Below are positions 1 through 64,000 of a stretch of DNA of 64,000 nucleotides, piece after piece; the stretch's first letter is position 1, and the number at the start of each line of letters is the position of its first letter. This stretch comes from Myxococcales bacterium. Lineage in GTDB: Bacteria > Myxococcota_A > UBA9160 > UBA4427. The stretch covers positions 1 to 64,000 of the forward strand of contig JAAZXM010000002.1 of the NCBI GenBank assembly GCA_014240165.1, written 5' to 3'. Below the pieces are notes generated by a model. It ran no database searches. It worked only from the letters and a program-made list of their open reading frames with translations, and had not been told where the DNA came from. Position numbers and translations under genes: made by a program.

Positions 1-2
1 CT

Positions 3-554
3 ACCGAGACGCGCGTGGCGGCCGACGCCATGCTGGTGCTCTACTTCGCCGTACGCATCCAGGACGACATCGTCGACGACAACGCCGATCGCCTCGGCGC
101 CTACCTCCAGCAGACACTGACGGCTGAGGCGCTGGCCGATCTGGCGATCGAGGGCGAAATCTTCGACGAGGATTTCTTTCTCTATCACGAGGACACGGAC
201 CTGTGCTGGCGAAGCCATGTACTCGGGTGGCGGGTCTACTACGAACCCCGGGCCCGGGCGGTTCATGCCCGGGGCTGGCAGCGGGAAGGCCGTTTCCTCG
301 TCCCCGCCCATGTCCGCCGGCATTCTTTCAAGAACCATTACCTGCAGCTGATCAAGAACGAATCCCTGGCGGGTTTTTTCCTGCGCCTGCCCCTCCTCCT
401 GGCCTGGGAGGCTTTGCGATTGGGTCACGCATTGGTTCGCGACCGGGCCATTCTCGGGGGCTATCGGGACGCCGCGCGTCTTTCGGGGCGCGCCCTGCGC
501 AAGCGCCGGCTGCTGCAAGCGCGTCGCTCCAGGGCCACGCGGCATCCGATGTGA
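3..554 (+). CDS. Glycosyltransferase family 2, C-terminal part (truncated at window edge, possibly chimeric)
   Basis: The reading frame is open to the left edge, so the gene start is outside the window. From about base 155 the protein reads FDEDFFLYHEDTDLCWR, the acceptor-side acidic motif of GT2 rhamnosyltransferase-like enzymes that add sugars to cell-surface glycans. A basic, amphipathic tail follows, suggesting membrane association. The preceding ~50 residues do not look like GT2: they contain RIQDDIVDDNADR, an Asp-rich stretch resembling class I isoprenoid synthases. That could be a real fusion, a recombination join or an assembly chimera near 150-165. It is convergent with mfd. Confidence 0.6.
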   Translation, partial: TETRVAADAMLVLYFAVRIQDDIVDDNADRLGAYLQQTLTAEALADLAIEGEIFDEDFFLYHEDTDLCWRSHVLGWRVYYEPRARAVHARGWQREGRFLVPAHVRRHSFKNHYLQLIKNESLAGFFLRLPLLLAWEALRLGHALVRDRAILGGYRDAARLSGRALRKRRLLQARRSRATRHPM

Positions 555-579
555 TCGCGGGGTAGCGGCCGCAGGGTTT

Positions 580-3500
580 TCAGTCGCGCCCCAGGCGTTT
601 GAGCAAAGCGTGGGCTGCGTCGAAGAGCGCGGGTTCGGCGCCTTCCGGACCCGGTGCGGGCGCGAAGATCCGGTGGTCCGGCGTGACGCGCATCTTCGAA
701 TCGGCGTGGGTCAGAATCTGCACCAGCCGGTGCGGGTCGATCTGGCTGGACTCGGCCACCTGAAGGACGAACTCACCCTTGAGCAGGCGCAATTCGGAGA
801 TTCCGAGTTTGCGGGCGCGCAATTTGAGCCGAATCACCTGGAGCAGGTTCTCACCCTCGGCGGGCATGACGCCGTAACGATCGAGGATCTCGTCGCGAAT
901 CCGGGCAACCTCGTTTCCGTCCCGGGCATTGGACAATCGCTTGTAGAGCACCAGCCTTTGGTTCACATCCGCGACGTAGCTCTCGGGCATGCGGGCGACG
1001 ACGGGAAGCTGAATTTCGGGGTCGAGTACTTCTTCGGCGATGGTGCCCCTGAGTTCCTCGATCACCTGCTCAAGCATCTCCATATAGGTCTCGTAACCCA
1101 CCGCGCGCAGGTTGCCCGATTGCTCGCTCCCGAGCAGATCGCCTGCGCCGCGGATTTCGAGGTCCATATTGGCCAGCCGGAAACCGCTTCCGAGTTCGGT
1201 CATGTCCTGGATCGCCTCCAGCCGCCGCTGGGCATCGGTTCGCAGTTTGCCCACGGCGGTGGGAACCAGGAGGTACGCGTAGGCGCGATGACTGCTGCGT
1301 CCCACGCGGCCGCGCAATTGGTAGAGCTGGGCGAGACCCAACGCGTCGGCGCGGTTGATCACGATGGTGTTGGCCCGGGGAATATCCAGGCCACTTTCGA
1401 TGATCGTGGTGCAGAGCAGAACGTCCGCTTCGCCGCGCACGAAGGCGTGCATGCGATCCTCGAGTTGGCGCTCCTTCATCTGGCCGTGAGCGGTGATCAC
1501 CGAAACCTCGGGCACCACCTCGTTGAGCATTTCCGCGATGCTCCCAATCGTGGCCACGCGATTGTGGAGGAAGAAGACCTGCCCGCCGCGCCGCACCTCG
1601 CGGAGGATGGCCTCGCGGATCAGCGAATCGCTCGAAAGGCAGACCTGGGTCCGGATGGCCAAGCGATCAGCCGGGGGCGTATCGATGACCGAAAGATCGC
1701 GCAGGCCGGTAAACGCCATCTGGAGCGTTCTCGGAATGGGGGTTGCGGTCAGGGTGAGTACGTCCACCGTGCGTCGCAGGCGCTTGATGCGCTCCTTGTG
1801 GCTGACACCGAAGCGCTGCTCTTCGTCCACGACCAGGAGCCCCAGATCGCGAAATTGTACGGAGGCTTGAAGGAGGCGATGGGTGGCGATGACGATGTCG
1901 ACGGTTCCGTCGGCGAGTCCTTCGAGGACTTCCCGGGATTCGCGGGGTGAGCGAAAGCGCGAAAGCATTTCCACCCGAATCGGATAACCCTCGAAGCGGG
2001 CCTGGAAGGTTTCGAAATGCTGCTCGCAGAGGATCGTCGTGGGCGTGAGTATGGCGACCTGCTTGCCGTCCATGGCGGCCCGAAAGGCCGCGCGGATCGC
2101 CACTTCGGTTTTCCCGTAGCCCACGTCGCCGCAAACGATCCGATCCATGGGCTGGGATTTCTGCATATCCACCAGGACATCCTCGATGGCGCCGGCCTGG
2201 TCCGGGGTTTCCTCGAATTCGAAAGCCGCTTCGAATTCCTCGAAAAATGCGTCGCGAGGAGTAAAGGCGAAGCCGGGGGCGAGCTGGCGAGCGGCATGCA
2301 TGGCCAGGAGCTCCTCGGCCATATTGCGCAGGCTCTTCTTGACCTTGCGCCGGGCGCGGTGCCAGCCCTCGCCGCCCAGGCGGTCGATCTTGGGTGCTGT
2401 GCCCTCGAAAGCGCCGTAGCGCTGCACCAGGTTCAATCGATCGATGGGCAAAAAGAGCTTGTCCGCCGCGGCGTACTCGATGCAGAGGAGTTCGGTTTCC
2501 ACTCGGCCGGCGCGCACCAGATCAAGGCCGCGGTAGATCCCGATACCGTGGTCGCGGTGCACCAGGAAATCGCCGGGTTGCAATTGGGCGATGCCATCGA
2601 GGGCGGTGCCATCTTTCCAGCGACTGGCGGTTCGCCGCTTTTCCCGCTTGCCGAAGACTTCTTCTTCGGTGAGGACGGCGAGTTTTTGAGCCGGGATGCA
2701 AAAACCCACCGAGAGCGGAGCCACGCGGATTTCGACTCGGCCGGGCAGGGACCAATGCCAGCACGGCCGTGCGTCGGTCGCGATGGTGGCTTCGATACCG
2801 TATTGGTCCAGCAGGTCCTTGAGTCGGTCGGCGGCAGAAAGCACCGTCACGGTGATGACGCTTCGCCATTTTTCGAGCATCCACGTGGCCAGTTGGTCCG
2901 CCAGGGGCGCGAGCGCTCGATCATGCGTCCGCGCAGCGGAGAGTTCGCGCCGAAGCTCGTCGTGGTTTCGGGTCTCCACGGGAATGCGCTCGGCCGGGCT
3001 CTCGGCATCGACAAAATCCACGCGCTCGAGGTAGACCGGGCGAAGTCCCTGGAGCTGGTTGTCGACGCCATCGGGATCCACCAGAAGCTGGTCGGGGGGG
3101 CAGACGATTCGTCCGGCTTCCCGGGCGGCGTGGTGGCTGGTTTCAGCCTCCTGCCAATACACGTCCAGGCGAGCACGGCCGGCGGCGGGATCGTCCACCA
3201 GGACGAGGGAGTTCTCAGGCAGGTAGTCGAGCACGCTTTCCTGGGAGGTGTGCAAGAGAGGCGCCAGAGCCTCGACACCCGGTGGCGTGTGCCCGCGCAG
3301 AAGGGAGTCGACCAACTGGTTGGCGTCCTCGCCCGAAGCGCCCACGTCCCGGGCCAGCGCGCGGAGGGCATCGCCGCGCTCCACCACGAGGTCGCGCTCG
3401 AAGGATAATTCCCGGGGAGGGGAGGCCACGGCGTGGGCGACCTTGCCCAGGGAGCGCTGGCTCGACGCGTCGAATTCGCGAATCGAATCGACCTCGTCAC

Positions 3501-4116
3501 CGAAGAATTCCACGCGCACCGGATGGATACCGTGGGGCGGGTAGAAGTCGACGATCCCGCCGCGCACGGCGATCTCACCGGGCTCCGCCACCAGGGGCAT
3601 CCGCAGGTAGCCGTCCCCCACCAGGGTCTCCACCCAGGCGTCGCGATCGACGGTCTTCCCCACCGCAATTTCACGTGTATTACTTCGCACCTGGTCCCGG
3701 GCGGGAACGCGCAGGGCGAGCGCCGTCCAGGAAGTCACGACGAAGGGCGCCTGATCGGGCATCTCGGGTGAAGACAGCCAGCGATAGAGAACATCCATTC
3801 GCTGGGCGATCAGGAAGGGTTGGGGAGAGAAGCGATCGTAGGGAAGCGTGTCGTGGCGGGGAAAGGAACGGAGTCGCGGGGCGTCCTCGCGCTCGCCGAG
3901 AACCGTGCGGAGATCCTCGATCAGGGCGTCCGAGCGTTTCGCCGAGGCGCAGACGATCAGCACCGGGCGATCCGGGTGGGCGCGAATCAGTTCGGCAGCC
4001 GCCACCGCACGCGCGGCACCCCGGAGCCCGGTGAGCCGAACAGGGCCCGTGCGGGCCTCCACCTGGCGAGCCAGGGCCCGAAGCGCCGAAACCGATCCTC
4101 TTCGCCGCGCCGCCAT
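580..4116 (-). CDS. mfd: Transcription-repair coupling factor Mfd
   Basis: An 1178-residue SF2 translocase of the usual Mfd length. It removes RNA polymerase stalled at DNA lesions and recruits UvrA. The N-terminal third is the UvrB-like region (TLPYDRFSPQ). The RNA-polymerase-interacting domain is in the middle (GDFLVHRDHGIGIYRGL). The RecG-like motor has Walker A GDVGYGKTEVAIRA near residue 660, a DEEQRFGVSHKERIK box near 765 and the TRG-type region LYQLRGRVGRS. The C-terminal TRCF domain is present. It lies 112 bases downstream of a same-strand glycosyltransferase. Confidence 0.97.
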   Translation of the reverse strand: MAARRRGSVSALRALARQVEARTGPVRLTGLRGAARAVAAAELIRAHPDRPVLIVCASAKRSDALIEDLRTVLGEREDAPRLRSFPRHDTLPYDRFSPQPFLIAQRMDVLYRWLSSPEMPDQAPFVVTSWTALALRVPARDQVRSNTREIAVGKTVDRDAWVETLVGDGYLRMPLVAEPGEIAVRGGIVDFYPPHGIHPVRVEFFGDEVDSIREFDASSQRSLGKVAHAVASPPRELSFERDLVVERGDALRALARDVGASGEDANQLVDSLLRGHTPPGVEALAPLLHTSQESVLDYLPENSLVLVDDPAAGRARLDVYWQEAETSHHAAREAGRIVCPPDQLLVDPDGVDNQLQGLRPVYLERVDFVDAESPAERIPVETRNHDELRRELSAARTHDRALAPLADQLATWMLEKWRSVITVTVLSAADRLKDLLDQYGIEATIATDARPCWHWSLPGRVEIRVAPLSVGFCIPAQKLAVLTEEEVFGKREKRRTASRWKDGTALDGIAQLQPGDFLVHRDHGIGIYRGLDLVRAGRVETELLCIEYAAADKLFLPIDRLNLVQRYGAFEGTAPKIDRLGGEGWHRARRKVKKSLRNMAEELLAMHAARQLAPGFAFTPRDAFFEEFEAAFEFEETPDQAGAIEDVLVDMQKSQPMDRIVCGDVGYGKTEVAIRAAFRAAMDGKQVAILTPTTILCEQHFETFQARFEGYPIRVEMLSRFRSPRESREVLEGLADGTVDIVIATHRLLQASVQFRDLGLLVVDEEQRFGVSHKERIKRLRRTVDVLTLTATPIPRTLQMAFTGLRDLSVIDTPPADRLAIRTQVCLSSDSLIREAILREVRRGGQVFFLHNRVATIGSIAEMLNEVVPEVSVITAHGQMKERQLEDRMHAFVRGEADVLLCTTIIESGLDIPRANTIVINRADALGLAQLYQLRGRVGRSSHRAYAYLLVPTAVGKLRTDAQRRLEAIQDMTELGSGFRLANMDLEIRGAGDLLGSEQSGNLRAVGYETYMEMLEQVIEELRGTIAEEVLDPEIQLPVVARMPESYVADVNQRLVLYKRLSNARDGNEVARIRDEILDRYGVMPAEGENLLQVIRLKLRARKLGISELRLLKGEFVLQVAESSQIDPHRLVQILTHADSKMRVTPDHRIFAPAPGPEGAEPALFDAAHALLKRLGRD

Positions 4117-4228
4117 CTTTCCAGGGAGCCTTTCTCGGCGTGAGGCGAGCGCAAGCGTTCACCCAACGCAGCAAGGCCCGACGCACTCAATCGGGGGAGG
4201 GGTGCGCGGGCTCGTTTCGAAAGCGAGT

Positions 4229-5509
4229 CTAGCAGGGCGGCTCGGCGCGAGAAGACAGGGAATCCGCGGGTTGCTTTTCCGTGAACACCGAAGTCTTTGC
4301 GGGCCCGCCCAGCCGGGCAAGGAAATCGAGGGTGGCCCCCGCCACCTCGGGCCAGGCGTGGTGGGTTTCCAGCCGACGCCGAGCGGCGCCACCCAGCCTT
4401 TTTGCCTGGGCGGGGTCGGCCACGAGCCGAGCGAGTCCTGCGGCGAGTCCATCGGCGCCCTGGGCCTCGTCCACCAACCAGGCGGACTCGTCGTGACGCA
4501 GGCCCGGGGCCCGGCCGCTGAAAGCGAGGATGGGCCGTCCGGTTTCCATGTAATTGAGCAACTTGATGGGAAAGCCGCCGACGCGTCGTCGGGGGGCGAC
4601 CAGGCAATACGCGCCGTAGAGGAGCTTTCGCATTTCGCTGAAATCCTGCACGACAACATGACGAATCCGTCCTTCGTGACCCGGCAGCGCGGATGCGGTC
4701 TGATTGCGCGCCCCATCGTCGTGGGTTGCGATGACCAGGGGCGGCGCCGAGCCGGGTCGCTCGCTTTCGGCTCGGGCGAGCAATTCCAATTCCTGGTAGC
4801 GATCCAGGTTGCCCGAGTAGAGCGCATAGCGACCCGGCATCAGCCCGTGACGCGTGCAGGTCCGCATCACGCTCTCGGGCTCGGGCGCCGGCATGGGGGA
4901 AAAGCCGGGGGGAATTTGCGCGAGCGGTCCTCGGGCATGGGGCGCCAGTTCAGCCCCGGCCTCTTCGCTGAGTACGATGATCCCGTCCACTCGCCGGGCC
5001 AGGGCGCGGTCGATCAGGCGCCCTGCACGGTTCGCTTCATCCGCATGGCGCCCCGGCAGGTAGGCCGAGAGTTCGTGGCCGAGCAGAGTATGGGCGACGT
5101 AGATCACCGGCGTCCGGGTGCTGCGCCGGGAAAGCAGTGCGATGGCGGCGGCCTCGGCGTTGTGGGCCAGCACGAAGTCGAAGGGCCGGCCCTGGCGGCG
5201 CGCCTCGCGCGCGGCGCTGCGCCAACGCGCAAGCAGGGCGAGGTCGGCCACGGGCTTGCCCCAATTGGGACCCGAGCGCATGACCTTGGGCGAGAGGTGG
5301 ATGGACGCTGGCGCGCACTCGATATCGCTGGGACGTTCTCCCCGGCCCCGGCCATAGGAGAGCAGAAGCGGCTGCGCCCCGGCTTCGGCCAGGGCCCGGG
5401 TCTGGTCGGCAAAGAAAATCTGGGAGCCCTGGGGATAGGGGAAGGGAAATGCGCCCAGCACCGCGATTCGCGGCCCCCCCGCCTTGGCGCGGGCCGCACC
5501 CGCATTCAT
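4229..5509 (-). CDS. Glycosyltransferase family 4-like (GT-B fold)
   Basis: The 426-residue form begins at the ATG at 5509, whose first bases overlap the stop of the upstream GT2 gene as ATGA. A longer frame exists but its extra 89 residues look like shadow translation. The N-terminal Rossmann half has RIAVLGAFPFPYPQGSQ, and the C-terminal donor-binding half has GGFPIKLLNYMETGRPILAF, typical of GT4 enzymes using nucleotide sugars. Coupling to a dolichol-phosphate-mannose-synthase-like GT2 and a phosphodiesterase suggests surface glycan or glycolipid synthesis. The acceptor cannot be told from sequence. Confidence 0.85.
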   Translation of the reverse strand: MNAGAARAKAGGPRIAVLGAFPFPYPQGSQIFFADQTRALAEAGAQPLLLSYGRGRGERPSDIECAPASIHLSPKVMRSGPNWGKPVADLALLARWRSAAREARRQGRPFDFVLAHNAEAAAIALLSRRSTRTPVIYVAHTLLGHELSAYLPGRHADEANRAGRLIDRALARRVDGIIVLSEEAGAELAPHARGPLAQIPPGFSPMPAPEPESVMRTCTRHGLMPGRYALYSGNLDRYQELELLARAESERPGSAPPLVIATHDDGARNQTASALPGHEGRIRHVVVQDFSEMRKLLYGAYCLVAPRRRVGGFPIKLLNYMETGRPILAFSGRAPGLRHDESAWLVDEAQGADGLAAGLARLVADPAQAKRLGGAARRRLETHHAWPEVAGATLDFLARLGGPAKTSVFTEKQPADSLSSRAEPPC

Positions 5510-6264
5510 CCCGATTCGGTCCGGGTGCCGGTTTGCCGCGCCACGCTTCGCAACTCCCGGTAGAGCGAGCCGAGTTCCACGCACGCCTTCAGGACCACCC
5601 GGGGATGCGCCCCGGTTTGCCGGCCGTGGCGCCTTGGGCGATGCACGACCGGAACCTGGTGAATGCGGAAGCCCGCGGCCCGGGCACGGACCAGGAGTTC
5701 GGTATTGACGAATGCGCCCACCGAGGCGAGGGGAATCGTGTCGATCACCTGGCGCCGAAAAAGCTTGAACGCGCAATCGATATCACGCACGGGAAGGCCG
5801 AAGAAGAGGCGAATCAACGCGCCCCACGCGGTGGCGATCAGAAGCCGCGGCCAGGGATCGCGTCGAGGCGAGCGGTACCCGGCAACGATGTCGTAATCCG
5901 CCGCGTGCGCGAAGAGATCGCGTAGCTGCGCCAATTCGAATTGCAGGTCCGCATCGCTGAAGAAGATCCACGACCCGCGCGCCCGGGAGAGCCCTGCGCG
6001 CAGGGCAGCGCCGTAGCCGCTGTTATGCGCGTGGTGGATAACTCGAATGCGCGGGTCCCGTTGCGACCAATCGTCCATGATCTTCCGGCTGCCGTCGCGC
6101 GAGCCATCGTTCACAACGATGACTTCGAAATCTTCAGCGAGTTCCTCCCCCACGCGGCAGGCACCGGCCATCAATTCGTTCAGGTTGGCCTCCTCGTCGA
6201 AGGCCGGGAAGACCAGGGACAGGCTCGGCCCGGATGCATCGTGATCCGAAAGGCGAGGAATCAA
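5506..6264 (-). CDS. Glycosyltransferase family 2, DPM1/polyprenyl-phosphate glycosyltransferase-like
   Basis: A 252-residue GT-A enzyme. It has the family start LSLVFPAFDEEANLNELM, the VIVVNDGSRDGS nucleotide-sugar motif and the DADLQFE metal-binding motif. No C-terminal membrane segments follow, so it resembles soluble DPM1-type enzymes that load a sugar on polyprenyl phosphate. The start is a TTG at 6264 overlapping the upstream stop (TTGA), and its own stop overlaps the next gene (ATGA). The three leftward genes are therefore tightly coupled. Confidence 0.88.
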   Translation of the reverse strand: MIPRLSDHDASGPSLSLVFPAFDEEANLNELMAGACRVGEELAEDFEVIVVNDGSRDGSRKIMDDWSQRDPRIRVIHHAHNSGYGAALRAGLSRARGSWIFFSDADLQFELAQLRDLFAHAADYDIVAGYRSPRRDPWPRLLIATAWGALIRLFFGLPVRDIDCAFKLFRRQVIDTIPLASVGAFVNTELLVRARAAGFRIHQVPVVHRPRRHGRQTGAHPRVVLKACVELGSLYRELRSVARQTGTRTESG

Positions 6265-7952
6265 TCGAGATACCCCAAGGCCCGCAGCCGCGCCGCCACC
6301 ATATCGCTTTCCTCCTGGCTATAGGCCGATTCCGAGGGCTCCCCGGAATCCGCGCCCGGCCGCCAGCGTAGCCCCATGGCGGCGGCCAGCGCCGGTGCGA
6401 CGCGCGAAAGCGATACCGGGGCGAGATCCGCGGCGGCCTCGCCGTGGGCGATGAAGATCCCCGCTTGCCGGTGGGTTCCGTTCATGCCCCGGCCCCGGCC
6501 CCCGGCCAAGCCTTCGCCCGTGAGTCGGACCACAGCTTCGCTGGCCGCCGCCCCGACGGGGGCGGGGCCCGCAGCTTCGCCCTCGTGCCATGGGGTGGGG
6601 ACCAGGGAGAGCCCATACCCGCCCTCGGTCCCCATCTCGAGCACGATATCGGGCGCGCGCTCCACGAAGGGGCCCGAGTAGACTTCTTCCCGGGGCAGCG
6701 CCCGGGCGATCACGGGTTCGCCGCCGGGCAGGCGCCAGGCCAGGAGGCGCTCGATCACCTGGCTTCGAAGCGCGGTGTAGGATTCGGGATCCACGCAGCC
6801 GCTTTCCTCACGCCCGGCGAGGTTGATCCATACCCCGGGCTGGGTGTTGACCTCCTCGGAAAAGGCCTGGGTGTGGGCCCAATCCATGCCTCCAAAACGG
6901 ATGGCGCTCTCGAGGCGTCCCGCCGCGCCCCGGGCCCCGCGGAAAAGGGCCTGGATCCAGCCGGCGGGAAGCACGCGCAGGGCGCCATCCCGCGCCGCGC
7001 GTGCGGCGACTTCGAGTCGCGTTCGCTGCTTCGAACGGCGCCGCAGAAAACCCTGCTCGGCGAGGTACCGGTTCAGGTGCACGATGCAATCCGAAGCGCC
7101 CCCCATACCATGATCCGAGAGCACTACGCAGAGGGCGTCTTCCCCGTAAGCGGCGCGGATGCGGCCGCAGGCTCGGTCGAGGGCGGCGTAAATATCCGCC
7201 ACCGCCGAGCGCCGGTGGGCGCTTGCCGAGGGATCATGCCGCGGACTCTTCGGGTCGTGGTCGCGCCAGTAGTGGTGGCCGATGGTGTCGCTCTCGGAAA
7301 AAACCAGCACCACGAGATCCGGGCGCGAGCCCCCCGCCTCGCGTTTCATCTCGTCGAGGGCCGCCAGGGCGAATTCCGTCTTGCGCTCGATGCGCGAAAG
7401 CAGGGTGCTCGCGGCGCGTTCGTGAAAGCCGCCCTCGGTGGATCCCTCGTCGAGATCCGGCCGCATCCACGGGCCGGCCCGGGCCGCCACCCGGCGGTAG
7501 AGGTCGGGATTGCTCGACGAGGTGGCGTCGCTGGCGCTCGAAACCGGCGCGTCGAAGCCCGGCACCAACAGGCCCTCGAGGGGTTCCGGGGGATAGGTGG
7601 CGGGGAGACCCAGCACGAGGGCCCGCCCGCCGGCCCGGGAGACCGCGGCGTGGAGGGATTCCCCCTGGCGGTCGCGGCTGTTGACGAAGCGGATTCGGTA
7701 GCGGCCGGGGATTTTCTGCGAAAAATCGAAGATGCCGTGCTCGCCGGGCTCCAGGCCCGTCATAAAGGAAGACCAGGCGGGAAAGGTCACCGGGGGCGTG
7801 GTCGACGGCAGCGGCCGAGCGGCGCCCGCCCGCATCCAGGCGGCGAGGTGGGGCAGGCGACCCGCCGCCACCAGGGGCTCGATGACATCGAAAGTGGCGC
7901 CATCCAGGGCCAAAACCAGGGCCGGACGCAGTTTTTCGGGCTCAGAACTCAT
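6261..7952 (-). CDS. Type I phosphodiesterase / nucleotide pyrophosphatase-like alkaline phosphatase superfamily protein
   Basis: A 563-residue protein from the ATG at 7952. The N-terminus VLALDGATFDVIEPL carries the first metal-ligand Asp. STTPPVTFPAWSSFMTG holds the likely Thr nucleophile, and VLSDHGMGG is the distal metal site of the alkaline phosphatase superfamily (PF01663 type). There is no signal peptide, so it is probably cytoplasmic or membrane-peripheral. In gene neighbourhoods such proteins often accompany glycosyltransferases, as here, and may act on a sugar-lipid or nucleotide intermediate (inference). The substrate is unknown. Confidence 0.85.
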   Translation of the reverse strand: MSSEPEKLRPALVLALDGATFDVIEPLVAAGRLPHLAAWMRAGAARPLPSTTPPVTFPAWSSFMTGLEPGEHGIFDFSQKIPGRYRIRFVNSRDRQGESLHAAVSRAGGRALVLGLPATYPPEPLEGLLVPGFDAPVSSASDATSSSNPDLYRRVAARAGPWMRPDLDEGSTEGGFHERAASTLLSRIERKTEFALAALDEMKREAGGSRPDLVVLVFSESDTIGHHYWRDHDPKSPRHDPSASAHRRSAVADIYAALDRACGRIRAAYGEDALCVVLSDHGMGGASDCIVHLNRYLAEQGFLRRRSKQRTRLEVAARAARDGALRVLPAGWIQALFRGARGAAGRLESAIRFGGMDWAHTQAFSEEVNTQPGVWINLAGREESGCVDPESYTALRSQVIERLLAWRLPGGEPVIARALPREEVYSGPFVERAPDIVLEMGTEGGYGLSLVPTPWHEGEAAGPAPVGAAASEAVVRLTGEGLAGGRGRGMNGTHRQAGIFIAHGEAAADLAPVSLSRVAPALAAAMGLRWRPGADSGEPSESAYSQEESDMVAARLRALGYLD

Positions 7953-8236
7953 TTCAGGCGCCCTCGCGGGTCTGGGCCAGGGGCGCCGGACCCGGCCACG
8001 GGCGAAAACCCCCCCGCTTCGCTGGGGGCCTGGGGACGGCTCGACATCCGCGATTCGCCTTTCTATATTGCGCCGCCCCGAGTCGGGGCCGAATGCCCCG
8101 GCGGAGATCCGGGATCGCCCGACACGTATAGCGACAGATGGTGCTCCGCGGCGAGATGGGCGAATGCCGAAAGCCGGGAACACGAACCCACCAGGAGCAG
8201 CGAGCAAGGAAAAGGTAAGCCACCGGCCCCGGCATT

Positions 8237-8309
8237 CGATTCGGGAATCGGCGAAAGATCCGGCAGGTCCAGCCTGCCGTTGCGGCCCGCGAAGAACGGC
8301 CTTTGGCCG
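8237..8309 (+). promoter_or_regulatory. rplC leader with three consecutive hairpins
   Basis: The 383-base divergent gap (7953-8335) between the phosphodiesterase gene and rplC has three short inverted repeats just upstream of rplC. These are CGATT/AATCG (8237-8250), a perfect 7-bp CGGCAGG/CCTGCCG stem (8261-8279) and CGGCC-TTT-GGCCG (8297-8309). The SD AGGAGA follows at 8325-8330. This could be a structured leader used in autogenous control of ribosomal protein synthesis. Further upstream, TATAT- and TATAG-containing segments near 8065 and 8127 may hold promoters. Confidence 0.35.
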
Positions 8310-8335
8310 GTCCAATCCGGAGCCAGGAGAACACA

Positions 8336-8977
8336 GTGTCCATCGAACTCCTCTGCCGAAAGCTCGGCATGTCTCAAGTCTTCACCGACGCGGGCGAAGC
8401 GGTCCCGGTCACGGTTCTGGAAGCGGGGCCCAACACCGTTGTCCAGATCAAGCGCGAAGACGGGCCCGACGGCTACACCGCCGTGCAACTCGGCTTCGGC
8501 ACCCGGCGTGAAGATCTTTTCAACAAGCCGGCGCGCGGCCACTTCGCCAAGGCGGGTGTGGAGCCCCAGCGTTACCTGCTCGAAAGCCGGTTGACCGCCG
8601 AGGAGGCCGAGGGTCTCGAAGTGGGCCAGCAGGTCACCGCAGAGCTCTTCGAACCGGGACAAAAGGTGGACGCGATCGGGACCTCCAAGGGCCGAGGCTT
8701 CGCGGGCGTCGTGAAGCGCCACGGTTTCAAGATCAAGAAGCGCACCCACGGAACCCACGAGTACTTTCGCCATCCCGGTTCCATCGGTGCCGGTGCCTGG
8801 CCCGCCAAGGTCTTCAAGGGCGGCCGCCAGGCGGGGCAGATGGGGGATGCGCGGGTCACGGTCCAAAACCTCGAGGTCATTCGAGTGGACACCGACAAGA
8901 ACCTCGTCTTCGTGCGCGGAGCCGTACCGGGCCATATCAAGGGCCTGGTCAAACTTCGCCACGCCGTCAAGCAGTAG
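8336..8977 (+). CDS. rplC: 50S ribosomal protein L3
   Basis: A 213-residue L3 starting at the GTG at 8336, five bases after SD AGGAGA. Family landmarks include LLCRKLGMSQVF at the N-terminus, GTSKGRGFAGVVKRH in the middle, and FKGGRQAGQMG near 160-170 with the Gln usually methylated by PrmB. It binds near the 3' end of 23S rRNA and starts large-subunit assembly. It normally sits between rpsJ and rplD in the S10 operon. Here it is alone, followed by the 23S rRNA methyltransferase gene rlmE. Confidence 0.96.
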   Translation: MSIELLCRKLGMSQVFTDAGEAVPVTVLEAGPNTVVQIKREDGPDGYTAVQLGFGTRREDLFNKPARGHFAKAGVEPQRYLLESRLTAEEAEGLEVGQQVTAELFEPGQKVDAIGTSKGRGFAGVVKRHGFKIKKRTHGTHEYFRHPGSIGAGAWPAKVFKGGRQAGQMGDARVTVQNLEVIRVDTDKNLVFVRGAVPGHIKGLVKLRHAVKQ

Positions 8978-8978
8978 A

Positions 8979-9596
8979 CCCGTCGCCCGCTATCAACGCA
9001 AAGACCATTTCCACCAGCGCGCCAAGCGCGAGGGCTTCCGTTCCCGGGCGACCTACAAGCTCGCGGATCTCCAGCGCCGTCACCGCTTGCTCGGGCCGGG
9101 CCAGAGGGTGGTGGACCTGGGCTGCTGGCCCGGGGGTTGGCTCCAGGAGGCTTCCCGCGCGGTGGGCGCCCGGGGCCGGGTGGTGGGAGTGGATCGGGTC
9201 GCCCTGGACCCGCCGCTCGAGAACGCCAATACGGTTTCCTTTGTGGGCGACATGGAAGACGCAAAGGTCCACGAGAAGATTCTTCAGCACCTCGACGGGG
9301 CTTGCGATGTTCTGCTCTCGGACGCCGCTCCCAAGCTGACGGGCGTGCGCGAGGTGGACCGGGCCGCCGAGGAGCGCTTGCTCGAGGCGGTGGAACGGCT
9401 GCTGCCCCTCCTGCTCAAAAAAGAAGGGGACCTGCTGGTCAAGCTTCTCGAATGCCCCGAAGCCCAGAATTTTCAGCGCCGCATGCGCGGCCTCTTTGCG
9501 TCGGCCAAGACCGTGCAGGCCGAGGGCACGCGCAAGGGCAGCAGCGAGCGCTATCTACTGGCCAAGGGCTACCGCCCCGCGGCGCTCGGCGACTAG
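8979..9596 (+). CDS. rlmE: 23S rRNA (uridine-2552) 2'-O-methyltransferase RlmE/FtsJ; start codon unclear
   Basis: SAM-dependent methyltransferase with the K-D-K-E tetrad in place: K in [12 protein letters not shown] in [12 protein letters not shown] in [11 protein letters not shown] and E in [10 protein letters not shown]. The SAM site is [15 protein letters not shown]. Base 8979 is only the left edge of family-like sequence, just after the rplC stop. No ATG/GTG/TTG exists in this frame between the ATG at 8847 (inside rplC, out of frame with it) and a TTG at 9087, which would cut into the domain. A rare start codon, a long overlap or +1 frameshifting from rplC could explain it. Confidence 0.88.
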
Positions 9597-9630
9597 CCGG
9601 GTTCACCCGTTCATCCACAAGGAGATTCCC

Positions 9631-10131
9631 GTGTCGACCCAACGCCCTTTTCGTGTTCTCGGTGTCCAGCAAATTGCAGTCGGAGGTCTCGACAAGGCCC
9701 GCTTGCGCGGCTTCTGGGTCGATACCCTGGGCCTCGACCTGGTGGGGACCTACGTGAGCGAGAACGAGAATGTCGACGAGGATATCTGTCAGGCGGGCAG
9801 CGGTCCGCTGAAGGTCGAGGTCGACCTGATGCAGCCCGTGGATCCCGAGAAGCGCCCGAAGGTTCACGACCCGGCGCTCAACCACGTGGGCCTGTGGATC
9901 GACGACCTGGCGGCGGCGGTGGAATGGCTCGAGGGGCGCGGCGTGCGTTTTACTCCGGGCGGGATCCGCGCCGGGGCCGCGGGCTTCGATGTCTGTTTCA
10001 TTCATCCCAAGGGCAATGACGAGTCGCCGATCGGGGCCGAGGGCGTGTTGGTGGAACTCGTCCAGGCGCCGCCGGAAGTCCGCGAAGCATTCGCGGCCCT
10101 GGCCGCCGCTGGCCAAGGCGAGGCGGGTTAG
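9631..10131 (+). CDS. VOC (glyoxalase/bleomycin-resistance fold) family protein
   Basis: A 166-residue protein starting at a GTG after SD AAGGAG (9619-9624). It opens with [20 protein letters not shown], and its second half has [22 protein letters not shown], the paired beta-alpha-beta modules of vicinal-oxygen-chelate enzymes. The conserved metal-ligand-like residues are H in NHVGLW and E in VLVELVQ. The substrate cannot be assigned. It precedes a lactonase-like gene and an MFS transporter, so a role in a small catabolic module is possible. Confidence 0.8.
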
Positions 10132-10188
10132 ACTCGTTTATTCGATTTCCAGCCCGGTGAGGTCGAGCCGGCCACCGAAGGAATTCTC

Positions 10189-11040
10189 ATGCAAAGCCTG
10201 ACCCCGCGTTCCCTGCTCTCGGATATTGCATTCGGCGAGGGGCCGCGCTGGCGCGACGATCGTCTCTACTTCTCGGACATGCACAGCCATCTGGTGCTCA
10301 CCGTGGATCTCGACGGCAAGCGGAGCGAAGTCTGCACGGTGCCCAATGCGCCCTCGGGTCTGGGCTGGCTTCCCGATGGCCGCATGCTCGTGGTTTCCAT
10401 GACCGATCGCAAACTGCTTCGACTCGAAGAGGATGGGCGCCTCGCTGAAGTCGCCGATCTCAGCGCGCACGCCGCCTATCATTGCAACGATATGGTGGTG
10501 GACGCGCGCGGCCGTGCTTACGTGGGCAATTTCGGCTGGGACCTTCACGGCGGCGGCACGCCCCAAGCGGCGGCATTGGTTCGCGTGGATCCCGATGGGT
10601 CACTTTGCGTGGCGGCGGAAGATCTCAAATTTCCCAACGGGTGCGTGATCACCCCCGACGGCCAAACCCTGGTGGTGGGCGAAACCATGGGCCGGCAACT
10701 CACCGCCTTCGATATCGATGAGGACGGCAATTTATCGGGCCGCAGGATCTGGGCCGAAACCCCGGGCATCTTGCCCGATGGCATTTGCCTCGACGCGGAG
10801 GGCGCGATCTGGGTGGCGTCGCCCGAGAGCCACGGTTGTTTTCGGATTCGCGAAGGCGGCGAGATTACCCATAAAGTGGAAGTGGAGACCGAGGCTTTCG
10901 CCTGCATGCTCGGCGGGCCCGAACGCAAGCATCTCTTCCTTTGTACCGCGGGAAACAGTCAACCCGAGGCCTGCGCCCAGCAGCGCGATGGTCGCATCGA
11001 GGTGGTGGAAGTCGATGTCGCCGGCGTTGGCCTACCGTGA
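10189..11040 (+). CDS. SMP-30/gluconolactonase/LRE family protein
   Basis: A 283-residue six-bladed beta-propeller hydrolase. Predicted metal ligands are visible: E in FGEGPRWRDDRLYFSDM, N in YHCNDMVVDARGRAYVGN and the Asp of LPDGICLDAEGAIWVAS. Members hydrolyse sugar or aromatic lactones; the substrate here is unknown. The ATG at 10189 follows an AAGGAA. Its stop overlaps the GTG of the MFS gene (GTGA), so lactone uptake and hydrolysis may be coupled. Confidence 0.88.
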   Translation: MQSLTPRSLLSDIAFGEGPRWRDDRLYFSDMHSHLVLTVDLDGKRSEVCTVPNAPSGLGWLPDGRMLVVSMTDRKLLRLEEDGRLAEVADLSAHAAYHCNDMVVDARGRAYVGNFGWDLHGGGTPQAAALVRVDPDGSLCVAAEDLKFPNGCVITPDGQTLVVGETMGRQLTAFDIDEDGNLSGRRIWAETPGILPDGICLDAEGAIWVASPESHGCFRIREGGEITHKVEVETEAFACMLGGPERKHLFLCTAGNSQPEACAQQRDGRIEVVEVDVAGVGLP

Positions 11041-12362
11041 TTGGAGACGAACCCGGCAGCCAGGCGGCCGGCCTTGGGCCGAGCCCTGTCCCAAGCCCTG
11101 TCCCAAGCCGGCGCTATAGCCATTACGTGCTGGTGGTGCTCACCGGCATGTACACCTTCAATTATCTGGACCGTTATGTCCTGACGATCCTGGTGGTTCC
11201 GATCCAGGCCGAACTCGGCCTTTCGGATACCGTGATGGGCTTCCTTTTGGGACCGGCTTTCGCCCTCTTCTATACGGGGCTGGGCGTTCCCATTGCGCGC
11301 CTGGCGGATAGCTACTCCCGCCGCCGAATCCTGGCGCTCAGCTTCGTGGCCTGGAGCTTGATGACGGCCTTGGCGGGGCTGGCGCGAACGGGTGCCGAAT
11401 TGGCCGCCACACGGATTGGTGTAGGTGTGGGGGAAGCCGGCGGGACGGCGCCCGCGCATTCTCTGCTTTCGGATTATTTCCCGCCCGAACGCCGGGCATT
11501 TGCGTTCGGCATCTTTCAACAGGGGGTTTATCTGGGCCAGATGCTGGGCCTGATGGTGGGGGCGGTGTTGGTGGCGGAGGTGGGCTGGCGAGCGACCTTC
11601 TTCATCGTCGGACTTCCGGGGCTCGGCCTGGCCGTGGTGCTCTACGCCACGGTGCGCGATCCCGTTCGCGGCGCCTTTGATCCGCCCGCGGCCGCGCCCG
11701 AGGAGACCCCTGCCCTGCGCGAGGTCTTCACCCGGCTTTGGCGACTGCCCACCTTTCGGCTCCTGATGGTGGGCGCGGGCATCGCGTCTTTCGGCGGCAC
11801 GGGCTTTGGCTTCTGGTTGCCGGTGCTCTTCGAGCGGGCACACGGCCTGACCCCCATGGAGGTGGGCTTGCGCCTCGGGCCGGTGATGGCGCTCAGTGGT
11901 TCATTGGGCGCCCTCTTCGCCGGCCTGCTCACCGATCGCCTGGGTAAACGCGACCCGCGCTGGTTGATGCGGATTCCTGCGGCCAGCGTCCTGACCTCGC
12001 TCCCCTTCCTGATTGGGGTCTGCATCTGGCCCACAGCAAACGGGGCGCTGATCTGTGCGATTCCGGCGGGTCTTTTGGGCGGGGGCTGGGCGCCTGCCGC
12101 CTACGCGGCCGCCCAGACCCTGGCCCCGCTCCGGATGCGCGCCTTGGGGGCGTCCCTGGTCATCCTCTGCATCACCCTCTTCGGCATGGGGGCGGGTCCT
12201 CAGGCCGTGGGCATTCTCAACGATGTCCTGGCCCCGACCCTGGGTGACGATGCGGTGCGCTGGTCCATGGTGGGGGTCATCGGGAGCACCGCCGTGGGCG
12301 CCTTGCTTCTTTACCTCGGCAGCCGGACTTTCGTCCGCGACTGCGCCCGGGCCCAGGCCTGA
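11037..12362 (+). CDS. MFS transporter, spinster-like
   Basis: A 441-residue major facilitator superfamily protein with about 12 hydrophobic segments. NYLDRYVLTILVVPIQAELG opens TM1. ARLADSYSRRRIL is the cytoplasmic loop 2-3 signature, matching spinster-like members. The GTG start at 11037 is overlapped by the stop of the lactonase gene. The product is an inner-membrane secondary transporter, probably for an organic acid, lactone or lipid-like compound; neighbours favour a sugar- or lactone-type substrate. Confidence 0.88.
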   Translation: MIGDEPGSQAAGLGPSPVPSPVPSRRYSHYVLVVLTGMYTFNYLDRYVLTILVVPIQAELGLSDTVMGFLLGPAFALFYTGLGVPIARLADSYSRRRILALSFVAWSLMTALAGLARTGAELAATRIGVGVGEAGGTAPAHSLLSDYFPPERRAFAFGIFQQGVYLGQMLGLMVGAVLVAEVGWRATFFIVGLPGLGLAVVLYATVRDPVRGAFDPPAAAPEETPALREVFTRLWRLPTFRLLMVGAGIASFGGTGFGFWLPVLFERAHGLTPMEVGLRLGPVMALSGSLGALFAGLLTDRLGKRDPRWLMRIPAASVLTSLPFLIGVCIWPTANGALICAIPAGLLGGGWAPAAYAAAQTLAPLRMRALGASLVILCITLFGMGAGPQAVGILNDVLAPTLGDDAVRWSMVGVIGSTAVGALLLYLGSRTFVRDCARAQA

Positions 12363-12403
12363 GCCTGGGGCATGGGCCGGGGGCATGGGCGCACGCGCCT
12401 CGC

Positions 12404-13267
12404 CTAGTCGTTCTTCTTTCCATGGCGCTGGACGAAATCCTCCAGCAGCCATTGGGAGATGCTGATATTGCCCGGAAACGTCGTGGGCAAGGCATCGACG
12501 TGAAAGAAATCGGCGGCTTCCATCTCGGCGTCGTGGCTGGTATCGACGCTGCCCCCGACATAGCGGGCCGTAAAGCCAAGCATCAGCGAGTTGGGAAAAG
12601 GCCAGGCCTGGCTGCCGAAGTAGCGGACATCCTCCACGTGGATCCGCGTTTCTTCGTAGACCTCGCGGACGACGGCCTCTTCGGCGCTCTCCCCGGGTTC
12701 GACGAAACCCGCCAGCACGCTGAAGATGCCCGGCGGAAATTGGGGCCCTCGCCCGAGCAGGATTTCGTCGCCGCGTTCGACGGCCACGATCATCGCGGGG
12801 GAGAGCCGGGGATAGAGTGGAATCTCACAATCCGGGCATGCCCGGGAGCGATCCGAAGTGGAGATCTCGGTGGGGTTGCCGCAGACGCCGCAAAATTGGT
12901 GAGTGCGATCCCACTCGACGATTTGTACGGCGCGGCCCGCCAGGGCATGGAGATCCGGTTCGAAGGCGCCGAAGAGCATGCGCAGATCCCGGGTCGCGTA
13001 GCCGTCCGGTGGTTTGAAATCCGCGGGTAATTCCGCTGAGAAACAGTGCTCGCCATCCCATGCGCCCAGGTATTGCGTGCGGGCGGCCACGATCCCCAGG
13101 GCATCGATGGTCTCTACGCTGGGGAGGGCATTGGCCTCGCTCACCAGGAGTTCGCGGCGGTGAAAAGCGAAGAGGCGCGGACTCGGCCCGGGGTCTTCGG
13201 GGGCAATGTGCCCCGGCACGAAACGCAATGCGGAGGATTCCTTCATGAAAGAAACGCTAGCTCGCAT
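12404..13267 (-). CDS. nudC: NAD+ diphosphatase / NADH pyrophosphatase (RNA deNADding) NudC
   Basis: A 287-residue Nudix hydrolase. It has the NudC four-Cys zinc ribbon (FCGVCG ... RACPDCEIPLYPR), the Nudix box beginning GFVEPGESAEEAVVREVYEE and the family-defining SQAWPFPNSLM motif. It cleaves NAD(H) to NMN and AMP and removes NAD caps from RNA. The usual Gly after the EE pair is Arg here (EETRI against EESGI in E. coli). An alternative start is the ATG at 13246; neither has a clear SD. It is convergent with the MFS gene. Confidence 0.93.
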   Translation of the reverse strand: MRASVSFMKESSALRFVPGHIAPEDPGPSPRLFAFHRRELLVSEANALPSVETIDALGIVAARTQYLGAWDGEHCFSAELPADFKPPDGYATRDLRMLFGAFEPDLHALAGRAVQIVEWDRTHQFCGVCGNPTEISTSDRSRACPDCEIPLYPRLSPAMIVAVERGDEILLGRGPQFPPGIFSVLAGFVEPGESAEEAVVREVYEETRIHVEDVRYFGSQAWPFPNSLMLGFTARYVGGSVDTSHDAEMEAADFFHVDALPTTFPGNISISQWLLEDFVQRHGKKND

Positions 13268-13333
13268 TGGGTTGGGGAATCAGGGGCCCGTCGGGGGGGG
13301 ATGTGATTGCTGCGCCGTGGTAGGCTGCGCGCG

Positions 13334-14080
13334 ATGTTTGCCCTGGAACTGGCCGAGGTCAGCAAATACTTCGCTCAGCGAGCGGCGCTCTCGCGGGTCA
13401 GCTTGAAGCTCGAGCCCGGCACGGCGCTGGGATTGTTGGGCCCCAACGGAGCGGGGAAGACCACGGCCCTCAGGCTGATCCTGGGTCATACCGAGGCGAG
13501 CGAAGGCACCGTGAGCCTTCAAGGGGGCGACCCCTTTCGGCCGGAAAATCGCCGCGGCGTGGGCTACTTGCCCGAGCGCCTGGTTCTTCCCGCCCACCGC
13601 ACCGTGGGCGCCTTTCTCCGCCTGCACGGCGGCTTGGCGGGGCTTCGGGGCGCCGACCTCGACCGCGGCGTGCAAGCGGTGGCCGAGCAGACCGGGATCG
13701 ACTCCCGGTTGAAGGATTCGCTGGGCACCCTTTCCAAGGGCCTGTCCCAGCGCGTGGGCTTTGCCCAGGCGATGATCGCCGAGCCGCGCTTGCTTCTTCT
13801 CGACGAGCCCAGCAGCGGACTCGATCCGATTGGCATGCGCGAGGCTCGGGACTGGATCGCCCAGGCCAAGGCAAGGGGCTGCTCGGTGCTGGTCAGCTCC
13901 CACCTGCTTTCCGAGGTCGAGCGCATCTGCGACAGCGTGGCGATTCTGCACGAAGGGAGCGTGGTGGCCGCAGGTGCGATCAGTGAGATCGTACGCCCGG
14001 GTGAGGAACTCGAGGACGCCTTTATTCGTCTCGTGGGCCAGCGCTCGGCTCCTCCGCCGGAAGGGGGCGAGCTTGGCTGA
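13334..14080 (+). CDS. ABC transporter ATP-binding protein
   Basis: A 248-residue ATPase from the ATG at 13334. Walker A is LGPNGAGKTTALRLILG, the signature is TLSKGLSQRVGFAQAM and Walker B is RLLLLDEPSSGLDP, followed by the switch His in SSHLLSEVE. It resembles ATPases of multidrug or copper-type (NosF-like) exporters that pair with a single ABC-2 permease. The next gene encodes such a permease and overlaps it by 8 bases. Confidence 0.94.
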   Translation: MFALELAEVSKYFAQRAALSRVSLKLEPGTALGLLGPNGAGKTTALRLILGHTEASEGTVSLQGGDPFRPENRRGVGYLPERLVLPAHRTVGAFLRLHGGLAGLRGADLDRGVQAVAEQTGIDSRLKDSLGTLSKGLSQRVGFAQAMIAEPRLLLLDEPSSGLDPIGMREARDWIAQAKARGCSVLVSSHLLSEVERICDSVAILHEGSVVAAGAISEIVRPGEELEDAFIRLVGQRSAPPPEGGELG

Positions 14081-14885
14081 GTGGCGAACCATGTGCCTTC
14101 TGGCTGGCGAGGGTCTGCGCGATGCGACTCGGCGACGCGTGGCGCCGGCGGTGGCGGGGCTTTGCCTGCTCACCCTGGCGATGGTGAACAGCTGTACCCA
14201 GTGCACCCCCATGGTGGAGACTCCGGGCGGTCAGCTCGAAACCCTCGCGGTTTTCGGCTGGGCGGGGGTGTTGACCGTGGGCTTGCTCGCGCTCTGGTGC
14301 GCCGTCCTCGCGGGCCTGGTGGCGGCCGACCATCTTTCGTCGACCCTCGAGGATGGCAGCGCATTGCTCGTGCTTTCGCGACCGGTCTCCCGGCGCGCCT
14401 TTGCGTTGGCGCGCTTGGCGGGTTCCCTGGCGATTTCTCTTGCGGCGGCGGTCTTTCTCTTGGGGGGCGCTGGTCTGCTGCTCGCCTTTCGAGGAGAGCT
14501 GCCGCTGTTGCCGGCCTTCCTGGCCATCGCGGTCACCGCGGTCAACTGCGTTGCGGTGGCGGCCCTCGCCATGCTGTCCTCTCTTTACCTGCCGCGGATC
14601 GCAACTTTCCTCTTCGTAATCGGGGGCGTCTCGGCGGTCGCCCTGGCGAACCTGCTCTCGGACTCCGGCGTGCAATTGGGCGCCATCTTCGGCCTTCTCA
14701 ACGAAGCGGGTCCGCCCATTCTCAGCGCCCTTGTCTGGGCCCTCTCGGGTTGGTCGGGGCAGGAGGCGGAAGGCGGGGCGGCGATCAGCATTCTCGTCCG
14801 CATGGCGATCTGGACGGTGGGCTCGGTCTCGAGCCTCCTCTTCCTCTTCGATCACCGGGAGCTGACCCAATACGAGCCGCGCTGA
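14073..14885 (+). CDS. ABC-2 type transporter permease
   Basis: A 270-residue integral membrane protein with about six hydrophobic segments. DGSALLVLSRPVSRRAFALARLAG is the cytoplasmic loop typical of ABC-2/NosY-like permeases. The best start is the TTG at 14073, preceded by AAGGGGG and overlapping the ATPase gene; an ATG at 14091 is the alternative. With the upstream ATPase it forms an exporter of unknown substrate. Confidence 0.88.
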   Translation: MAEWRTMCLLAGEGLRDATRRRVAPAVAGLCLLTLAMVNSCTQCTPMVETPGGQLETLAVFGWAGVLTVGLLALWCAVLAGLVAADHLSSTLEDGSALLVLSRPVSRRAFALARLAGSLAISLAAAVFLLGGAGLLLAFRGELPLLPAFLAIAVTAVNCVAVAALAMLSSLYLPRIATFLFVIGGVSAVALANLLSDSGVQLGAIFGLLNEAGPPILSALVWALSGWSGQEAEGGAAISILVRMAIWTVGSVSSLLFLFDHRELTQYEPR

Positions 14886-14903
14886 TCGCGACCTGCGCCC
14901 GGC

Positions 14904-15800
14904 TCAGTCCTTTTCTTCCCCGTCCTTGTCGCGCTCTCCGTAATCGCCCCAGGGCTGGTCACGCTCGCGAATCACCTGGCGGAAACCCTTTTCCGCGAAG
15001 GATTCCGCCCAGCGATGGGCTTCCTCGGTATGTCGCGTCACGCCGTCGAAGAAGGTGCCGAGCAGTTGGGTGGTGCGCAGACCCATGTTCTCGAAGGCCT
15101 GGTTGATGAGCAATTTATTCAACGCGAGCTGGTTGGCGGGAATATGGCGGAAGCGCTGGGCGTGCTCCTCGACACGTTGGCGGAGTTCACCAGCGGGGTA
15201 GACCGAGGAAACCAGGCCAATCCGGAAGGCGGTCTCGGCGTCGATGGCGCGCCCGGTGAGCAGGAATTGCTTGGCGTGTTCGAGGCCCAGGCGATAGATC
15301 CAAAGCATGGTGGTGGGGGTGCCGTAAATTCGCGAGGGCGCGTAACCGATCTGGGCGTCGTCGGCCATGAAGAGCTGGTCGCAACACAGGACGAGATCAG
15401 TCGCGCCCCCCACCGCGAAGCCGTGGATCTCGCCCAGCACGGGCTTCGGGCAATGCCAGATCTTCATGAACCGGTCGACGTTGGCTCCCATGAATTGCCA
15501 GTCGCGCACGGGATCCCAGGCGCCTTCTCGCGGCGGGGGTCCCGGTGCGTCATAGGGGCTCGACCAGGCGCTGGCGTCCCCGGACACCAGGTCATAGCCG
15601 GCGGTGAAGACCCTGCCCTCGCCGCGGATCACCACGGCGCGCACATCGCGCGAAGCCGTGGCGGCATCGATTCCATCCGCGACGCCACTCACCATGGGCT
15701 CGGTCAGGGTATTCAATCGCGCGGGCCGGTTCAGGGTGATGATCGCGATGGAGTCGCGTTCCTCGTATTTGACGACGTCTTCGGATCCTGATTCGGTCAT
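14904..15800 (-). CDS. Enoyl-CoA hydratase/isomerase (crotonase) family protein
   Basis: A 298-residue crotonase-fold protein. It has IAIITLNRPARLNTLTEPM at the start, the first oxyanion-hole segment GRVFTAGYDL and the second oxyanion loop GEIHGFAVGGATDLVLCCD. The catalytic Glu positions of classic enoyl-CoA hydratases are not clear: the region after the second loop reads AQIGYAPSRIYGTP. It could be a hydratase, isomerase or other acyl-CoA-processing enzyme. It stands alone on this strand. Confidence 0.88.
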   Translation of the reverse strand: MTESGSEDVVKYEERDSIAIITLNRPARLNTLTEPMVSGVADGIDAATASRDVRAVVIRGEGRVFTAGYDLVSGDASAWSSPYDAPGPPPREGAWDPVRDWQFMGANVDRFMKIWHCPKPVLGEIHGFAVGGATDLVLCCDQLFMADDAQIGYAPSRIYGTPTTMLWIYRLGLEHAKQFLLTGRAIDAETAFRIGLVSSVYPAGELRQRVEEHAQRFRHIPANQLALNKLLINQAFENMGLRTTQLLGTFFDGVTRHTEEAHRWAESFAEKGFRQVIRERDQPWGDYGERDKDGEEKD

Positions 15801-15941
15801 GGGGTTTGGGCTCCCGGGTTGTCTGTCCGCATGGTGGCATCCGCGGCACCCGCTTCCCAGCCCCCGGGAAGTCGCCGGGTGGCGCCGGCGACGGGCGCTC
15901 GCGCGAGGCTGGGATAGCCTTGCGGCCAGGAGGCTTCTGGA

Positions 15942-17660
15942 ATGCGAGGAAGAACGATTCGAATTTGCGTGCTGCTGGTGATCGGGCTCTTCGTCGCGAT
16001 GTTCTTTTTGGCCGAGGAGCCGGGAACGGATATCGATGAGGGCAGCACCTTGGTTCTCGAAGTCGGGGGCTCCTACGTCGAGGCCGCCCAGGCGCCCTGG
16101 CTCTCCCGTGCACTCGGTGAGACAAGCCCGCCTTTCGTCGGTCTACTCTCGCTCTTCGACCGCGCCGAAATGGATCCTCGCCTCGAAGTGGTGGTGGTCG
16201 TGATCCGTCCCCTAGCCATCGGCTGGGGGAAGGTGGGTGAGTTGCGTCAAGCGCTCGAGCGGCTTTCGGCGGCGGGTCATCGCACAGTGGCCTACCTCGA
16301 CATGGCCTCCTTCAGCGGCAGTCGGGAATATTTCCTGGCGACCGGGGCGGACGAAATCTGGGTCGTCCCGGCGGGCATCGTTCCGCTCTTGGGATTGGCG
16401 GCGGAGTACTATTTTCTGGGCGGACTCTGGGAGAAACTCGGCATCGAATTCGACGTCGCCAAGGCCGGCCGCTACAAGAGCGCCGTGGAGGCCTATACCT
16501 CGACGGGCATGTCCGAATCGTCTCGGGAGATGGCCAACTCGCTACTCGATTCGATCAACGATTTCTTTCTTTCGGGGATCGCCCTGGGGCGGAACGTCTC
16601 CGTGGGCGCGATTCGCGCGGCCATCGACCAGGGCCCCATCTCCCCCGTGGATCTCAAAGGCCTGGGCCTGGTGGACTCGGTGGGTCACCTCGACGACCTG
16701 CTGGATCGGATCGGCGGGACCGTGGTGGATCACGAAGTCTATGCCCAGGTGGATCCGGCGGCACTCGGCTTCGACCCCGTGGCCCGGGTGGCGCTCGTCT
16801 ACGGCACCGGGACCGTCGTGAGCACCGCGGGCTCGCGCTCGGGACGGGCGGGCTCGGTTTTCGCCGCGGATCGTTTCGATCTCGCCTTGAATCAGGCGGC
16901 CCAAGATCCCAGAGTGGACGCCATCATCGTGCGCATCGACAGTCCGGGGGGTTCCGCCATGGCGTCCGAGGAAATCTGGCGCAGCATCGACGGCGCCCGG
17001 GAAGAGGGCAAGCCGATCATCGCTTCGTTTTCCGACCTCGCGGCCTCGGGCGGTTATTACGCGGCCGCGGCGGCAGACGAGATCGTGGCCAACGATGCCA
17101 CGCTCACGGGCTCCATCGGCGTTTTCACCCTGCGTCCCGTCTACGGGGGCGGCCTCGCGAAGTTGGGCGTGAGCGTCGAGACATTGACTCGGGGCGAATA
17201 CGCCGACTTCGTCCTCTCGAGCGAGCCCCTTTCCCCGGGCGCAAAGAAGCGTCTGCAATCCATGGTGCTCCAGATCTACGAACTCTTCGTGCGCCGGGTG
17301 GCAGAGGGGCGGGATATGGGTTTGGAAGAAGTGGACCGGGTGGGCCAGGGCCGGGTCTGGACCGGGAGCCAAGCCTACGAAATCGGCCTGGTGGATCATC
17401 TGGGCGGGCTGCATACGGCGCTGGACCGGGTGCGCGACCACCTGGACCTGCCTCCCGGCGAAGACCTGGAGCTGGTGGTCTTTCCGGCCCCGCGTACCCT
17501 GAGCGAGGAGTTGGCCGACATTCTGGACGCCAAGATCGAAGGGGTGGTCGCGGCCCGTTGGCCGATGCCGAAGGCCCTGCGCGGTCTCGGCTCCTGGCTC
17601 GCCGGCTTGGAGATGGAGGGCCCGTTGGTGGTCCCGCCCTACCTGATCGAAATTCGCTGA
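15942..17660 (+). CDS. sppA: Signal peptide peptidase SppA, long (67K) type
   Basis: A 572-residue membrane-anchored serine protease with one N-terminal TM segment (CVLLVIGLFVAMFFLAEE). Two tandem S49 domains supply the dyad: the Lys in AKAGRYKSAVE (first domain) and the Ser in FSDLAASGGYYAAA (second domain). It degrades leftover signal peptides in the inner membrane. The ATG at 15942 follows SD CCAGGAGG. It matches the tetrameric E. coli-type architecture rather than the short Bacillus form. Confidence 0.94.
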   Translation: MRGRTIRICVLLVIGLFVAMFFLAEEPGTDIDEGSTLVLEVGGSYVEAAQAPWLSRALGETSPPFVGLLSLFDRAEMDPRLEVVVVVIRPLAIGWGKVGELRQALERLSAAGHRTVAYLDMASFSGSREYFLATGADEIWVVPAGIVPLLGLAAEYYFLGGLWEKLGIEFDVAKAGRYKSAVEAYTSTGMSESSREMANSLLDSINDFFLSGIALGRNVSVGAIRAAIDQGPISPVDLKGLGLVDSVGHLDDLLDRIGGTVVDHEVYAQVDPAALGFDPVARVALVYGTGTVVSTAGSRSGRAGSVFAADRFDLALNQAAQDPRVDAIIVRIDSPGGSAMASEEIWRSIDGAREEGKPIIASFSDLAASGGYYAAAAADEIVANDATLTGSIGVFTLRPVYGGGLAKLGVSVETLTRGEYADFVLSSEPLSPGAKKRLQSMVLQIYELFVRRVAEGRDMGLEEVDRVGQGRVWTGSQAYEIGLVDHLGGLHTALDRVRDHLDLPPGEDLELVVFPAPRTLSEELADILDAKIEGVVAARWPMPKALRGLGSWLAGLEMEGPLVVPPYLIEIR

Positions 17661-17725
17661 CTTCGTCGCTGAACCCCGGCGCGTCACTGATCAAGCAACA
17701 ACAATCGAAACGGAGGAAATGATCC

Positions 17726-18571
17726 ATGGCCACGGTGGAGGCGAGCGATGGTGTTGGGCTCTATGCCGAGCGCCACCCGGAGGATGGAAGCGGCTCGGGC
17801 CTGCCGATCGTCTTTTCCTGTGCCTACTCGACGACCCACGCGAATTGGCGCTCCCAGGTAGAACCCCTGGTCGCCGCCGGGCATCGGGTGGCGCTCTGGG
17901 ATTACCGCGGCCACGGGCGATCGGAAGTTCCCCAGGACCCGGCCGCCTATACCATCGACCAGGTGGTTTCGGATCTCGCCCGCATCGTGGACTGGGTGGC
18001 GGGCGATGGTCGCTGCGTGCTCGCGGGCCTTTCCTTTGGCGGTCTGGCCTCCTTGCATTTTGCCCTGGCCCACCCTGAGCGGGTGGCGGGCTTGGTGCTC
18101 GCCGATAGCGGGCCGGGTTTCAAGAACCCGGAAGCCGCCGCCGATTGGAAGCGGCGCTCGGAGAAAACAGCGGACTATCTCGAAGCCCGGGGCATGGAGG
18201 CCTTCGTCACCGGCAAGGCGGCGCCCACGTGCATCGGTCGTGACCCGGAACTCCCCGCGGCCCGCATGGCCGCCGACGGGATCCGGGCCCAGGACCCCGC
18301 CGGGGTGGCGCGTTTTGGTCGGCATGTGGCCGGGCTGGCTCCGCCGGTCATCGACGCCTTGCCCGAGATCAAGGCTCCGGCCCTGGTGGTGGTGGGCGCG
18401 GAGGACAAAGCCTATTTGCGCGCCGCGGAGGTCATGGCCGCGAAACTGCCCCAGAGTCGCTATGAGCTGATCGCGGGCGCGGGCCACATCGTCAACATCG
18501 AAGCCACCGAGACCTTCAATGGCCTGGTGCTGGAATTTCTCGAGGAAATCGCGCCAGGCGGGGATCTCTAG
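17726..18571 (+). CDS. Alpha/beta-fold hydrolase
   Basis: A 281-residue hydrolase with a good SD (CGGAGGAA, 17711-17718). The nucleophile elbow is AGLSFGGLAS, the oxyanion/early strand region is VALWDYRGHGRSE, the acid is likely in VVGAEDKAYL and the His in GAGHIVNIE. All triad residues are present. Substrate unknown; esterase-, lactonase- or haloperoxidase-like members share this layout. Confidence 0.9.
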   Translation: MATVEASDGVGLYAERHPEDGSGSGLPIVFSCAYSTTHANWRSQVEPLVAAGHRVALWDYRGHGRSEVPQDPAAYTIDQVVSDLARIVDWVAGDGRCVLAGLSFGGLASLHFALAHPERVAGLVLADSGPGFKNPEAAADWKRRSEKTADYLEARGMEAFVTGKAAPTCIGRDPELPAARMAADGIRAQDPAGVARFGRHVAGLAPPVIDALPEIKAPALVVVGAEDKAYLRAAEVMAAKLPQSRYELIAGAGHIVNIEATETFNGLVLEFLEEIAPGGDL

Positions 18572-18680
18572 GGGCACCAAGCCCGGGGACGCGACAAAAT
18601 CCCCGGGGGCAAAAAAATTGCCGAATCCGCGCAACTCTTCTCCCCGTGCTGGGTTGAATGTAGACGACCCGGAGGTAGCA

Positions 18681-19265
18681 GTGGAGCAAAACGACCCGGA
18701 CGTCGAGTTGATGCTCGCGTTTCGCGACGGTGACGAGGGAGCTTTCGACCAACTCTTTCGTCGCTGGGCGGGTCCGCTTCTGCGTTACCTGGAAAGGATG
18801 CTCGGCGATGGCGCGCTCGCAGAAGAACTCGTGCAGGAGGCTTTCTTTCGCGTTCATAAGGCTCGGGAGCGCTACGAGCCCCGGGCGCGTTTTTCGACCT
18901 TTCTCTATCGAATTGCGACCAACCTGGCACTCAACGAATTGAAGAAACCGCGCCGGAGGCATGTCCACGAGGAGGAGGATCAGGCCCTGCTCCGGGCCTC
19001 GGGACCGGGAGCGGATGAAGCCGTGGCGTCTCGCCGATTGGGGGTACAAGTGGAGCGCGAACTCGAAAAATTGCCCGAGCGCCAGCGCATGGCGCTCTGG
19101 CTCTCGGCAGCGGAAGGTCATTCCTACGCCGAGGTGGCTTCGATCCTCGATACCAGCGAGAAATCGGTCAAGGCCTTGGTTCATAGGGCGCGCGTGGCGC
19201 TGGTCGCCCGCATGGGGGAGTGCGCCGAATCCATGATTTCCACCCCCCACCGGGGAACCGCCTAG
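18681..19265 (+). CDS. RNA polymerase ECF sigma factor
   Basis: A 194-residue sigma-70-family factor from a GTG after SD GGAGG (18671-18675). Region 2 (DEGAFDQLFRRWAGPLLRYL, then LVQEAFFRVHKA) binds core and the -10 element. Region 4 (LPERQRMALWLSAAEGHSYAEVASIL) has the helix-turn-helix for the -35. There is no region 3, as expected for ECF factors. The next gene encodes an anti-sigma-like membrane protein, so activity is probably controlled by sequestration. Confidence 0.94.
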   Translation: MEQNDPDVELMLAFRDGDEGAFDQLFRRWAGPLLRYLERMLGDGALAEELVQEAFFRVHKARERYEPRARFSTFLYRIATNLALNELKKPRRRHVHEEEDQALLRASGPGADEAVASRRLGVQVERELEKLPERQRMALWLSAAEGHSYAEVASILDTSEKSVKALVHRARVALVARMGECAESMISTPHRGTA

Positions 19266-19294
19266 CGGCCCCGCCGCGCGGGGAGGAGGACGCC

Positions 19295-20206
19295 ATGTCC
19301 AGGAAAAAATCGGATCGACAACGCTCGCCGGAGCCGGCGGATCGGGACGCTCGGGCGCCGCAGCCTCCGGGCGAGGCGGGGATGCGCCGGTCCGCCCAGG
19401 AAAACCGGGACGAGCCCGCGGCGGCGGACGGTCTGGACGTGGACGGCGAGGATCTTTCGGCGCTGCTCGACGGAGAACTTGAACCCGAGCGGGCCCGGGT
19501 GCTTCGGCGCCGCCTGTCCGAGGAGCCGGCCCTGGCCGCGCGTTGGGCCGAATTGGGTGAGTTGACCGGGCAATTGCAAATGCTCGCGCGTTCGGGGGAT
19601 GACCGAGACGAGGCCAGCTCCGAGGAAGCGGCTCGCCTGGACCGGATCCACGGCGCATTGCGGGTTCGGCTTGCCGGCGAGGCCGTCTTGGAAGAAGAAG
19701 CAGAAGAAGAAGCAAGAGGAGCGGCCGCTGCGCAGCCGCAGGCTCAAGTGATTCCTCTGCGCCCCTTGCCGGCTTGGCTTGGCCCCGCGGCGGCGGCGCT
19801 TGCGGCGAGCCTGGCGCTCTATTGGGCCGCGGGCAATTTCGGAGGCGGAGTGCCCGGTACCGGCCTCGATGACGCAGAGCCCGGGGGCGGTGAGCTCGCG
19901 GCGCCGCAATGGGTTGCCGAGACCGTGCCCCCGCCGCCTGTCGAACCCGCGCCTCAACTCGAACCCGCGCCCGTGGAGATCGTTCGCGACGCGCCTTCCC
20001 CGACCGAGCCCGGAGCCGTGCTGGAAACGCTGCCGGATGAAGAGGCCCAGGCCGTCGAGGCGTGGGCGGCTGTCGATCTGGCCGAGGCCGATGAGGAAGA
20101 GCTGGCGATTGCCTTCGAACTCGATGTGTTGGCGGATTTCGACGTGATCGAAAACCTGGAGCTTCTCGAATTATTGGATGAACTCGACACTCTGGAGCGC
20201 ATATGA
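19295..20206 (+). CDS. Anti-sigma factor-like single-pass membrane protein
   Basis: A 303-residue protein with SD GGAGGAGGA just before the ATG. After a polar, low-complexity N-terminus it has DLSALLDGELEPERARVLRR and a following helix, like the RseA/RskA cytoplasmic sigma-binding domain (no zinc-finger cysteines). One TM segment follows (residues ~163-185). The outer part is rich in Pro and Glu and ends in a very acidic tail (ELDVLADFDVIENLELLELL). Its stop overlaps the next start (ATGA). It likely holds the ECF factor at the membrane. Confidence 0.75.
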   Translation: MSRKKSDRQRSPEPADRDARAPQPPGEAGMRRSAQENRDEPAAADGLDVDGEDLSALLDGELEPERARVLRRRLSEEPALAARWAELGELTGQLQMLARSGDDRDEASSEEAARLDRIHGALRVRLAGEAVLEEEAEEEARGAAAAQPQAQVIPLRPLPAWLGPAAAALAASLALYWAAGNFGGGVPGTGLDDAEPGGGELAAPQWVAETVPPPPVEPAPQLEPAPVEIVRDAPSPTEPGAVLETLPDEEAQAVEAWAAVDLAEADEEELAIAFELDVLADFDVIENLELLELLDELDTLERI

Positions 20207-20970
20207 AGACGCTCACGACGCGAATTCTCCTTGGACTCGTCGCTTGGCCGTGTCTGGTAGGCATCGCCGGGGCGGCGTCGCTGGACGAGAAGGCTTCGGC
20301 CGAGATCCGCACCCGGGCCGGGGATGAACCCATCGTGCAGGAATTGCCCGGTGAAATTCTCATCGAAGGGCTCGACGAGCGGCGGGAACTTCGCCAACGC
20401 ATGCGTCAACGCTGGCGGAATACCAAGCCCGAAGATCGCGCCCGGATGCGAGAGGAGCGCGAAGAGTGGAAACGCGAATTGCGCGAAGGGTTGAGCGACG
20501 AAGAGCGCCAACAGCTTCGACGCCGGATGCGCGACCGCGAGCGAATACACGTGGAAAAGCGTGGCCTCCCTCAGGCCGAGCGCCGCGCGTTGCGTGACCA
20601 ACTCAAGGGCGAAATGGGCGCGGAACGCGGCGCGCTTCGTCGGCGTTTGCGAGATCTCGATCCCACTGCCCGGGAGGAATTGCGGGGTAACCTACGCGCT
20701 TTCCGCCGACTGGAGGCGGATGAGCAGGAAAGGGTTCGCGATAATCTCGAAGCCCTTCGCGGATTGCCGCGGCCCGAACGCGACCGCTTGGACGAAAACC
20801 GCCGCCGCTGGGGGACCATGTCGCCCCAGGAACAACAAGCGCTTCGCGAGCGAATGCGAAGGCTGCGCGAGATGACCCCCGAACGTCGCCAGCAAGTTCT
20901 GGACCGGATGCTGGAAAGCGATACCCAGGGGCATGAAGGAACGCCACAACCCGATGGAGCCCTTCCCTAA
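20203..20970 (+). CDS. DUF3106-type periplasmic Arg/Glu-rich helical protein
   Basis: A 255-residue secreted protein. The signal peptide MKTLTTRILLGLVAWPCLVG ends near an AGAAS cleavage site. The mature part is highly charged and helical, with repeats of the kind RMRERLRELTPEER (here MSPQEQQALRERMRRLREMT). This matches DUF3106 proteins often encoded with ECF sigma/anti-sigma pairs. It is coupled to the anti-sigma gene by ATGA. By analogy with CpxP- or CnrX-type partners it may act as a periplasmic sensor or chaperone (inference). Confidence 0.72.
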   Translation: MKTLTTRILLGLVAWPCLVGIAGAASLDEKASAEIRTRAGDEPIVQELPGEILIEGLDERRELRQRMRQRWRNTKPEDRARMREEREEWKRELREGLSDEERQQLRRRMRDRERIHVEKRGLPQAERRALRDQLKGEMGAERGALRRRLRDLDPTAREELRGNLRAFRRLEADEQERVRDNLEALRGLPRPERDRLDENRRRWGTMSPQEQQALRERMRRLREMTPERRQQVLDRMLESDTQGHEGTPQPDGALP

Positions 20971-20992
20971 GTGGGAATGAAAAAGTAGGAAG

Positions 20993-21090
20993 GACTAAGC
21001 GGGTATGACCAAGCGGGTATGACTAAGCGGGTATGACTAAGCGGGTATGACCAGGCGGGTATGACCAAGCGGGTATAAGAAAGCGGGGAT
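20993..21090. repeat. Tandem repeat, 14-bp unit, 6-7 copies
   Basis: Units read GACYARGCGGGTAT. Copies are at 20993, 21007, 21021, 21035, 21049 and 21063, with a degenerate seventh at 21077-21090 that touches the thiI stop codon. The array fills the gap between the convergent DUF3106 and thiI genes. Only C/T and A/G variants separate the copies, so it is likely a recent, length-variable minisatellite. Confidence 0.9.
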
Positions 21091-22601
21091 CAGAACTCGG
21101 GGGTTGTGAGTCCCTGGGACTTTGCGTAGCTCACCAGGGATTTGAGCCCGCCCGCGAAATGCCATGCCTGCAGACCTTCGCGCCGCATCAACTCGGCAAG
21201 GTGCCCGCTCTTGAGCCCGAACTCGCAATAGAGCACGTAGGCCTGGTCGGGGTCCAATTCAGGGTAGGCGCGCAGGGCATGGGGGAAATCCAGGAAGAGT
21301 GCGTCCGGGTAATGCCAGCCCTGAAAGGCCGCCTTCGAGCGCAAATCGATGACCACGGCGCCCGGAGGAAGCTCTGAAATTTGGATTTCCGGCCGGTCCA
21401 GGCTCCCCAGGTCGAGGGTTCTGAGGTCGAAAACGCTGCGCTCGGCCACCGCTCTCTCGAGGAGGGCGGGATCGAGGCTGGCCTCTTCATGGTCGATCTG
21501 GGCCGCCTTGGCGCGTGTGGCGGGTTTGCTGGGGACCATGGCGCAGTATTCGCCCACTTTGGCCGAGAGGTCATGGGTCCCGATCTCCCGTGCGCGCTGG
21601 ATGATTTCCTCCTTGTTGAAGCTCACCAACGGCCGCAGGACAGGCTGGGCGGTGGCCGACGAAATCACCGAAAGATTTTGCAGGGTTTGGGAGGAGACCT
21701 GGCCCACCGCATCACCGGTCACGATCGCCGAGGCCCCCCGCTCGCCGGCGATAAGCTCAGCGACCCGCAGCATCAGCCGCTTCAAGATGACTTGCCAATA
21801 GCGCGGGGTGACGTTGGCCTGGAGGTCGCGGGTGATCTCGTCGAAATCGATGGCGTGAAAATGGGGTCGCGTGCCATAGGACCACTGGTCCGAGATCACC
21901 TTCATGACGTTCAGGGTTTCGAGTTGATGGGCTCGACCACCCAAATTGCAGAAGACATAATCCAGCGCGACGCCGCGCTTCATCATGAGCCAGGCGGCGA
22001 CGGGTGAGTCAAAGCCGCCGGAAACCAGAGCCACCGCGTTTCCCTCACAGCCCAGGGGCAGTCCACCATGGCCTCGAATATTTTCGCCGAAATAGAATGC
22101 ATGGCCCGGGATGATCTCGAGGGAAACCAGGCATTCGGGTGATTTCAGCGAGACGCTGCTCGCCCGGGGCAAGAGAGCCTGGCCGAGGCTGCGTTGAACG
22201 TCTTCCGAGGAGAAGGGGATATTTCGTCGATCGCCCACGCGTCGGGCACGAACGGCAAAACTTCGACCCGCCACGGCATCGGAAAAAAGTTGCTCGCCTG
22301 TCCGCACGATATCGTCGAGATTCGACCATGGGACTTTCTTCACCGAGGCGAAAGACTGGATGCCGAAGATTCGGCCGAGCGCAGCGAGCGCCTCGCTTTC
22401 CTGGTCCGACGCGAATTCGACGAAGAAGCGGTCGTGTGTCCGGGTCGTCGTATGATCGATGCCCGCGCTTCCAAGGGCGTCCTTGATATTGGCCGCGAGG
22501 CGCTGTAGAAAGCGTCGCCGGGTCGGAGGTGCCTTTGTGGTGATGTCCCCGCTGAAGCGAAGCAGGACCACGCACCGGTCCGAAGCCGTGCCCGCGGCCA
22601 T
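21090..22601 (-). CDS. thiI: tRNA 4-thiouridine synthase / thiazole sulfur transferase ThiI with rhodanese domain
   Basis: A 503-residue protein from the ATG at 22601 (an open frame continues upstream but lacks family sequence). In order: ferredoxin-like domain, THUMP domain, PP-loop ATPase (ALVSGGFDSPVAAWLMM) and C-terminal rhodanese domain. Both sulfur-relay cysteines seen in E. coli ThiI have counterparts: GEYCAMVPSKP and VLYCEFGLKSG. It makes s4U8 in tRNA and passes sulfur for the thiamine thiazole. thiC lies 24 kb away in the same window. Confidence 0.95.
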   Translation of the reverse strand: MAAGTASDRCVVLLRFSGDITTKAPPTRRRFLQRLAANIKDALGSAGIDHTTTRTHDRFFVEFASDQESEALAALGRIFGIQSFASVKKVPWSNLDDIVRTGEQLFSDAVAGRSFAVRARRVGDRRNIPFSSEDVQRSLGQALLPRASSVSLKSPECLVSLEIIPGHAFYFGENIRGHGGLPLGCEGNAVALVSGGFDSPVAAWLMMKRGVALDYVFCNLGGRAHQLETLNVMKVISDQWSYGTRPHFHAIDFDEITRDLQANVTPRYWQVILKRLMLRVAELIAGERGASAIVTGDAVGQVSSQTLQNLSVISSATAQPVLRPLVSFNKEEIIQRAREIGTHDLSAKVGEYCAMVPSKPATRAKAAQIDHEEASLDPALLERAVAERSVFDLRTLDLGSLDRPEIQISELPPGAVVIDLRSKAAFQGWHYPDALFLDFPHALRAYPELDPDQAYVLYCEFGLKSGHLAELMRREGLQAWHFAGGLKSLVSYAKSQGLTTPEF

Positions 22602-23001
22602 TTCAGTTTCGCGATCGGGTACGCTGAGCGTGGAATCGTCCACCTGCCTTGCTCTCCAATACAATCCCGGCGGAACGTCAGCCGAGGTGCCCGGGTATCC
22701 AGCGGCAGCATTCATTAAGGCTGCTGGGCGGCGCAAGAACATAGTCCACGTGCCACTGCTTTGCGGGCCTGGTCCGTGGGGGGCCGGTGACGCTACGGAG
22801 TGTGCGGATCCGGGCTTGGGCGCTATTGCAGTGTAATTGCGTAGTGAATGGTGGGAAGGCGCACCCGGGGAGAGGAGCTCGCGCTTGCGTGGCGCGCCAG
22901 GAATCCGCATTATCTCGGCGGAAACCAAGGAGCCGTCCCGTACTCGGTGCTTCAACCCGGCACCGCCCATCGCCAAAATCATTTGGCCGCAAAGGATCCT
23001 A
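22602..23001. other. 400-base divergent intergenic region thiI / pal
   Basis: No gene with convincing coding character was found. The region should contain promoters for both leftward thiI and rightward pal. Overlapping open frames on both strands are extensions of the flanking genes. An AAAGGA lies just upstream of the pal ATG. No tRNA-like fold or riboswitch was recognised. Confidence 0.5.
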
Positions 23002-23541
23002 ATGGATATGAAGCGAACTCATCTTCCTTTTCGTGGAGCGTCGTTTTCGTCGGGCGCCGTGCTCGTTTTTCTCGCCACGCTGATTCTTGCCCTCGGCGGT
23101 TGTGCAACGACCCCCGAAGAAGCGGCCCCCGCCGCGGAAACCGGCAGCGAATTCAGCGATGCCGCCGCAACCGCCGAAGTCGTTGCCCCGGTGGTGGCTG
23201 TGGTTGAGTGGTCCAACCCCGGCATGGTGCACTTCGAATTCGACAGTTCGGAAATTCGCTCCGACGCGATTCCCGTTCTGGAAGCCGCTGCCGAGCAACT
23301 GAATGCCACCGGGATCAAGGTGATCATCGCGGGTTATTGCGACAACCGCGGAAGCGAGGAATACAACCTCGCCCTGGGCGATCGTCGCGCCGCTGCCGTG
23401 CGACGCTATCTCGCGAACCTGGGCGTGCCGTCGGGCCAGATGATGGTGGTGTCCTATGGCGAGCTCAGGCCTCTCCGCCGGGATAACAACGAAGCGGCCT
23501 GGGCAGAGAATCGCCGGGTCGAATTCGAGCCCGCCGGCTAG
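23002..23541 (+). CDS. pal: Peptidoglycan-associated lipoprotein (Pal/OmpA-C family)
   Basis: A 179-residue outer-membrane lipoprotein. The signal peptide ends in a lipobox (LILALGGC), with the acylated Cys near residue 33. An Ala/Pro/Glu linker leads to the OmpA-like peptidoglycan-binding domain (VHFEFDSSEIRSDAIPVLE, then YCDNRGSEEYNLALGDRRA), containing the conserved Asp and Arg that bind meso-diaminopimelate. Normally part of Tol-Pal, but no tol genes are adjacent here. A strong terminator follows. Confidence 0.92.
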   Translation: MDMKRTHLPFRGASFSSGAVLVFLATLILALGGCATTPEEAAPAAETGSEFSDAAATAEVVAPVVAVVEWSNPGMVHFEFDSSEIRSDAIPVLEAAAEQLNATGIKVIIAGYCDNRGSEEYNLALGDRRAAAVRRYLANLGVPSGQMMVVSYGELRPLRRDNNEAAWAENRRVEFEPAG

Positions 23542-23598
23542 GGGCAACCCGGTCCGGGGGAGATTCGGGCGAGAATTGAGAGACGGCTGAGAGAGCCG

Positions 23599-23636
23599 AA
23601 AAAAGGGCCGCGCCTCTTCGGAGGCCGGCCTTTTTT
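23599..23636 (+). terminator. Rho-independent terminator after pal
   Basis: An A-run leads into a GC-rich stem closed by a TTCG tetraloop (GCGCCTC-TTCG-GAGGC) and ends in six T. The stem has small bulges. It lies 58 bases after the pal stop and, because of the flanking A and T runs, could stop transcription in both directions. Confidence 0.88.
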
Positions 23637-23824
23637 CGTCTCGGCCCGATACAGGGCGTACGCGGCGGAGATCCAACCACGGGCCTTTGCGCTTGCCGGC
23701 GTGGCTGGCGCTCGCCTGTCCGGGTGGCGTAGTCTAGGTCCTTGATCGAGGCGCCCCTTGGCGTGAACGCCGAAGAGCCTCGCCTTTTCTGGCCCCCCTA
23801 TGGAAAAACAAGAAGGAACCTCCC

Positions 23825-25471
23825 ATGCCTGTACATGGCGGAAAACTCGCAGCCCGTGCCCTCAAGAACGCTGGCGTTGAAGTGCTCTTCACGCTCCCGG
23901 GCGGTCATATCATGCCCCTCTACGATGGATGTATCGATGAAGGGATCCGCATCATCGACGTACGCCACGAGCAGGCGGCGGTGCACGCGGCGGATTCATG
24001 GGCGCGCTGCAACCCGGGCAGTATCGGCGTGGCGGCCATCACGGCGGGGCCCGGCGTCACCGACGGGGTGACGGGCATCGCCAACGCCTGGCGGGCGAAC
24101 TCACCGATTCTCATTTTCGGGGGCCAGGGGCCCTTCAGCCAACTCCGCAAGGGCTCGCTCCAGGAGATGGATCACCTGGGCGTCGTACGGCCCATCACGA
24201 AATTTTGCGATGCGGTCTACCAGACCGATCGGATTCCGGAATTCGTGGAGCTTGCCATTCGCCACGCCGTGTCGGGCATCCCCGGGCCGGCCTATCTCGA
24301 AATTCCCATGGATACCTGGAACGGCCAGGTGGAATGGGAGAACGCCACCATGCCGAGGATTCGCACCCAGGGTCCGCGTCTTTCCCCGGATCGCGATGAA
24401 GTGCGAAAGGCAATCGAAGCGCTTCAGGCGGCCGAGCGTCCCATGCTGATGGCGGGCACCAGTGTCAAGTGGTCGAATGCCAGCCCGGCGATGAACCGGT
24501 TCATTTCCGAGACCCATATTCCCACGTACACCAATGGGATGGCTCGGGGCACGGTTCCCTTCGAATCCCCCGAATTTCTCAATCGCTCCCGGCGCGATGC
24601 CATGCAGAAGATCGACTGCATCGTGCTGGCGGGAACCCTGCTCGATTTCCGCATGCGCTTCGGCCAGACGATTCCTCAGGATGCCACCATCATTCAACTC
24701 GAGATGGACGCGACCCTGATCGGCCAGAACCGGGAGACGGATATTCCCCTGGTCGGCAACTTGGGTTGTAGCTTTGATCTGCTGGTGGAGGAGATGAAGA
24801 ACCAGGGCGCGCAACTCGACTTTACGCCCTGGCGTGACCAACTTCGCGAGATCGAGGATGCCGCGGAAGCCAAGGTCCAGGCGAAGCTGAATAGCGATGA
24901 GAGCCCGCTGGATCCCCAGCGCATGTGCCGAGAGGTTCGTGATTGGCTCGATACTCTCGATGCGCCCATCGTGATCGGCGACGGCGGCGATATCGTGGCG
25001 ACGGCGGCCAAGATTCTCCCGGTCCGCGGAGAAGGCGCATGGATGGATCCGGGTCCCCTGGGCACCCTGGGCGTGGGCATGCCCTTCGCCCTGGCGGCGC
25101 AACTCTCCCACCCCGATAAGCGAGTGGTCATCGTCTACGGCGACGGCTCCTTCGGGCTCAACGGTTTCGAATACGATACGGCGGTGCGCTTCGGTCTCCC
25201 GGTGATCGGGATCGTGGGCAACGACGCCGCCTGGGGCCAGATGATGCGACCCCAGGGCGCGATGCTCGGTTGGGATCGTCTGGACGGGACGCTGCTGAAC
25301 CCCACCCGCTACGACAAGGTAGTTGAGGCGCTCGGAGGCCATGGCGAGCACGTGGAGAGCCCAGAGGATTTGCGGCCTGCGCTCGAGCGCGCCGCGGCCT
25401 CGGGCAAGCCGGCACTCATCAACGTGATGATCAAGCAGGACCGGGATTTCAAGGGCGGAATCTACGTCTGA
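23825..25471 (+). CDS. Thiamine-diphosphate-dependent enzyme (acetolactate synthase / 2-hydroxyacyl-CoA lyase-like)
   Basis: A 548-residue ThDP enzyme with SD GAAGGAA. The N-terminal PYR domain has IIDVRHEQAAVHAADSWAR with the catalytic Glu. A central TPP_M domain follows, and the C-terminal PP domain has VIVYGDGSFGLNGFEYD with the metal-binding GDG...N motif ending near IGIVGNDAAW. There is no small regulatory (ACT) subunit gene nearby and no branched-chain operon, so a true IlvB role is doubtful. HACL/oxalyl-CoA decarboxylase-like or other C-C lyase chemistry is possible. Confidence 0.85.
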   Translation: MPVHGGKLAARALKNAGVEVLFTLPGGHIMPLYDGCIDEGIRIIDVRHEQAAVHAADSWARCNPGSIGVAAITAGPGVTDGVTGIANAWRANSPILIFGGQGPFSQLRKGSLQEMDHLGVVRPITKFCDAVYQTDRIPEFVELAIRHAVSGIPGPAYLEIPMDTWNGQVEWENATMPRIRTQGPRLSPDRDEVRKAIEALQAAERPMLMAGTSVKWSNASPAMNRFISETHIPTYTNGMARGTVPFESPEFLNRSRRDAMQKIDCIVLAGTLLDFRMRFGQTIPQDATIIQLEMDATLIGQNRETDIPLVGNLGCSFDLLVEEMKNQGAQLDFTPWRDQLREIEDAAEAKVQAKLNSDESPLDPQRMCREVRDWLDTLDAPIVIGDGGDIVATAAKILPVRGEGAWMDPGPLGTLGVGMPFALAAQLSHPDKRVVIVYGDGSFGLNGFEYDTAVRFGLPVIGIVGNDAAWGQMMRPQGAMLGWDRLDGTLLNPTRYDKVVEALGGHGEHVESPEDLRPALERAAASGKPALINVMIKQDRDFKGGIYV

Positions 25472-25712
25472 ATCGAATGCCAGCGCCTCGCAAGACTCGA
25501 GTCGTCCGCGCCTGAAGGCGCTGGCCGCGAAACGCGATATTTCGTGCCTGACGGATTTTCTCGCGGCGACGGGCCCACTGGCCGTCGTCGCGCTGGAAAC
25601 CACCGGCGCGGCGAAATCCCGCACCGCGGAAGTCCTCGAGTTCGCGGCGGTCCTGCTGACGAAGTCCGATGAGAGCCCCCTCGCACTGCACTCGCTCTTT
25701 CGTCCCGAGCAG

Positions 25713-28325
25713 GTGCTCCCGGATTGGCGTTTGCACGCGGCCGGACGGGTGGCAGAGGACTTCGCCGCCGCCCCGCGTCTTTCCGCCTGGCGAGAGCGCA
25801 TCGCCGAGGCCCTCGAAGGTCGGACGCTGATTGCTCGTGGGGCGGCGGATCTGAAGGCATTCCTGGCCCGGGATATTTCTTCCGCGCTCTCCCGTGCCCG
25901 GGTGCTCGACTTCGACGATTTCCTGGCCTTCACCCACCCGGATCGCTGGCCAGCCGAAACCGCTGCGGGCACGGGCAACCCGCGCGGCGCGCTGGGGCAG
26001 GCCACCCAAGCACTCGACGCGCTGGTGGTCGCCGCCACGGCCTCGGCGCAGGGTGAACTTCGTTATCGCAATGCTCGCCGGGCCCTGGAGCGCCACCTGC
26101 CGGCTTCGCCTTGGCTTCAACTCCTGGCGGCGCCTAGCGGCCTGGAGGAAGAGGGTCCCTCGGTTCGGCAATTCGTCGAGATCGGGGCGTCCGCCGAAGA
26201 GCCCGTACCCAACGACATCGAAGCCATCGCTTCGGCGCTGGCGGATGCGGAGCGTGGGGAGCGCCACTTTCCCGGTTACCGGGTTCGCCAGGAACAAATC
26301 GACTTGATGCGCGGTTTTCACCGGGCCCTTGTGGATGGTGGACATCTGCTCTTGGAAGGCGGGACCGGGGTGGGCAAATCACTGGCCTACCTGGCCGCGG
26401 CGATTCCCTTCGCGATGGAGCGCGCCGAGGCGGGAGCGCGGGATCCATTGATCATCTCTACCCGCACCCGGCTTCTCCAGGATCAATTGCTGGAGAAGGA
26501 CATCGCCGCCGCCGCGCGCATGCTGGGTTATCCGGGTCTGCGCGCGCTGTCCATCAAGGGCCGGGCGAATTATGTCTGCGAACAGCGGCTGCAGGATGTT
26601 CTCGCCCTCGGCGCCGCCCAAGGCCTTTTGGAAGAGGACCGAAACGCCTACGCGGTTCTGACCGCCTGTGCGCGCACGCGACCGGGGGGCGAGGTCGGCT
26701 CGCTCCCGGGTCCGCTCTTGCGTCGGTATCCCTTTCTGCTCGAACTCGTGCAGCGATCGGTGGCGCGCCGGGCCGAGCAGTGCAGCCGGGAGGAATGTGC
26801 GAAGCGGCGCAATTGCCCCTTTGGAAAGCGTCGTGCGGCGCTTTCCAAGGCGCACCTGGTGGTGGCCAATCACGACCTGCTCCTTCGCTGGCCACCGGAT
26901 TATCCCCGCTTTCAACATGTCATCGCCGACGAGGGACACGAATTGGCGGGCGTGGCGGATGAGGTCTACGCCCGGGTGGTTCGTCCCGAGGAATTGCGCG
27001 AGCGCATCGACGAAGTTTTCGGCCCCCCGGATTCGGCGCCGGCAGCGGCGAATACCTTTGCGGGCCTGTTGCCCCGAAAGCAGCGGCTGGAGGCGGCCAA
27101 GGAAGTGAGCGAAGTGAGGCGCTCCCTGGCGCTGGACTTTTCGGGAATTGGCCGAGCGGTGGTGGAGCGAGCCAGCGAATACGGCGAAGTCCAACTGCCC
27201 GCCGATCCCGCCCGTCTCTACCCCCAGGCCGCCCGCCTGGCGGAAATGGCCGCCACGCGTCTCGACGGGCTGGCGCGTCTCGCCGAGGAACTCGATGCAC
27301 GCGCCGAATGGAGTTTCGAGGAAACGCCGCCCAGCCTCTCCGAGGGCCCCACCCCGGTGGAGCGTTCGGCGGAGGCGTTCAGGGAGGCGGCGTTGGGGCT
27401 TCGTCTCGCCTTCGCCGAGGCAGGCGAGGATGCGGTGGCGGCCTTTGATCGACTGGTGGTTCCCTACGATCGTTGGGTGCTTTCGATTCGATCCGTTTCT
27501 CCCGCCGGATCCTTCCACCAACACTTCATGGAGGGGCTCGAGTCATTCGCTGCGGTTTCCGCCACGCTCTTCGTGGGGGGTGATGCTTTCGCGGCCATGG
27601 GCGAACTCGAACTCGAGGAGCGCTCGGCTTTCGGCATAGAGCGGTTGGTGGCGTCGAGTCCTTTTGATTATGCGAATCATATGCGGGTGGCTGCGCTGCG
27701 TTCCCAGCCGGATTCCGAAAATCCCGTGCTGGAGACCGCCCGGGTACTCGCCCTCCTGGCCCGCATGTTGGGTGGGCGCACCCTGGGTCTCTTTACCAGC
27801 CTTCGCCGGATGGAGGAAGTCGCCGAATTGCTCGCGGAGGATCTGGCGGATGAAGCCATCGAGGTGTTGGCGCCGCGCCGGGCCGTGGACGACCCCGGCG
27901 GGCTGGTGGAGCGCTTTCGTGGGCTGCCCGGTGGCGGGGTTCTCCTGGGGTCGCGGACTTTCTGGCAGGGGGTGGATATCCCCGGTGACGACCTTCAGGC
28001 GGTGGTGATCGAAAAATTGCCCTTCGAGGTTCCCACGGAATTGCGGCGTCGCCGGGAGGCCCGGGTGGCGGAATTCGGCCAGAACGCATTCCAACGCTAT
28101 CGGCTGGGGAAGATGTTGCTGAACCTGAAGCAGATGACCGGGCGCCTGATTCGGGGGGAGAGGGATCGCGGGATCGTGGTCATCGTCCAGGCGCGCACCG
28201 ACCGGAACTACTTCGACCAACTCGAAACCGCTTTTCCGCAGGGCACGTCGATTCGCGTGGTGGACACCCCTGAGCTCCCCCGATTGGTGGCGGAGTTGGG
28301 TCTCGGCGGACTTGACCAGACGTGA
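25713..28325 (+). CDS. DinG/XPD-type Fe-S helicase with degenerate N-terminal exonuclease-like domain
   Basis: From the first usable start (GTG 25713) it is 870 residues, but the frame is open from 25431. The upstream stretch has VVALETTG, like the first DnaQ exonuclease motif with its Asp changed to Ala. The expected HN motif is also lost (IARGAADLKAFL), so the nuclease looks dead. The helicase has Walker A LEGGTGVGKSLAYL, four Cys for the 4Fe-4S cluster (NYVCEQR, EQCSREEC, RNCPFGK), the DEGH box and C-terminal motif VI (QMTGRLIRGERDRG). Probably repairs replication obstacles such as R-loops. An ATT at 25446 behind AGGA is a speculative longer start. Confidence 0.88.
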   Translation: MLPDWRLHAAGRVAEDFAAAPRLSAWRERIAEALEGRTLIARGAADLKAFLARDISSALSRARVLDFDDFLAFTHPDRWPAETAAGTGNPRGALGQATQALDALVVAATASAQGELRYRNARRALERHLPASPWLQLLAAPSGLEEEGPSVRQFVEIGASAEEPVPNDIEAIASALADAERGERHFPGYRVRQEQIDLMRGFHRALVDGGHLLLEGGTGVGKSLAYLAAAIPFAMERAEAGARDPLIISTRTRLLQDQLLEKDIAAAARMLGYPGLRALSIKGRANYVCEQRLQDVLALGAAQGLLEEDRNAYAVLTACARTRPGGEVGSLPGPLLRRYPFLLELVQRSVARRAEQCSREECAKRRNCPFGKRRAALSKAHLVVANHDLLLRWPPDYPRFQHVIADEGHELAGVADEVYARVVRPEELRERIDEVFGPPDSAPAAANTFAGLLPRKQRLEAAKEVSEVRRSLALDFSGIGRAVVERASEYGEVQLPADPARLYPQAARLAEMAATRLDGLARLAEELDARAEWSFEETPPSLSEGPTPVERSAEAFREAALGLRLAFAEAGEDAVAAFDRLVVPYDRWVLSIRSVSPAGSFHQHFMEGLESFAAVSATLFVGGDAFAAMGELELEERSAFGIERLVASSPFDYANHMRVAALRSQPDSENPVLETARVLALLARMLGGRTLGLFTSLRRMEEVAELLAEDLADEAIEVLAPRRAVDDPGGLVERFRGLPGGGVLLGSRTFWQGVDIPGDDLQAVVIEKLPFEVPTELRRRREARVAEFGQNAFQRYRLGKMLLNLKQMTGRLIRGERDRGIVVIVQARTDRNYFDQLETAFPQGTSIRVVDTPELPRLVAELGLGGLDQT

Positions 28326-28463
28326 CTCTGAGTCATACTCTGCCCCCGATCGGGCTTTGGCGCGGATGGTTGCAGGGATCTGTGGCAGTTGGGCCGCTCC
28401 CGCTCCCGAGGCGCCCGGCGGTGCCCGGGGTTCGGTAGAGCATCCATTTGGGGGGAGTGTCGC

Positions 28464-29465
28464 TTGACATTGAATCTGCTCGGCTTGGGCCATTTCCATC
28501 CGGCAAACGAGATCACCAACAGCTTTCTCGAATCCCTGGATATCGGCACCGATGACGATTGGATCCTGGAGCGGGTGGGGATCCGTTCCCGTCGCACGGT
28601 ATTGCCCCTCGACTATATCCGCACCACCCGCAACGCCGAATCCAGAGCGTCCGCCGAGGCGGCGCAATGGACCAATGCGGAACTCGGCGCCGAGGCGGCA
28701 CGAATGGCCCTCGACCGCGCGGGTATCGCGGCGGCCGACGTGGGCTTGGTGGTGGGCGGCGGCTGCGCCCCGGATACCACTTCTCCCGCCGAAGCGTGCA
28801 ATCTGGCGCGATTGCTTGAAATCGCTGCCCCTTCCCTGGATGTGAATTCGGCTTGCACCAGCTTCATGGCCGGCCTCCATCTGCTCGGGATGATGCGGGA
28901 GGATGCCCTGCCCGATTATGTTCTCCTGGTCAGCATGGAATCCATGACCCGGACGGTGGACTACAGCGACCGGAGCGCCGCTGTACTTTGGGGTGACGCG
29001 GGCCTGGCGGCGGTGATCTCCACCCGCCATCCGGGCCGCGCCCTGTTGACGGGAACAAGTCTTGAATCCAACCCGGAGGGGGCCGATAAGGTGATCATTC
29101 CCCGGCAGGGCTATTTCGCCCAGGAGGGTCGCACGGTCCAGACTTTCGCGATCAAGAAGACGGCCCTTTGTTATAAGCGCGTCAAGGATGAGTTCGAGGA
29201 CCCCGCGCGCCCCCTTCATTTCATTGGCCATCAGGCGAACCTGCGAATGCTCGAGAATGTTTGTCGGCGCTGCGAGATCGCGCCTGACCGACATCATGCC
29301 AATGTCGAGTGGTACGGAAATACCGGTGCCGCGAGTTCGGGCACGGTACTCTCCCAAAATTGGGATAAATGGCGAGAGGGCGACGATATCGCCGTCGTGG
29401 GTGTCGGATCGGGGCTCACCTGGGGCTCGTATATCGCTCGCTTTGGCTTGGGCAACAGTCGGTGA
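28464..29465 (+). CDS. 3-oxoacyl-ACP synthase III (FabH-like ketosynthase)
   Basis: A 333-residue thiolase-fold condensing enzyme starting at a TTG after GGGGGGAG. The Cys-His-Asn triad is intact: DVNSACTSFMAG, HFIGHQANLRM and EWYGNTGAASSG. It should prime chain building by condensing an acyl-CoA starter with malonyl-ACP. It is the first gene of the lipid-synthase cluster and lies 138 bases after the helicase gene. Relation to pigment or alkylresorcinol KASIII is also possible; starter specificity cannot be told. Confidence 0.92.
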   Translation: MTLNLLGLGHFHPANEITNSFLESLDIGTDDDWILERVGIRSRRTVLPLDYIRTTRNAESRASAEAAQWTNAELGAEAARMALDRAGIAAADVGLVVGGGCAPDTTSPAEACNLARLLEIAAPSLDVNSACTSFMAGLHLLGMMREDALPDYVLLVSMESMTRTVDYSDRSAAVLWGDAGLAAVISTRHPGRALLTGTSLESNPEGADKVIIPRQGYFAQEGRTVQTFAIKKTALCYKRVKDEFEDPARPLHFIGHQANLRMLENVCRRCEIAPDRHHANVEWYGNTGAASSGTVLSQNWDKWREGDDIAVVGVGSGLTWGSYIARFGLGNSR

Positions 29466-29472
29466 TTGGGTG

Positions 29473-30066
29473 ATGATGAAATACGAGACCTTTAAATCGC
29501 GTACGCATTTCGACAAGAATGAATTGCTCGCCTTCGCGTACGGGCGCTTGATCGAGGACGCCCCCGAAGAATTGAAGGCGCGACTTCCCGTTCCCCCGAT
29601 GCTGATGCTCGACCGCGTCGTGGAGGTGAGCGGAAACAAGAATCGCGGCCGGATCGTGGCTGAGCGCGATGTGAACATCGACGATTGGTTCTTTCATTGT
29701 CATTTCCAGGGTGATCCCGTCCAACCCGGATGCCTGGGTCTGGATGGTGTCTGGCAGCTACTGGGTTTCTATTGCAATTGGCGAGGCGGTCTGGGGAGCG
29801 GGCGTGCCCTGGGCTGCGGCGAAGTGGAGTTCTTCGGACAGATTCGCCCGCATGACGGCCTGGTCCGCTACGAGGTGGATATCAAGCGCTATGCCGAACT
29901 TGCCAGCTCGGGCTCTTCCCTGGTGGTTGGGGATGCCCGGCTCTTGGTGGATGACGAGGAGATCTACACGGTGAAGGGCGCGCGGGTCGGTCTTTTTCGT
30001 GGCATCGACTATCCCGACTACCCGCTGGAATCGCCCAATGCCCGGGGCGGAAGGATGGCCGAGTGA
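29473..30066 (+). CDS. fabA: 3-hydroxyacyl-ACP dehydratase/isomerase, FabA-like
   Basis: A 197-residue hotdog-fold enzyme. MLMLDRVVEVSG and WFFHCHFQGDPVQPGCLGLD match FabA, with catalytic His near residue 76 and Asp in CLGLDGVWQL. WQLLGFYCNWRGGLGSGRALG follows the E. coli FabA pattern closely. FabA both dehydrates 3-hydroxyacyl-ACP and isomerises the double bond to the cis-3 form, the branch point to unsaturated chains. ATG choices at 29473 or 29476 lie just after the KASIII stop. Its stop overlaps the next start (GTGA). Confidence 0.92.
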   Translation: MMKYETFKSRTHFDKNELLAFAYGRLIEDAPEELKARLPVPPMLMLDRVVEVSGNKNRGRIVAERDVNIDDWFFHCHFQGDPVQPGCLGLDGVWQLLGFYCNWRGGLGSGRALGCGEVEFFGQIRPHDGLVRYEVDIKRYAELASSGSSLVVGDARLLVDDEEIYTVKGARVGLFRGIDYPDYPLESPNARGGRMAE

Positions 30067-30791
30067 GCGATCTTCCCGTGGCCCTGGTCACCGGGGCGGG
30101 GACCGGTATCGGTTCCGCCTGCGCAAGACGCCTGGCCGACGAGGGCTACCGCGTGGGCGTTCATTACCGCTCGAGCGGAGCGAAGGCCGAGCAATTGCTC
30201 TCGGAGTTGCCCGGCGCTTTCGGTCTTCAAGCGGATCTCACCCGCGAAGAGGAAGTCGACGCGCTGATCAAGCAGATCAAGGCGGAGGCCGGGCAGGTCG
30301 ACGTGCTGGTGAACAACGCCGGTTATAACGTGAACGCGCCGATGTTGGCGATGAATCTGGAGCAATACGATGCCGTGGCCGCCATGGCGCGGGCCACCTG
30401 GTACTTGTCTAAAGGGGTGCTGCGCCGCTTCATGTTGCGAAAGAACACGGGCCGCATCATCAATATTTCCAGTGTCGTCGGCCATACCGGAAACCCAGGC
30501 CAGATTCCCTATACCATGGTGAAGGCTGGCCTCGATGCCTTTACGAAATCCCTTGCCCAGGAGCTGGCCGGACGCGAGATCCTGGTGAACGCGGTCGCGC
30601 CCGGCTTCATCCAGACCGAAATGACCGAGGACTTGCCCGGCGAGGTCAAGGAATCGATTCTGGGGAAGATCCCCCAGGGCCGGATGGGGACGGCGGACGA
30701 GGTGGCGGACGTGGTGGCCTTTCTCGCGACTCGCGGTCATTACGTCAACGGCAGCGTGCTGCACGTGAATGGGGGCATGTACGGTGGCTGA
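30063..30791 (+). CDS. fabG: 3-oxoacyl-ACP reductase FabG (SDR)
   Basis: A 242-residue short-chain dehydrogenase. The NADPH site is TGAGTGIGSACARRLADEG. NNAG is present, and the catalytic Ser-Tyr-Lys is seen in ISSVVGHTGNPGQIPYTMVKA. The C-terminal VNGSVLHVNGGMYGG is typical of FabG. It reduces 3-oxoacyl-ACP in chain elongation. The GTG start overlaps the FabA stop, and its end overlaps the FabZ start by 8 bases. Confidence 0.93.
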   Translation: MSDLPVALVTGAGTGIGSACARRLADEGYRVGVHYRSSGAKAEQLLSELPGAFGLQADLTREEEVDALIKQIKAEAGQVDVLVNNAGYNVNAPMLAMNLEQYDAVAAMARATWYLSKGVLRRFMLRKNTGRIINISSVVGHTGNPGQIPYTMVKAGLDAFTKSLAQELAGREILVNAVAPGFIQTEMTEDLPGEVKESILGKIPQGRMGTADEVADVVAFLATRGHYVNGSVLHVNGGMYGG

Positions 30792-31281
30792 GTCGACGAA
30801 GAGCGGATCGGGCGTCGGAACCGGTGCGACGCCCCTCGCCCCCGCCGAGGTGCTGGAGCGGGTGCCCCAGCAGGCCCCTTTCCGCTTTATCGATTCGATT
30901 CACGAGCTGGATCGCGAGCATATTGTTGCGAGCTATCGTTTCCGCGAGGATGCAGACTTTTATAGGGGGCATTTCCCCGGGAACCCGATCACGCCCGGGG
31001 TCATTCTGGTGGAGGCCATGGCCCAGGCCGGTGTTGTTGCCCAGGGGATCTATCTCTATGCCCTTGAATTCAGTGCTGAGGAAGTCGAAAAAGTGGTGAC
31101 CGTCTTTACTGATGCCAATGTTGAATTTTCCGGGCAGGTGCTGCCCGGCGATCGGGTGACCACCACCGGCCGGGTGCGGTTCTTTCGTCGCAAGAAGCTT
31201 CGTGCCGATGTCGAGATGCGGAAGGACGACGGAAGCCTGGTGTGTTCCGGCGAACTCGCCGGGATGGGGGTTCCCCTATGA
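30784..31281 (+). CDS. fabZ: 3-hydroxyacyl-ACP dehydratase FabZ-like
   Basis: A 165-residue hotdog-fold protein from the GTG at 30784, which overlaps the fabG stop. APFRFIDSI and RGHFPGNPITPGVILVEAMAQ carry the FabZ catalytic His and Glu. It dehydrates 3-hydroxyacyl-ACP to trans-2-enoyl-ACP. Having both a FabA-type and a FabZ-type dehydratase in one short operon suggests alternating saturated and unsaturated steps. An additional ~20 N-terminal residues are low-complexity. Confidence 0.92.
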   Translation: MAESTKSGSGVGTGATPLAPAEVLERVPQQAPFRFIDSIHELDREHIVASYRFREDADFYRGHFPGNPITPGVILVEAMAQAGVVAQGIYLYALEFSAEEVEKVVTVFTDANVEFSGQVLPGDRVTTTGRVRFFRRKKLRADVEMRKDDGSLVCSGELAGMGVPL

Positions 31282-32555
31282 CCACACGCGTGGTGATCAC
31301 GGGCATGGGCGTCGTCGCTCCCAACGGAGTCGGCTTGCCGGAATTCGAGCAGTCCCTGCGCGCGGGGCGCTCGGGGATCCGTCATGTGGAAGCCATGGCG
31401 GACGCCAAGTTCGGCTGCACGGTGGCGGGGGTGCCCCAGGGCGTGGACGAGCGGGTTGAAAAGGAGTTCGAGGAGGACGAGCGGCTGGTGATGAATATGA
31501 GTCACCGCTACGCGAGTCTCTCCTGCCTCGAGGCCTGGCGGGATGCCGGGCTCGAGCGGCCGGCCCGGGATTCCGAGACCGTCGACTGGGAAACCGGTGC
31601 CATCATCGGGACCGGGATCGGCGGCATGGACACGACGGCGGAAAAGGTGGTGCCCCTGACGGATGCCAAAAAGGTGCGCCGCATGGGATCCACCGCGGTT
31701 GAGCAGGTGATGGCGAGCGGAGTCTCCGCGCGGGTTTCCGGACAATTCGCCCTGGGGAACCAGGTGACCACCAATTCCAGCGCCTGCAGTACGGGAACCG
31801 AGGCGATCGCGATGGGGCTCGAACGGATTAGAAGCGGTGCGGCAGTGCGCATGCTCTGCGGGGGCTCGGAAGCGGCGTCCCACTATATATGGGCGGGTTT
31901 CGATGCCATGCGGGTGCTCAACCGCGGGTCGAACGAAGCGCCCGAGAAGGCCTCCCGCCCCATGAGCGCTTCGGCGGGGGGGTTCATCCCGGGCGCGGGC
32001 GCCGGGGTGCTGCTGCTCGAGAGCGAGGAGAGTGCTCGCAGCCGGGGCGCAACAATCTACGCCGAAGTGGCGGGCCAGGCGATCAATTGTGGCGGGCACC
32101 GGATGGGCGGGAGCATGACGGCGCCCAACCCCGAGAGTGTCCGGCGCTGCATCCTGGCGGCTCTGCAGGATGCGGGCATTGGGGCCCAGGATGTCGATGC
32201 GATCAACGGGCACCTCACGGCCACTACGGCTGATCCGCGCGAAATCGGTTCCTGGGCGGCGGCCCTCGAGCGGGAGCCGGGCGATTTGCCGCCCATCACG
32301 GCGACCAAATCCATGATCGGGCATACCCTGGGCGCGGCGGGCGCCATCGAGAGCGTGGCCGCTGTCCTGATGCTCAGCCGGGGCTTCATTCATCCCTCCA
32401 TCAATTGCGAGGACGTGCACCCCGAGATCGAACCCTATGCGGACTCGATCCCCCACGCGATGCAGGAGTTTGCGAACATGAAGACCATCATCAAGGCGGG
32501 TTTCGGGTTTGGCGATGTCAATGCCTGTCTTGTTTTCCGGGCATGGGAAGGCTAG
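31278..32555 (+). CDS. 3-oxoacyl-ACP synthase II (FabF/FabB-like ketosynthase)
   Basis: A 425-residue condensing enzyme; the ATG overlaps the FabZ stop (ATGA). The triad is present: Cys in TNSSACSTGTEAI, first His in AINGHLTATTADP (the usual NAHGTST is changed) and second His in KSMIGHTLGAAGAIES. It elongates acyl-ACP with malonyl-ACP. The altered first-His loop sets it apart from textbook FabF and agrees with a specialised pathway. Confidence 0.93.
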   Translation: MTTRVVITGMGVVAPNGVGLPEFEQSLRAGRSGIRHVEAMADAKFGCTVAGVPQGVDERVEKEFEEDERLVMNMSHRYASLSCLEAWRDAGLERPARDSETVDWETGAIIGTGIGGMDTTAEKVVPLTDAKKVRRMGSTAVEQVMASGVSARVSGQFALGNQVTTNSSACSTGTEAIAMGLERIRSGAAVRMLCGGSEAASHYIWAGFDAMRVLNRGSNEAPEKASRPMSASAGGFIPGAGAGVLLLESEESARSRGATIYAEVAGQAINCGGHRMGGSMTAPNPESVRRCILAALQDAGIGAQDVDAINGHLTATTADPREIGSWAAALEREPGDLPPITATKSMIGHTLGAAGAIESVAAVLMLSRGFIHPSINCEDVHPEIEPYADSIPHAMQEFANMKTIIKAGFGFGDVNACLVFRAWEG

Positions 32556-32564
32556 AAGGCAGAG

Positions 32565-32592
32565 CGCCCCGTGGTTTTTAGGGGGCGGGGCG
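32565..32592 (+). promoter_or_regulatory. GC-rich hairpin between KASII and ACP genes
   Basis: A perfect 7-bp inverted repeat, CGCCCCG (32565-32571) and CGGGGCG (32586-32592), with a T-rich loop. It sits in one of the few real gaps of the cluster (125 bases). It may attenuate transcription or protect the 5' end of a shorter, more abundant ACP transcript. No T-run follows, so it is not a classic terminator. Confidence 0.4.
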
Positions 32593-32680
32593 TGGCCGGG
32601 CCAAGAAGGCGATACTCATTGACAGCGAACCCTGGCCCGAGGCCAGGCGAAAGATCCGACACTAAGGAGGAGTCGTAGTT

Positions 32681-32929
32681 ATGGAACAATCGGCGGTCAT
32701 GGAAGGCGTGGTCAAGATCTTGACTCCGTGGGTGAAAAACGAAGATGCCCTGCAGGCCGTGGGCATGGAGACCAATATTCTCGACGATCTGAAGGTCAAC
32801 TCGGCCAGGCTCGTCGATGTGGTCATTGCATTCGAGGACGAATTCGACATCGAAATCGACGACGAAGACGTCGATACGGTGAATACCGTGGGCGATGCGG
32901 TGAAGCTGATATCCGAGAAACTCGGCTGA
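32681..32929 (+). CDS. Acyl carrier protein
   Basis: An 82-residue acidic four-helix carrier with a strong SD (AAGGAGGAG, 32664-32672). The phosphopantetheine Ser is in DDLKVNSARLVDVVIAFED, where the usual DSL reads NSA. The downstream helix (FDIEIDDEDVDTVNTVGDAV) is normal. The Ser is kept, so it should be modified by the phosphopantetheinyl transferase encoded two genes on. The changed motif suggests a dedicated carrier rather than the housekeeping AcpP. Confidence 0.93.
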   Translation: MEQSAVMEGVVKILTPWVKNEDALQAVGMETNILDDLKVNSARLVDVVIAFEDEFDIEIDDEDVDTVNTVGDAVKLISEKLG

Positions 32930-32975
32930 TCCTGCTCGCCCCTCCCCCACCCAGTGTTCAGGGGTCGACGAAGCC

Positions 32976-33776
32976 GTGAGCGGACTTGAAGCAAGCCCCG
33001 GCGATGAGACGCGCTCGCGTATGCCGCGTCGGCACCGTTCCCAAAGAGCGGTGGGCTGGCTGCTTGCGCCTTTCTGGTTTCCCCTGGCCTCGCTCTTTCT
33101 CCGGCTACGGTTCGGTTGCCGCATCGAGGATATTTCCCGCAGTCGGGCGCTCTACCACAAGATACGCTCGGAATCCGACCTGCCTCTCCTGATCTGCGCC
33201 AATCATCTCACCCTGGTGGATTCGTTCTTCATCGCCCAGGCGCTTGCGCCGAATTGGCGTTTCCTGCTGGATTTCGACTCGGTGCCCTGGAACACACCCG
33301 AAGAGGTGAACTTTGCGAATACGCCTTTCAACCACGCCCTCGTCTATATCGCGAAATGCGTTCCCATTCGCAGGGGGGGCAAACGGGAAGACATTCGCGA
33401 GGTGTTGAGTCGCATCGAATATCTACTTGGTCGCGGAGAAGTGGCGATCTTGTTCCCTGAAGGGGGTCGTTCCCGAACGGGTCGCATCGATCCCGATAAT
33501 GCGGGTTGGGGGGTGGGCCGGGTGATCGCTCGGGTGAAGGATTGCCGGGTTCTCTGTGTCTACATGCGGGGCGATGCCCAGGAGACTTTCGGTACCTATC
33601 CCAAGCACGGAGATCGCTTGAGGGTCTCCATGGCCCTGATCGAACCGAAATCCGACGCGCGCGGTGTGCGGAAAACCCGCGATCTCTCCGCGCAGATCAT
33701 GAGTCAGCTTGCCCAGATGGAAGCGGATTATTTCGCGACTCGGGCGGGCCCATCGCACGCGGTGGCTGGATCATGA
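32976..33776 (+). CDS. 1-acyl-sn-glycerol-3-phosphate acyltransferase-like (PlsC family)
   Basis: A 266-residue acyltransferase from a GTG at 32976. One hydrophobic segment (WLLAPFWFPLASLFLRLRF) anchors it in the inner membrane. The catalytic NHLTLVD (HX4D) and the FPEGGRSRTG phosphate-binding motif are intact. It likely moves the finished chain from ACP (or CoA) to a glycerophosphate or other acceptor. This is the only visible product-release activity in the cluster. Its stop overlaps the next start (ATGA). Confidence 0.9.
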   Translation: MSGLEASPGDETRSRMPRRHRSQRAVGWLLAPFWFPLASLFLRLRFGCRIEDISRSRALYHKIRSESDLPLLICANHLTLVDSFFIAQALAPNWRFLLDFDSVPWNTPEEVNFANTPFNHALVYIAKCVPIRRGGKREDIREVLSRIEYLLGRGEVAILFPEGGRSRTGRIDPDNAGWGVGRVIARVKDCRVLCVYMRGDAQETFGTYPKHGDRLRVSMALIEPKSDARGVRKTRDLSAQIMSQLAQMEADYFATRAGPSHAVAGS

Positions 33777-34465
33777 TTGGCAACGACGTCGTCGACCTGC
33801 GCGATGCCGAGACCCGACCGGGCAGGCGGACACCCGCCTTTGACGCCCGTGTCTTCACTTCGGCCGAGCAAGCGCGAATCGTCGGGGCGCCGGATCCCGT
33901 CCGAGAGCGGTGGACGTATTGGGCCGCCAAGGAAGCGGCCTTCAAGCTGGCCCGCAAATGCGAGCCCGGATCGAGTTTCATCCCGCGACGCTTCGAAGTG
34001 GAACTCGGCGGGGGCTGGAAGCAGGCAGAGGCGCAGTCCCAGCGCACCGGCCGGGTGCTTTGGGAAGGTGGAAGCTTTGACTGCGATGGGCTGTCGGGTC
34101 CGGGTTTTGTTCACGCACTCTGCCGGGAGGTGGGTGCACCGCCGCCCGATTATCTGATCTGCGAACGCGTGAAATCGCTCTCTGCAAAGGGAGCGCACCC
34201 GGATGCGCCGAGCCGCGCGGTTCGCCGCCTGGCACTTCGTGCTCTCGCCCGAAGGCTTGAAGTCGATGAGGAAGCGCTGGAGATCCGCAAGCGCGGGAAA
34301 ATCCCTTTCCTCTATGAGGGCGACCAACGGCTGGCGGCGGATTTGAGCTTTTCCCATCATGGGCAGCTCATCGCCTTTGCGTGCCGATTGGAGGGAATAG
34401 CCCGACATTCACTTTCGGCCCGGCCGTCGGCTCCAGCCACCCAGGTGGGAGGGTTGCGACCATGA
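33773..34465 (+). CDS. 4'-phosphopantetheinyl transferase (Sfp-like superfamily)
   Basis: A 230-residue protein with both hallmarks of the family: the Mg-binding IGNDVVDLRD at the N-terminus and RWTYWAAKEAAFKLA (WxxKEAxxK) near residue 50. It transfers phosphopantetheine from CoA to the Ser of a carrier protein, most plausibly the ACP encoded just upstream. It overlaps both neighbours (ATGA at each end). This means the cluster brings its own activator. Confidence 0.9.
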   Translation: MIGNDVVDLRDAETRPGRRTPAFDARVFTSAEQARIVGAPDPVRERWTYWAAKEAAFKLARKCEPGSSFIPRRFEVELGGGWKQAEAQSQRTGRVLWEGGSFDCDGLSGPGFVHALCREVGAPPPDYLICERVKSLSAKGAHPDAPSRAVRRLALRALARRLEVDEEALEIRKRGKIPFLYEGDQRLAADLSFSHHGQLIAFACRLEGIARHSLSARPSAPATQVGGLRP

Positions 34466-37400
34466 CACGCGGAATCCGCAGGCTCGCGGTGGTGAACCGG
34501 GGCGAAGCCGCCATGCGCTGCATCCGTGCGGTGAAGGCGCTTCGGGCCATGGAGGGCAGCGACATGGAAGTTGTCGCCCTCTATACCGAGTCGGACTCCG
34601 ATGCTCCCTTTGTGCGCCACGCCGATGTGTCGGTGGCGCTGGATGGGAGCGCCGGTGGTGTTGCGGCGTACCTGGATCACGATCGCCTGCTCGCGGTGCT
34701 CTCCGATTTGGAAGTCGACGCCGTCTGGCCCGGTTGGGGCTTTGTCGCCGAGGATCCGGATTTCGTTGCCCGGCTGAGTGATGCGGGGATTCGCTTTCTC
34801 GGACCGGCCGCCGACGCCATGCGGGCATTGGGGGATAAGATCACCTCCAAGCAGATTGCCGAGAAAGCCGGCGTTCCCGTGACGGCGTGGAGCGGCGGCG
34901 CCCTGGAGAACGAAGCCGCGGCCCTGGAGAGCGCGCGCCAGATCGGATTTCCGGTGATCCTCAAGGCGACGGCCGGCGGAGGGGGCCGGGGGATTCGTGT
35001 TGTTAAGCAGGAGTCGGAACTCGCGGAAGCGTTTCGTTCGGCAAGCAGCGAGGCACTTTCCGCTTTTGGCAACGGAGATCTCTTTTGCGAAAAGCTGGTG
35101 ATAGGTGGGCGGCATATCGAGGTGCAGATCGCCGCTGACATTCACGGGCACGTGCATGCCTTGGGGTCTCGTGATTGTTCGGTCCAGCGTCGTCATCAAA
35201 AAGTACTCGAAGAAGCGCCGCCCCCCTGGCTCGATCCGAGCGTTCGCAGCGAACTCGAACAATCCGCCGTGCGCCTGGCGAGCCACGTCGGCTACCAGGG
35301 TGTCGGGACCGTGGAGTTTCTCCTGGGCGACGACGGCTTCTATTTTCTCGAGGTGAACCCTCGGCTGCAGGTCGAGCATGGCATCACGGAGGAATTGGTG
35401 GGCATCGATCTGGTTCAACTCCAGGTCCGAATCGCTCGCGGGGAATCCATCGAGGACCTCGAGATCAACGAGCGCGGCGTTGCCATCGAAGCTCGGGTTT
35501 GTGCCGAAGATCCGGACGCGAATTTTCTGCCCTCTCCGGGGTTGATCACGCGTTTCGATCCGGCCCTGGGTCCTCGAATTCGCATCGACGCCGGGGTGCT
35601 GCTGGGTACGACGGTTTCCTCGGAATTCGATTCGTTGATCGCCAAGGTGATCGCCACCGGAGATGATCGCGAGGAGGCGCGCGCGCGCCTGGAGTGCGCT
35701 CTGCGCGATTTCGAATTGGTGATCGAGGGCGGAGCCAGCAACAAGGGCTACCTGATCGAATTGCTCGGCGCCGATGCCTATCGGTCGGGCCCGGTGGATA
35801 CCACTTGGCTCGATCGCTGGAATGCCGATCGGGAAACGAATAGGCGCAGCGACCCCGCCGAAGTCCAGGATGCTCTGGTGGCGGCGGCCATCGTCGCCTA
35901 TCAACAGAGCCGACAGCAAGCGCGCGACTTTTTCTACAGCGATACCGCGGCCCTCTCCCGTGAGCGGATTCCCCCGAATCAAGGCCAGGAGGTCGACCTG
36001 ACCTACGGCGGGCAGGGCTATCGCTTGACGGTCTATGCCATTGGGGCCTGGCGCTATCGCGTACACCTGGGCGAGCGAGCGGTCGCCGCGACTCTCAGGG
36101 AAGAGGGTGCCTACCGGGCTCGCCTGATCATCGATCGCCGGGTGCGCCGCCTGGTTTATGACGTTTCGGATCTTGGGATTCGCCTGGAACTCGATGGCCA
36201 GCCCTACCGTTATGGGCTGCAGACCGCCGGCCAGGTCCGTTCCGCATCGCCCTCCATGGTGGTCTCGGTGGATGTCGAGGAGGGCCAGAGCGTGAAGGCC
36301 GGTCAAGGCCTCGGCCTGCTGGAAGCGATGAAGATGGAGATCGGTTTTCAGGCGCCGGTCTCGGGGGTGGTGAAGGAAGTTCGAGTCCGGGCTGGTCAGC
36401 AGGTGGCGGCGGGTGATGTATTGCTCGTGATCGATTCCTCGAGTGAGGAAGGAGAGAGCGATACCGCCTCGGAAAATATCGAACTCCCCGAGCAGACCGA
36501 TCCCCTGGCCGCCCTATTTCGACCCGAGGCAGGCGAAACCCTGGGACAACCTGATCTCGAAGCCCTCGTCCGGATCGACCCCGAGGAAAGAGGGGTCGCG
36601 ATGGCGAGTGTTCGGGAGGAGGTTCGCCGGGTATTGCTGGGCTTTGATGCGAACCCCGCCCGCGCCGAAAAATTGGTGGCGTTTCTCGAAGCGGAGATAC
36701 CCGAGGATCTGCCCGAGATCTTCATTCGTGAATTGGCGGAGATCCGCCACGAAATTCGCACCTTCGCGGATATCGAGCAGATCTTCAGCCGAGCACCCGG
36801 CGCCCAGGAATCCGGCGAGTTCGCCCCCTCGAACGATGCACGTTTTCGCATGTATGTTCGTCGCATCCGAGCCGGTGGAGCGGGAATCGCCCAGGAATTC
36901 CTCGACAGCATTCGCGTGGCGCTTGCGCAATACGGCGTAGTGAGCCTGGAGCCCGGCGATGCGCTTGAGCGCGCGGTGTTGAGGATGCTCTCCGCCCAGC
37001 GCGATCCGGCGCTTCGCTACAGACTCCTGCTGGGCGTGCTGCGCCGGGTCACGGCGCTCTCGGATCATGGAGTGGATATCGAGCAGGATGCTGGCCTTTC
37101 CGGTGCCCTGGACATGGTGGCGCGTATGCGGCCCCAAGTGGGCGACGCCCTTTCCGATGCCGCTCTGGAAGCGAGCTATCGCATCTATCTCCAACCCGGT
37201 ATCGAGGAGCGCGCGGCGCGCACATCGCGCGCGGTCGAGGATTGGCTGTCCTCTTCCGAGACCGAGTTCACCGTTCCTCCGGCCGATGTTCTTCGCGAAG
37301 TGGCTGCGGCACCCCGCCGGGTCTTCGATCGCGTGGCCCATTGGATTACGGGCGAGGATCCCGCTCGCCGTGAAATCGCTCTGGCTGCCCATACCCAGCG

Positions 37401-40119
37401 CCGATACGCGCCGTCCGCCCCCGACCAATACAGCACCTTGGTGCTGGACGGGACGCGGATTCATTGCGTTCGCTACGGCGAATTGGGGGTGGTGCTCGCG
37501 GCCCAGGCGGGTGCCGAGACGGTGCTGCCCGTGACCGAGCGCATCTTCCGCGTAGCTCGACAGATTGCTGAAGCAGAAGAAGGCGTCGTCTTTCACGCCC
37601 TCGAGGTGGTGATTCCTCCCTATGAGGCGCCCGATTTTGCATCCATTCGCCCGGCCCTCGAAGAGATTATGGAGAGCGGCGGAGGTGATTGGACATTCAC
37701 GTTGGGGATCTTGGGGGAAGAAGGCGGGATCGATCATGTCTTCAAGACCTGGCAGATCGCCGAGGGCAAGCCGACTTTGCTCGAGCTCTACGACCTCCAT
37801 CCCACGACCGCGGAGCGCATCGATCTCGCCCGTTACGTGAATTTCGAACTCGAGCGGATCCCCGCTGAAGAAGGGGTCTATGCGTTCGTGGGTCATGCGC
37901 GAGAAGACCCGGAAGACGAGCGCGTTTTCATACTCGCAGACGCCCGGGACCGGGCCTCTTCGGCGGGCAGTGAACTCGCCAATCATCTGCCCGCCTTCGA
38001 GCGGACTTTCCAGCGCGCGACGCGAAGCCTGCGGACGCTTTTGCAGGTGCACGATAGCCGTCGCCGGCTGCGCTGGAATCGCATCGCGATCTTCGTTGCG
38101 CCGGCGATTTATCTCGACCCGGCTGCAATCGAGCGGGTCTCGCGCCAACTCGCGCCCGCGACTCGACATCTCGGACTCGAGAAAGTGCTGGTCCGGCTCA
38201 ACCTCCTGGACCGGGACAAACCCGATTTGCCCCCGACCACCTGGGAGATCGAGATCAGCGATAGCAATGGTCAGATGGAGATCAGTGCTCGGGAGCCCCA
38301 TCGGGAGCCCCTGGTTCCGGCGCGCGCCTACGAGCGCAAGCTGGTGGCGACGCGGCGTCGGGGCCAGCCCTACCCCTACGAAATCATCAAGATGCTGCTT
38401 TCCGCCGATCGACTCCCGCGTGAGGATGCGGGCTCGGATATATCCTTTGCCGAAGGACGTTTCGATGAATACGATCTCGATTCGTCGACTTCTCCCCCGC
38501 GGCCCATTCGGCTCGAGGACCGTCCCCACGGAGATAATTCGGCGGCGGTCGTCTGGGGCATTGTCTCCACTCCGACACTCAAGCATCCCGAGGGCATGCG
38601 TAGAGTTCTTGCCCTCTCGGATCCCAGCATGGGGATGGGCGCGCTCTCCGCGCCGGAATGCGATCGCCTGGTGGCGGCCTTCGACCTGGCCGAGGCGGAG
38701 TCCCTTCCCCTGGAGTGGGTGTCGGTTTCCAGCGGAGCGCGCATCGCCATGGACAGCGGTACCGAGAATCTGGATGCCACTGCCCGGGTGGTGCGCCGAA
38801 TCGTGACCTTTACCCAGGCGGGGGGAGTTGTGAACCTCCTGGTGGCGGGCATCAATATCGGCGCCCAGGCCTATTTCGACGCATTGGCCACCATGCTGAT
38901 GCACACCCGGGGCGCGCTGATCATGACCCAGGATGCATCGATGGTTCTGACCGGTCGCCGGGCCTTGGAAGCCGCGGGCTCGGTTTCCGCAGAAGACGAG
39001 TTGGCCATCGGGGGCTACGAGCGAATCATGGGGCCCAATGGTGAGGCCCAATACCACGCGCATTCGCTCTTCGAAGCCTACGAGATTCTCTATCGCCACT
39101 ACGATTACAGTTACGTGGCCCCGAGCGAGCCAGGCCCCCGCCCATTCGCGAGCCAGGATCCCGCGGATCGCTCGATTTGCGATTTCGAGATCGTCGACGA
39201 TAAATTCGGTTTCGCCACGGTGGGCGAGATCTTCGATGATGAGTCGAACCCGGGCCGCAAACGGCCTTTCGATATGAGAACCGTGATGCAGGCGGTCATC
39301 GACCAGGATGGGGGCCAACTCGAGCGTTGGCAGGCCATGGTGGGCGCCGAAACCACCATCGTATGGGATGCGCATCTCGGAGGAATTCCCGTCGAGTTGA
39401 TCGGCATCGAAAGCCATACTGTGGTGCGCGATGGCTATCGGCCCTACGACGGTCCCGAGGCCTGGAACGGCGGGACCCTTTTCCCTCAATCCTCGAAGAA
39501 GATGGCCCGGGCGATCAACGCCGCCAGCGGCGTGCGGCCGGTGGTGATCCTGGCGAACCTGTCGGGCTTTGATGGGTCGCCGGAATCCCTGCGCAAGCTG
39601 CAACTCGAATACGGCGCGGAGATTGCCCGCGCGGTAGTGAACTTCGAGGGAGCGATTCTTTTCTGCGTGGTTTCGCGCTATCACGGCGGGGCCTACGTGG
39701 TCTTCAGCCAGGAACTCAACCCCGGCCTCGAAGCGACAGCGCTCACGGGCTCCTACGCATCGGTGATCGGCGGCGGGCCCGCGGCTTCCGTGGTCTTCGC
39801 CCGGGAAGTGCGCGCCCTGGCGGTTTCGGACTCCCGGGTGGTGGAGATGCAATCCCAGCTGCGAAATCAGCCCAGCGCCGAACTTCGCGAGCGCCTGGAT
39901 CGATTGGTCGAGGAAGTCATTCTGGAAAAGCAGGCCGAGTTGGCAGCCGAGTTCGATCGTATCCACAGCGTGGAGCGGGCCCGAGACGTCGCCTCCCTGA
40001 GCGAAATTCTCGAGCCCCAGGTTCTGCGCGCCGAACTCATCGCTTCCTTGCGGAGCGCGTTGGATGCGGCCGCCCAGGCGCCCTCGCCAGCCGGCCCCGC
40101 TGGTGCAAAGGGTCAATGA
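34462..40119 (+). CDS. Single-chain biotin-dependent acyl-CoA carboxylase (biotin carboxylase, BCCP and carboxyltransferase fused)
   Basis: An 1885-residue protein from the ATG at 34462. Biotin carboxylase spans about 1-450 (ATP-grasp loop KATAGGGGRGIRVV, YFLEVNPRLQVEHGITEE). The biotinyl domain has LLEAMKMEIGF with Lys624. A long central linker domain follows (~680-1340), like the ACC central region of eukaryotes. Carboxyltransferase N- and C-halves fill ~1350-1830, with VGEIFDDESNPGRKRPFD and GGGPAASVVFAREV. It should carboxylate acetyl-CoA or another acyl-CoA; specificity is not provable here. Its stop overlaps folB. Confidence 0.92.
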   Translation: MTRGIRRLAVVNRGEAAMRCIRAVKALRAMEGSDMEVVALYTESDSDAPFVRHADVSVALDGSAGGVAAYLDHDRLLAVLSDLEVDAVWPGWGFVAEDPDFVARLSDAGIRFLGPAADAMRALGDKITSKQIAEKAGVPVTAWSGGALENEAAALESARQIGFPVILKATAGGGGRGIRVVKQESELAEAFRSASSEALSAFGNGDLFCEKLVIGGRHIEVQIAADIHGHVHALGSRDCSVQRRHQKVLEEAPPPWLDPSVRSELEQSAVRLASHVGYQGVGTVEFLLGDDGFYFLEVNPRLQVEHGITEELVGIDLVQLQVRIARGESIEDLEINERGVAIEARVCAEDPDANFLPSPGLITRFDPALGPRIRIDAGVLLGTTVSSEFDSLIAKVIATGDDREEARARLECALRDFELVIEGGASNKGYLIELLGADAYRSGPVDTTWLDRWNADRETNRRSDPAEVQDALVAAAIVAYQQSRQQARDFFYSDTAALSRERIPPNQGQEVDLTYGGQGYRLTVYAIGAWRYRVHLGERAVAATLREEGAYRARLIIDRRVRRLVYDVSDLGIRLELDGQPYRYGLQTAGQVRSASPSMVVSVDVEEGQSVKAGQGLGLLEAMKMEIGFQAPVSGVVKEVRVRAGQQVAAGDVLLVIDSSSEEGESDTASENIELPEQTDPLAALFRPEAGETLGQPDLEALVRIDPEERGVAMASVREEVRRVLLGFDANPARAEKLVAFLEAEIPEDLPEIFIRELAEIRHEIRTFADIEQIFSRAPGAQESGEFAPSNDARFRMYVRRIRAGGAGIAQEFLDSIRVALAQYGVVSLEPGDALERAVLRMLSAQRDPALRYRLLLGVLRRVTALSDHGVDIEQDAGLSGALDMVARMRPQVGDALSDAALEASYRIYLQPGIEERAARTSRAVEDWLSSSETEFTVPPADVLREVAAAPRRVFDRVAHWITGEDPARREIALAAHTQRRYAPSAPDQYSTLVLDGTRIHCVRYGELGVVLAAQAGAETVLPVTERIFRVARQIAEAEEGVVFHALEVVIPPYEAPDFASIRPALEEIMESGGGDWTFTLGILGEEGGIDHVFKTWQIAEGKPTLLELYDLHPTTAERIDLARYVNFELERIPAEEGVYAFVGHAREDPEDERVFILADARDRASSAGSELANHLPAFERTFQRATRSLRTLLQVHDSRRRLRWNRIAIFVAPAIYLDPAAIERVSRQLAPATRHLGLEKVLVRLNLLDRDKPDLPPTTWEIEISDSNGQMEISAREPHREPLVPARAYERKLVATRRRGQPYPYEIIKMLLSADRLPREDAGSDISFAEGRFDEYDLDSSTSPPRPIRLEDRPHGDNSAAVVWGIVSTPTLKHPEGMRRVLALSDPSMGMGALSAPECDRLVAAFDLAEAESLPLEWVSVSSGARIAMDSGTENLDATARVVRRIVTFTQAGGVVNLLVAGINIGAQAYFDALATMLMHTRGALIMTQDASMVLTGRRALEAAGSVSAEDELAIGGYERIMGPNGEAQYHAHSLFEAYEILYRHYDYSYVAPSEPGPRPFASQDPADRSICDFEIVDDKFGFATVGEIFDDESNPGRKRPFDMRTVMQAVIDQDGGQLERWQAMVGAETTIVWDAHLGGIPVELIGIESHTVVRDGYRPYDGPEAWNGGTLFPQSSKKMARAINAASGVRPVVILANLSGFDGSPESLRKLQLEYGAEIARAVVNFEGAILFCVVSRYHGGAYVVFSQELNPGLEATALTGSYASVIGGGPAASVVFAREVRALAVSDSRVVEMQSQLRNQPSAELRERLDRLVEEVILEKQAELAAEFDRIHSVERARDVASLSEILEPQVLRAELIASLRSALDAAAQAPSPAGPAGAKGQ

Positions 40120-40511
40120 CTGTGGCTGACGCGAGCGAGGGGGCGGGCCAGGGCGACGCGATTTTGCTCGAGAACCTTCAGGTTCCCGCCGCACTCGGCG
40201 TCACCGCGGCGGAGCGCGAAATGCGCCGGCCGGTGCGGATCGACCTCGAGGTCGGTCGCTCCCTGGCGAAAGCCGGTGGCAGCGACCGAATCCGCGAGAC
40301 CCTGGATTACGGAGATATCTACCAGGTGGTGGAGCGGGTGGCGGGCGGCGGGGAGTACCGACTCGTGGAGGCCCTGGCCACGGGGATCGCCGAGGCTCTG
40401 CTCGCGGAGTTCAGCATCGACTGGGTGCGGGTCGAGATCCGAAAGGCCAAGCCCCTGGCCGGGGTGCTCGAGGCGGCGGGGGTCCGGATCACGCGAACCC
40501 GAGAGGGCTAG
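40116..40511 (+). CDS. folB: Dihydroneopterin aldolase FolB
   Basis: A 131-residue tunnelling-fold enzyme of folate synthesis that splits dihydroneopterin to 6-hydroxymethyldihydropterin. It has ILLENLQVPAALGVTAAERE with the conserved Glu, LDYGDIYQVVE, RLVEALATGIAEAL and the catalytic Lys in RVEIRKAKPL. The ATG overlaps the carboxylase stop, so it shares the transcript of the lipid cluster. No other folate gene is adjacent. Confidence 0.93.
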   Translation: MTVADASEGAGQGDAILLENLQVPAALGVTAAEREMRRPVRIDLEVGRSLAKAGGSDRIRETLDYGDIYQVVERVAGGGEYRLVEALATGIAEALLAEFSIDWVRVEIRKAKPLAGVLEAAGVRITRTREG

Positions 40512-40613
40512 CGAGGCCCCGTGGGGCCAACCTTCCCCCTTCGGCGGGGATGCGTGCCCACCCCCGGGCAGTATCATCCCTCTCCTCGAGTTCCCCGTGA
40601 CGAAGGACCGCCC

Positions 40614-41846
40614 GTGAACCTCTCCGAAGACGTAACTCCCCTCACCCGTCCGGCCGCAGAGGCTCTGATCGACGCCGCGGTGGATGCAGGGGAAATGGCG
40701 CCGGGCGTGGCCCTCGAACTCGCCGCCAGTATCCGGGTTCCCGGCGTCCTCGACGCCTTGGCGGATGGGGCCTTCGCGAGCAAGCAGCGCCTCAAGGGCG
40801 ACATCATCACGGTCTCGCGGAACGTCTTTTTGCCGCTGACGAACCTGTGCCGCAACCGGTGTACCTATTGCAGCTTCGCCAAGTTGCCGGATTCTGCCGA
40901 AGCCCATACCTACTCCCTGGAAGAGGTCGAAGAGGTCATCCAGGGCGGGGTGGCCACGGGCTGCACCGAGGCCCTGATGTGCCTGGGGGATAAGCCCGAA
41001 GTCGCCTACGGGAGCCACCGCGAGTGGCTGGCCGAGCGCGGCTATCGCACCACCATCGATCTGGTGCTGGAGGCCTGCAAGCTCGCCGTGGCGGGCGGCA
41101 TGCTTCCCCATACCAACGCGGGGATTCTTTCGCGCGAGGAGATGGAGAGCCTTCGGCCCTGGAACGCCTCCATGGGTCTCATGATGGAGACCACGAGCGA
41201 GAGGCTGCGCGGCAAAGGGATGGCCCATTTTCATGCGCCGGACAAGGACCCGGCGGTTCGCATCCGCATGCATGAAGAAGCCGGGGAGCTTCGCATTCCC
41301 TTCACGAGTGGCCTGCTCCTGGGCATCGGCGAGAACGACGCCGAGCGCGTCGCCACCCTGATGACGATTCGGGATATCCACCGCCGCCACGGCCATATCC
41401 AGGAAGTCATTGTCCAGCCCTTCCACCCCAAGCCCGATACCCCCATGCGTGCGGTGGCGCCGATTCGCGATGACGAGGTGGTCGCCTGGGTGGCGTTGGC
41501 TCGGCTCATCCTCGGGCCTGAAATGAATGTCCAGGCCCCGCCGAATCTGGCTCCCCGGATGCTCGAGCGCCTCGCGCGCTCGGGGCTGAACGATTGGGGG
41601 GGCGTCTCCCCGGTCACCGTGGATTTCATCAATCCCGAGGCGCCCTGGCCCGCGCTTCGCCGCTTGAAGGAACTGACCCGGGACAGCGGCCAGGTTCTGA
41701 AGGATCGGGGCCCTGTTTACCCCGATTGGCTGCTCGAGCGACCCGAGTTCTTTGATCCGACACTGAAAAAACACCTGCTGCGCCTGGCTACCGACGAGGG
41801 CTATGCGCGGCGTCCCCACCACCAGTCCAAAGAGGAGGCTGCCTGA
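40614..41846 (+). CDS. cofG: FO synthase subunit 1 CofG (7,8-didemethyl-8-hydroxy-5-deazariboflavin synthase)
   Basis: A 410-residue radical-SAM enzyme starting at a GTG after GAAGGA. The cluster motif CRNRCTYCSFAK (CX3CX2C) is intact. PFHPKPDTPM and VDFINPEAPWP fit CofG. Together with CofH it builds the deazaflavin core (FO) of cofactor F420 from tyrosine and a riboflavin precursor. A TGATG junction joins it to cofH. The two subunits are separate rather than fused as in actinobacterial FbiC. Confidence 0.94.
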   Translation: MNLSEDVTPLTRPAAEALIDAAVDAGEMAPGVALELAASIRVPGVLDALADGAFASKQRLKGDIITVSRNVFLPLTNLCRNRCTYCSFAKLPDSAEAHTYSLEEVEEVIQGGVATGCTEALMCLGDKPEVAYGSHREWLAERGYRTTIDLVLEACKLAVAGGMLPHTNAGILSREEMESLRPWNASMGLMMETTSERLRGKGMAHFHAPDKDPAVRIRMHEEAGELRIPFTSGLLLGIGENDAERVATLMTIRDIHRRHGHIQEVIVQPFHPKPDTPMRAVAPIRDDEVVAWVALARLILGPEMNVQAPPNLAPRMLERLARSGLNDWGGVSPVTVDFINPEAPWPALRRLKELTRDSGQVLKDRGPVYPDWLLERPEFFDPTLKKHLLRLATDEGYARRPHHQSKEEAA

Positions 41847-43171
41847 TGTGGCAACGAATGATCGATGAAGTGAACCCGCGAGTGGCCGCCATCCTCGAAG
41901 CGGCCCTGGACGGCCGCGAGGTGTCGGAAGAAGACGCCGAGCTCCTGCTTTCCGTGGAGGGGCCCGATCAGCACGCGCTTTTCTGGGCCGCGGATCGGGC
42001 TCGCCAGGAGGACGTCGGGGATGACGTCACCTACGTGATCTGCCGAAACGTAAATTTCACCAATATCTGCTACGTGGGCTGTTCGTTCTGCGGCTTTGCG
42101 CGTCATAAGCATCAATCCGACGCCTACGTCCACGATATGGAGACCGTCCTGGCCAAGTGCGAACAGGCGGTGGAGCGCGGCGCGACGGAGATCTGCATTC
42201 AGGGGGGCATCCACCCTCAGAAGGATCACGAGCATTACCGGGAATTGGCCGCCACCATCAAGAACGCGTTTCCCCAGCTTCACCTCCACGCCTATTCCCC
42301 CGAGGAGGTCGATTGGGGCCACCGCAAGAGCGGGATGGAACTCGCCGATTATCTCCGCTGGCTGGTGGAGGCGGGTGTGAGCAGCTTGCCGGGTACGGCC
42401 GCCGAGATTCTCGACGACGAGATCCGTGAAATTCTCTCGCCGCGCAAGCTGAAAACGGCTCGCTGGGTAGAGATCATCAAGACCGCCCACTCCATCGGTC
42501 TGCCCACAACATCGACAGTGATGTACGGCCATATCGAGAGCCCGCGTCATGTGGCGGCCCATATGGGGCTGATTCGAGAGATTCAGAAAGAGACCGGCGG
42601 CTTTACCGAATTCGTTCCCCTCGGCTATATCCACGAACTCAACGAGCTCTACAACGTGCTCGGATCCCGGCCCGGTGCCACTGCGCCCGAGGATTTGCGC
42701 ATCATCGCGGTGGCCCGCCTCTTCCTGCGACCCTGGATCACGAATATCCAGATCTCCTGGGTCAAGATGGGCCATAAGCTGGGGCAGGTCGCTCTGGGTG
42801 CCGGGGCCAACGATTTCGGCGGAACCCTGATGGAAGAATCCATCAGCCGAGAATCGGGTTCGAAATTCGGCGAGAACACGGCGCCCGAGGATTTCCGGCG
42901 CTTGATTCGAGAAGTCGGCCGAGTTCCCGTGGAGCGCAATACCCTCTATGGCACGGTCAGGCGGTTCGACGATCCGGCCCTGGACCCGCCGTCCATGGAA
43001 CCGACGGCACAGCTGAGCGAGAGCGAGCCCGAAGCTGGCTATCCCGTCGCCAATTCCGTCGCCAACCCCGTCGACAACCGCGTCGACAACCCCGTCGACA
43101 ACCCCGTCGACAATCCCCTCGATAATCCCGCCGAGTCCCCCGAGCCTTCGCCCATGCGGGTGGTCTCCTAG
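41846..43171 (+). CDS. cofH: FO synthase subunit 2 CofH (5-amino-6-(D-ribitylamino)uracil-L-tyrosine 4-hydroxyphenyl transferase)
   Basis: A 441-residue radical-SAM enzyme. FTNICYVGCSFCGFARH carries CX3CX2C, and EICIQGGIHPQ and TAEILDDEIREILSP are CofH/MqnC-like segments. Context with cofG decides for CofH. The enzyme body ends near residue 375. A disordered tail follows with seven four-residue repeats (VANS/VANP/VDNR/VDNP/LDNP) that is not part of the family fold. ATG overlaps the cofG stop. Confidence 0.93.
   Translation: MWQRMIDEVNPRVAAILEAALDGREVSEEDAELLLSVEGPDQHALFWAADRARQEDVGDDVTYVICRNVNFTNICYVGCSFCGFARHKHQSDAYVHDMETVLAKCEQAVERGATEICIQGGIHPQKDHEHYRELAATIKNAFPQLHLHAYSPEEVDWGHRKSGMELADYLRWLVEAGVSSLPGTAAEILDDEIREILSPRKLKTARWVEIIKTAHSIGLPTTSTVMYGHIESPRHVAAHMGLIREIQKETGGFTEFVPLGYIHELNELYNVLGSRPGATAPEDLRIIAVARLFLRPWITNIQISWVKMGHKLGQVALGAGANDFGGTLMEESISRESGSKFGENTAPEDFRRLIREVGRVPVERNTLYGTVRRFDDPALDPPSMEPTAQLSESEPEAGYPVANSVANPVDNRVDNPVDNPVDNPLDNPAESPEPSPMRVVS
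43046..43129 (+). repeat. In-frame 12-bp tandem repeat in the cofH tail, seven units
   Basis: Units GTCGACAACCCC and close variants begin at 43046, 43058, 43070, 43082, 43094, 43106 and 43118. Each encodes Val-Asp-Asn-Pro or a variant. The length of 12 keeps the frame, so copy number can change without truncating the protein. Confidence 0.92.
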
Positions 43172-44667
43172 GCGGGCTTTGTCGGGTCGGATCGATCGGG
43201 GCTCCGCTCGCGGTCGGCCAGCAAGGTGTCGAGGCGTTCACCGAGCGCCTCGACCTGGTAGCGAAGCGGCGGTCGTTCCAGGATGCCGCGTTCGATCTTG
43301 CGCAGGGCGTTGCGGACCGCGGGCTGATCCCGCGCCAGGGCTTGGCCGATTTCGCCCACCGACGCATCGGTGTAGCGGCGGCACAGGTACATGGCGAGCT
43401 GTCTCGGGAGCAGAACCTGCTTCCGGCGGGAGCGGGAGGCCAGGGTATCGGGGCTCGATTGGAAGAAGCCGGCGACCACGGCGATCACGTCCCCCACACG
43501 GAGCCGCCGCCTGCGGGTGGGGGCTCCGGCCTTCTTCGTGATGGCGCTCTCGGTCAGCGCCCGGTCGATGGGGCTCTTCAGCAGGGAGGCGGTGGTGACG
43601 AGCTGAATCAGCACGCTCTCGAGGTCCCGGACGCTGCCCCGGATATTTTCAACCAGCAGGTCCAGGCAATCCCCGGGCAGGCGAATGCCCCCGTGGGCCG
43701 CTTTGCTCCGCAGGATGGCCCGTCGAACCTGGTGATCCGGGGGCTCGAGTTCGGCCAGGAAGCCTGCGCTCAGCTGGGATCGAATGCGCGCGCCGAGTTC
43801 GGGCATGTCCTGGGGAAGCCGGTCCCCGGTGAGCATCACCTTGCCCCCGGCGTCGAGGACATGCTGGACGGTATGGAAAAATTCGAGTTGGGTGGCGGAC
43901 TTGCTTTCGAGGAATTGCACGTCCTCCATCACGAAGAGCTCGTGCCGGCCCCGGTAGCGGCGCTTGAAATCGCTCGTCCGGTTGCTCCTCAGGGCCGAGA
44001 GAAATTGGTTGGTGAAGCTCTCCGAGGAGACGTATTTCACTGTGCAATCGCCCAGCCGGGCTGCTTCCGAGGCCACCGCTCGGGCGAGGTGGGTCTTTCC
44101 CATGCCGGGATCCGCCCGGAGGAAAAGCTGGTTGAGCGTACGCTGCTGGCCTCTCGCCATGGCGAAGGACGCTTCTCGGGCCAGGGCGTTGCAGGGGCCC
44201 ACCACGAAGCTGTCGAAGGTGTACTGCGCGGGTTTTGTCGCCACGGTGGAGGGCTCCCCGGCGCGGCGGCCGGGTGCAGAGCGAGGTCGAGGAGTCCGGG
44301 GTTGCGCGGCGGCCTTCCGGGTCGCTCTCGGCATCGGGGTGGCCGGGGCGGGTGCGATCGCGGCCGCGGCGTCCGTGGGAATAGGCGCCTGGGCGGCGGG
44401 TTTGGTTGCAGCCGAGGCGCGGCACGTGTCCACCGCGAGGGCGATTTCAATGGAACCGCCGGTTTCGGCTTTCAAGCACGCATCGATGCGTGGCAGAAAA
44501 TGTCGCCGGATCCGCTCGCGATGGAAGGTCGAGGGACAGACGAGCAAAAGTCCCTCGTCTTCGGAACGGGGCTCCAGGGGTTGGAGCCACGTCTCATAGG
44601 AGAACGCGGGTACTTCGTTTTGAAGACGGTGCAGAACGCCGTCCCAGACCTCGGGGGTAAAGGCCAA
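43168..44667 (-). CDS. dnaA: DnaA-family initiator with divergent DNA-recognition motif
   Basis: A 499-residue protein with the full DnaA layout: domain I (VWDGVLHRLQNEVPAFSYETWLQPL), Ala/Pro linker, AAA+ (Walker A ADPGMGKTHLARAV near 186, Walker B ELFVMEDVQFLESK) and domain IV (QVLLPRQLAMYLCRRYTD, SVGEIGQALARDQPAVRNAL). The near-universal RDHTTV contact motif reads RDQPAV, one residue is missing before it, and the first Walker A Gly is Ala. The start is a TTG at 44667. No dnaN or recF is near. It may be the main initiator with altered box preference or a second DnaA-like protein. Confidence 0.88.
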   Translation of the reverse strand: MAFTPEVWDGVLHRLQNEVPAFSYETWLQPLEPRSEDEGLLLVCPSTFHRERIRRHFLPRIDACLKAETGGSIEIALAVDTCRASAATKPAAQAPIPTDAAAAIAPAPATPMPRATRKAAAQPRTPRPRSAPGRRAGEPSTVATKPAQYTFDSFVVGPCNALAREASFAMARGQQRTLNQLFLRADPGMGKTHLARAVASEAARLGDCTVKYVSSESFTNQFLSALRSNRTSDFKRRYRGRHELFVMEDVQFLESKSATQLEFFHTVQHVLDAGGKVMLTGDRLPQDMPELGARIRSQLSAGFLAELEPPDHQVRRAILRSKAAHGGIRLPGDCLDLLVENIRGSVRDLESVLIQLVTTASLLKSPIDRALTESAITKKAGAPTRRRRLRVGDVIAVVAGFFQSSPDTLASRSRRKQVLLPRQLAMYLCRRYTDASVGEIGQALARDQPAVRNALRKIERGILERPPLRYQVEALGERLDTLLADRERSPDRSDPTKPA

Positions 44668-45058
44668 TTCGGGTCATGCCAGCCCGTACGCGGTGCGTCG
44701 GGTATTCGGGGGGATTTGTGTGCTACGCGCCGATCCGAGAAAAAAATTTTTCGGGCTGGCCGTCGAGACGACCGCAGTTAACCACAGCTTCACTTTGCTT
44801 CGCAAAGGCGGGATCCGCGATTAAGGGCAATCCCCATGTTCTCAATAATTCGACTGAAATGCGGTTCTAGATCCCTGTGAACCGCTGTTTCGAAGTCTGA
44901 ATGCTGTTGTGCTCGAAGGGTTTCCGAAACACAAGTGATGCAGATTCCGCGTACCTGTTCTGTGTAGATGGCGCTCACCCGCACCTTGGGAAATCTCCAT
45001 TTTTCTCGATATAGCGAGAAAATGCATTTTTTTTCGAAATCTTGTGAAGGCGTGGATT
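44668..45058. other. AT-rich non-coding region beside dnaA (candidate origin or regulatory region)
   Basis: No convincing gene in 391 bases. It is much more AT-rich than its surroundings, with GAGAAAAAAATTTTTC near 44730 and T-runs near 45028-45034. TTAACCACA at 44778-44786 differs by one base from the DnaA box TTATCCACA. A perfect 8-bp hairpin (TTTTCTCG/CGAGAAAA) lies at 45001-45022. This could hold the dnaA promoter, a replication origin, or both. Only one DnaA-box-like site was found by eye. Confidence 0.4.
45001..45022. terminator. AT-rich hairpin downstream of the Lon-domain gene
   Basis: TTTTCTCG, a six-base loop, then CGAGAAAA: a perfect 8-bp stem flanked by A and T runs. On the leftward strand it lies 37 bases after the Lon-domain gene stop. 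It may end that transcript before dnaA. It could alternatively be part of an unwinding element. Confidence 0.45.
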
Positions 45059-45748
45059 TCATTGCAAAAGGTCCGAACCCGGTGCGATGCGACCGACGAG
45101 TTCGCCAAGGCGAACGCGCAGGAATTCGTCGAGCATTCGGTAGCGAGGCTCAGGGCCCGAAGCTTCAAGCAGTTTTTGTTTATCGAGAACTCCGAGATCG
45201 GTTGCCTGGGCGACCACGTGGACGAACTGTGTATCGGTGAATTCTTTCAGCTTGCCCAGGGACTCCACCCGCTTTCGCGCGGCCTCCGCATCTTGTGCCG
45301 GACCCGTGCTGCGAGCGATCTCGCAAAGGGTTTCAAAGATTCGCGCACGCAGCGCCGTCGGCCCGCCTTCGGCCTCGGAAACGCTCTCCTCGGCCAGGCT
45401 TTCGATTCGGGCCGTTCGGTAGAGTTCTGCCCGGGGGTGCTCCTCGAGAATGCGAAAACGTTTCGTCGCCACCAATAAGATGTCCAAGCTGCCGTCTGGC
45501 CTTTCGCGGGCTTGGCGGATTTCGCCCTCGCAGCCGATCTCGAAAATCCCGGGGTCTCCGTCGATCTCTGCCAGGGCCTCGGGCCGGATCGCCACCATGC
45601 CGATACGCCGATTCGACGTCAGGGCGGCTCGGGTCATGGCGCGGTAACGGGGTTCGAAAATGTAGAGCGGGACGCTGAGGGTAGGAAAGAGCACCACGCC
45701 CGGGAGCGGGAAGAGTGGGAGGGCTTCTGGGCCGAGATTGGATGTCAT
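45059..45748 (-). CDS. Lon N-terminal (substrate-binding) domain protein
   Basis: A 229-residue protein from the ATG at 45748 (GAGGA upstream). EALPLFPLPGVVLFPTLSVPLYIFEPRYR is the classic start of the Lon substrate-binding (LAN/PUA-like) domain, and the helical part follows to the end. There is no AAA+ or protease domain, so it is one of the stand-alone Lon-N proteins. Their function is poorly known; they may bind misfolded or specific protein clients. Confidence 0.9.
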   Translation of the reverse strand: MTSNLGPEALPLFPLPGVVLFPTLSVPLYIFEPRYRAMTRAALTSNRRIGMVAIRPEALAEIDGDPGIFEIGCEGEIRQARERPDGSLDILLVATKRFRILEEHPRAELYRTARIESLAEESVSEAEGGPTALRARIFETLCEIARSTGPAQDAEAARKRVESLGKLKEFTDTQFVHVVAQATDLGVLDKQKLLEASGPEPRYRMLDEFLRVRLGELVGRIAPGSDLLQ

Positions 45749-45833
45749 GGCGGGGTTTTCCTCGAAGCGCTCGGCCCAAGGTAGCGTGCCGCGCTTGACG
45801 GTCGCCTCGTCACCGGGAAAACTGGGGCTCCGA

Positions 45834-46271
45834 ATGGACCGCCGGACCCGCAAGGAGTTGATCGAGCGATTGCGCGCGGATGCGGACCGGATTTGCGCGC
45901 GTTTCGGTCTCCGCTACCAAACCCTCGATGCTGAGCGCGCCAACGTCAAGCGCCGCTACGGCATCTGCTACTCCGACGGCAGCATCAAGATCCGGCTGGG
46001 GCACGTAACCACGGGCCAACCGCTCAAATACTCGAGCCTGGTCAGCACCCTCTGCCACGAATTGGCGCACCTGAAGCACTTCGACCACTCGCCCCGCTTC
46101 CAGGACTTCTACCAGGAGGTCCTTCTGTGGGCTCGCCGCCAGGGCATCTACCGCCCGGGAAGCCCTGCCCGTTCGCCGGTCGGGGAGAGGGGGGAAGCCG
46201 CGGCGCCCAAACCCGCGCGGGTTCGTGATCCTGGGCGCCGGCCGGCGCCTGAGCAGTTGAGCCTGTTCTGA
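45834..46271 (+). CDS. SprT-like zinc metalloprotease domain protein with C-terminal clamp-binding motif
   Basis: A 145-residue protein from the ATG at 45834. The zinc site is CHELAHLKHFDHSPRFQDFY, with HEXXH and a third His as in SprT/YgjP-type proteins. The chain ends in a Pro/Arg-rich linker and the pentapeptide QLSLF, which fits the bacterial sliding-clamp (beta/DnaN) consensus QL[SD]LF exactly. Eukaryotic SPRTN/Wss1-type SprT proteases that digest DNA-protein crosslinks also bind the replication clamp. This suggests a bacterial counterpart (inference). Divergent from the Lon-domain gene. Confidence 0.75.
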   Translation: MDRRTRKELIERLRADADRICARFGLRYQTLDAERANVKRRYGICYSDGSIKIRLGHVTTGQPLKYSSLVSTLCHELAHLKHFDHSPRFQDFYQEVLLWARRQGIYRPGSPARSPVGERGEAAAPKPARVRDPGRRPAPEQLSLF

Positions 46272-46359
46272 GTTCAGGCGCTTCGGTCCTGACTCTCCAG
46301 GGCCGGCCGATACCGTGGCCTGCCCGGGGCGTCCTCAACGCAGGGGATGCGGGCTTGTT

Positions 46360-46572
46360 CTAGCCGGACGCGGCCTTCTGCTGCTCGTCGTACTCTTCGA
46401 GATTGTTAGGTCCCTCAACGACCTGGGTCGAGATGTTGTCGCAGGCGAGGTTCTTGTCGAGGATCTCGCTCAGGAGGCCTTCGACCGTCAATTCATCAAA
46501 CTCTTCGAAGGCGTCTTCAAGCCCGCCCCCGGTGACACTGAACTCTAGGTTGAGCTTGATCTTTACGTCCAT
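46360..46572 (-). CDS. Small acidic protein of unknown function
   Basis: A 70-residue frame starting at the ATG at 46572 with SD GAGGAGAG upstream. It starts MDVKIKLNLEFSVTGGGL, then two strongly acidic helices and a single Cys. No family recognised. The good ribosome-binding site and lack of competing frames favour a real gene. It lies downstream (on its strand) of the hairpin-rich region. Confidence 0.6.
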   Translation of the reverse strand: MDVKIKLNLEFSVTGGGLEDAFEEFDELTVEGLLSEILDKNLACDNISTQVVEGPNNLEEYDEQQKAASG

Positions 46573-46876
46573 CGTTTGCTCTCCTCGCTGTCTGCGTGGT
46601 GGCGCTGAGTAGCCGGGCTCTTGCCGATCAGCCGGGCGACTGTTCCCCGGGCTCCGCTCCGCCCCCGTGGTCAACTCCGCGGGGCAAGCGTGAGTGCCTG
46701 CTTTGTTCTTTGGCCTTTCGCTTCCGGCTATGGGTGCTCAACCACACCTTCGTGCTTTCGTCACTGATGGCCCGAACGCGTGAGTTGGCCTATTGCCGAC
46801 GGGTCGCCCCTCTTCTCTCTCTGCCAAAAAACGTACACTCGGGCTGAACATTGCCGCTTTCTTCGCGCAAACCGGC

Positions 46877-47049
46877 TCTGATCAGAATCTCTCATCCGTT
46901 CCCCTGGGTGGACACCTCTAGCTGACGGTGCCTCAACCCCTTGGGAGCGCTGAGGATACACCGGCCCTCTCACGTAGGCTACGCGAAGAGGGCTCAATTT
47001 CAGCTATTTACCTATCTGAAGACCCGAGATAGGGAAATCTGATCAGATT
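46877..47049. ncRNA. Candidate structured RNA or regulatory element flanked by TCTGATCAGA palindromes
   Basis: The 537-base gap 46573-47109 has no gene I can support, but it holds a run of perfect inverted repeats. GGTG+CCTCA (46927-46935) pairs with TGAGG+CACC (46951-46962). GCCCTCT/AGAGGGC (46964-46993) encloses CGTAG/CTACG. CCTATCT/AGATAGG is at 47011-47033. The palindrome AATCTGATCAGATT is at 47036-47049, and its core TCTGATCAGA recurs at 46877-46886. Strand is unknown. No known RNA family was recognised. Confidence 0.4.
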
Positions 47050-47109
47050 CGAAAAGGCTCGACAGCCCGGTGGCCATGCCTTGCCGTGAAACGCCCACGG
47101 GGGTGGGGT

Positions 47110-48906
47110 TTAGCCGGGCACTTGCCGGTCGCCGACCGATTTGCCGGATTCGGGCGCCGGGGTGTCGAGGTGCTTCTCCCTTTGGAGGTCTTGGGCCACG
47201 TGGGCGTCCGCGGTTCGCTCACTGTGGCATTGGGCCGGTTCGCTCTCCCCGCCCATCTCCTGTCGAGTCTTGCTGGCGAGGCGGTGCAGTTGCTCGGGCG
47301 ACAGGACGCCCCTCTTCTGCAGGATTTCTTTCTGCTCCGCGCTCAAAGCGTCGGAAACCTTCGGCTTTTCCCATGCGTACGCCTCGTCCTTGCCCGAGAC
47401 GAAGACGCTGATCTCCTTGCTGATGCGCACGGCGCACCAGTCGTGGCCGCACATGGCGCAGAAATCCGTATCCACGTCCATGTCCTCGTCGTGGAAGGCC
47501 CGGGCCGTGTCGGTATCAAAGGCCAATTCGAAATGCTTTTCCCAGTTGAGGGCCGCGCGGGCCTTGGTGAGTTCATCGTCCCAATCCCGAGTGCCGGGAA
47601 TCCCCAGCGCAACGTCCGCCGAGTGGGCGGCGATCCGGTACGCCACGCAGCCCTGCTTGACGTCATCGCGTTTGGGCAAGCCCAGGTGTTCCTTGGGGGT
47701 CACGTAGCAGAGCATGCTGGCCCCGTGGTAGGCGGCGGCCGTGGCCCCGATGGCGCTGGTGATGTGGTCGTAGCCCGGGAAAACGTCGGTGACCAGGGGG
47801 CCGAGGACATAGAAGGGAGCGCCGTGACAGATCTGGCGCTGGAGTTTCATGTTGTATTCCACCTGGTCGAAGGGCACGTGGCCGGGCCCCTCGATCATGA
47901 CCTGCACCCCATGGCGCCAGGCGCGTTCCGTGAGTTCGCCCAGGGCGCTGAGTTCCCCGAGTTGGGCCGCATCCGTGGCATCGGCGAGGCCGCCCGGGCG
48001 CAGCCCGTCTCCGATGGAGAAGGTGACGTCGTAGCGGCGCATGAGGAGGCAGATGTCGTCCCAGATCTCGGCCATCAGGTTTTCGCGCCCATGGTGAAGC
48101 ATCCATTTGGCGAGCAGCGAACCGCCGCGGCTGACGATGCCGATGAGGCGCTTGGCTACGCCGTCGAGGTGCGCCCGGCGCACGCCGGCATGGATCGTGA
48201 AATAATCGACCCCCTGCTGGGCCTGGGCTTCGAGGCAGGCCAAGACCATCTCGCGGTCCAGGTCCTCGATACTCCGCCCCAGGATCATGGAGTAGATGGG
48301 CACGGTGCCGATGGGCGCCGTCGAGTTTTTGATGATGGCATCCCGGGTGGCATCCAGGTCGCCGCCGGTGGATAGATCCATCACGGTGTCGGCTCCCCAG
48401 CGCAGGGCCCACTCGAGTTTCTCGACCTCCTCGCTGCTCCCGCTGGAGATCGGTGAAGCGCCCATATTGGCGTTGATCTTGGTTCGGCTGGCGCGGCCGA
48501 TCGCCATGGGGTCGAGTTCCATGCCCAGGTGAACCTTATTGGCGGGCACCACCATGCGCCCGGCGGCGATTTCCTCCCGGACCTGCTCGGCACTCAGATG
48601 GGGCTCGCGTTGGGCGACGCGCTCCATTTCCGGTGTGGTGATGCCGAGGCGCGCGTGCTCGAGTTGCGTGATGGGGACGAAGCCCTCGGGCGGCCGCCAA
48701 TGGCCCTCTTCGCAAACCCAATTCGCGGGCATGAAATCCCACGCGGTCTTTTCGGAAACCAGCGGCATTCCCGGCGTATCGGGAGACGAGAAGGCGAGCG
48801 GCCCGCCGACGTCGGCAGGGTTCGCGAAGCTCCCGGGGTTCGTACCCAGCCCGCGGCTCGAGGGGTTGTTACCCGTTTTGGGCAGCGGCGGGCGGACGTT
48901 GGTCAT
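47110..48906 (-). CDS. thiC: Phosphomethylpyrimidine synthase ThiC
   Basis: A 598-residue radical-SAM enzyme from the ATG at 48906 (SD GAGGAG). It has the non-canonical C-terminal cluster motif DFCAMCGHDWCAVR (CX2CX4C) and the conserved body segments HIGMELDPMAIG-like VHLGMELDPMAIG, VMDLSTGGD and MIEGPGHVP. It converts aminoimidazole ribotide to HMP phosphate, the pyrimidine half of thiamine. No TPP riboswitch was recognised in its leader. Confidence 0.97.
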   Translation of the reverse strand: MTNVRPPLPKTGNNPSSRGLGTNPGSFANPADVGGPLAFSSPDTPGMPLVSEKTAWDFMPANWVCEEGHWRPPEGFVPITQLEHARLGITTPEMERVAQREPHLSAEQVREEIAAGRMVVPANKVHLGMELDPMAIGRASRTKINANMGASPISSGSSEEVEKLEWALRWGADTVMDLSTGGDLDATRDAIIKNSTAPIGTVPIYSMILGRSIEDLDREMVLACLEAQAQQGVDYFTIHAGVRRAHLDGVAKRLIGIVSRGGSLLAKWMLHHGRENLMAEIWDDICLLMRRYDVTFSIGDGLRPGGLADATDAAQLGELSALGELTERAWRHGVQVMIEGPGHVPFDQVEYNMKLQRQICHGAPFYVLGPLVTDVFPGYDHITSAIGATAAAYHGASMLCYVTPKEHLGLPKRDDVKQGCVAYRIAAHSADVALGIPGTRDWDDELTKARAALNWEKHFELAFDTDTARAFHDEDMDVDTDFCAMCGHDWCAVRISKEISVFVSGKDEAYAWEKPKVSDALSAEQKEILQKRGVLSPEQLHRLASKTRQEMGGESEPAQCHSERTADAHVAQDLQREKHLDTPAPESGKSVGDRQVPG

Positions 48907-49073
48907 GGCTGCACTCCTCATCGGTTGTGGCGGGCCAACCGCCCCGCCCCCGTCCGGATACCCTATCACGCGCTCCACCCAGACGCCCCGAGCAAGCTGT
49001 CACCGAAGCAGCGATATTTCACCGGCGCGTGGCGTGTGGCCGACTATGCTAGCGGTCAACCTGGGAGCGAAGC

Positions 49074-49628
49074 GTGGAAATGCCAAGCGGTCTGAAATGG
49101 ATAGTGGTCGCCGGGGCCCTGGCCTGGGCCAGCGCAGGCTGCGACCGGAACATCGCGCCCTTCGTGCCCGGGGAGGAGCCCCGCCGCCCGGACCTCTCCC
49201 GCATCTACCCGGCTCCGGAGCAGGCACCCGCCATGGCGCGGAACGCCGGCGCGGCAGGGCCCCCGTCGCCGGCCGCCGCGGATGCGAGCGTCGGGCGCCC
49301 AGGGGCCTCGGTGAGGGGCAACGTGAACCTGGCCGAAGCCGCGAATGGGCGGACGGGCACGCTTTTCATCATCGCCCGTCGCCAGGGCGCGGTGGGTGGC
49401 CCCCCCCTGGCGGTCCTGCGGGTTCCCGACCCCCGCTTTCCCCTGGCTTTCGAGATCGGCCCCGATCAGGTCATGATCCCGAGCATGCGCTTCGAGGGGG
49501 CAATCGCCCTGACGGCGCGCCTGGATGCCGATGGCGATGCCATGACGCGCGACGACGGCGATCCTCAGACCGAAACCCCCCAGGCAGTGGTCCCGGGCTC
49601 GGTGGGGGTCGAACTGGTTCTGCGCTGA
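49074..49628 (+). CDS. Lipoprotein with CcmI/CycH C-terminal-like domain
   Basis: A 184-residue protein from the GTG at 49074 after GGGAG. The signal peptide ends in a lipobox (WASAGC). After a Pro/Ala-rich linker, the C-terminal 95 residues (TLFIIARRQGAVGGPPLAVL, then a second strand set with ALTARLDADGDAMTRDDGD) resemble the CcmI/CycH C-terminal domain that binds apocytochrome c. The TPR part of CcmI is missing and no other ccm genes are here. Function is open. Divergent from thiC. Confidence 0.7.
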   Translation: MEMPSGLKWIVVAGALAWASAGCDRNIAPFVPGEEPRRPDLSRIYPAPEQAPAMARNAGAAGPPSPAAADASVGRPGASVRGNVNLAEAANGRTGTLFIIARRQGAVGGPPLAVLRVPDPRFPLAFEIGPDQVMIPSMRFEGAIALTARLDADGDAMTRDDGDPQTETPQAVVPGSVGVELVLR

Positions 49629-49644
49629 AGGGGCGGGCAGGCCT

Positions 49645-51723
49645 TTATCGCGGCCGCTCGAGTTCGTTCAGCCCCTCGAGGCTGCCGGCGACGATCAGAG
49701 TCTCTCCTTCTTCGAAGCGGTCCTGAGCGCCTACAACGCGCACCTTGCCTCCGTCCGCCCCGGGTCGGCCGCGCACCAGGACCACCTGGACCCCGGTGCG
49801 CTCGCGAATCGCCAACTCGGCCAGGCTGCGCCCGAACATATACGCCGGGGCGAGGGTCTCCCGGAGCCAGAAGCCATCGCCCAGATCCACGGTCTTGCCG
49901 CGGCTCACCGCCGTCATGCTGCTCGAAAAGCCGCCGGCGAGGTCGCGCCGCTGTTGTTCGTGCTGGCTCGCCTCCACGACATCCTTCTCGCTGACTGTGC
50001 CCAGAAGTCGCGAGGAGTCCGCCGCATCCACCACTGCGAGTTCGTCGAGATGCGTCCCGCTGAAGAGTTGCATGACCACGGAGAGATCGTTCTCGGGTGT
50101 CACCGAAGGATGGCGGGTGTCCACCAGATCCCGGGCCACCACCAGGTGGCGCAGGGCCTCTTGCTCGTAGATCAGCCGGCGAACCTCCGACAAGGAGATG
50201 GCTCCCAGCAGGCTGCCTTGCTCGTTCTGGACAAAGAACTGGGAATGATCGCTCTGGACCACCAGGTCGAGGATGGATTGGAAATTGGCCGACTCCGTCA
50301 GTACTTCGGGTTCGTTGTCGAGCACATCGCGCACATAGAGCGATTTGAGAACGTTCGGGTCGGAACTTTCGTCCAGGTCCACACCCTGGCGCCGAAGCTT
50401 GGAGGTGTAGATGGAATCACGGGACAGAAGCTGGGAAACCAGACTGCTCACCACGCAGGCGGTCATCAGCGCCGGAATGATATCGATGGTTTGGGTCAAC
50501 TCGAAGATGATGATGATGGCGCTGATGGGGGCGTGGGTCGTTGCGGCCACGACGGCCCCCATGGTCACCAGCGCGTAGGCGCCCGAGGATGCGGTGGCGC
50601 CGGGGAAATATTGATTGACCAGGGTGCCCACCACGCCCCCCGACATGGCTCCGAGAAAGAGGGACGGCGCGAAAACTCCGCCTGAGCCGCCGGAACCGAT
50701 GGTGATCGAGGTGGCGACGATCTTGGTCGCCACCAGGGCCGCCATGGTGATGGCCGAGAGCGAGCCCGCCAAGGCCAGGGAAATCGTCGTGTAGCCGACG
50801 CCGAAGACCTGGGGCAGTTGCAGGCCGATTACCCCCACCAGGGCGCCGCCCACCGCGGCCTTGAGGTACTCGGGCATCCGCAGCCGCTCGAAGGCGATTT
50901 CCGAATAGGAAAGGGTGCGGATGAACGCCACCGCGACGAGGCCCGCCACCACCCCGGTGGCGAGGTAGGGCAGTAATTCGAAAGGGCTCACGATCTGGTA
51001 GTCGGGCACCTTGAAGGCGGGATAGTTGCCAAGAAAGAAGCGGGAGGCGACGGTGGCCACCACCGAGGAGATCACGATGGGGGTGAATTGGGTGACGGCG
51101 AAATGGCCGACGATGATCTCCGCGGCGAAGATGGCTCCGGCAATCGGTGCGTTGAACGTGGCGGAAATCCCCGCCGCCGCGCCGCAGCCCACCAGGGTCC
51201 GAATACCCGCCGTGTTGAGCCGGAGCATTTGCCCCAGGGAGGAGCCGAATGCCGAGCCGATTTGAACGATGGGCCCCTCGCGACCCACGGAGCCGCCCGT
51301 CCCGATGGAAAGCGAGGAGGCCAATGCCTTGATGGCCACCAGCCGTCCGCGAATCACGCCGCCCCTCAGGGCAACCGCTTTCATGACTTCCGGTACGCCG
51401 TGGCCCCGGGCCTCCCGGGCAAAGAAGTAGATCAGCGGGCCCACCAGCAAGCCGCCCAGGGCGGGTATCGCGATCTTCCAACCCCAAGCGAGTTGCTGCA
51501 CCGCCTCCACCGGATCCTCGGGCTCGGCGAGCAAACCGGTTTCCAACATGTGGTCGACGCCTTCGGCGCCTCCCCAGGCCACGGCCTGGACTCCGCGAAT
51601 CATCAAGCGGAATAGGACTGCTCCCAGGGCGCCGGCCAGTCCTGTGAATACCGCGGCGACCACCATGAAGAGGTGTCCGCCGCGCTGAAAGATCTCTAAA
51701 CGGTCGCTGCCGGTCTCATTCAT
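49645..51723 (-). CDS. CLC-type chloride channel/antiporter with CBS and TrkA-C domains
   Basis: A 692-residue membrane protein from the ATG at 51723. The CLC selectivity segments are present: GTGGSVGREGPIVQIG with the gating Glu, and GSGGSGGVFAPSLFLG. About the first 440 residues are transmembrane. A CBS-domain pair follows (~450-590), then a TrkA-C/RCK-C-like domain at the end (ERTGVQVVLVRG ... FEEGETLIVAG), likely sensing nucleotides or ions. The start has no clear SD. Confidence 0.92.
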   Translation of the reverse strand: MNETGSDRLEIFQRGGHLFMVVAAVFTGLAGALGAVLFRLMIRGVQAVAWGGAEGVDHMLETGLLAEPEDPVEAVQQLAWGWKIAIPALGGLLVGPLIYFFAREARGHGVPEVMKAVALRGGVIRGRLVAIKALASSLSIGTGGSVGREGPIVQIGSAFGSSLGQMLRLNTAGIRTLVGCGAAAGISATFNAPIAGAIFAAEIIVGHFAVTQFTPIVISSVVATVASRFFLGNYPAFKVPDYQIVSPFELLPYLATGVVAGLVAVAFIRTLSYSEIAFERLRMPEYLKAAVGGALVGVIGLQLPQVFGVGYTTISLALAGSLSAITMAALVATKIVATSITIGSGGSGGVFAPSLFLGAMSGGVVGTLVNQYFPGATASSGAYALVTMGAVVAATTHAPISAIIIIFELTQTIDIIPALMTACVVSSLVSQLLSRDSIYTSKLRRQGVDLDESSDPNVLKSLYVRDVLDNEPEVLTESANFQSILDLVVQSDHSQFFVQNEQGSLLGAISLSEVRRLIYEQEALRHLVVARDLVDTRHPSVTPENDLSVVMQLFSGTHLDELAVVDAADSSRLLGTVSEKDVVEASQHEQQRRDLAGGFSSSMTAVSRGKTVDLGDGFWLRETLAPAYMFGRSLAELAIRERTGVQVVLVRGRPGADGGKVRVVGAQDRFEEGETLIVAGSLEGLNELERPR

Positions 51724-51817
51724 CGAAGCAGAGGGCCAGGGGGGTGAGGGATGCGCGCCGCAGCTTAGCCCGGTTGAAGGGTCCCGTCTGGAATGCCCTG
51801 GGTTACGCTGCAGCGCC

Positions 51818-52363
51818 ATGCCTCTACCCAAGCCCTGGATCCACGAAGAATCCGAGTTGCTCGAAGATTGTCGCGTGTTTCGCGTGAGCCGGGCCCCCGC
51901 CCGCTCACCCCAGACCGGTGAGGAACACACCTTCTACAGGATCGACGCGGATGATTGGGTGAATGTCGTTCCCGTGACGGCGCAAGACGAAATCGTCATG
52001 GTGCGTCAATATCGACACGGCGTGCGCGCCCTGACCTTGGAAATTCCCGGCGGCATCATCGACCCGGGAGAATTACCCGCCCAGGCGGCGGCGCGGGAAT
52101 TGCTGGAGGAGACCGGGTATCGGGGCGGCATTCCCGAAGCCCTGGGTTCAGTCAGCCCCAATCCCGCAGTTTTCGCGAACCGCTGCCACAGCTTCTTGAT
52201 TCGTGGGGCGGAGCCGGTGGCTGCGATTCAGAACTCAGCCACCGAGGAGACAGCAGTGGAGTTGGTTCCCGCCAGCGCGCTGGCCGGTCTGGTTCGGGAC
52301 GGCGCAATCGACCATGCGCTCGTGGTGGCCGCGCTTCACGCGTATTCACTGCGGGAAGGGTGA
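51818..52363 (+). CDS. Nudix hydrolase, ADP-ribose pyrophosphatase-like
   Basis: A 181-residue Nudix protein. The box GGIIDPGELPAQAAARELLE plus EETGY fits GX5EX7REUXEEXGU. MVRQYRHGVRALTLEIPGG before it is typical of ADP-ribose pyrophosphatases (NudF/NUDT5-like). It likely cleaves ADP-ribose or ADP-sugars. It is divergent from the CLC gene. Confidence 0.88.
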   Translation: MPLPKPWIHEESELLEDCRVFRVSRAPARSPQTGEEHTFYRIDADDWVNVVPVTAQDEIVMVRQYRHGVRALTLEIPGGIIDPGELPAQAAARELLEETGYRGGIPEALGSVSPNPAVFANRCHSFLIRGAEPVAAIQNSATEETAVELVPASALAGLVRDGAIDHALVVAALHAYSLREG

Positions 52364-53299
52364 GGGCAGGGTCAAGGCAAGCCTGAGGGTTTCTGCCCGG
52401 GCTTTCAGTGGAGCCGCGCCTTCTTGGGCTTGGCTTGGACCTCGACCTGAAGAGGGCATCCCAGGGCTTGCTTCAGGGCCCGCTTGACCCGGGTTCTTTT
52501 TGTGTTCGCTGCCCCGCGCTGAGTGGCCGGCATGGAGCCATTGGCAGACGTTGTGTACTGGCTGCCTGCCTCGTTCCGAAATGGATACGCACCGCGTTTT
52601 TCGTTTTCTCGACTTCGGTATTCCACAACGGCCTTTTGCCAGTCTGAACGCACCGAAACCAGTGAGTTGCCGAAGTAAAAATGGAGGCCCGTCTCAAGCG
52701 CGCTCGCCCGGGTCGTTGCTGAGTCGAGGCGGGCCTCCTGACCCGGAAGAACGAGCCCGCAGAGGAGGGCAGCGGGGGATCTCGTCGTCCTTGGTCTTTC
52801 TGTTTTTCCGGTCGTGACCTCGCGGTTCGCAATCGGTCTCGACGCGATTCTTGAGTTTGCAGAATCGAAGCCAATTACGGAATGCTCGGCGAGTTCCACC
52901 TCGCCTGTGCGCGGGTGCTTGAGCGACCCCTTCGGAGAGCTCCTCTGATCGTCCTCTTTGCTCACCTTTGAATCCCTTCGAGAAGTGGCACCGCTTTAAT
53001 GAGAAAACCGGAACCTGCATCTCGGGGGTGCAAAAGAGCAGGTTGTTTTCCACTGCTGTGTATATCGTGAGGGAATCGGTCGGTACATTTACCTTTGTGT
53101 AATCGGGGTAGATCCGGATTTTGCAACGCCGTAATCAAGGGATTCTGAAGACGCGCGAGGGTCCAGCAGAGATCTAGCCCCACGCGGGCAGCAAGTTGCA
53201 TGTTTACAAAGGTATTATGAAAACATCAGTGAATTCTCTCAAAGCGGGGCCTGGCCCAAGAACTCGGCCTGCGATGGGGGGGCCATCGGGGCCCCGGGG
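52364..53299. other. 936-base low-GC gap with at most one doubtful gene
   Basis: Base composition drops clearly against the flanks from about 52500 to 53240. A leftward frame (52405-52965) is the only candidate gene. The rest, 52966-53299, has short stretches such as TGTGTATATCGTGAGG and ATGTTTACAAAGGTATTATG but no recognised RNA, repeat or attachment site. It may be a remnant of transferred DNA. Confidence 0.5.
52405..52965 (-). CDS. Hypothetical protein (doubtful)
   Basis: A 186-residue frame from a GTG at 52965 with a weak AAGGGA upstream. It is polar and basic, ends KKARLH, and has no recognised domain, TM segment or motif. Codon use is less GC-rich than in neighbours. It could be a real transferred gene or a chance frame; there is no family evidence either way. 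Confidence 0.3.
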   Translation of the reverse strand: MSKEDDQRSSPKGSLKHPRTGEVELAEHSVIGFDSANSRIASRPIANREVTTGKTERPRTTRSPAALLCGLVLPGQEARLDSATTRASALETGLHFYFGNSLVSVRSDWQKAVVEYRSRENEKRGAYPFRNEAGSQYTTSANGSMPATQRGAANTKRTRVKRALKQALGCPLQVEVQAKPKKARLH

Positions 53300-53701
53300 T
53301 CATCGGCGGAAGCTCTCTCCAAGCGCCTCGGCGCGGTCGAGCAAGAGGTCGACGAGGCTGTCATGGCAGCCCAGGGGCTCAGCGATCCGGATTTCGAGGT
53401 CGGGGTAGCGCTTGGCGATTTCGGCGACCTGTTGGGGGATGGTTTCCTGGGTGTGTCGGCCTGGCGCGAGGAAATAGGGCAGCACCGCGATGCTTTGGGC
53501 CCCCTGGTTCTGGCAGGCGGAAACCGCCTCGTCCAAGCTGGGCGAGGCCAGTTCCATGTGAGCGGGTTCTACGATGGAGTCAGGGCGCCGAATCTTCACT
53601 CGGGAGACGATCTGCATCACGAGCGCATTGGCTGCGGGTTCACGGCTGCCGTGGTCGAGAATGATGAGTGCGGGCTGGGAAACCATGGCGGGTGGGCTCA
53701 C
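53300..53701 (-). CDS. CbiX/SirB-type sirohydrochlorin chelatase family protein
   Basis: A 133-residue single-domain (short CbiX) protein. LIILDHGSREPAANAL and VLPYFLAPGRHTQETIP carry the two His residues that hold the metal and porphyrinoid. It inserts Co or Fe into sirohydrochlorin, or a related metal-handling step. Start taken at the GTG at 53701, overlapping the ferredoxin stop (GTGA); an ATG at 53686 is the alternative. The ferredoxin partner may supply electrons or share regulation. Confidence 0.87.
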   Translation of the reverse strand: MSPPAMVSQPALIILDHGSREPAANALVMQIVSRVKIRRPDSIVEPAHMELASPSLDEAVSACQNQGAQSIAVLPYFLAPGRHTQETIPQQVAEIAKRYPDLEIRIAEPLGCHDSLVDLLLDRAEALGESFRR

Positions 53702-54075
53702 CAATAGGGTGCGGTGACCGTGAGATCACGGTCTGTCAGGATCAGGCAGGAAAGGCGGAGATTTTCGTCCACTCGATTCCTGGCCTTGGCGCGGGTTTCG
53801 GCCGGGCTCTCGGCGTCAAGACCCTCTCCACCTTGCAGGATTCGCATGCCGCAGCGTGCGCAGACGCCCTCGCCAGTGCAGGTCTGGGCCACGGGCAGGC
53901 CGGCTTCTCGAGCCGCATCGAGGAGGGTTGTCCCCGGGGCGACCTCAATCGTACGTTCGGAGGGAAGAAAGCGGATTCTGTGCTGCACCCGGGGAAGATA
54001 CGCGAGCCCCCCGCCGCCCGCCCCCGCTTTAGGCTGTTTGGCCGCCACGGCCTCTGTCCGATAGGATGAAGTCAT
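53698..54075 (-). CDS. 2Fe-2S ferredoxin (plant/adrenodoxin-like fold)
   Basis: A 125-residue protein from the ATG at 54075. Cluster cysteines are in QTCTGEGVCARCGMRIL with a fourth in LRLSCLI, the normal CX5CX2C...C spacing. RTIEVAPGTTLLDAAREAGLPV precedes it, as in [2Fe-2S] ferredoxins. It is an electron carrier with unknown partner. The start codon shares a CATG with the divergent MoCF-domain gene. Confidence 0.88.
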   Translation of the reverse strand: MTSSYRTEAVAAKQPKAGAGGGGLAYLPRVQHRIRFLPSERTIEVAPGTTLLDAAREAGLPVAQTCTGEGVCARCGMRILQGGEGLDAESPAETRAKARNRVDENLRLSCLILTDRDLTVTAPYW

Positions 54076-54799
54076 GCCCTCCGCCGGTTTACTCGTGATT
54101 GGCAACGAGATTCTCTCGGGAAAGATCGTCGATACCAACTCGCCTTTTCTTGCGTCGCAGCTGCGAGAGCTGGGTGTGGATCTCGAGCGCATTGTGGTGA
54201 TTCCCGACGAAATCGACACCATCGCGGAAGAGACCCGGCGCTTCAGTCAAAGCTATGACCATGTCTTCACCTCGGGCGGGATCGGGCCGACCCATGACGA
54301 TGTCACCATGGAGGCCATCGCGCAGGCATTCGGGAAGAAATTGATTCTCGACGAACAGATCTGCGCGCGCATCGAGCGCACACAGAAAGAGCCCCTCAAC
54401 GACGCCATGAAGAAGATGGCCTACATGCCCGAAGGGGCCAATGTCATCGACGTCAGCGATCTCTGGTTTCCCGTGGTGGTGGTGGAGAACGTGCACGTCC
54501 TGCCCGGGATCCCCCAACTCTTCGAGAAGAAATTCCAATCGATTCGCGATCGTTTTGCCGGGGTGCCGATCCACCTGACCCGGATCTATGTCACCCGGCA
54601 CGAGAGCGAAATCGCCGAAGACCTGCACGGCCTGCTGCGGGAGTTCTCCGAATTGATGCTCGGTTCCTATCCGCGTATTGGCGAGCCCGACTATCGCGTC
54701 ATGCTCACCCTTGAATCCAGGGATCGGGACTACCTCGATCGTGCGGCCGAGTCGCTTTGCGCACGGCTCCCGAGTGACGTGGTTCTCAAGGTCGAGTAG
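54074..54799 (+). CDS. MoCF-biosynthesis (MoaB/Mog, CinA N-terminal) domain protein
   Basis: A 241-residue protein. SAGLLVIGNEILSGKIVDTN and the molybdopterin-type loop TSGGIGPTHDDVTMEAIA are typical of CinA-N/FLAD1-type MoCF domains. It lacks the CinA C-terminal amidohydrolase. Members bind molybdopterin or hydrolyse FAD/ADP-ribose-type compounds. An AGGA lies before the ATG. Head-to-head with the ferredoxin gene. Confidence 0.9.
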   Translation: MPSAGLLVIGNEILSGKIVDTNSPFLASQLRELGVDLERIVVIPDEIDTIAEETRRFSQSYDHVFTSGGIGPTHDDVTMEAIAQAFGKKLILDEQICARIERTQKEPLNDAMKKMAYMPEGANVIDVSDLWFPVVVVENVHVLPGIPQLFEKKFQSIRDRFAGVPIHLTRIYVTRHESEIAEDLHGLLREFSELMLGSYPRIGEPDYRVMLTLESRDRDYLDRAAESLCARLPSDVVLKVE

Positions 54800-54868
54800 G
54801 TCGCGACCCTGGACCCCACCGGCCACGACTCCGTTGCCAAATTCCTCGCCTATGGGCACCCGGCCCTG

Positions 54869-55249
54869 ATGTTGCTGGCCCTTGCGGGGGTCGCCATGGC
54901 CCTGCGCGTGGGGCTCGTCATGCGCCGCCGGCGCCAGCGCGGCGCGGGGAAGGCGCCTGGCCAACTGGCGCGCCATATGGCCTGGGGACGTCCGGCGGTC
55001 CTGCTCGCCGGGTTCGGCCTTTTGAGTGGCCCGCTCTCGGCGGTTTTCCTGCGCAATTGGGAACCGCTGCAGACCCTGCACGGTTGGCTTGCGCTGGTCG
55101 CCGGCGCGCTTCTGCTCGCCGCCGGCTTCGTGGGCTGGAAACTCTCCCAGGGCAAGAGCCGCGCGGTTGAGGCCCACGGGCGCCTTGCGGTTCTGGCGGC
55201 GTTGCTCGCCGGGCTGGCGGCCTTTGCGGGCTTTGTCTTGTTGCCCTGA
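54869..55249 (+). CDS. Small four-helix integral membrane protein (DUF4079-like)
   Basis: From the first ATG it has 126 residues and about four hydrophobic segments. The same frame is open upstream to the stop of the MoCF gene and reads SVAKFLAYGHPALMLLALAG. The His-Pro there resembles the first-helix His of DUF4079-type membrane proteins, so the true start may be a CTG or other rare codon before 54869. Function unknown; a heme-binding or redox role is speculative. Confidence 0.65.
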   Translation: MLLALAGVAMALRVGLVMRRRRQRGAGKAPGQLARHMAWGRPAVLLAGFGLLSGPLSAVFLRNWEPLQTLHGWLALVAGALLLAAGFVGWKLSQGKSRAVEAHGRLAVLAALLAGLAAFAGFVLLP

Positions 55250-55275
55250 GCCGCGCCCGAAGCCCAAGCCCCGAA

Positions 55276-56280
55276 TCAGATGAATTTCGGCAGCACCCGT
55301 TCGGTGAAGAGCTCGAAAGATTCGTGGCTGAGGGGCGCGCAGAGCAGGTAGTCCAGGGCCATCTCTTCGTGCAGCGCGTGGAGCTGATCGATCACCTTCT
55401 CCGGCGTCCCGTAGATCGCCACGCCGTCCAGGTAGCGCTGAATCGGGTCGACTTTGTCGTCGGCGATGAAGCGGTCCGCCTTTTTGGGAAAACCCGCCGC
55501 CTTCGAGGGGTTGAAATAAGAGCCCACCGTGAAGGCGGCGCCCTGGCGAGCGATCTCTTCGGCCTTTGCCTCGCTTTCCGCCACAGCGATGAAGCGCGCC
55601 ATGGGGATCTGCCTGGGCTCATCGCCGTGGCCGTGGCTCGCGAGTGTCTCACGGTAGAGTTTGTGCTTGTGCGCGATATCGGCGTGGGTGGAATGCGGGT
55701 CCATCATGATCGTGTAGCCCTGCTGGGCAGCCCAATCGATGGCGGGGAGCGAGGAGGCCGCGACCCAGACCGGCGGGTGCGGCGTTTGCCGAGGCTTGGG
55801 CAGGACTTCGACGTTATCGAAGGACCAGTGCTTGCCTTCCCAGTTCAGCCGCTCGTTGCTCCACGCGGCGACAACGATCTCAACCGCCTCGCGAAAGCGC
55901 TCGCTGCTCTCTTCCGCCGGAATGCCAAAGGCTTCGAACTCCACGGGGTCGAAGCCGCGCCCCGCGCCCCAATTGACTCGGCCACCCGAGAGCATGTCGA
56001 GCAGGGCGACCTCCTCGGCCAAGCGCAACGGGTGATAAAGGGCGGCCAGGGAAACCGCGGTGCCAATGCGCAGGTTCTGGGTGCGCGAGGCGATATGGGT
56101 TCCCATCAGATGGACCGAGGGGCAGACGCTGTAGTCGGTGAAATGGTGCTCCGCCAACCAGACCGCGTCGTAGCCGGTGCGGTCCATGGTATCGACTCGG
56201 CTGAGCGCGCGTTCGTAGACGGTCTCGAGCGAATTGCGCCGGCCGGGCCAGCTGAAGAATTGGAGGACACCGAATTTCAT
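55276..56280 (-). CDS. LLM-class (luciferase-like) flavin-dependent oxidoreductase
   Basis: A 334-residue TIM-barrel protein from the ATG at 56280. MKFGVLQFFSWPGRRN, YDAVWLAEHHFTDYSV and LLDMLSGGRVNWGAGRGFDP are hallmark segments of bacterial luciferase-like monooxygenases. Members use FMN or F420. The F420 genes cofG and cofH in this window make F420 use possible but not shown. It lies 14 bases after aroC on the same strand. Confidence 0.9.
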   Translation of the reverse strand: MKFGVLQFFSWPGRRNSLETVYERALSRVDTMDRTGYDAVWLAEHHFTDYSVCPSVHLMGTHIASRTQNLRIGTAVSLAALYHPLRLAEEVALLDMLSGGRVNWGAGRGFDPVEFEAFGIPAEESSERFREAVEIVVAAWSNERLNWEGKHWSFDNVEVLPKPRQTPHPPVWVAASSLPAIDWAAQQGYTIMMDPHSTHADIAHKHKLYRETLASHGHGDEPRQIPMARFIAVAESEAKAEEIARQGAAFTVGSYFNPSKAAGFPKKADRFIADDKVDPIQRYLDGVAIYGTPEKVIDQLHALHEEMALDYLLCAPLSHESFELFTERVLPKFI

Positions 56281-56294
56281 GAGCGGGTGGCTAC

Positions 56295-57398
56295 CTACTG
56301 GGGCTCGAGTGGGGGCAGGACGTCCACGCTGCGCTGGCGTAGCCAATGGTCGGCGAGTACCAGGGCGACCATGGACTCCACGATGGGGACGGCCCGAGGC
56401 AGAACACACGGATCGTGACGGCCCGAGGCGGCAAGCTTGACCGCCTCGTTGTCCTTGGAGACGGTGTCCTGCTGGGTCTGGACCGTGGCGGTGGGCTTGA
56501 AGGCCACCCGCAAAACGATGGGTTCGCCGTTGGAGATGCCGCCCTGGATGCCCCCGGAGCGGTTGCTCGCTGTGCGCGGCCGCCCGTCCTCTCCGGGTAC
56601 GAACGGATCGTTGTGCTCGCTGCCCGTCAGCGCGACCCCGGAGAAGCCGCTGCCCACCTCGAAGCCCTTGGCGGCGGGAAGCGAGAGCATGGCGGCGGCG
56701 AGATCGGCATCGAGTTTTTCGAAGATCGGTTCACCCAGGCCGGGGGGCACCGAGCGGGCGACGCATTCGACAACCCCGCCCACGGAATCGCCCCGGCGAC
56801 GCACCGCATCGATGCGTTCGACCATCCGCTCGGACGCCTCGGCGTCGGGGCAGCGGGCGAGGCTCTCGTCCACCTGGTCGGCGGAAACGGTGTCCAGGTC
56901 GACCTTGGCGTCGATTTCCTGGATCTGCTGGACGAAGGCCACGATTTCGATACCCGCGGCTTCTCGCAGGAGTTTGCGCGCGATGGCGCCCGCCGCGACC
57001 CGGCCGATGGTTTCTCGGGCACTGGCGCGCCCGCCGCCGGCCCAGGCCCGGATGCCGTATTTGGCCTCGGTGGTGTAGTCGGCGTGGGAGGGGCGGTAGA
57101 GGTTCTTCATGTCCTCGTAGGCGCTGGAGCGGGCGTCGCGATTGCGTACCAGCATGGCGATCGGGGACCCCAGGGTTCGTCCCTCGAAGAGTCCCGAGAC
57201 GATCTCCGCCCGGTCTTCCTCCTGGCGCGGGGTGGTGAGGCGACTCTGGCCCGGCCGGCGCCGGTCGAGGTCGGCCTGGATCTCGGCCACATCCAAGGCC
57301 AGGCGAGGCGGACAGCCGTCCACCACGACCCCCACAGCACCGCCGTGGGATTCGCCGAAGGTTGTGATCCTGAAGACTTTTCCGAAGCTGCTGCCCAC
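56295..57398 (-). CDS. aroC: Chorismate synthase AroC
   Basis: A 367-residue enzyme from a GTG with SD AAGGGG. The family signatures are all present: [32 protein letters not shown] and [17 protein letters not shown]. It makes chorismate from EPSP using reduced FMN as a catalyst. Length is normal. Divergent from the DTW gene. Confidence 0.96.
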
Positions 57399-57484
57399 GT
57401 CAGGCCCCTTGCGAGAACGGGCGCAAGGGTACCGGGAAAAACCCGCGGTCGCCTGCGGACCCGGCTGCCCGCTAGCATCGCCCG

Positions 57485-58198
57485 ATGCCCAGCCTGCCGC
57501 CGGAGAAAGACCCGACCTCCGCGCCCGCTCCGATTGCGGGGCGAGAGACGTGCTACGGCTGCTTCAAGCCGTCGGCGCTCTGCCTTTGCGGCCGGGTTCC
57601 CGCGGTGGACAACCGCACGCGAATCACGATTCTCCAGCATCCCCGCGAGCGCTTTCACGCCATCGGGACCGCGCGGATCGCCCGCCTCGGCCTGCGCAAC
57701 GCCGAGGTTCTCCTGCCTCGGGCGGTGGCTCCGCGCAGCTTGGAGATTCCCCTCGACCTGGCCCCGGGCTCGGCGCTGCTCTTCCCCGGAGAGTCGGCCC
57801 GGGAACTCTCGGATTGGGCCGGGGAGGCGCCGCCCCCGGGACTCGTGGTTCTGGACGGGACCTGGGCCCAGGCCCGCAGACTGCTCCGCGAAAATCCCGG
57901 GTTGAGAGATTTGCCCCAGGTCCGGCTCACCCCCCCCGGACCCAGCCGCTACCGGATTCGCCGGTCGCCCCGAGGAGAGTACATCTCCACCATCGAAGCC
58001 ATCGTGGAAGCCCTTCGCCTGCTGGAACCCGAAACCTCCGGGCTCGATGGCCTGCTGGGCGCTTTCGAGACGATGATCGACGAGCAGATCGTCCACGCCA
58101 ATCGCAACCCCCGTCGCCCCTTGCGCAAGATCGCCCGGGCAGCGCAGCGCGGGGTGCAGCGACCACAGGCTCCGGAAGCCCGCCCTGATAGCGTATGA
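57485..58198 (+). CDS. tapT: DTW-domain tRNA-uridine aminocarboxypropyltransferase
   Basis: A 237-residue protein with the zinc-binding cysteines [19 protein letters not shown] at the N-terminus and the DTW-type motif [32 protein letters not shown] is the SAM-binding part. The family adds the 3-amino-3-carboxypropyl group to tRNA uridine (acp3U). It is a little longer than E. coli TapT. Confidence 0.9.
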
Positions 58199-58255
58199 TT
58201 GCAGCACTCGGGGTCCATTCCATCGACTCGGACCCCACCCCCCAGGAGCAAGCGA

Positions 58256-59464
58256 ATGAGTGAATGGCTGCACGATCTCTTTAGCGGTCGGCCGTGGTGG
58301 ATGAACCTGGCGATGGTCTTCTGCGGTTTCATGGCCTTCGTCTATATGCCATGGGATATTTTTTGGAAGCCCGTGGAAGCCGATCAGGAGGTGTGGTTCG
58401 GCGTCATGTTCACGGGCTGGGCGGCCAAGTTGGCCGCCGTGCCCCATTGGTTCGTGTACGGTGCCCTCGCCTATGGGTTCAGGCGTCGCCGCTCTTGGAT
58501 GCGCATCGCTGCGCCGCTCTACTCCGCCCAGGTGGCCATCGGGATGCTGCTCTGGCCGAATTTCCAATACGGATCGTGGACGGGCTTCTTGCTTGGCCTG
58601 ATTTCAGGACTTCCCTTCGCATTTCTCACCCTGGCGTTTTGGAACGCCCGGGATCATTTCGTCCACAAGCGCGGTTCCCTGCGCGAGCGCTACGGCGATT
58701 GGGCCGTGATCACCGGCGCGTCGGCGGGCATCGGGCTCGAATTTGCCCGGGCCCTGGCGCGCGACGGCATCCATTGCGTACTGGTGGCTCGGCGCCGGGA
58801 AAAGCTGAACGCCCTGGCAACGGAACTCAAGGAACAATTCCAGGTGGAGGTGCGCGTCGAGGCGGCGGATCTGGCCAGTCCCGACGGGCCCGACCAGGTC
58901 GCCGATGCGGTGGCGGATATCGACGTGGGAATCCTGGTGAACAATGCCGGGGTGGGCTACGCGGGCCGCTTCGACAAGCAGGAGACCGGGCGATTGCGCG
59001 AGATGGTGAACCTGAATTGCGTGGCCCCGGTTGTCCTCACCAGTCGCCTGCTGCCCGGCATGCGCGATCGCGGTCGCGGGGCCATGATCGTCTCGGGTTC
59101 GGTGGCCGGGCGCCAACCCCTTCCCCTCCACGGCATCTACAGCGCCACCAAGGCCTTCGACCTTCACCTGGGTGAAGCGCTTTGGGCCGAGATGCGGGCC
59201 GACGGGGTCGATGTGCTGGTGCTCGAACCCGGCCCCACCCTGACGGAGTTTCAGCAGGCGGCGGGCGAGTTGCCCCATGAAGGGGCCTCGGCGAGTAGCG
59301 TGGTGAACGCGGCTCTGGATGCCCTGGGTCAGCAGCCTTCGGTGGTGGCGGGTTGGTGGAATTGGGTGCGGGCCAACTTGGCTTCGCGCTTTGGTTCTCG
59401 GCCTTTGGTGGCCTATGTGGCGCGGCATATCATGGAGCGTCAGACGCCGGAAGAGATGCGCTAG
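58256..59464 (+). CDS. Short-chain dehydrogenase fused to an N-terminal membrane domain
   Basis: A 402-residue protein from the ATG at 58256 (AGGAG upstream). Residues 1-130 form about four hydrophobic segments (WWMNLAMVFCGFMAFVYMPW, LLLGLISGL-type stretch). A complete SDR follows: WAVITGASAGIGLEFARALA, NNAGVGYAG and a YSATKA Tyr-Lys pair with upstream Ser in VSGSVAG. The soluble half resembles estradiol/3-ketosphinganine-type reductases. The substrate is likely hydrophobic (inference). Confidence 0.88.
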   Translation: MSEWLHDLFSGRPWWMNLAMVFCGFMAFVYMPWDIFWKPVEADQEVWFGVMFTGWAAKLAAVPHWFVYGALAYGFRRRRSWMRIAAPLYSAQVAIGMLLWPNFQYGSWTGFLLGLISGLPFAFLTLAFWNARDHFVHKRGSLRERYGDWAVITGASAGIGLEFARALARDGIHCVLVARRREKLNALATELKEQFQVEVRVEAADLASPDGPDQVADAVADIDVGILVNNAGVGYAGRFDKQETGRLREMVNLNCVAPVVLTSRLLPGMRDRGRGAMIVSGSVAGRQPLPLHGIYSATKAFDLHLGEALWAEMRADGVDVLVLEPGPTLTEFQQAAGELPHEGASASSVVNAALDALGQQPSVVAGWWNWVRANLASRFGSRPLVAYVARHIMERQTPEEMR

Positions 59465-59469
59465 GGCGC

Positions 59470-59645
59470 GGATCGGGGTCGGGGATCCGCTCAGTCGGAA
59501 GCCCACTCCTTCGGCGGATCCCCGACCCCGATCCGGGGCTCGGTCTACCGGAAACCCACCCTTCGGCGGATCCCTGACCCCGATCCGGGGCTCGGTCTAC
59601 CGGAAACCCAGCCCTCGGCGGGGACCTGACCTCGCTCTGGGGTTG
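59470..59645. repeat. Tandem 52-bp repeats with a 21-bp perfect inverted repeat
   Basis: GGATCGGGGTCGGGGATCCGC (59470-59490) is the exact reverse complement of 59514-59534, giving a very stable stem. The right arm belongs to a 52-bp unit that is repeated at 59510-59561 and 59562-59613, with a decayed third copy from 59614. It fills the gap between the convergent SDR and MBL genes and could act as a two-way terminator. Confidence 0.9.
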
Positions 59646-59646
59646 G

Positions 59647-60579
59647 TCAGGTGATCTGGTAGCGGCCTTCGTCTAGGGCGCGCAGTCGGCCTGCTTTGAT
59701 GAGGCGGTCGATGTGTTGCTGCATGGAGCGCCTTTCTACTGCAGGCGCGAAGGGCACGTCATCTTTGGGGCGGTAGACGAAGCGGTGTTCGGCGACTTCC
59801 TCGATGTTGTGGGGCTCGGCGAGGAACTCGAGCAGGTTGCCTTCGCGGCGGGCGATGGCGGCTTCGAAGATGTCCAGGCGTTCGAGGAAGGCATCGCGCC
59901 CCTCGAGAACGCCGATGTGGTGGAAGGTGGCGTACCAGTCGGCTTCGATGTCGCGTACCCAGCGCAGGCTTTGCTCGAAATCTTCCAGGTCCGACCAGGC
60001 GTCGCCGTAATAGGGCCCGAAGCCTGTGAGTTCGATGTCTCCGAGGTAGAGCAGGCGTCGCTTGGTGCCGGCTTCGCTCCATTCGACCATCAGGCAGCAG
60101 TGGCCCCGGGTATGGCCCGGGGTGTGGTGCGCTCGTACGCGCACGCCGCCGAGATCGAAGACGGCGCCGTCGGCGTAGGCCTGGGCATCGGGTCGCGGGG
60201 CGTAGTGGAAGTTCTCGACCAGGGCGCGGCGAAACGGGACGTCGATGGGCTCGCCGTATGCGTAGATGGCCATCATGTCGTCGAGGGAGTCGAGTCCGGG
60301 CCGGTCGAGTTCGTGGACATGGACCGGGATCTCGGGAAAGAGCGAGAGGCCCGCTGTGTGGTCTTCGTGGCAATGCGAGAGGAGGATCCGGTGGATCTCG
60401 GGCAGGGCCGCCGGGTCACGGCGCAGCCCCAGGGCGGGGTCGATGAGGAGGGTTTCCTGCTCGCCGGTGACCAATATGGAATTTCCGTCGGGGTAGGCGC
60501 CCTTGCGCTCGCCGAATAGAACCCGAACCGGGCCGCGCTCAAACTGGGGCTCGGCGTCTTCCGATGAACCGCGACTCAT
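59647..60579 (-). CDS. MBL-fold metallo-hydrolase (LACTB2-like)
   Basis: A 310-residue protein. ILLSHCHEDHTAGLSLF is the HXHXDH metal site, then VRAHHTPGHTRGH and LLYLGDIELTG supply the other ligands. The C-terminal ~70 residues form a winged-helix-like domain (VERRSMQQHIDRLIKAGRL), as in LACTB2-type members that act as RNases or thioesterases. Substrate unresolved. Divergent from the EVE gene, with a 50-base shared upstream region. Confidence 0.9.
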   Translation of the reverse strand: MSRGSSEDAEPQFERGPVRVLFGERKGAYPDGNSILVTGEQETLLIDPALGLRRDPAALPEIHRILLSHCHEDHTAGLSLFPEIPVHVHELDRPGLDSLDDMMAIYAYGEPIDVPFRRALVENFHYAPRPDAQAYADGAVFDLGGVRVRAHHTPGHTRGHCCLMVEWSEAGTKRRLLYLGDIELTGFGPYYGDAWSDLEDFEQSLRWVRDIEADWYATFHHIGVLEGRDAFLERLDIFEAAIARREGNLLEFLAEPHNIEEVAEHRFVYRPKDDVPFAPAVERRSMQQHIDRLIKAGRLRALDEGRYQIT

Positions 60580-60629
60580 GCGATGCTTCCCTTTTCAAAT
60601 ATTTTTCCAGTTGGGCCCAGGAGGCAAAG

Positions 60630-61106
60630 ATGGCGCGTCATTATTGGTTGATCAAATCCGAACCCTATAAATATGCCTGGGCGGAACTCGTGGAAGACGG
60701 TTCGACCTATTGGGACGGGGTTCGCAACTACGAGGCGCGCAACAACCTGCGGGCCATGAAATTGGGTGATCTCTGCCTCTACTATCACTCCAATAAGGGT
60801 AAGGAAGTCGTGGGCGTCGCGCGCGTCTGCAAGGAATCCTATCCCGACCCCACCAGCGATGATCCCCAATGGTTGGTGGTCGATGTCGAGCCCGTGGTTG
60901 CCCTGGCGGAGCCCGTCGGTTTGGCGGATATCAAAGCCGAGCCCGCCCTGGCCGAGATGGCGCTGATCCGCCGCGGCCGGCTCTCGGTGGTGCCCGTGGA
61001 ACGACTCGAATTCCAGCGCGTTCTCTCCATGGGGAAGACGAAGCTGCCCCGGGCCGGGGGTGCCGCCAAGAAGAAGGCGAGCAAGAAGGCCGGGGCGAAG
61101 CGATGA
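60630..61106 (+). CDS. EVE-domain (PUA-like) protein
   Basis: A 158-residue protein from the ATG at 60630 (SD GGAGG). HYWLIKSEPYKYAWAELVED and WDGVRNYEARNNLRAMKLGD are clear EVE/thymocyte nuclear protein 1-like motifs, forming a pocket for modified bases. The tail is Lys-rich (AAKKKASKKAGAKR), as expected for nucleic-acid binding. Its stop overlaps the next start (ATGA). Confidence 0.93.
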   Translation: MARHYWLIKSEPYKYAWAELVEDGSTYWDGVRNYEARNNLRAMKLGDLCLYYHSNKGKEVVGVARVCKESYPDPTSDDPQWLVVDVEPVVALAEPVGLADIKAEPALAEMALIRRGRLSVVPVERLEFQRVLSMGKTKLPRAGGAAKKKASKKAGAKR

Positions 61107-61768
61107 ACGCCGAGGAGATCGAAACACTGGGTGAGGACGTTCCCCTGCTCGAAGGTCTGCGCACCGCTCGGGCCATCCGCCGGCTGCGCCCGGATCCGGT
61201 GGCGCCTGGGCTGATCCGCAAAGTTTGTGAAGCGGGCACCTTCGCGCCCAGTGGCGGCAACCGTCAGCCCTGGATCTTCGTGGCGGTGATGGAAGCCGAG
61301 CGCCGGGCGTGGATCGCCGAGCGCTACCTGGCGCGCTTTCGCGAGTACATCGGCCCCGCGTTCGAGCAGGCCGAGGCCGATCCGGATTTTCCCGAAGCGA
61401 GGGTTCGCAATATGCGGGCGGCGCTGCACCTGGCCGAGCACCTGCACGAAGCGCCGGTGCATCTCTTCGTGGCGGGTTGGACGCGTCGGGGCAGAACCCA
61501 GGACCAGGCCCTCTTTCCCGCGATCCAGAATATCCTGCTCGCCTGCCGTGCAGTGGGGCTCGGCGCTTCATTGACGACAATGCACCTGACCGATGGTCCC
61601 GAAATCGATGCCTACCTCGGCCTGCCTGAGACAACGCCGAGTTGCGCACTTCTCCCCATCGGCTGGCCAGTGGGCCGACACGGTCGCCCGCCCCGGGCGC
61701 CGGTGGACGAAAAGCTTTTCTTCGAGCGCGTACCGGAAGGCGTTATCGCCCCCCGTCGCAGCGGCTGA
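61103..61768 (+). CDS. Nitroreductase-family flavoprotein
   Basis: A 221-residue protein. LRTARAIRRLRPDPV and FAPSGGNRQPWIFVAV are the FMN-binding signatures. ALFPAIQNILLACRAVGLGA is the dimer/cofactor helix. Substrate unknown; could reduce nitro, enone or similar groups. ATG overlaps the EVE stop. Confidence 0.9.
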   Translation: MNAEEIETLGEDVPLLEGLRTARAIRRLRPDPVAPGLIRKVCEAGTFAPSGGNRQPWIFVAVMEAERRAWIAERYLARFREYIGPAFEQAEADPDFPEARVRNMRAALHLAEHLHEAPVHLFVAGWTRRGRTQDQALFPAIQNILLACRAVGLGASLTTMHLTDGPEIDAYLGLPETTPSCALLPIGWPVGRHGRPPRAPVDEKLFFERVPEGVIAPRRSG

Positions 61769-61787
61769 AGATCAGGCAGGCGCGCGC

Positions 61788-62267
61788 CTATCCGCGCTGG
61801 TATTCCGAGGCCAGGGCGTCGGCGTACTCGTTCCAGAGTGATCCGTCGTGGGCCTTGATCCAGGTAAGTTCCACTCCGGGGCGTGCCTGGGCAAGGGCCC
61901 AGAGTTCCTGCACGAGATCGAGGTTCTTGATGGGGCCGGTCTTGCGCTTCCAGCCGCGCCGCTCCCAGCCCGCCGCCCACTCGTTGATGGTTTTCACGCA
62001 GAGTTGGCTATCGGAGTAGACGCGGATCCGCGTATCCTCGTCGAGGAGACGGAGCGCTTCAATGAGCGCCTGGAGTTCCATGCGGTTGTTCGTGGTATCG
62101 GGCGCGCGCCCGTTGCGCTCGGCGCGGATCTCACCGCTCTCGACCCAAACCAACCCCCAGCCGCCGGGGCCGGGGTTCGGATCGCAAGAGCCATCGGTAA
62201 AAATACCGGTGTCGGGGCCCGCGCTGTAGCGGGCGAGTACTTCCTCCGGGGTCAGGAGATCGGGCAA
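61788..62267 (-). CDS. rnhA: Ribonuclease HI
   Basis: A 159-residue enzyme with the four catalytic acids: D in IFTDGSCDPNPGPGGWG, E in TTNNRMELQAL, D in RVYSDSQLCV and D in WNEYADALA. It cleaves RNA in RNA:DNA hybrids. The start is a TTG at 62267 behind a strong SD (AAGAAGGA). An ATG five bases upstream is out of frame. A short TCTA-rich simple repeat lies just upstream (62279-62297). Confidence 0.93.
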   Translation of the reverse strand: MPDLLTPEEVLARYSAGPDTGIFTDGSCDPNPGPGGWGLVWVESGEIRAERNGRAPDTTNNRMELQALIEALRLLDEDTRIRVYSDSQLCVKTINEWAAGWERRGWKRKTGPIKNLDLVQELWALAQARPGVELTWIKAHDGSLWNEYADALASEYQRG

Positions 62268-62371
62268 TGCATCCTTCTTTCTATCTATCTCTATCTACTC
62301 TGTAGGCAGGTTGGGTTTGAGATGAAGTAGGCGGGATTCGGGAAGGTTGCGCGCCGAGCTGGAGCGACAGG

Positions 62372-63466
62372 CTACACACCGACCCGGAAATGCATGACGT
62401 CACCATCGGATACGGCGTATTCCTTGCCCTCCACCTGCATCAGCCCCTGGCTCTTGGCATTGGTCTCGCCCCCGACCTCGATATAGGTCGCGAAGGGAAT
62501 GACCTCGGCGCGGATGAAATTGTGCTCGAAATCGCTATGGATCTCGCCGGCGGCTTCCGGGGCCAGGGCGCCGCCGCGTACCGTCCAGGCCCGAACTTCC
62601 TTTTCCCCCGCAGTGAAGAAGGTGATGAGGTTCAGCAGCGCATAGGCTGCGCGAATCAGCCGGTGGAGCCCGGGCTCCTCGACACCGAGATCGTGGAGAA
62701 ATTCGGCCTTGTCCTCATCTTCGAGTTCGGCGAGTTCCGCTTCGGCCTGGCCGCAGATGCGGACCACGCCGGCTCCGACCTTGTCGGCGTGCTCGGCGAG
62801 GGCGCTGCTGTAGGCGTTGCCCTCGGCCAGGGCTCCATCGTCGACGTTGGCGACGTAGAGAACCGGCTTGGCGCTCAGCAGATGGCAGTCGCGGTACGCC
62901 GTCTCCACCACATCGGGCACCTCGAAATGCCGGGCAGCCTTTCCCCCGGATACATGTTCGAGAAGCGCCGAAAAGAATTCGGCCTCGGCCTTGGCCACCT
63001 TGTCGCCGCTCTTGGCCCCGCGCTCGGCTCGGTCGAGGCGCTTTTCGAGGGTCTCGATATCGGCCAGGCCGAGTTCGAGTTCGATGGTCTCGACGTCGCG
63101 CAGCGGATCCGGCGCGCCGTCGACATGAACGACGTTGTCGTCGTCGAAGCAGCGCACGACATGAACGATTGCCTTGGTTTCGCGAATATTCGCGAGAAAG
63201 CGGTTGCCCAGCCCCTCGCCCTGGCTGGCCCCCTTGACCAGGCCCGCGATATCGACGAATTCCACCGTGGTGGGGATCACCTGGGCAGAGTGCACGATGG
63301 CGTCGAGTCGCCCGAGTCGCTCGTCGGGAACAGTCACCACGCCGGTATTCGGCTCGATGGTGCAGAAGGGGTAGTTCTCAGCCTGGATCCCCGCCGCTGT
63401 CAGGGCGTTGAAGATGGTGCTTTTGCCGACATTCGGGAGGCCGACGATTCCGCAGGTGAGTGCCAT
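62372..63466 (-). CDS. ychF: Redox-regulated ATPase YchF/OLA1
   Basis: A 364-residue Obg-family protein. P-loop GLPNVGKSTIFNAL, switch/G3 DIAGLVKGASQGEGLGN and YVANVDDG in place of the GTP-type NKxD are all as in YchF, which prefers ATP. The C-terminal TGS domain (VRAWTVRGG, EVIPFATYIEVGG) is complete. Binds ribosomes. Confidence 0.97.
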   Translation of the reverse strand: MALTCGIVGLPNVGKSTIFNALTAAGIQAENYPFCTIEPNTGVVTVPDERLGRLDAIVHSAQVIPTTVEFVDIAGLVKGASQGEGLGNRFLANIRETKAIVHVVRCFDDDNVVHVDGAPDPLRDVETIELELGLADIETLEKRLDRAERGAKSGDKVAKAEAEFFSALLEHVSGGKAARHFEVPDVVETAYRDCHLLSAKPVLYVANVDDGALAEGNAYSSALAEHADKVGAGVVRICGQAEAELAELEDEDKAEFLHDLGVEEPGLHRLIRAAYALLNLITFFTAGEKEVRAWTVRGGALAPEAAGEIHSDFEHNFIRAEVIPFATYIEVGGETNAKSQGLMQVEGKEYAVSDGDVMHFRVGV

Positions 63467-63577
63467 AGGCGGGGAAGGATCCCCATTTTCGCCCGGGCTG
63501 CTACCCCCTATGGGGCGGATTTCTTCGGGATGAGGCCCCGGGGAGCGGAGCGCCAGGGGATTCGGCGGCTCGGGCCC

Positions 63578-64000
63578 CTACGCGTTCGAGTAGTCGCCCA
63601 TGAACGCGGCGGCGAAATCCGCGTAGCGATCTTCGAGGATCGCGTGCCGGGCCTTTTCCATCAGCGATTGGTAGAAGTGCACGTTGTGGATCGCGCAGAG
63701 GGTCGCCGAGAGCACCTCGTTGGCGGCGAAGAGGTGGTGGAGATACGCCCGACTGAAAGCGCCATCCTTGCACGCATAACACTCACACGAAATATCGATG
63801 GGGTAGGCATCCCGGCGATAGCGCCGCTGGGTGAGGCGGATGCGACCCCGGGCGGTAAACACCGTGGCGCTCCGGGCATAGCGGGTGGGGATCACGCAGT
63901 CGAAGAGATCCACCCCGTAGCCCACGCAGGCAATCAGGTCTTCGGGGAGGCCGACCCCCATCAAGTAGCGGGGCTTGTCCGCGGGCAGCAACGGGGCTGT
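63578..64000 (-). CDS. tgt: Queuine tRNA-ribosyltransferase (Tgt), C-terminal part
   Basis: The last 140 residues of Tgt; the rest lies beyond the right edge. PRYLMGVGLPEDLIACVGYG and DCVIPTRYARSATVFTARG are the active-site and tRNA-binding segments. CECYACKDGAFSRAYLHHLF holds the three Cys and one His of the zinc site. It swaps guanine-34 for a preQ1/queuine base in tRNA. Confidence 0.93.
   Translation of the reverse strand, partial: TAPLLPADKPRYLMGVGLPEDLIACVGYGVDLFDCVIPTRYARSATVFTARGRIRLTQRRYRRDAYPIDISCECYACKDGAFSRAYLHHLFAANEVLSATLCAIHNVHFYQSLMEKARHAILEDRYADFAAAFMGDYSNA

Follow-up and report, generated by a model that had tools for sequence, protein, structure and literature searches.

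How is a conserved gene translated when no usual start codon stands at the N-terminus of its protein family? The question arises in a 64,000-nt stretch of DNA from a Myxococcales bacterium (assembly GCA_014240165.1, contig JAAZXM010000002.1, positions 1–64,000; hereafter, the window), in which an rlmE/ftsJ-like gene lies directly behind rplC (Table 1). The rplC stop codon is followed by ACCC and then by GTC GCC CGC TAT CAA CGC AAA GAC, and the stretch opening with GTC GCC CGC TAT encodes a conserved N-terminus, that of an FtsJ-type methyltransferase whose gene ends at 9596. The open frame of this family extends from 8715 to 9596, at +1 relative to rplC. A preliminary description of the locus had placed family-like sequence right after the rplC stop in the +1 frame, with no ATG, GTG or TTG between 8850 and 9087. 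We see the same frame and find the gap to be exact: the rlmE frame of the window holds no such codon from 8850 to 9086, and the next one is TTG at 9087–9089. Upstream in this frame, the canonical codons (ATG at 8847, GTG at 8793 and 8787) all fall within rplC, and a start at the downstream TTG would lose the N-terminal region that includes the conserved TYKL lysine (9057–9059).

Table 1. Features of the window discussed in the text.
Feature	Position	Strand	Basis or remark
rplC (ribosomal protein L3)	8336..8977	+	GTG start, TAG at 8975–8977; TIGR03625, 262.8 bits against a cut-off of 142.9
ATG inside rplC, in the rlmE frame; nearest canonical codon upstream, rejected as start	8847..8849	+	
Gap of 4 nt between the rplC stop and the proposed rlmE start	8978..8981	+	Read from the sequence
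GTC, proposed rlmE start codon	8982..8984	+	Opposite ATG/GTG/TTG of relatives in the alignment
rlmE/ftsJ-like gene for a 23S rRNA 2'-O-methyltransferase (proposed annotation)	8982..9596	+	PF01728, 126 bits
Conserved Tyr codon of Y-x-R-K-D, anchor for distances	8991..8993	+	Alignment of relatives
TTG, first canonical codon downstream in the rlmE frame	9087..9089	+	
DEDDh exonuclease–DinG-type helicase ORF, possible second case	25431..28325	+	No ATG/GTG/TTG in frame at 25431–25712

The product of the gene carries an FtsJ domain (the PF01728 cut-off being 24.1 bits) and matches E. coli FtsJ (1eiz) with an E value of 1.8e-24. The NCBIfam equivalog TIGR00438 is its best match in that collection, at 152.8 bits against a cut-off of 300.15, so the gene is called RlmE-like by homology. 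The catalytic residues of the RlmE/FtsJ family are K-D-K-E; in the alignment, K, D, K and E of the query stand opposite K, D, K and E of human MRM2 (7o9k), and the TYKL lysine also faces a lysine there. On this homology, we name the gene as that of a predicted RlmE/FtsJ-like 23S rRNA methyltransferase, an enzyme whose target would be U2552. Its neighbour rplC is single-copy, with one match in its own genome, and lies outside the S10 operon; at another locus (L151), what we take to be an rpsJ-like ORF is directly followed by a presumably rplD-like one.

RlmE was found in 75 of 79 genomes of the order and in 86 of 90 genomes of the class (E ≤ 1e-20). Junctions were gathered from search loci, genome contigs and fetched stretches, yielding 99 non-redundant rows after 51 duplicates had been dropped, plus two rows (L261 and L266) that the anchor pattern had missed and that were restored by hand. 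Distances were anchored on the conserved Tyr, the usual start lying three codons earlier (codon −3). A junction was called non-canonical if it had no canonical start within 12 codons, and linked if an upstream rplC in the same orientation ended 0–250 nt before the Tyr, which held for 70 rows. The junction counts exclude an archaeal row without anchor (L099), a row with GTC and a visible stop whose contig begins 69 nt upstream (L003), and four rows (L084, L086, L094 and L095) that lack rplC, have ATG 23–30 codons up and are better read as N-terminal extensions. Three further ATG rows stand outside the 70, two with overlapping genes (L019 and L056) and one with rplC 576 nt away (L213).

At the aligned start, some lineages have ATG, GTG or TTG and others have GTC, GTT, ATT, ATC, CTG, ACG or GCG. 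Four other genomes of the genus of the window (G001–G004), each with its own contig and together from three projects, share the arrangement, and 42 of the 70 linked junctions have no canonical start; the gap is therefore more than chance. The codon itself is not arbitrary. In the family of the window, the 18 linked rows have GTC (10), GTT (6), GCG (1) and ATT (1) and never GTG, the commonest Val codon (122/248) within the 16 rlmE genes that have GTY at this position. Codon −3 is one substitution away from ATG, GTG or TTG in 33 of 40 non-canonical rows, compared with 3–12 of 40 at five codons nearby; in the remaining seven rows ACG, CTG or GTC stands only at −2 or −1, where the best-of-three choice is generous. 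Because of this near-cognate bias and the missing GTG, we think that the codon is probably still read and has not decayed freely. In three rows (L072, L077 and L081) the rplC stop and the putative start overlap as CTGA, resembling the ATGA of coupled gene pairs. Of the 39 non-canonical rows in which a canonical codon was found downstream, 38 have the first one at +23 or beyond and L009 has it at +20, the TYKL lysine being +22.

Start type follows the distance of the rplC stop. Among the 70 linked rows, all 35 junctions with the end of the stop within 18 nt of the Tyr are non-canonical, as against 7 of 35 beyond it; with a limit of 24 nt, the counts are 38/39 and 4/31. Both limits were set after the table had been seen and the rows are related, and the Fisher value of 5e-13 ignores both this choice and the kinship between rows. 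Four junctions are far yet non-canonical (GTT at 44 nt in L020, GTT at 47 nt in L012, ATC at 32 nt in L071 and ACG at 32 nt in L266) and one is close yet canonical (TTG at 20 nt in L202); the overlapping genes of L019 and L056, with ATG, also run counter to the rule. On an RlmE tree of 88 rows, built before the second order was included, start type and the close or far position each changed at least 13 times, and of 11 independent pairs differing in distance, 7–9 shift the start type as expected and none in the opposite direction (median p 0.008). All 10 unlinked rows of the order with visible upstream DNA are canonical, as is the distant L213; nine of these 11 rows come from a single genus (g11) of the family of the window, with ATG in 9/9.

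The frame of the rplC stop relative to rlmE varies, being 0, +1 and +2 in 10, 15 and 17 of the 42 non-canonical junctions. Where the frame is 0 (ten rows), the rlmE frame is closed by the stop of rplC itself, 5–9 codons before the Tyr, so that no upstream start can exist. Near relatives have 4–8 nt between the rplC stop and the aligned start codon, and small indels between TAG and CCGTC or CCGTT shift the frame while the codon stays. The CC immediately before GTC or GTT (8979–8984 in the window) is invariant in 12 aligned relatives, though both letters are outside the gene as proposed.

Family f12, with 11 genomes, belongs to a second order of the class. rplC and rlmE are linked in all of them, with ACG in 10 and GCG in one; inside nine f12 rlmE genes, Thr is encoded by ACC (29), ACG (23) and ACT (5). 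Two f12 rows (L090 and L096) were already in the set in which the distance link was first seen. The nine unseen rows are all non-canonical, eight within 24 nt and L266 at 32 nt. Family f12 thus repeats the non-canonical start but is no test of the distance rule, since all 11 rows are non-canonical whatever the distance and give no contrast.

A genome-wide relaxation of start codons was considered and rejected. For 25 genes of the S10, spc and alpha operons, which we named from their sequence by recognition, the start column was canonical in 361 of 366 cases from up to 17 genomes of the order; of the other five, four have a canonical codon no more than five codons away, and the last is a gap where a contig ends. 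For rpsK and rpsE, the script chose an internal column and the start was judged by eye. In a comparison of conserved ORFs (G000:C79 with G002:C71 and G003:C235), 86 of 127 have a canonical start in common close to where conservation sets in; of the remaining 41, 12 were inspected and most of these look like overlapping-frame artefacts. A codon-usage scan of 134 ORFs on G000:C79 flagged four, namely rlmE, the exonuclease–DinG ORF, one ORF without Pfam match and a copper amine oxidase in which the first canonical codon precedes all domains. The scan is insensitive, as the GTC-start rlmE genes of G002 and G003 were not flagged; it marked two ORFs in G003, both with ATG further up, and three in G002, one of them a glutathione-peroxidase-like selenoprotein candidate.

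A special initiator tRNA for GUC and GUU was likewise rejected on the six tRNAs compared. Initiator tRNAs have a GGG/CCC anticodon stem and a 1:72 mismatch. The genome gave 41 tRNA matches, 30 loci were run through ARAGORN, and three Met(CAU) and three Val tRNAs were compared; among these six only L128, with anticodon CAU, is of initiator type, and tRNA-Val(GAC) looks ordinary. The mismatch of L128 is U1:U72, that of the E. coli initiator C1:A72.

From the absent canonical start, the conserved codon position, the near-cognate codons, the variable frame and the link to stop distance, all of which the comparison gives, we infer that rlmE is quite likely translated from GUC at 8982–8984 by termination–re-initiation after rplC. 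The ribosome, or its 30S subunit, would finish rplC at 8975–8977, stay close to the stop and restart 4 nt downstream, where the ordinary initiator tRNA (anticodon CAU) would mispair with the near-cognate codon. The predicted N-terminus would be Met-Ala-Arg-Tyr-Gln-Arg-Lys, with fMet presumably first. The weak codon probably holds RlmE, of which catalytic amounts suffice, far below L3, of which every ribosome needs one copy, so that little RlmE would be made per L3; this dosage purpose and a sensitivity to IF3 belong to the same proposal. With a more distant stop, or without linkage to rplC, rlmE would need a canonical start. Short spacing of stop and start, as in coupled gene pairs, is present here, with 4 nt in the window and the stop within 18 nt of the Tyr in 35 of the 42 non-canonical junctions. 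According to the available text of PMC2268962, restart in E. coli depends on a short stop–start distance and is lowered by an excess of IF3, and failed recycling leads to restarts at non-canonical codons (also PMC11194080, in the part available). Counting against a GUC start are the upstream ATG of the window itself and, as the accessible text of PMC11497404 has it, the inefficiency of the E. coli initiator tRNA on CUG.

The most serious competitor, although we think it unlikely, is a restart that ignores the codon altogether: a post-termination 70S ribosome would slide a few nucleotides and resume without a start codon, the ancestral start having decayed. Such a mechanism explains why ATG was lost only at close junctions, and random initiation at non-canonical codons downstream of stops occurs when ribosome recycling factor is inactive, as described in the available parts of PMC2268962 and PMC11194080. 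Decay should yield arbitrary codons, however, which the one-step bias at codon −3 contradicts, and one family keeps GTC or GTT in 16 of its 18 linked rows, another ACG in 10 of 11. RlmE might instead begin at one of the canonical codons inside rplC, as an N-terminal extension overlapping that gene. The window has such codons, as do 13 of the 42 non-canonical rows, but the other 29, including L005 from the genus of the window, have none up to the in-frame stop, and we regard this option as very improbable.

The preliminary description had offered a +1 shift near the rplC stop, creating an L3–RlmE fusion, with a rare start or a single-base assembly error as alternatives. The window frame is indeed +1, yet the fixed frame expected of a programmed frameshift fusion is not seen across the 42 junctions, and among near relatives indels move the frame and the codon is kept. 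As the two frames differ by 0, 1 or 2, a fusion is not the shared mechanism, and we give it almost no credence even for the window. An error of sequencing or assembly, or a dead gene, deserves just as little: all data come from assemblies, metagenome ones among them, but independent genomes share the absent start, and the frame is both unbroken and conserved. Of the earlier interpretation, the rare start is the part favoured here; the link between stop distance and start codon was absent from it.

The proposed re-initiation at a near-cognate codon has known counterparts. infC, encoding IF3, is the classic gene with a non-canonical start (AUU, AUC or AUA). Like infC and sigR, rlmE has a conserved position without ATG, GTG or TTG at the family N-terminus, and it shares with infC a role in translation together with a conserved, discriminated codon at the putative start. 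In 11 of 20 rows of relatives' infC (L131–L133 and L136–L143) the start is readable and is likely ATC, ATT, ATA or CTG, with a GGAGG-like stretch before it in most, as judged by eye. infC relies on a Shine–Dalgarno sequence and autoregulation, according to the text of PMC5472188 at hand. The same source, in the part available, describes Streptomyces sigR, whose start is GTC in 32 species and GTT in two of the 34, as proven by mutation, limited by IF3 and the first documented GTC start. The likeness to sigR is an evolutionarily kept GTC or GTT and a weak start that limits the amount of one partner, which for rlmE is putative. A strong ribosome-binding site, AGGAGGTG, is conserved in sigR, and IF3 represses the gene (PMC5472188, same part); for rlmE, sensitivity to IF3 is putative. 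The rlmE gene stands 4 nt downstream of the stop of a ribosomal-protein gene, and at least six other near-cognate codons occur among its relatives. No strong ribosome-binding site of the sigR or infC kind was found: a 4-nt Shine–Dalgarno-like match is absent from 35 of 40 non-canonical rows, but canonical rows mostly lack it too (24 of 28 linked ones and 22 of 23 unlinked ones), so the missing motif is not specific to the non-canonical ones.

Coupled gene pairs resemble the rplC–rlmE junction in having stop and start a few nucleotides apart; in those described in the available text of PMC6728339 and PMC12548453, the restart codon is canonical. Ribosomes of E. coli can also restart behind a stop, on GUC or on random codons, when the initiator tRNA is mutant or recycling factor is missing, but the cases in the accessible part of PMC2268962 arise under artificial conditions and involve no conserved natural junction. 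A literature search, one query of which named rlmE, found no report of a non-canonical rlmE start. Compared with sigR and infC, rlmE differs, judged from genome comparison, in its place behind a ribosomal-protein stop, in lacking a ribosome-binding site, in its variety of codons and in the link to stop distance.

Other genes may have odd starts as well. The exonuclease–DinG ORF of the window, whose first in-frame canonical codon is at 25713, may be a second case; the preceding gene, which we take to be thiamine-enzyme-like, ends with TGA at 25469–25471. Among the 29 relatives' loci with the exonuclease motif (30 were fetched), four, including that of the window, have no canonical codon between the in-frame stop and the motif, and two more have a single one, at −2. 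The start codon cannot be named, because the N-terminus is poorly conserved. A HAD hydrolase (G000:C79:152242–152967, minus strand, in L172) has a conserved N-terminus with ATT and no canonical codon upstream in frame, and is a possible further case. At G000:C79:125357–125726 (minus strand, in L171) and in G002:C71, TGA directly precedes GLTPQYAG; we take this frame to be glutathione-peroxidase-like, with TGA as in selenocysteine enzymes.

Few bacterial genes are proven to start naturally on a non-canonical codon. We tentatively suggest, as a possibility that falls short of our confidence in the GUC start itself, that across this class of Myxococcota-like bacteria post-termination ribosomes use near-cognate starts (GUC, GUU, ACG, CUG, AUU, AUC and GCG) as a normal, long-kept device, in which spacing is traded against start strength, fixing the ratio of two proteins made from one mRNA; the codons would be family-specific, and further genes, such as that at 25431–28325, would behave alike and be mis-annotated. 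If true, gene callers truncate or miss genes of this kind, and a single operon junction at which many lineages switch between canonical and near-cognate starts with the distance of the stop would be a natural experiment on codon choice in re-initiation.

Follow-up and report, generated by a model that had tools for sequence, protein, structure and literature searches.

A conserved promoter-like region, probably with an operator site, beneath a cluster of lineage-specific palindromes in a Myxococcales genome

What is the role of a short intergenic stretch that is crowded with inverted repeats, and is it the repeats that matter? The question is raised by positions 46877-47049 of a 64,000-nt window (the whole stretch of DNA that was analysed, positions 1 to 64,000 of contig JAAZXM010000002.1 from a Myxococcales bacterium). 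The first-pass annotation saw here a dense set of perfect hairpins flanked by two TCTGATCAGA palindromes, and offered as explanations an unrecognised ncRNA, a leader for a 70-residue protein, a protein-binding array or a small mobile element. Comparison with related genomes points instead to a sigma-70-type promoter and the start of the leader of the 70-residue protein gene, on the minus strand and with an operator-like site, a reading to which a probability of about 0.83 can be given. Most likely, a real place was flagged for the wrong reason, as a promoter/operator region that is wrapped in lineage-specific palindromes. The features of the locus are as follows.

46360-46572, minus strand: 70-aa ORF (MDVKIKLNLEFSVTGGG...), the gene that the promoter would serve
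46573-46946, minus strand: putative 5' leader of about 374 nt, its start placed from the -10 element
46877-46886: palindrome TCTGATCAGA, inside the leader, not kept in relatives
46953-46958, minus strand: candidate -10 element TATCCT, conserved as TATNNT
46959-46962, minus strand: conserved GGTG directly before the -10 element, part of GKTGTATNNT
46964-46993: hairpin GCCCTC..GAGGGC, overlapping the -35 element and the spacer, peculiar to this genome
46977-46982, minus strand: candidate -35 element GTAGCC, 18 bp from the -10 hexamer
46995-47011, minus strand: upstream conserved site GTAAATAGCTGAAATTG, at about -49 to -65, probable operator or activator site
47006-47017/47027-47038: inverted repeat with 12-nt arms, 92% complementary, one arm entering the upstream conserved site, in this genome only
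47036-47049: 14-bp palindrome AATCTGATCAGATT, upstream of the promoter, containing TCTGATCAGA at 47038-47047, not kept in relatives
47110-48978, minus strand: thiC (Pfam PF01964, 1e-175), the upstream neighbour on the same strand

The segment is free of genes, as had been said, in that no overlapping gene has a Pfam match or support from relatives. The two TCTGATCAGA palindromes and the 14-bp palindrome are present as described, and the hairpins are real, although the 12-nt inverted repeat is not perfect. The segment was also said to be denser in hairpins than any other intergenic region of the window, which does not hold given that 59465-59646 carries a longer perfect inverted repeat of 22 bp (59469-59490/59514-59535). 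This second region lies between converging ORFs, also contains two 52-nt tandem copies that are 96% identical, and is possibly a bidirectional terminator or a repeat element. Only two copies of TCTGATCAGA exist in the 4.27-Mb genome, both at this locus and 161 bp apart. Their number matches composition, with 1.35 copies expected per 64 kb when one mismatch is allowed, and the sole oddity is their closeness, which was spotted post hoc. The palindromes are missing at the corresponding places in the same-genus relatives G001-G003, and relatives vary freely in the spacer that the hairpin at 46964-46993 overlaps, with no equivalent stem. By this comparison, the palindromes and hairpins appear to have arisen in this lineage and to be dispensable for the proposed promoter function.

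What the relatives share lies on the minus strand. The conserved core, RTAGCC-N14-GKTGTATNNT (46953-46982 in the window), is preceded by GTAAA..GCTGAAA, and the spacing of the element is kept without indels in nearly all species. When the whole segment was used as a nucleotide query against 98 relatives, just the core of about 60 nt matched, in two genomes of the same genus; a third match, in locus L004, falls within a long ORF and was set aside as chance. The pattern GAGGATACACCG..TCAGCTATTTAC spans exactly 60 nt in four genomes with a differing middle, and over 26 loci of the family an ungapped minus-strand block can be written as GTAAA-N5-TGAAA ... RTAGCC-N14-GKTGTATNNT. Within the genus, GTAAATAGCTGA is found at this locus only in each genome that has it. 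An open frame through the core was considered and rejected, as all three forward frames of GTAAATAGCTGA contain stops and the reverse frame, open in some relatives, is also stopped. The core pattern occurs in 34 of 148 genomes, and a reversed control pattern in none of the 148. It is found once per genome, except on two partial contigs of the incomplete G003, which hold two versions of the element, one adjoining thiC (TATCCT) and the other adjoining the 70-aa ORF (TATTGT), on contigs C145 and C235; two species are probably mixed in the G003 bin.

A 62-position profile of the element was used to extend the comparison. Its best match lies upstream of the ORF homologue in all 55 loci, which come from four families of the order, and the 70-aa ORF is downstream on the same strand every time. 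The profile was trained on 31 of these loci, and in each of the 24 that form the independent part the match exceeds the next best place in the locus. Among 84,980 species scanned there are 27 matches, of which 17 are in metagenome bins of Deltaproteobacteria/Myxococcota and 10 are scattered elsewhere. The ORF follows on the same strand, 121-413 nt downstream, in 16 of the 17, and the remaining one sits at a contig end; the 10 scattered matches lack the ORF and look like chance. The sequence, position and spacing of the element, and its order-wide conservation relative to the ORF, can be read directly from the genomes.

Farther out, in family f12 of the same class but outside the order, the profile upstream of the ORF is not convincingly above background; by eye, GTAGCG and TTATAG stand at similar places in loci L153 and L156. 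In genus g57 of the same phylum, ATAGCC-N14-GGTGTATCCT is also found upstream of a ribonuclease-J-like ORF (L060), and at L061 the core pattern is followed by a similar protein start, MPK[ST]KK, which could reflect a shared promoter type or coincidence.

Sigma-70 promoters have the consensus TTGACA at -35 and TATAAT at -10, separated by 17 +/- 1 bp, and transcription starts about 7 nt past the -10 element. The core resembles such a promoter in that its hexamers are 18 bp apart, a free spacer lies between them, TATNNT keeps T-A-T and the last T, TTGGCC takes the place of the -35 element in several relatives, and an A/T-rich upstream stretch is present in many. The -10 element is variously TATCCT, TATGCT, TATGAT, TATCTT or TATTGT, such that the middle drifts while the outer bases are fixed, and TATNNT is retained in the 55 profile matches (T-12, A-11, T-7). 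The 14-nt spacer is free in sequence and constant in length, which fits polymerase binding rather than an RNA helix. Information is highest at the -35 and -10 elements, and in the window's family it rises again over the upstream site.

The element also departs from the type. Its -35 element is RTAGCC in the window's family, with TTGGCC in six genomes of the sister families f4/f7 (L121, L124, L129, L134, L142 and L144), and its extra conserved GKTG is shifted by one base relative to a classical extended -10 element (TGn). A simple consensus promoter scan finds nothing here because GTAGCC is far from TTGACA, and so the promoter assignment rests on comparative evidence. Also against a promoter, the leader is long and mostly unconserved; the distance from the proposed start to the ATG is 374 nt in the window and 78-454 nt in relatives. 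The proposed promoter is ordinary in kind; its conservation across an order, almost without indels, exceeds in depth what promoters usually show, which also speaks against this reading.

What we infer is that the region is transcribed, and from where, by which class of sigma factor, and that the upstream site is bound by a protein. RNA polymerase with a housekeeping-type sigma factor would bind GTAGCC and TATCCT, transcription would begin near 46946 on the minus strand, as judged from the position of the -10 element, and a regulator would bind GTAAATAGCTGAAATTG just upstream of the core. The suggestion that the segment is a leader for the 70-residue protein is broadly supported, as promoter plus 5' leader of that gene, by the conserved promoter-type sequence of the minus strand and not by the hairpins.

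The order on the minus strand is thiC, the segment and then the 70-aa ORF. G001 and G003 likewise have thiC next door; other genera have a different gene upstream, and the element still accompanies the 70-aa ORF. TPP riboswitches are THI elements in the leaders of thiamine genes such as thiC, and the setting beside thiC is similar. However, the element is downstream of thiC and outside its leader, on the wrong side for such a riboswitch, and has no Rfam match, and this candidate was rejected. Elsewhere in the window, dnaA (43168-44667, minus strand, with all three DnaA domains) adjoins a CofH/MqnC-type radical SAM gene (41846-43171, plus strand), and the DNA ahead of dnaA, at about 44670-45060, is a candidate for a replication origin.

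The upstream site GTAAATAGCTGAAATTG is conserved within the family as TAAA..cctGAaAtTgcG, and a regulator probably binds there. As at class I/II activator or repressor promoters, GTAAA..GCTGAAA is set at a fixed distance, about 13-29 bp, ahead of the -35 element. In genus g5 a similar site is 10 bp farther upstream, which is one helical turn; this apparent one-turn shift, also reminiscent of class I/II operator sites, is suggestive and comes from one lineage, and between genera the distance from site to core is otherwise unchanged. Unlike the sites of known operator systems, it matches no known site family and is present at this locus alone in the genus. In the window's family the upstream and downstream arms look complementary, but an RNA stem formed from them was rejected: pairing within a species is no better than across species (64 of 300 permutations are as good), as expected of a DNA site. 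Of the proposed protein-binding array, then, a probable binding site is retained on the strength of the conserved minus-strand sequence, and the hairpins are dropped as evidence for it.

The palindromes could themselves be operators. The two TCTGATCAGA copies are perfect, sit on either side of the promoter with centres at about -96 and +65, and are absent elsewhere in the genome, so that a dimeric regulator might bind both and loop the DNA around the promoter, as a lineage-specific layer above the conserved one. This is unlikely, given that they are absent at these places in G001-G003, that 10-bp palindromes are common by chance and the pair was noticed post hoc, and that no candidate regulator is at hand.

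A different possibility is that the conserved block is mainly leader RNA, in which a hairpin in the first 40 nt would govern translation of the 70-aa mRNA or its stability, with the promoter there only incidentally. The case for it comes from families f4/f7 (L117-L144), in which the leader carries a hairpin, UGAAAU-N8-AUUUCA, at about +10 to +35. Its arms covary, being ACGAGAT/ATCTCGT in L127, CCGAA/TTCGG in L122 and CTCCTTGAAAAA/TTTTTCAAGGAG in L136, and none of 400 permutations reaches the arm pairing observed within species. This test pools related species and ignores relatedness within families, and a few arms are misplaced by the automatic anchor, so that the covarying hairpin is evidence, not proof, and is limited to the sister families; symmetric evolution of an operator could mimic such covariation. 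Part of the conserved region may nonetheless act as RNA in f4/f7. In the window's own family the same test gives no signal (291 of 400 permutations are as good), neither arm is present in recognisable form in the window's genus, and conservation is strongest at bases that precede the proposed transcription start. Leader RNA as the main role of the block is therefore quite unlikely, and the promoter with its operator-like site remains the preferred account.

The hairpins had first suggested an unrecognised ncRNA, here taken as a structured RNA, some 171 nt long, whose closing stem is formed by the two TCTGATCAGA 10-mers, the only ones in the genome. Folding does lend this some weight. The folding energy of the 187-nt region is -78.7 kcal/mol on the minus strand (z -4.1) and -75.7 kcal/mol on the plus strand (z -5.0), and none of 200 shuffles folds as low on either strand. 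For comparison, the intergenic tile that covers 59465-59646 has a z of -4.4, and tile 4676-4862, which lies within an ORF, has a z of -6.4. However, the homologous 187-nt regions of 54 relatives have mean z values of -0.6/-0.7, like random sequence, and no helix of the window is found again, or covaries, in relatives. The compensatory changes proposed as a check were looked for in relatives, and the arms do not covary in the window's family. A closing stem of other sequence in the relatives is not better than a free choice of helix, given that the best unconstrained outer helix scores 12.9 in the window and 14.9, 13.3 and 12.5 in relatives, with unrelated sequence. Rfam has no match to the region at the gathering score and nothing in the whole window; with E up to 10 no match overlaps the region, and there is one chance match outside it. 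Finally, a stretch of 14 nt within the conserved core varies freely in sequence at a fixed length, a pattern that no helix accounts for. The ncRNA is very unlikely on these grounds.

Paired repeats that flank a promoter also bring to mind a small palindromic mobile element, REP- or MITE-like, or a promoter segment that can invert. This is extremely improbable: the second genomic copy that was to be counted is lacking and the segment, in contrast to REP, BIME and MITE-like elements with their several copies, is single-copy, which refutes a repeat family, and the promoter faces the ORF in the same orientation in all relatives.

The gene downstream of the proposed promoter is itself widely kept. 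Of the 30 genomes of the window's own family, 26 carry a homologue of the ORF, as do 15 of 17 and 13 of 14 in two sister families and all 11 in f12. The protein family has 18 invariant columns among 14 diverse members, and no Pfam or NCBIfam family matches the 70-aa ORF. An AlphaFold2 model of the protein shows a beta-alpha-alpha-beta-alpha arrangement (pLDDT 86, pTM 0.58), and a structure search with this model gave no significant match among solved structures. Sequence matches to PPR repeats were discounted, as they cover 23 residues of one helix only. A literature search found nothing.

In short, selection has not preserved the conspicuous palindromes; what it keeps is a probable promoter region that is unusually well conserved, in a poorly studied group of uncultured Myxococcota-like bacteria, ahead of a small-protein gene that almost all genomes searched in that group possess. 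Should the upstream site prove to be an operator, it would offer a direct handle on the regulator and on the role of the protein family. More speculatively, and on balance improbably, the region might serve a circuit dedicated to this protein of 65-70 aa, in which a regulator, possibly the protein itself, reads GTAAA..CTGAAA, and in which control has partly moved to the leader hairpin in the sister families. Were this true, a single order would contain a switch of one regulatory signal between DNA and RNA forms.
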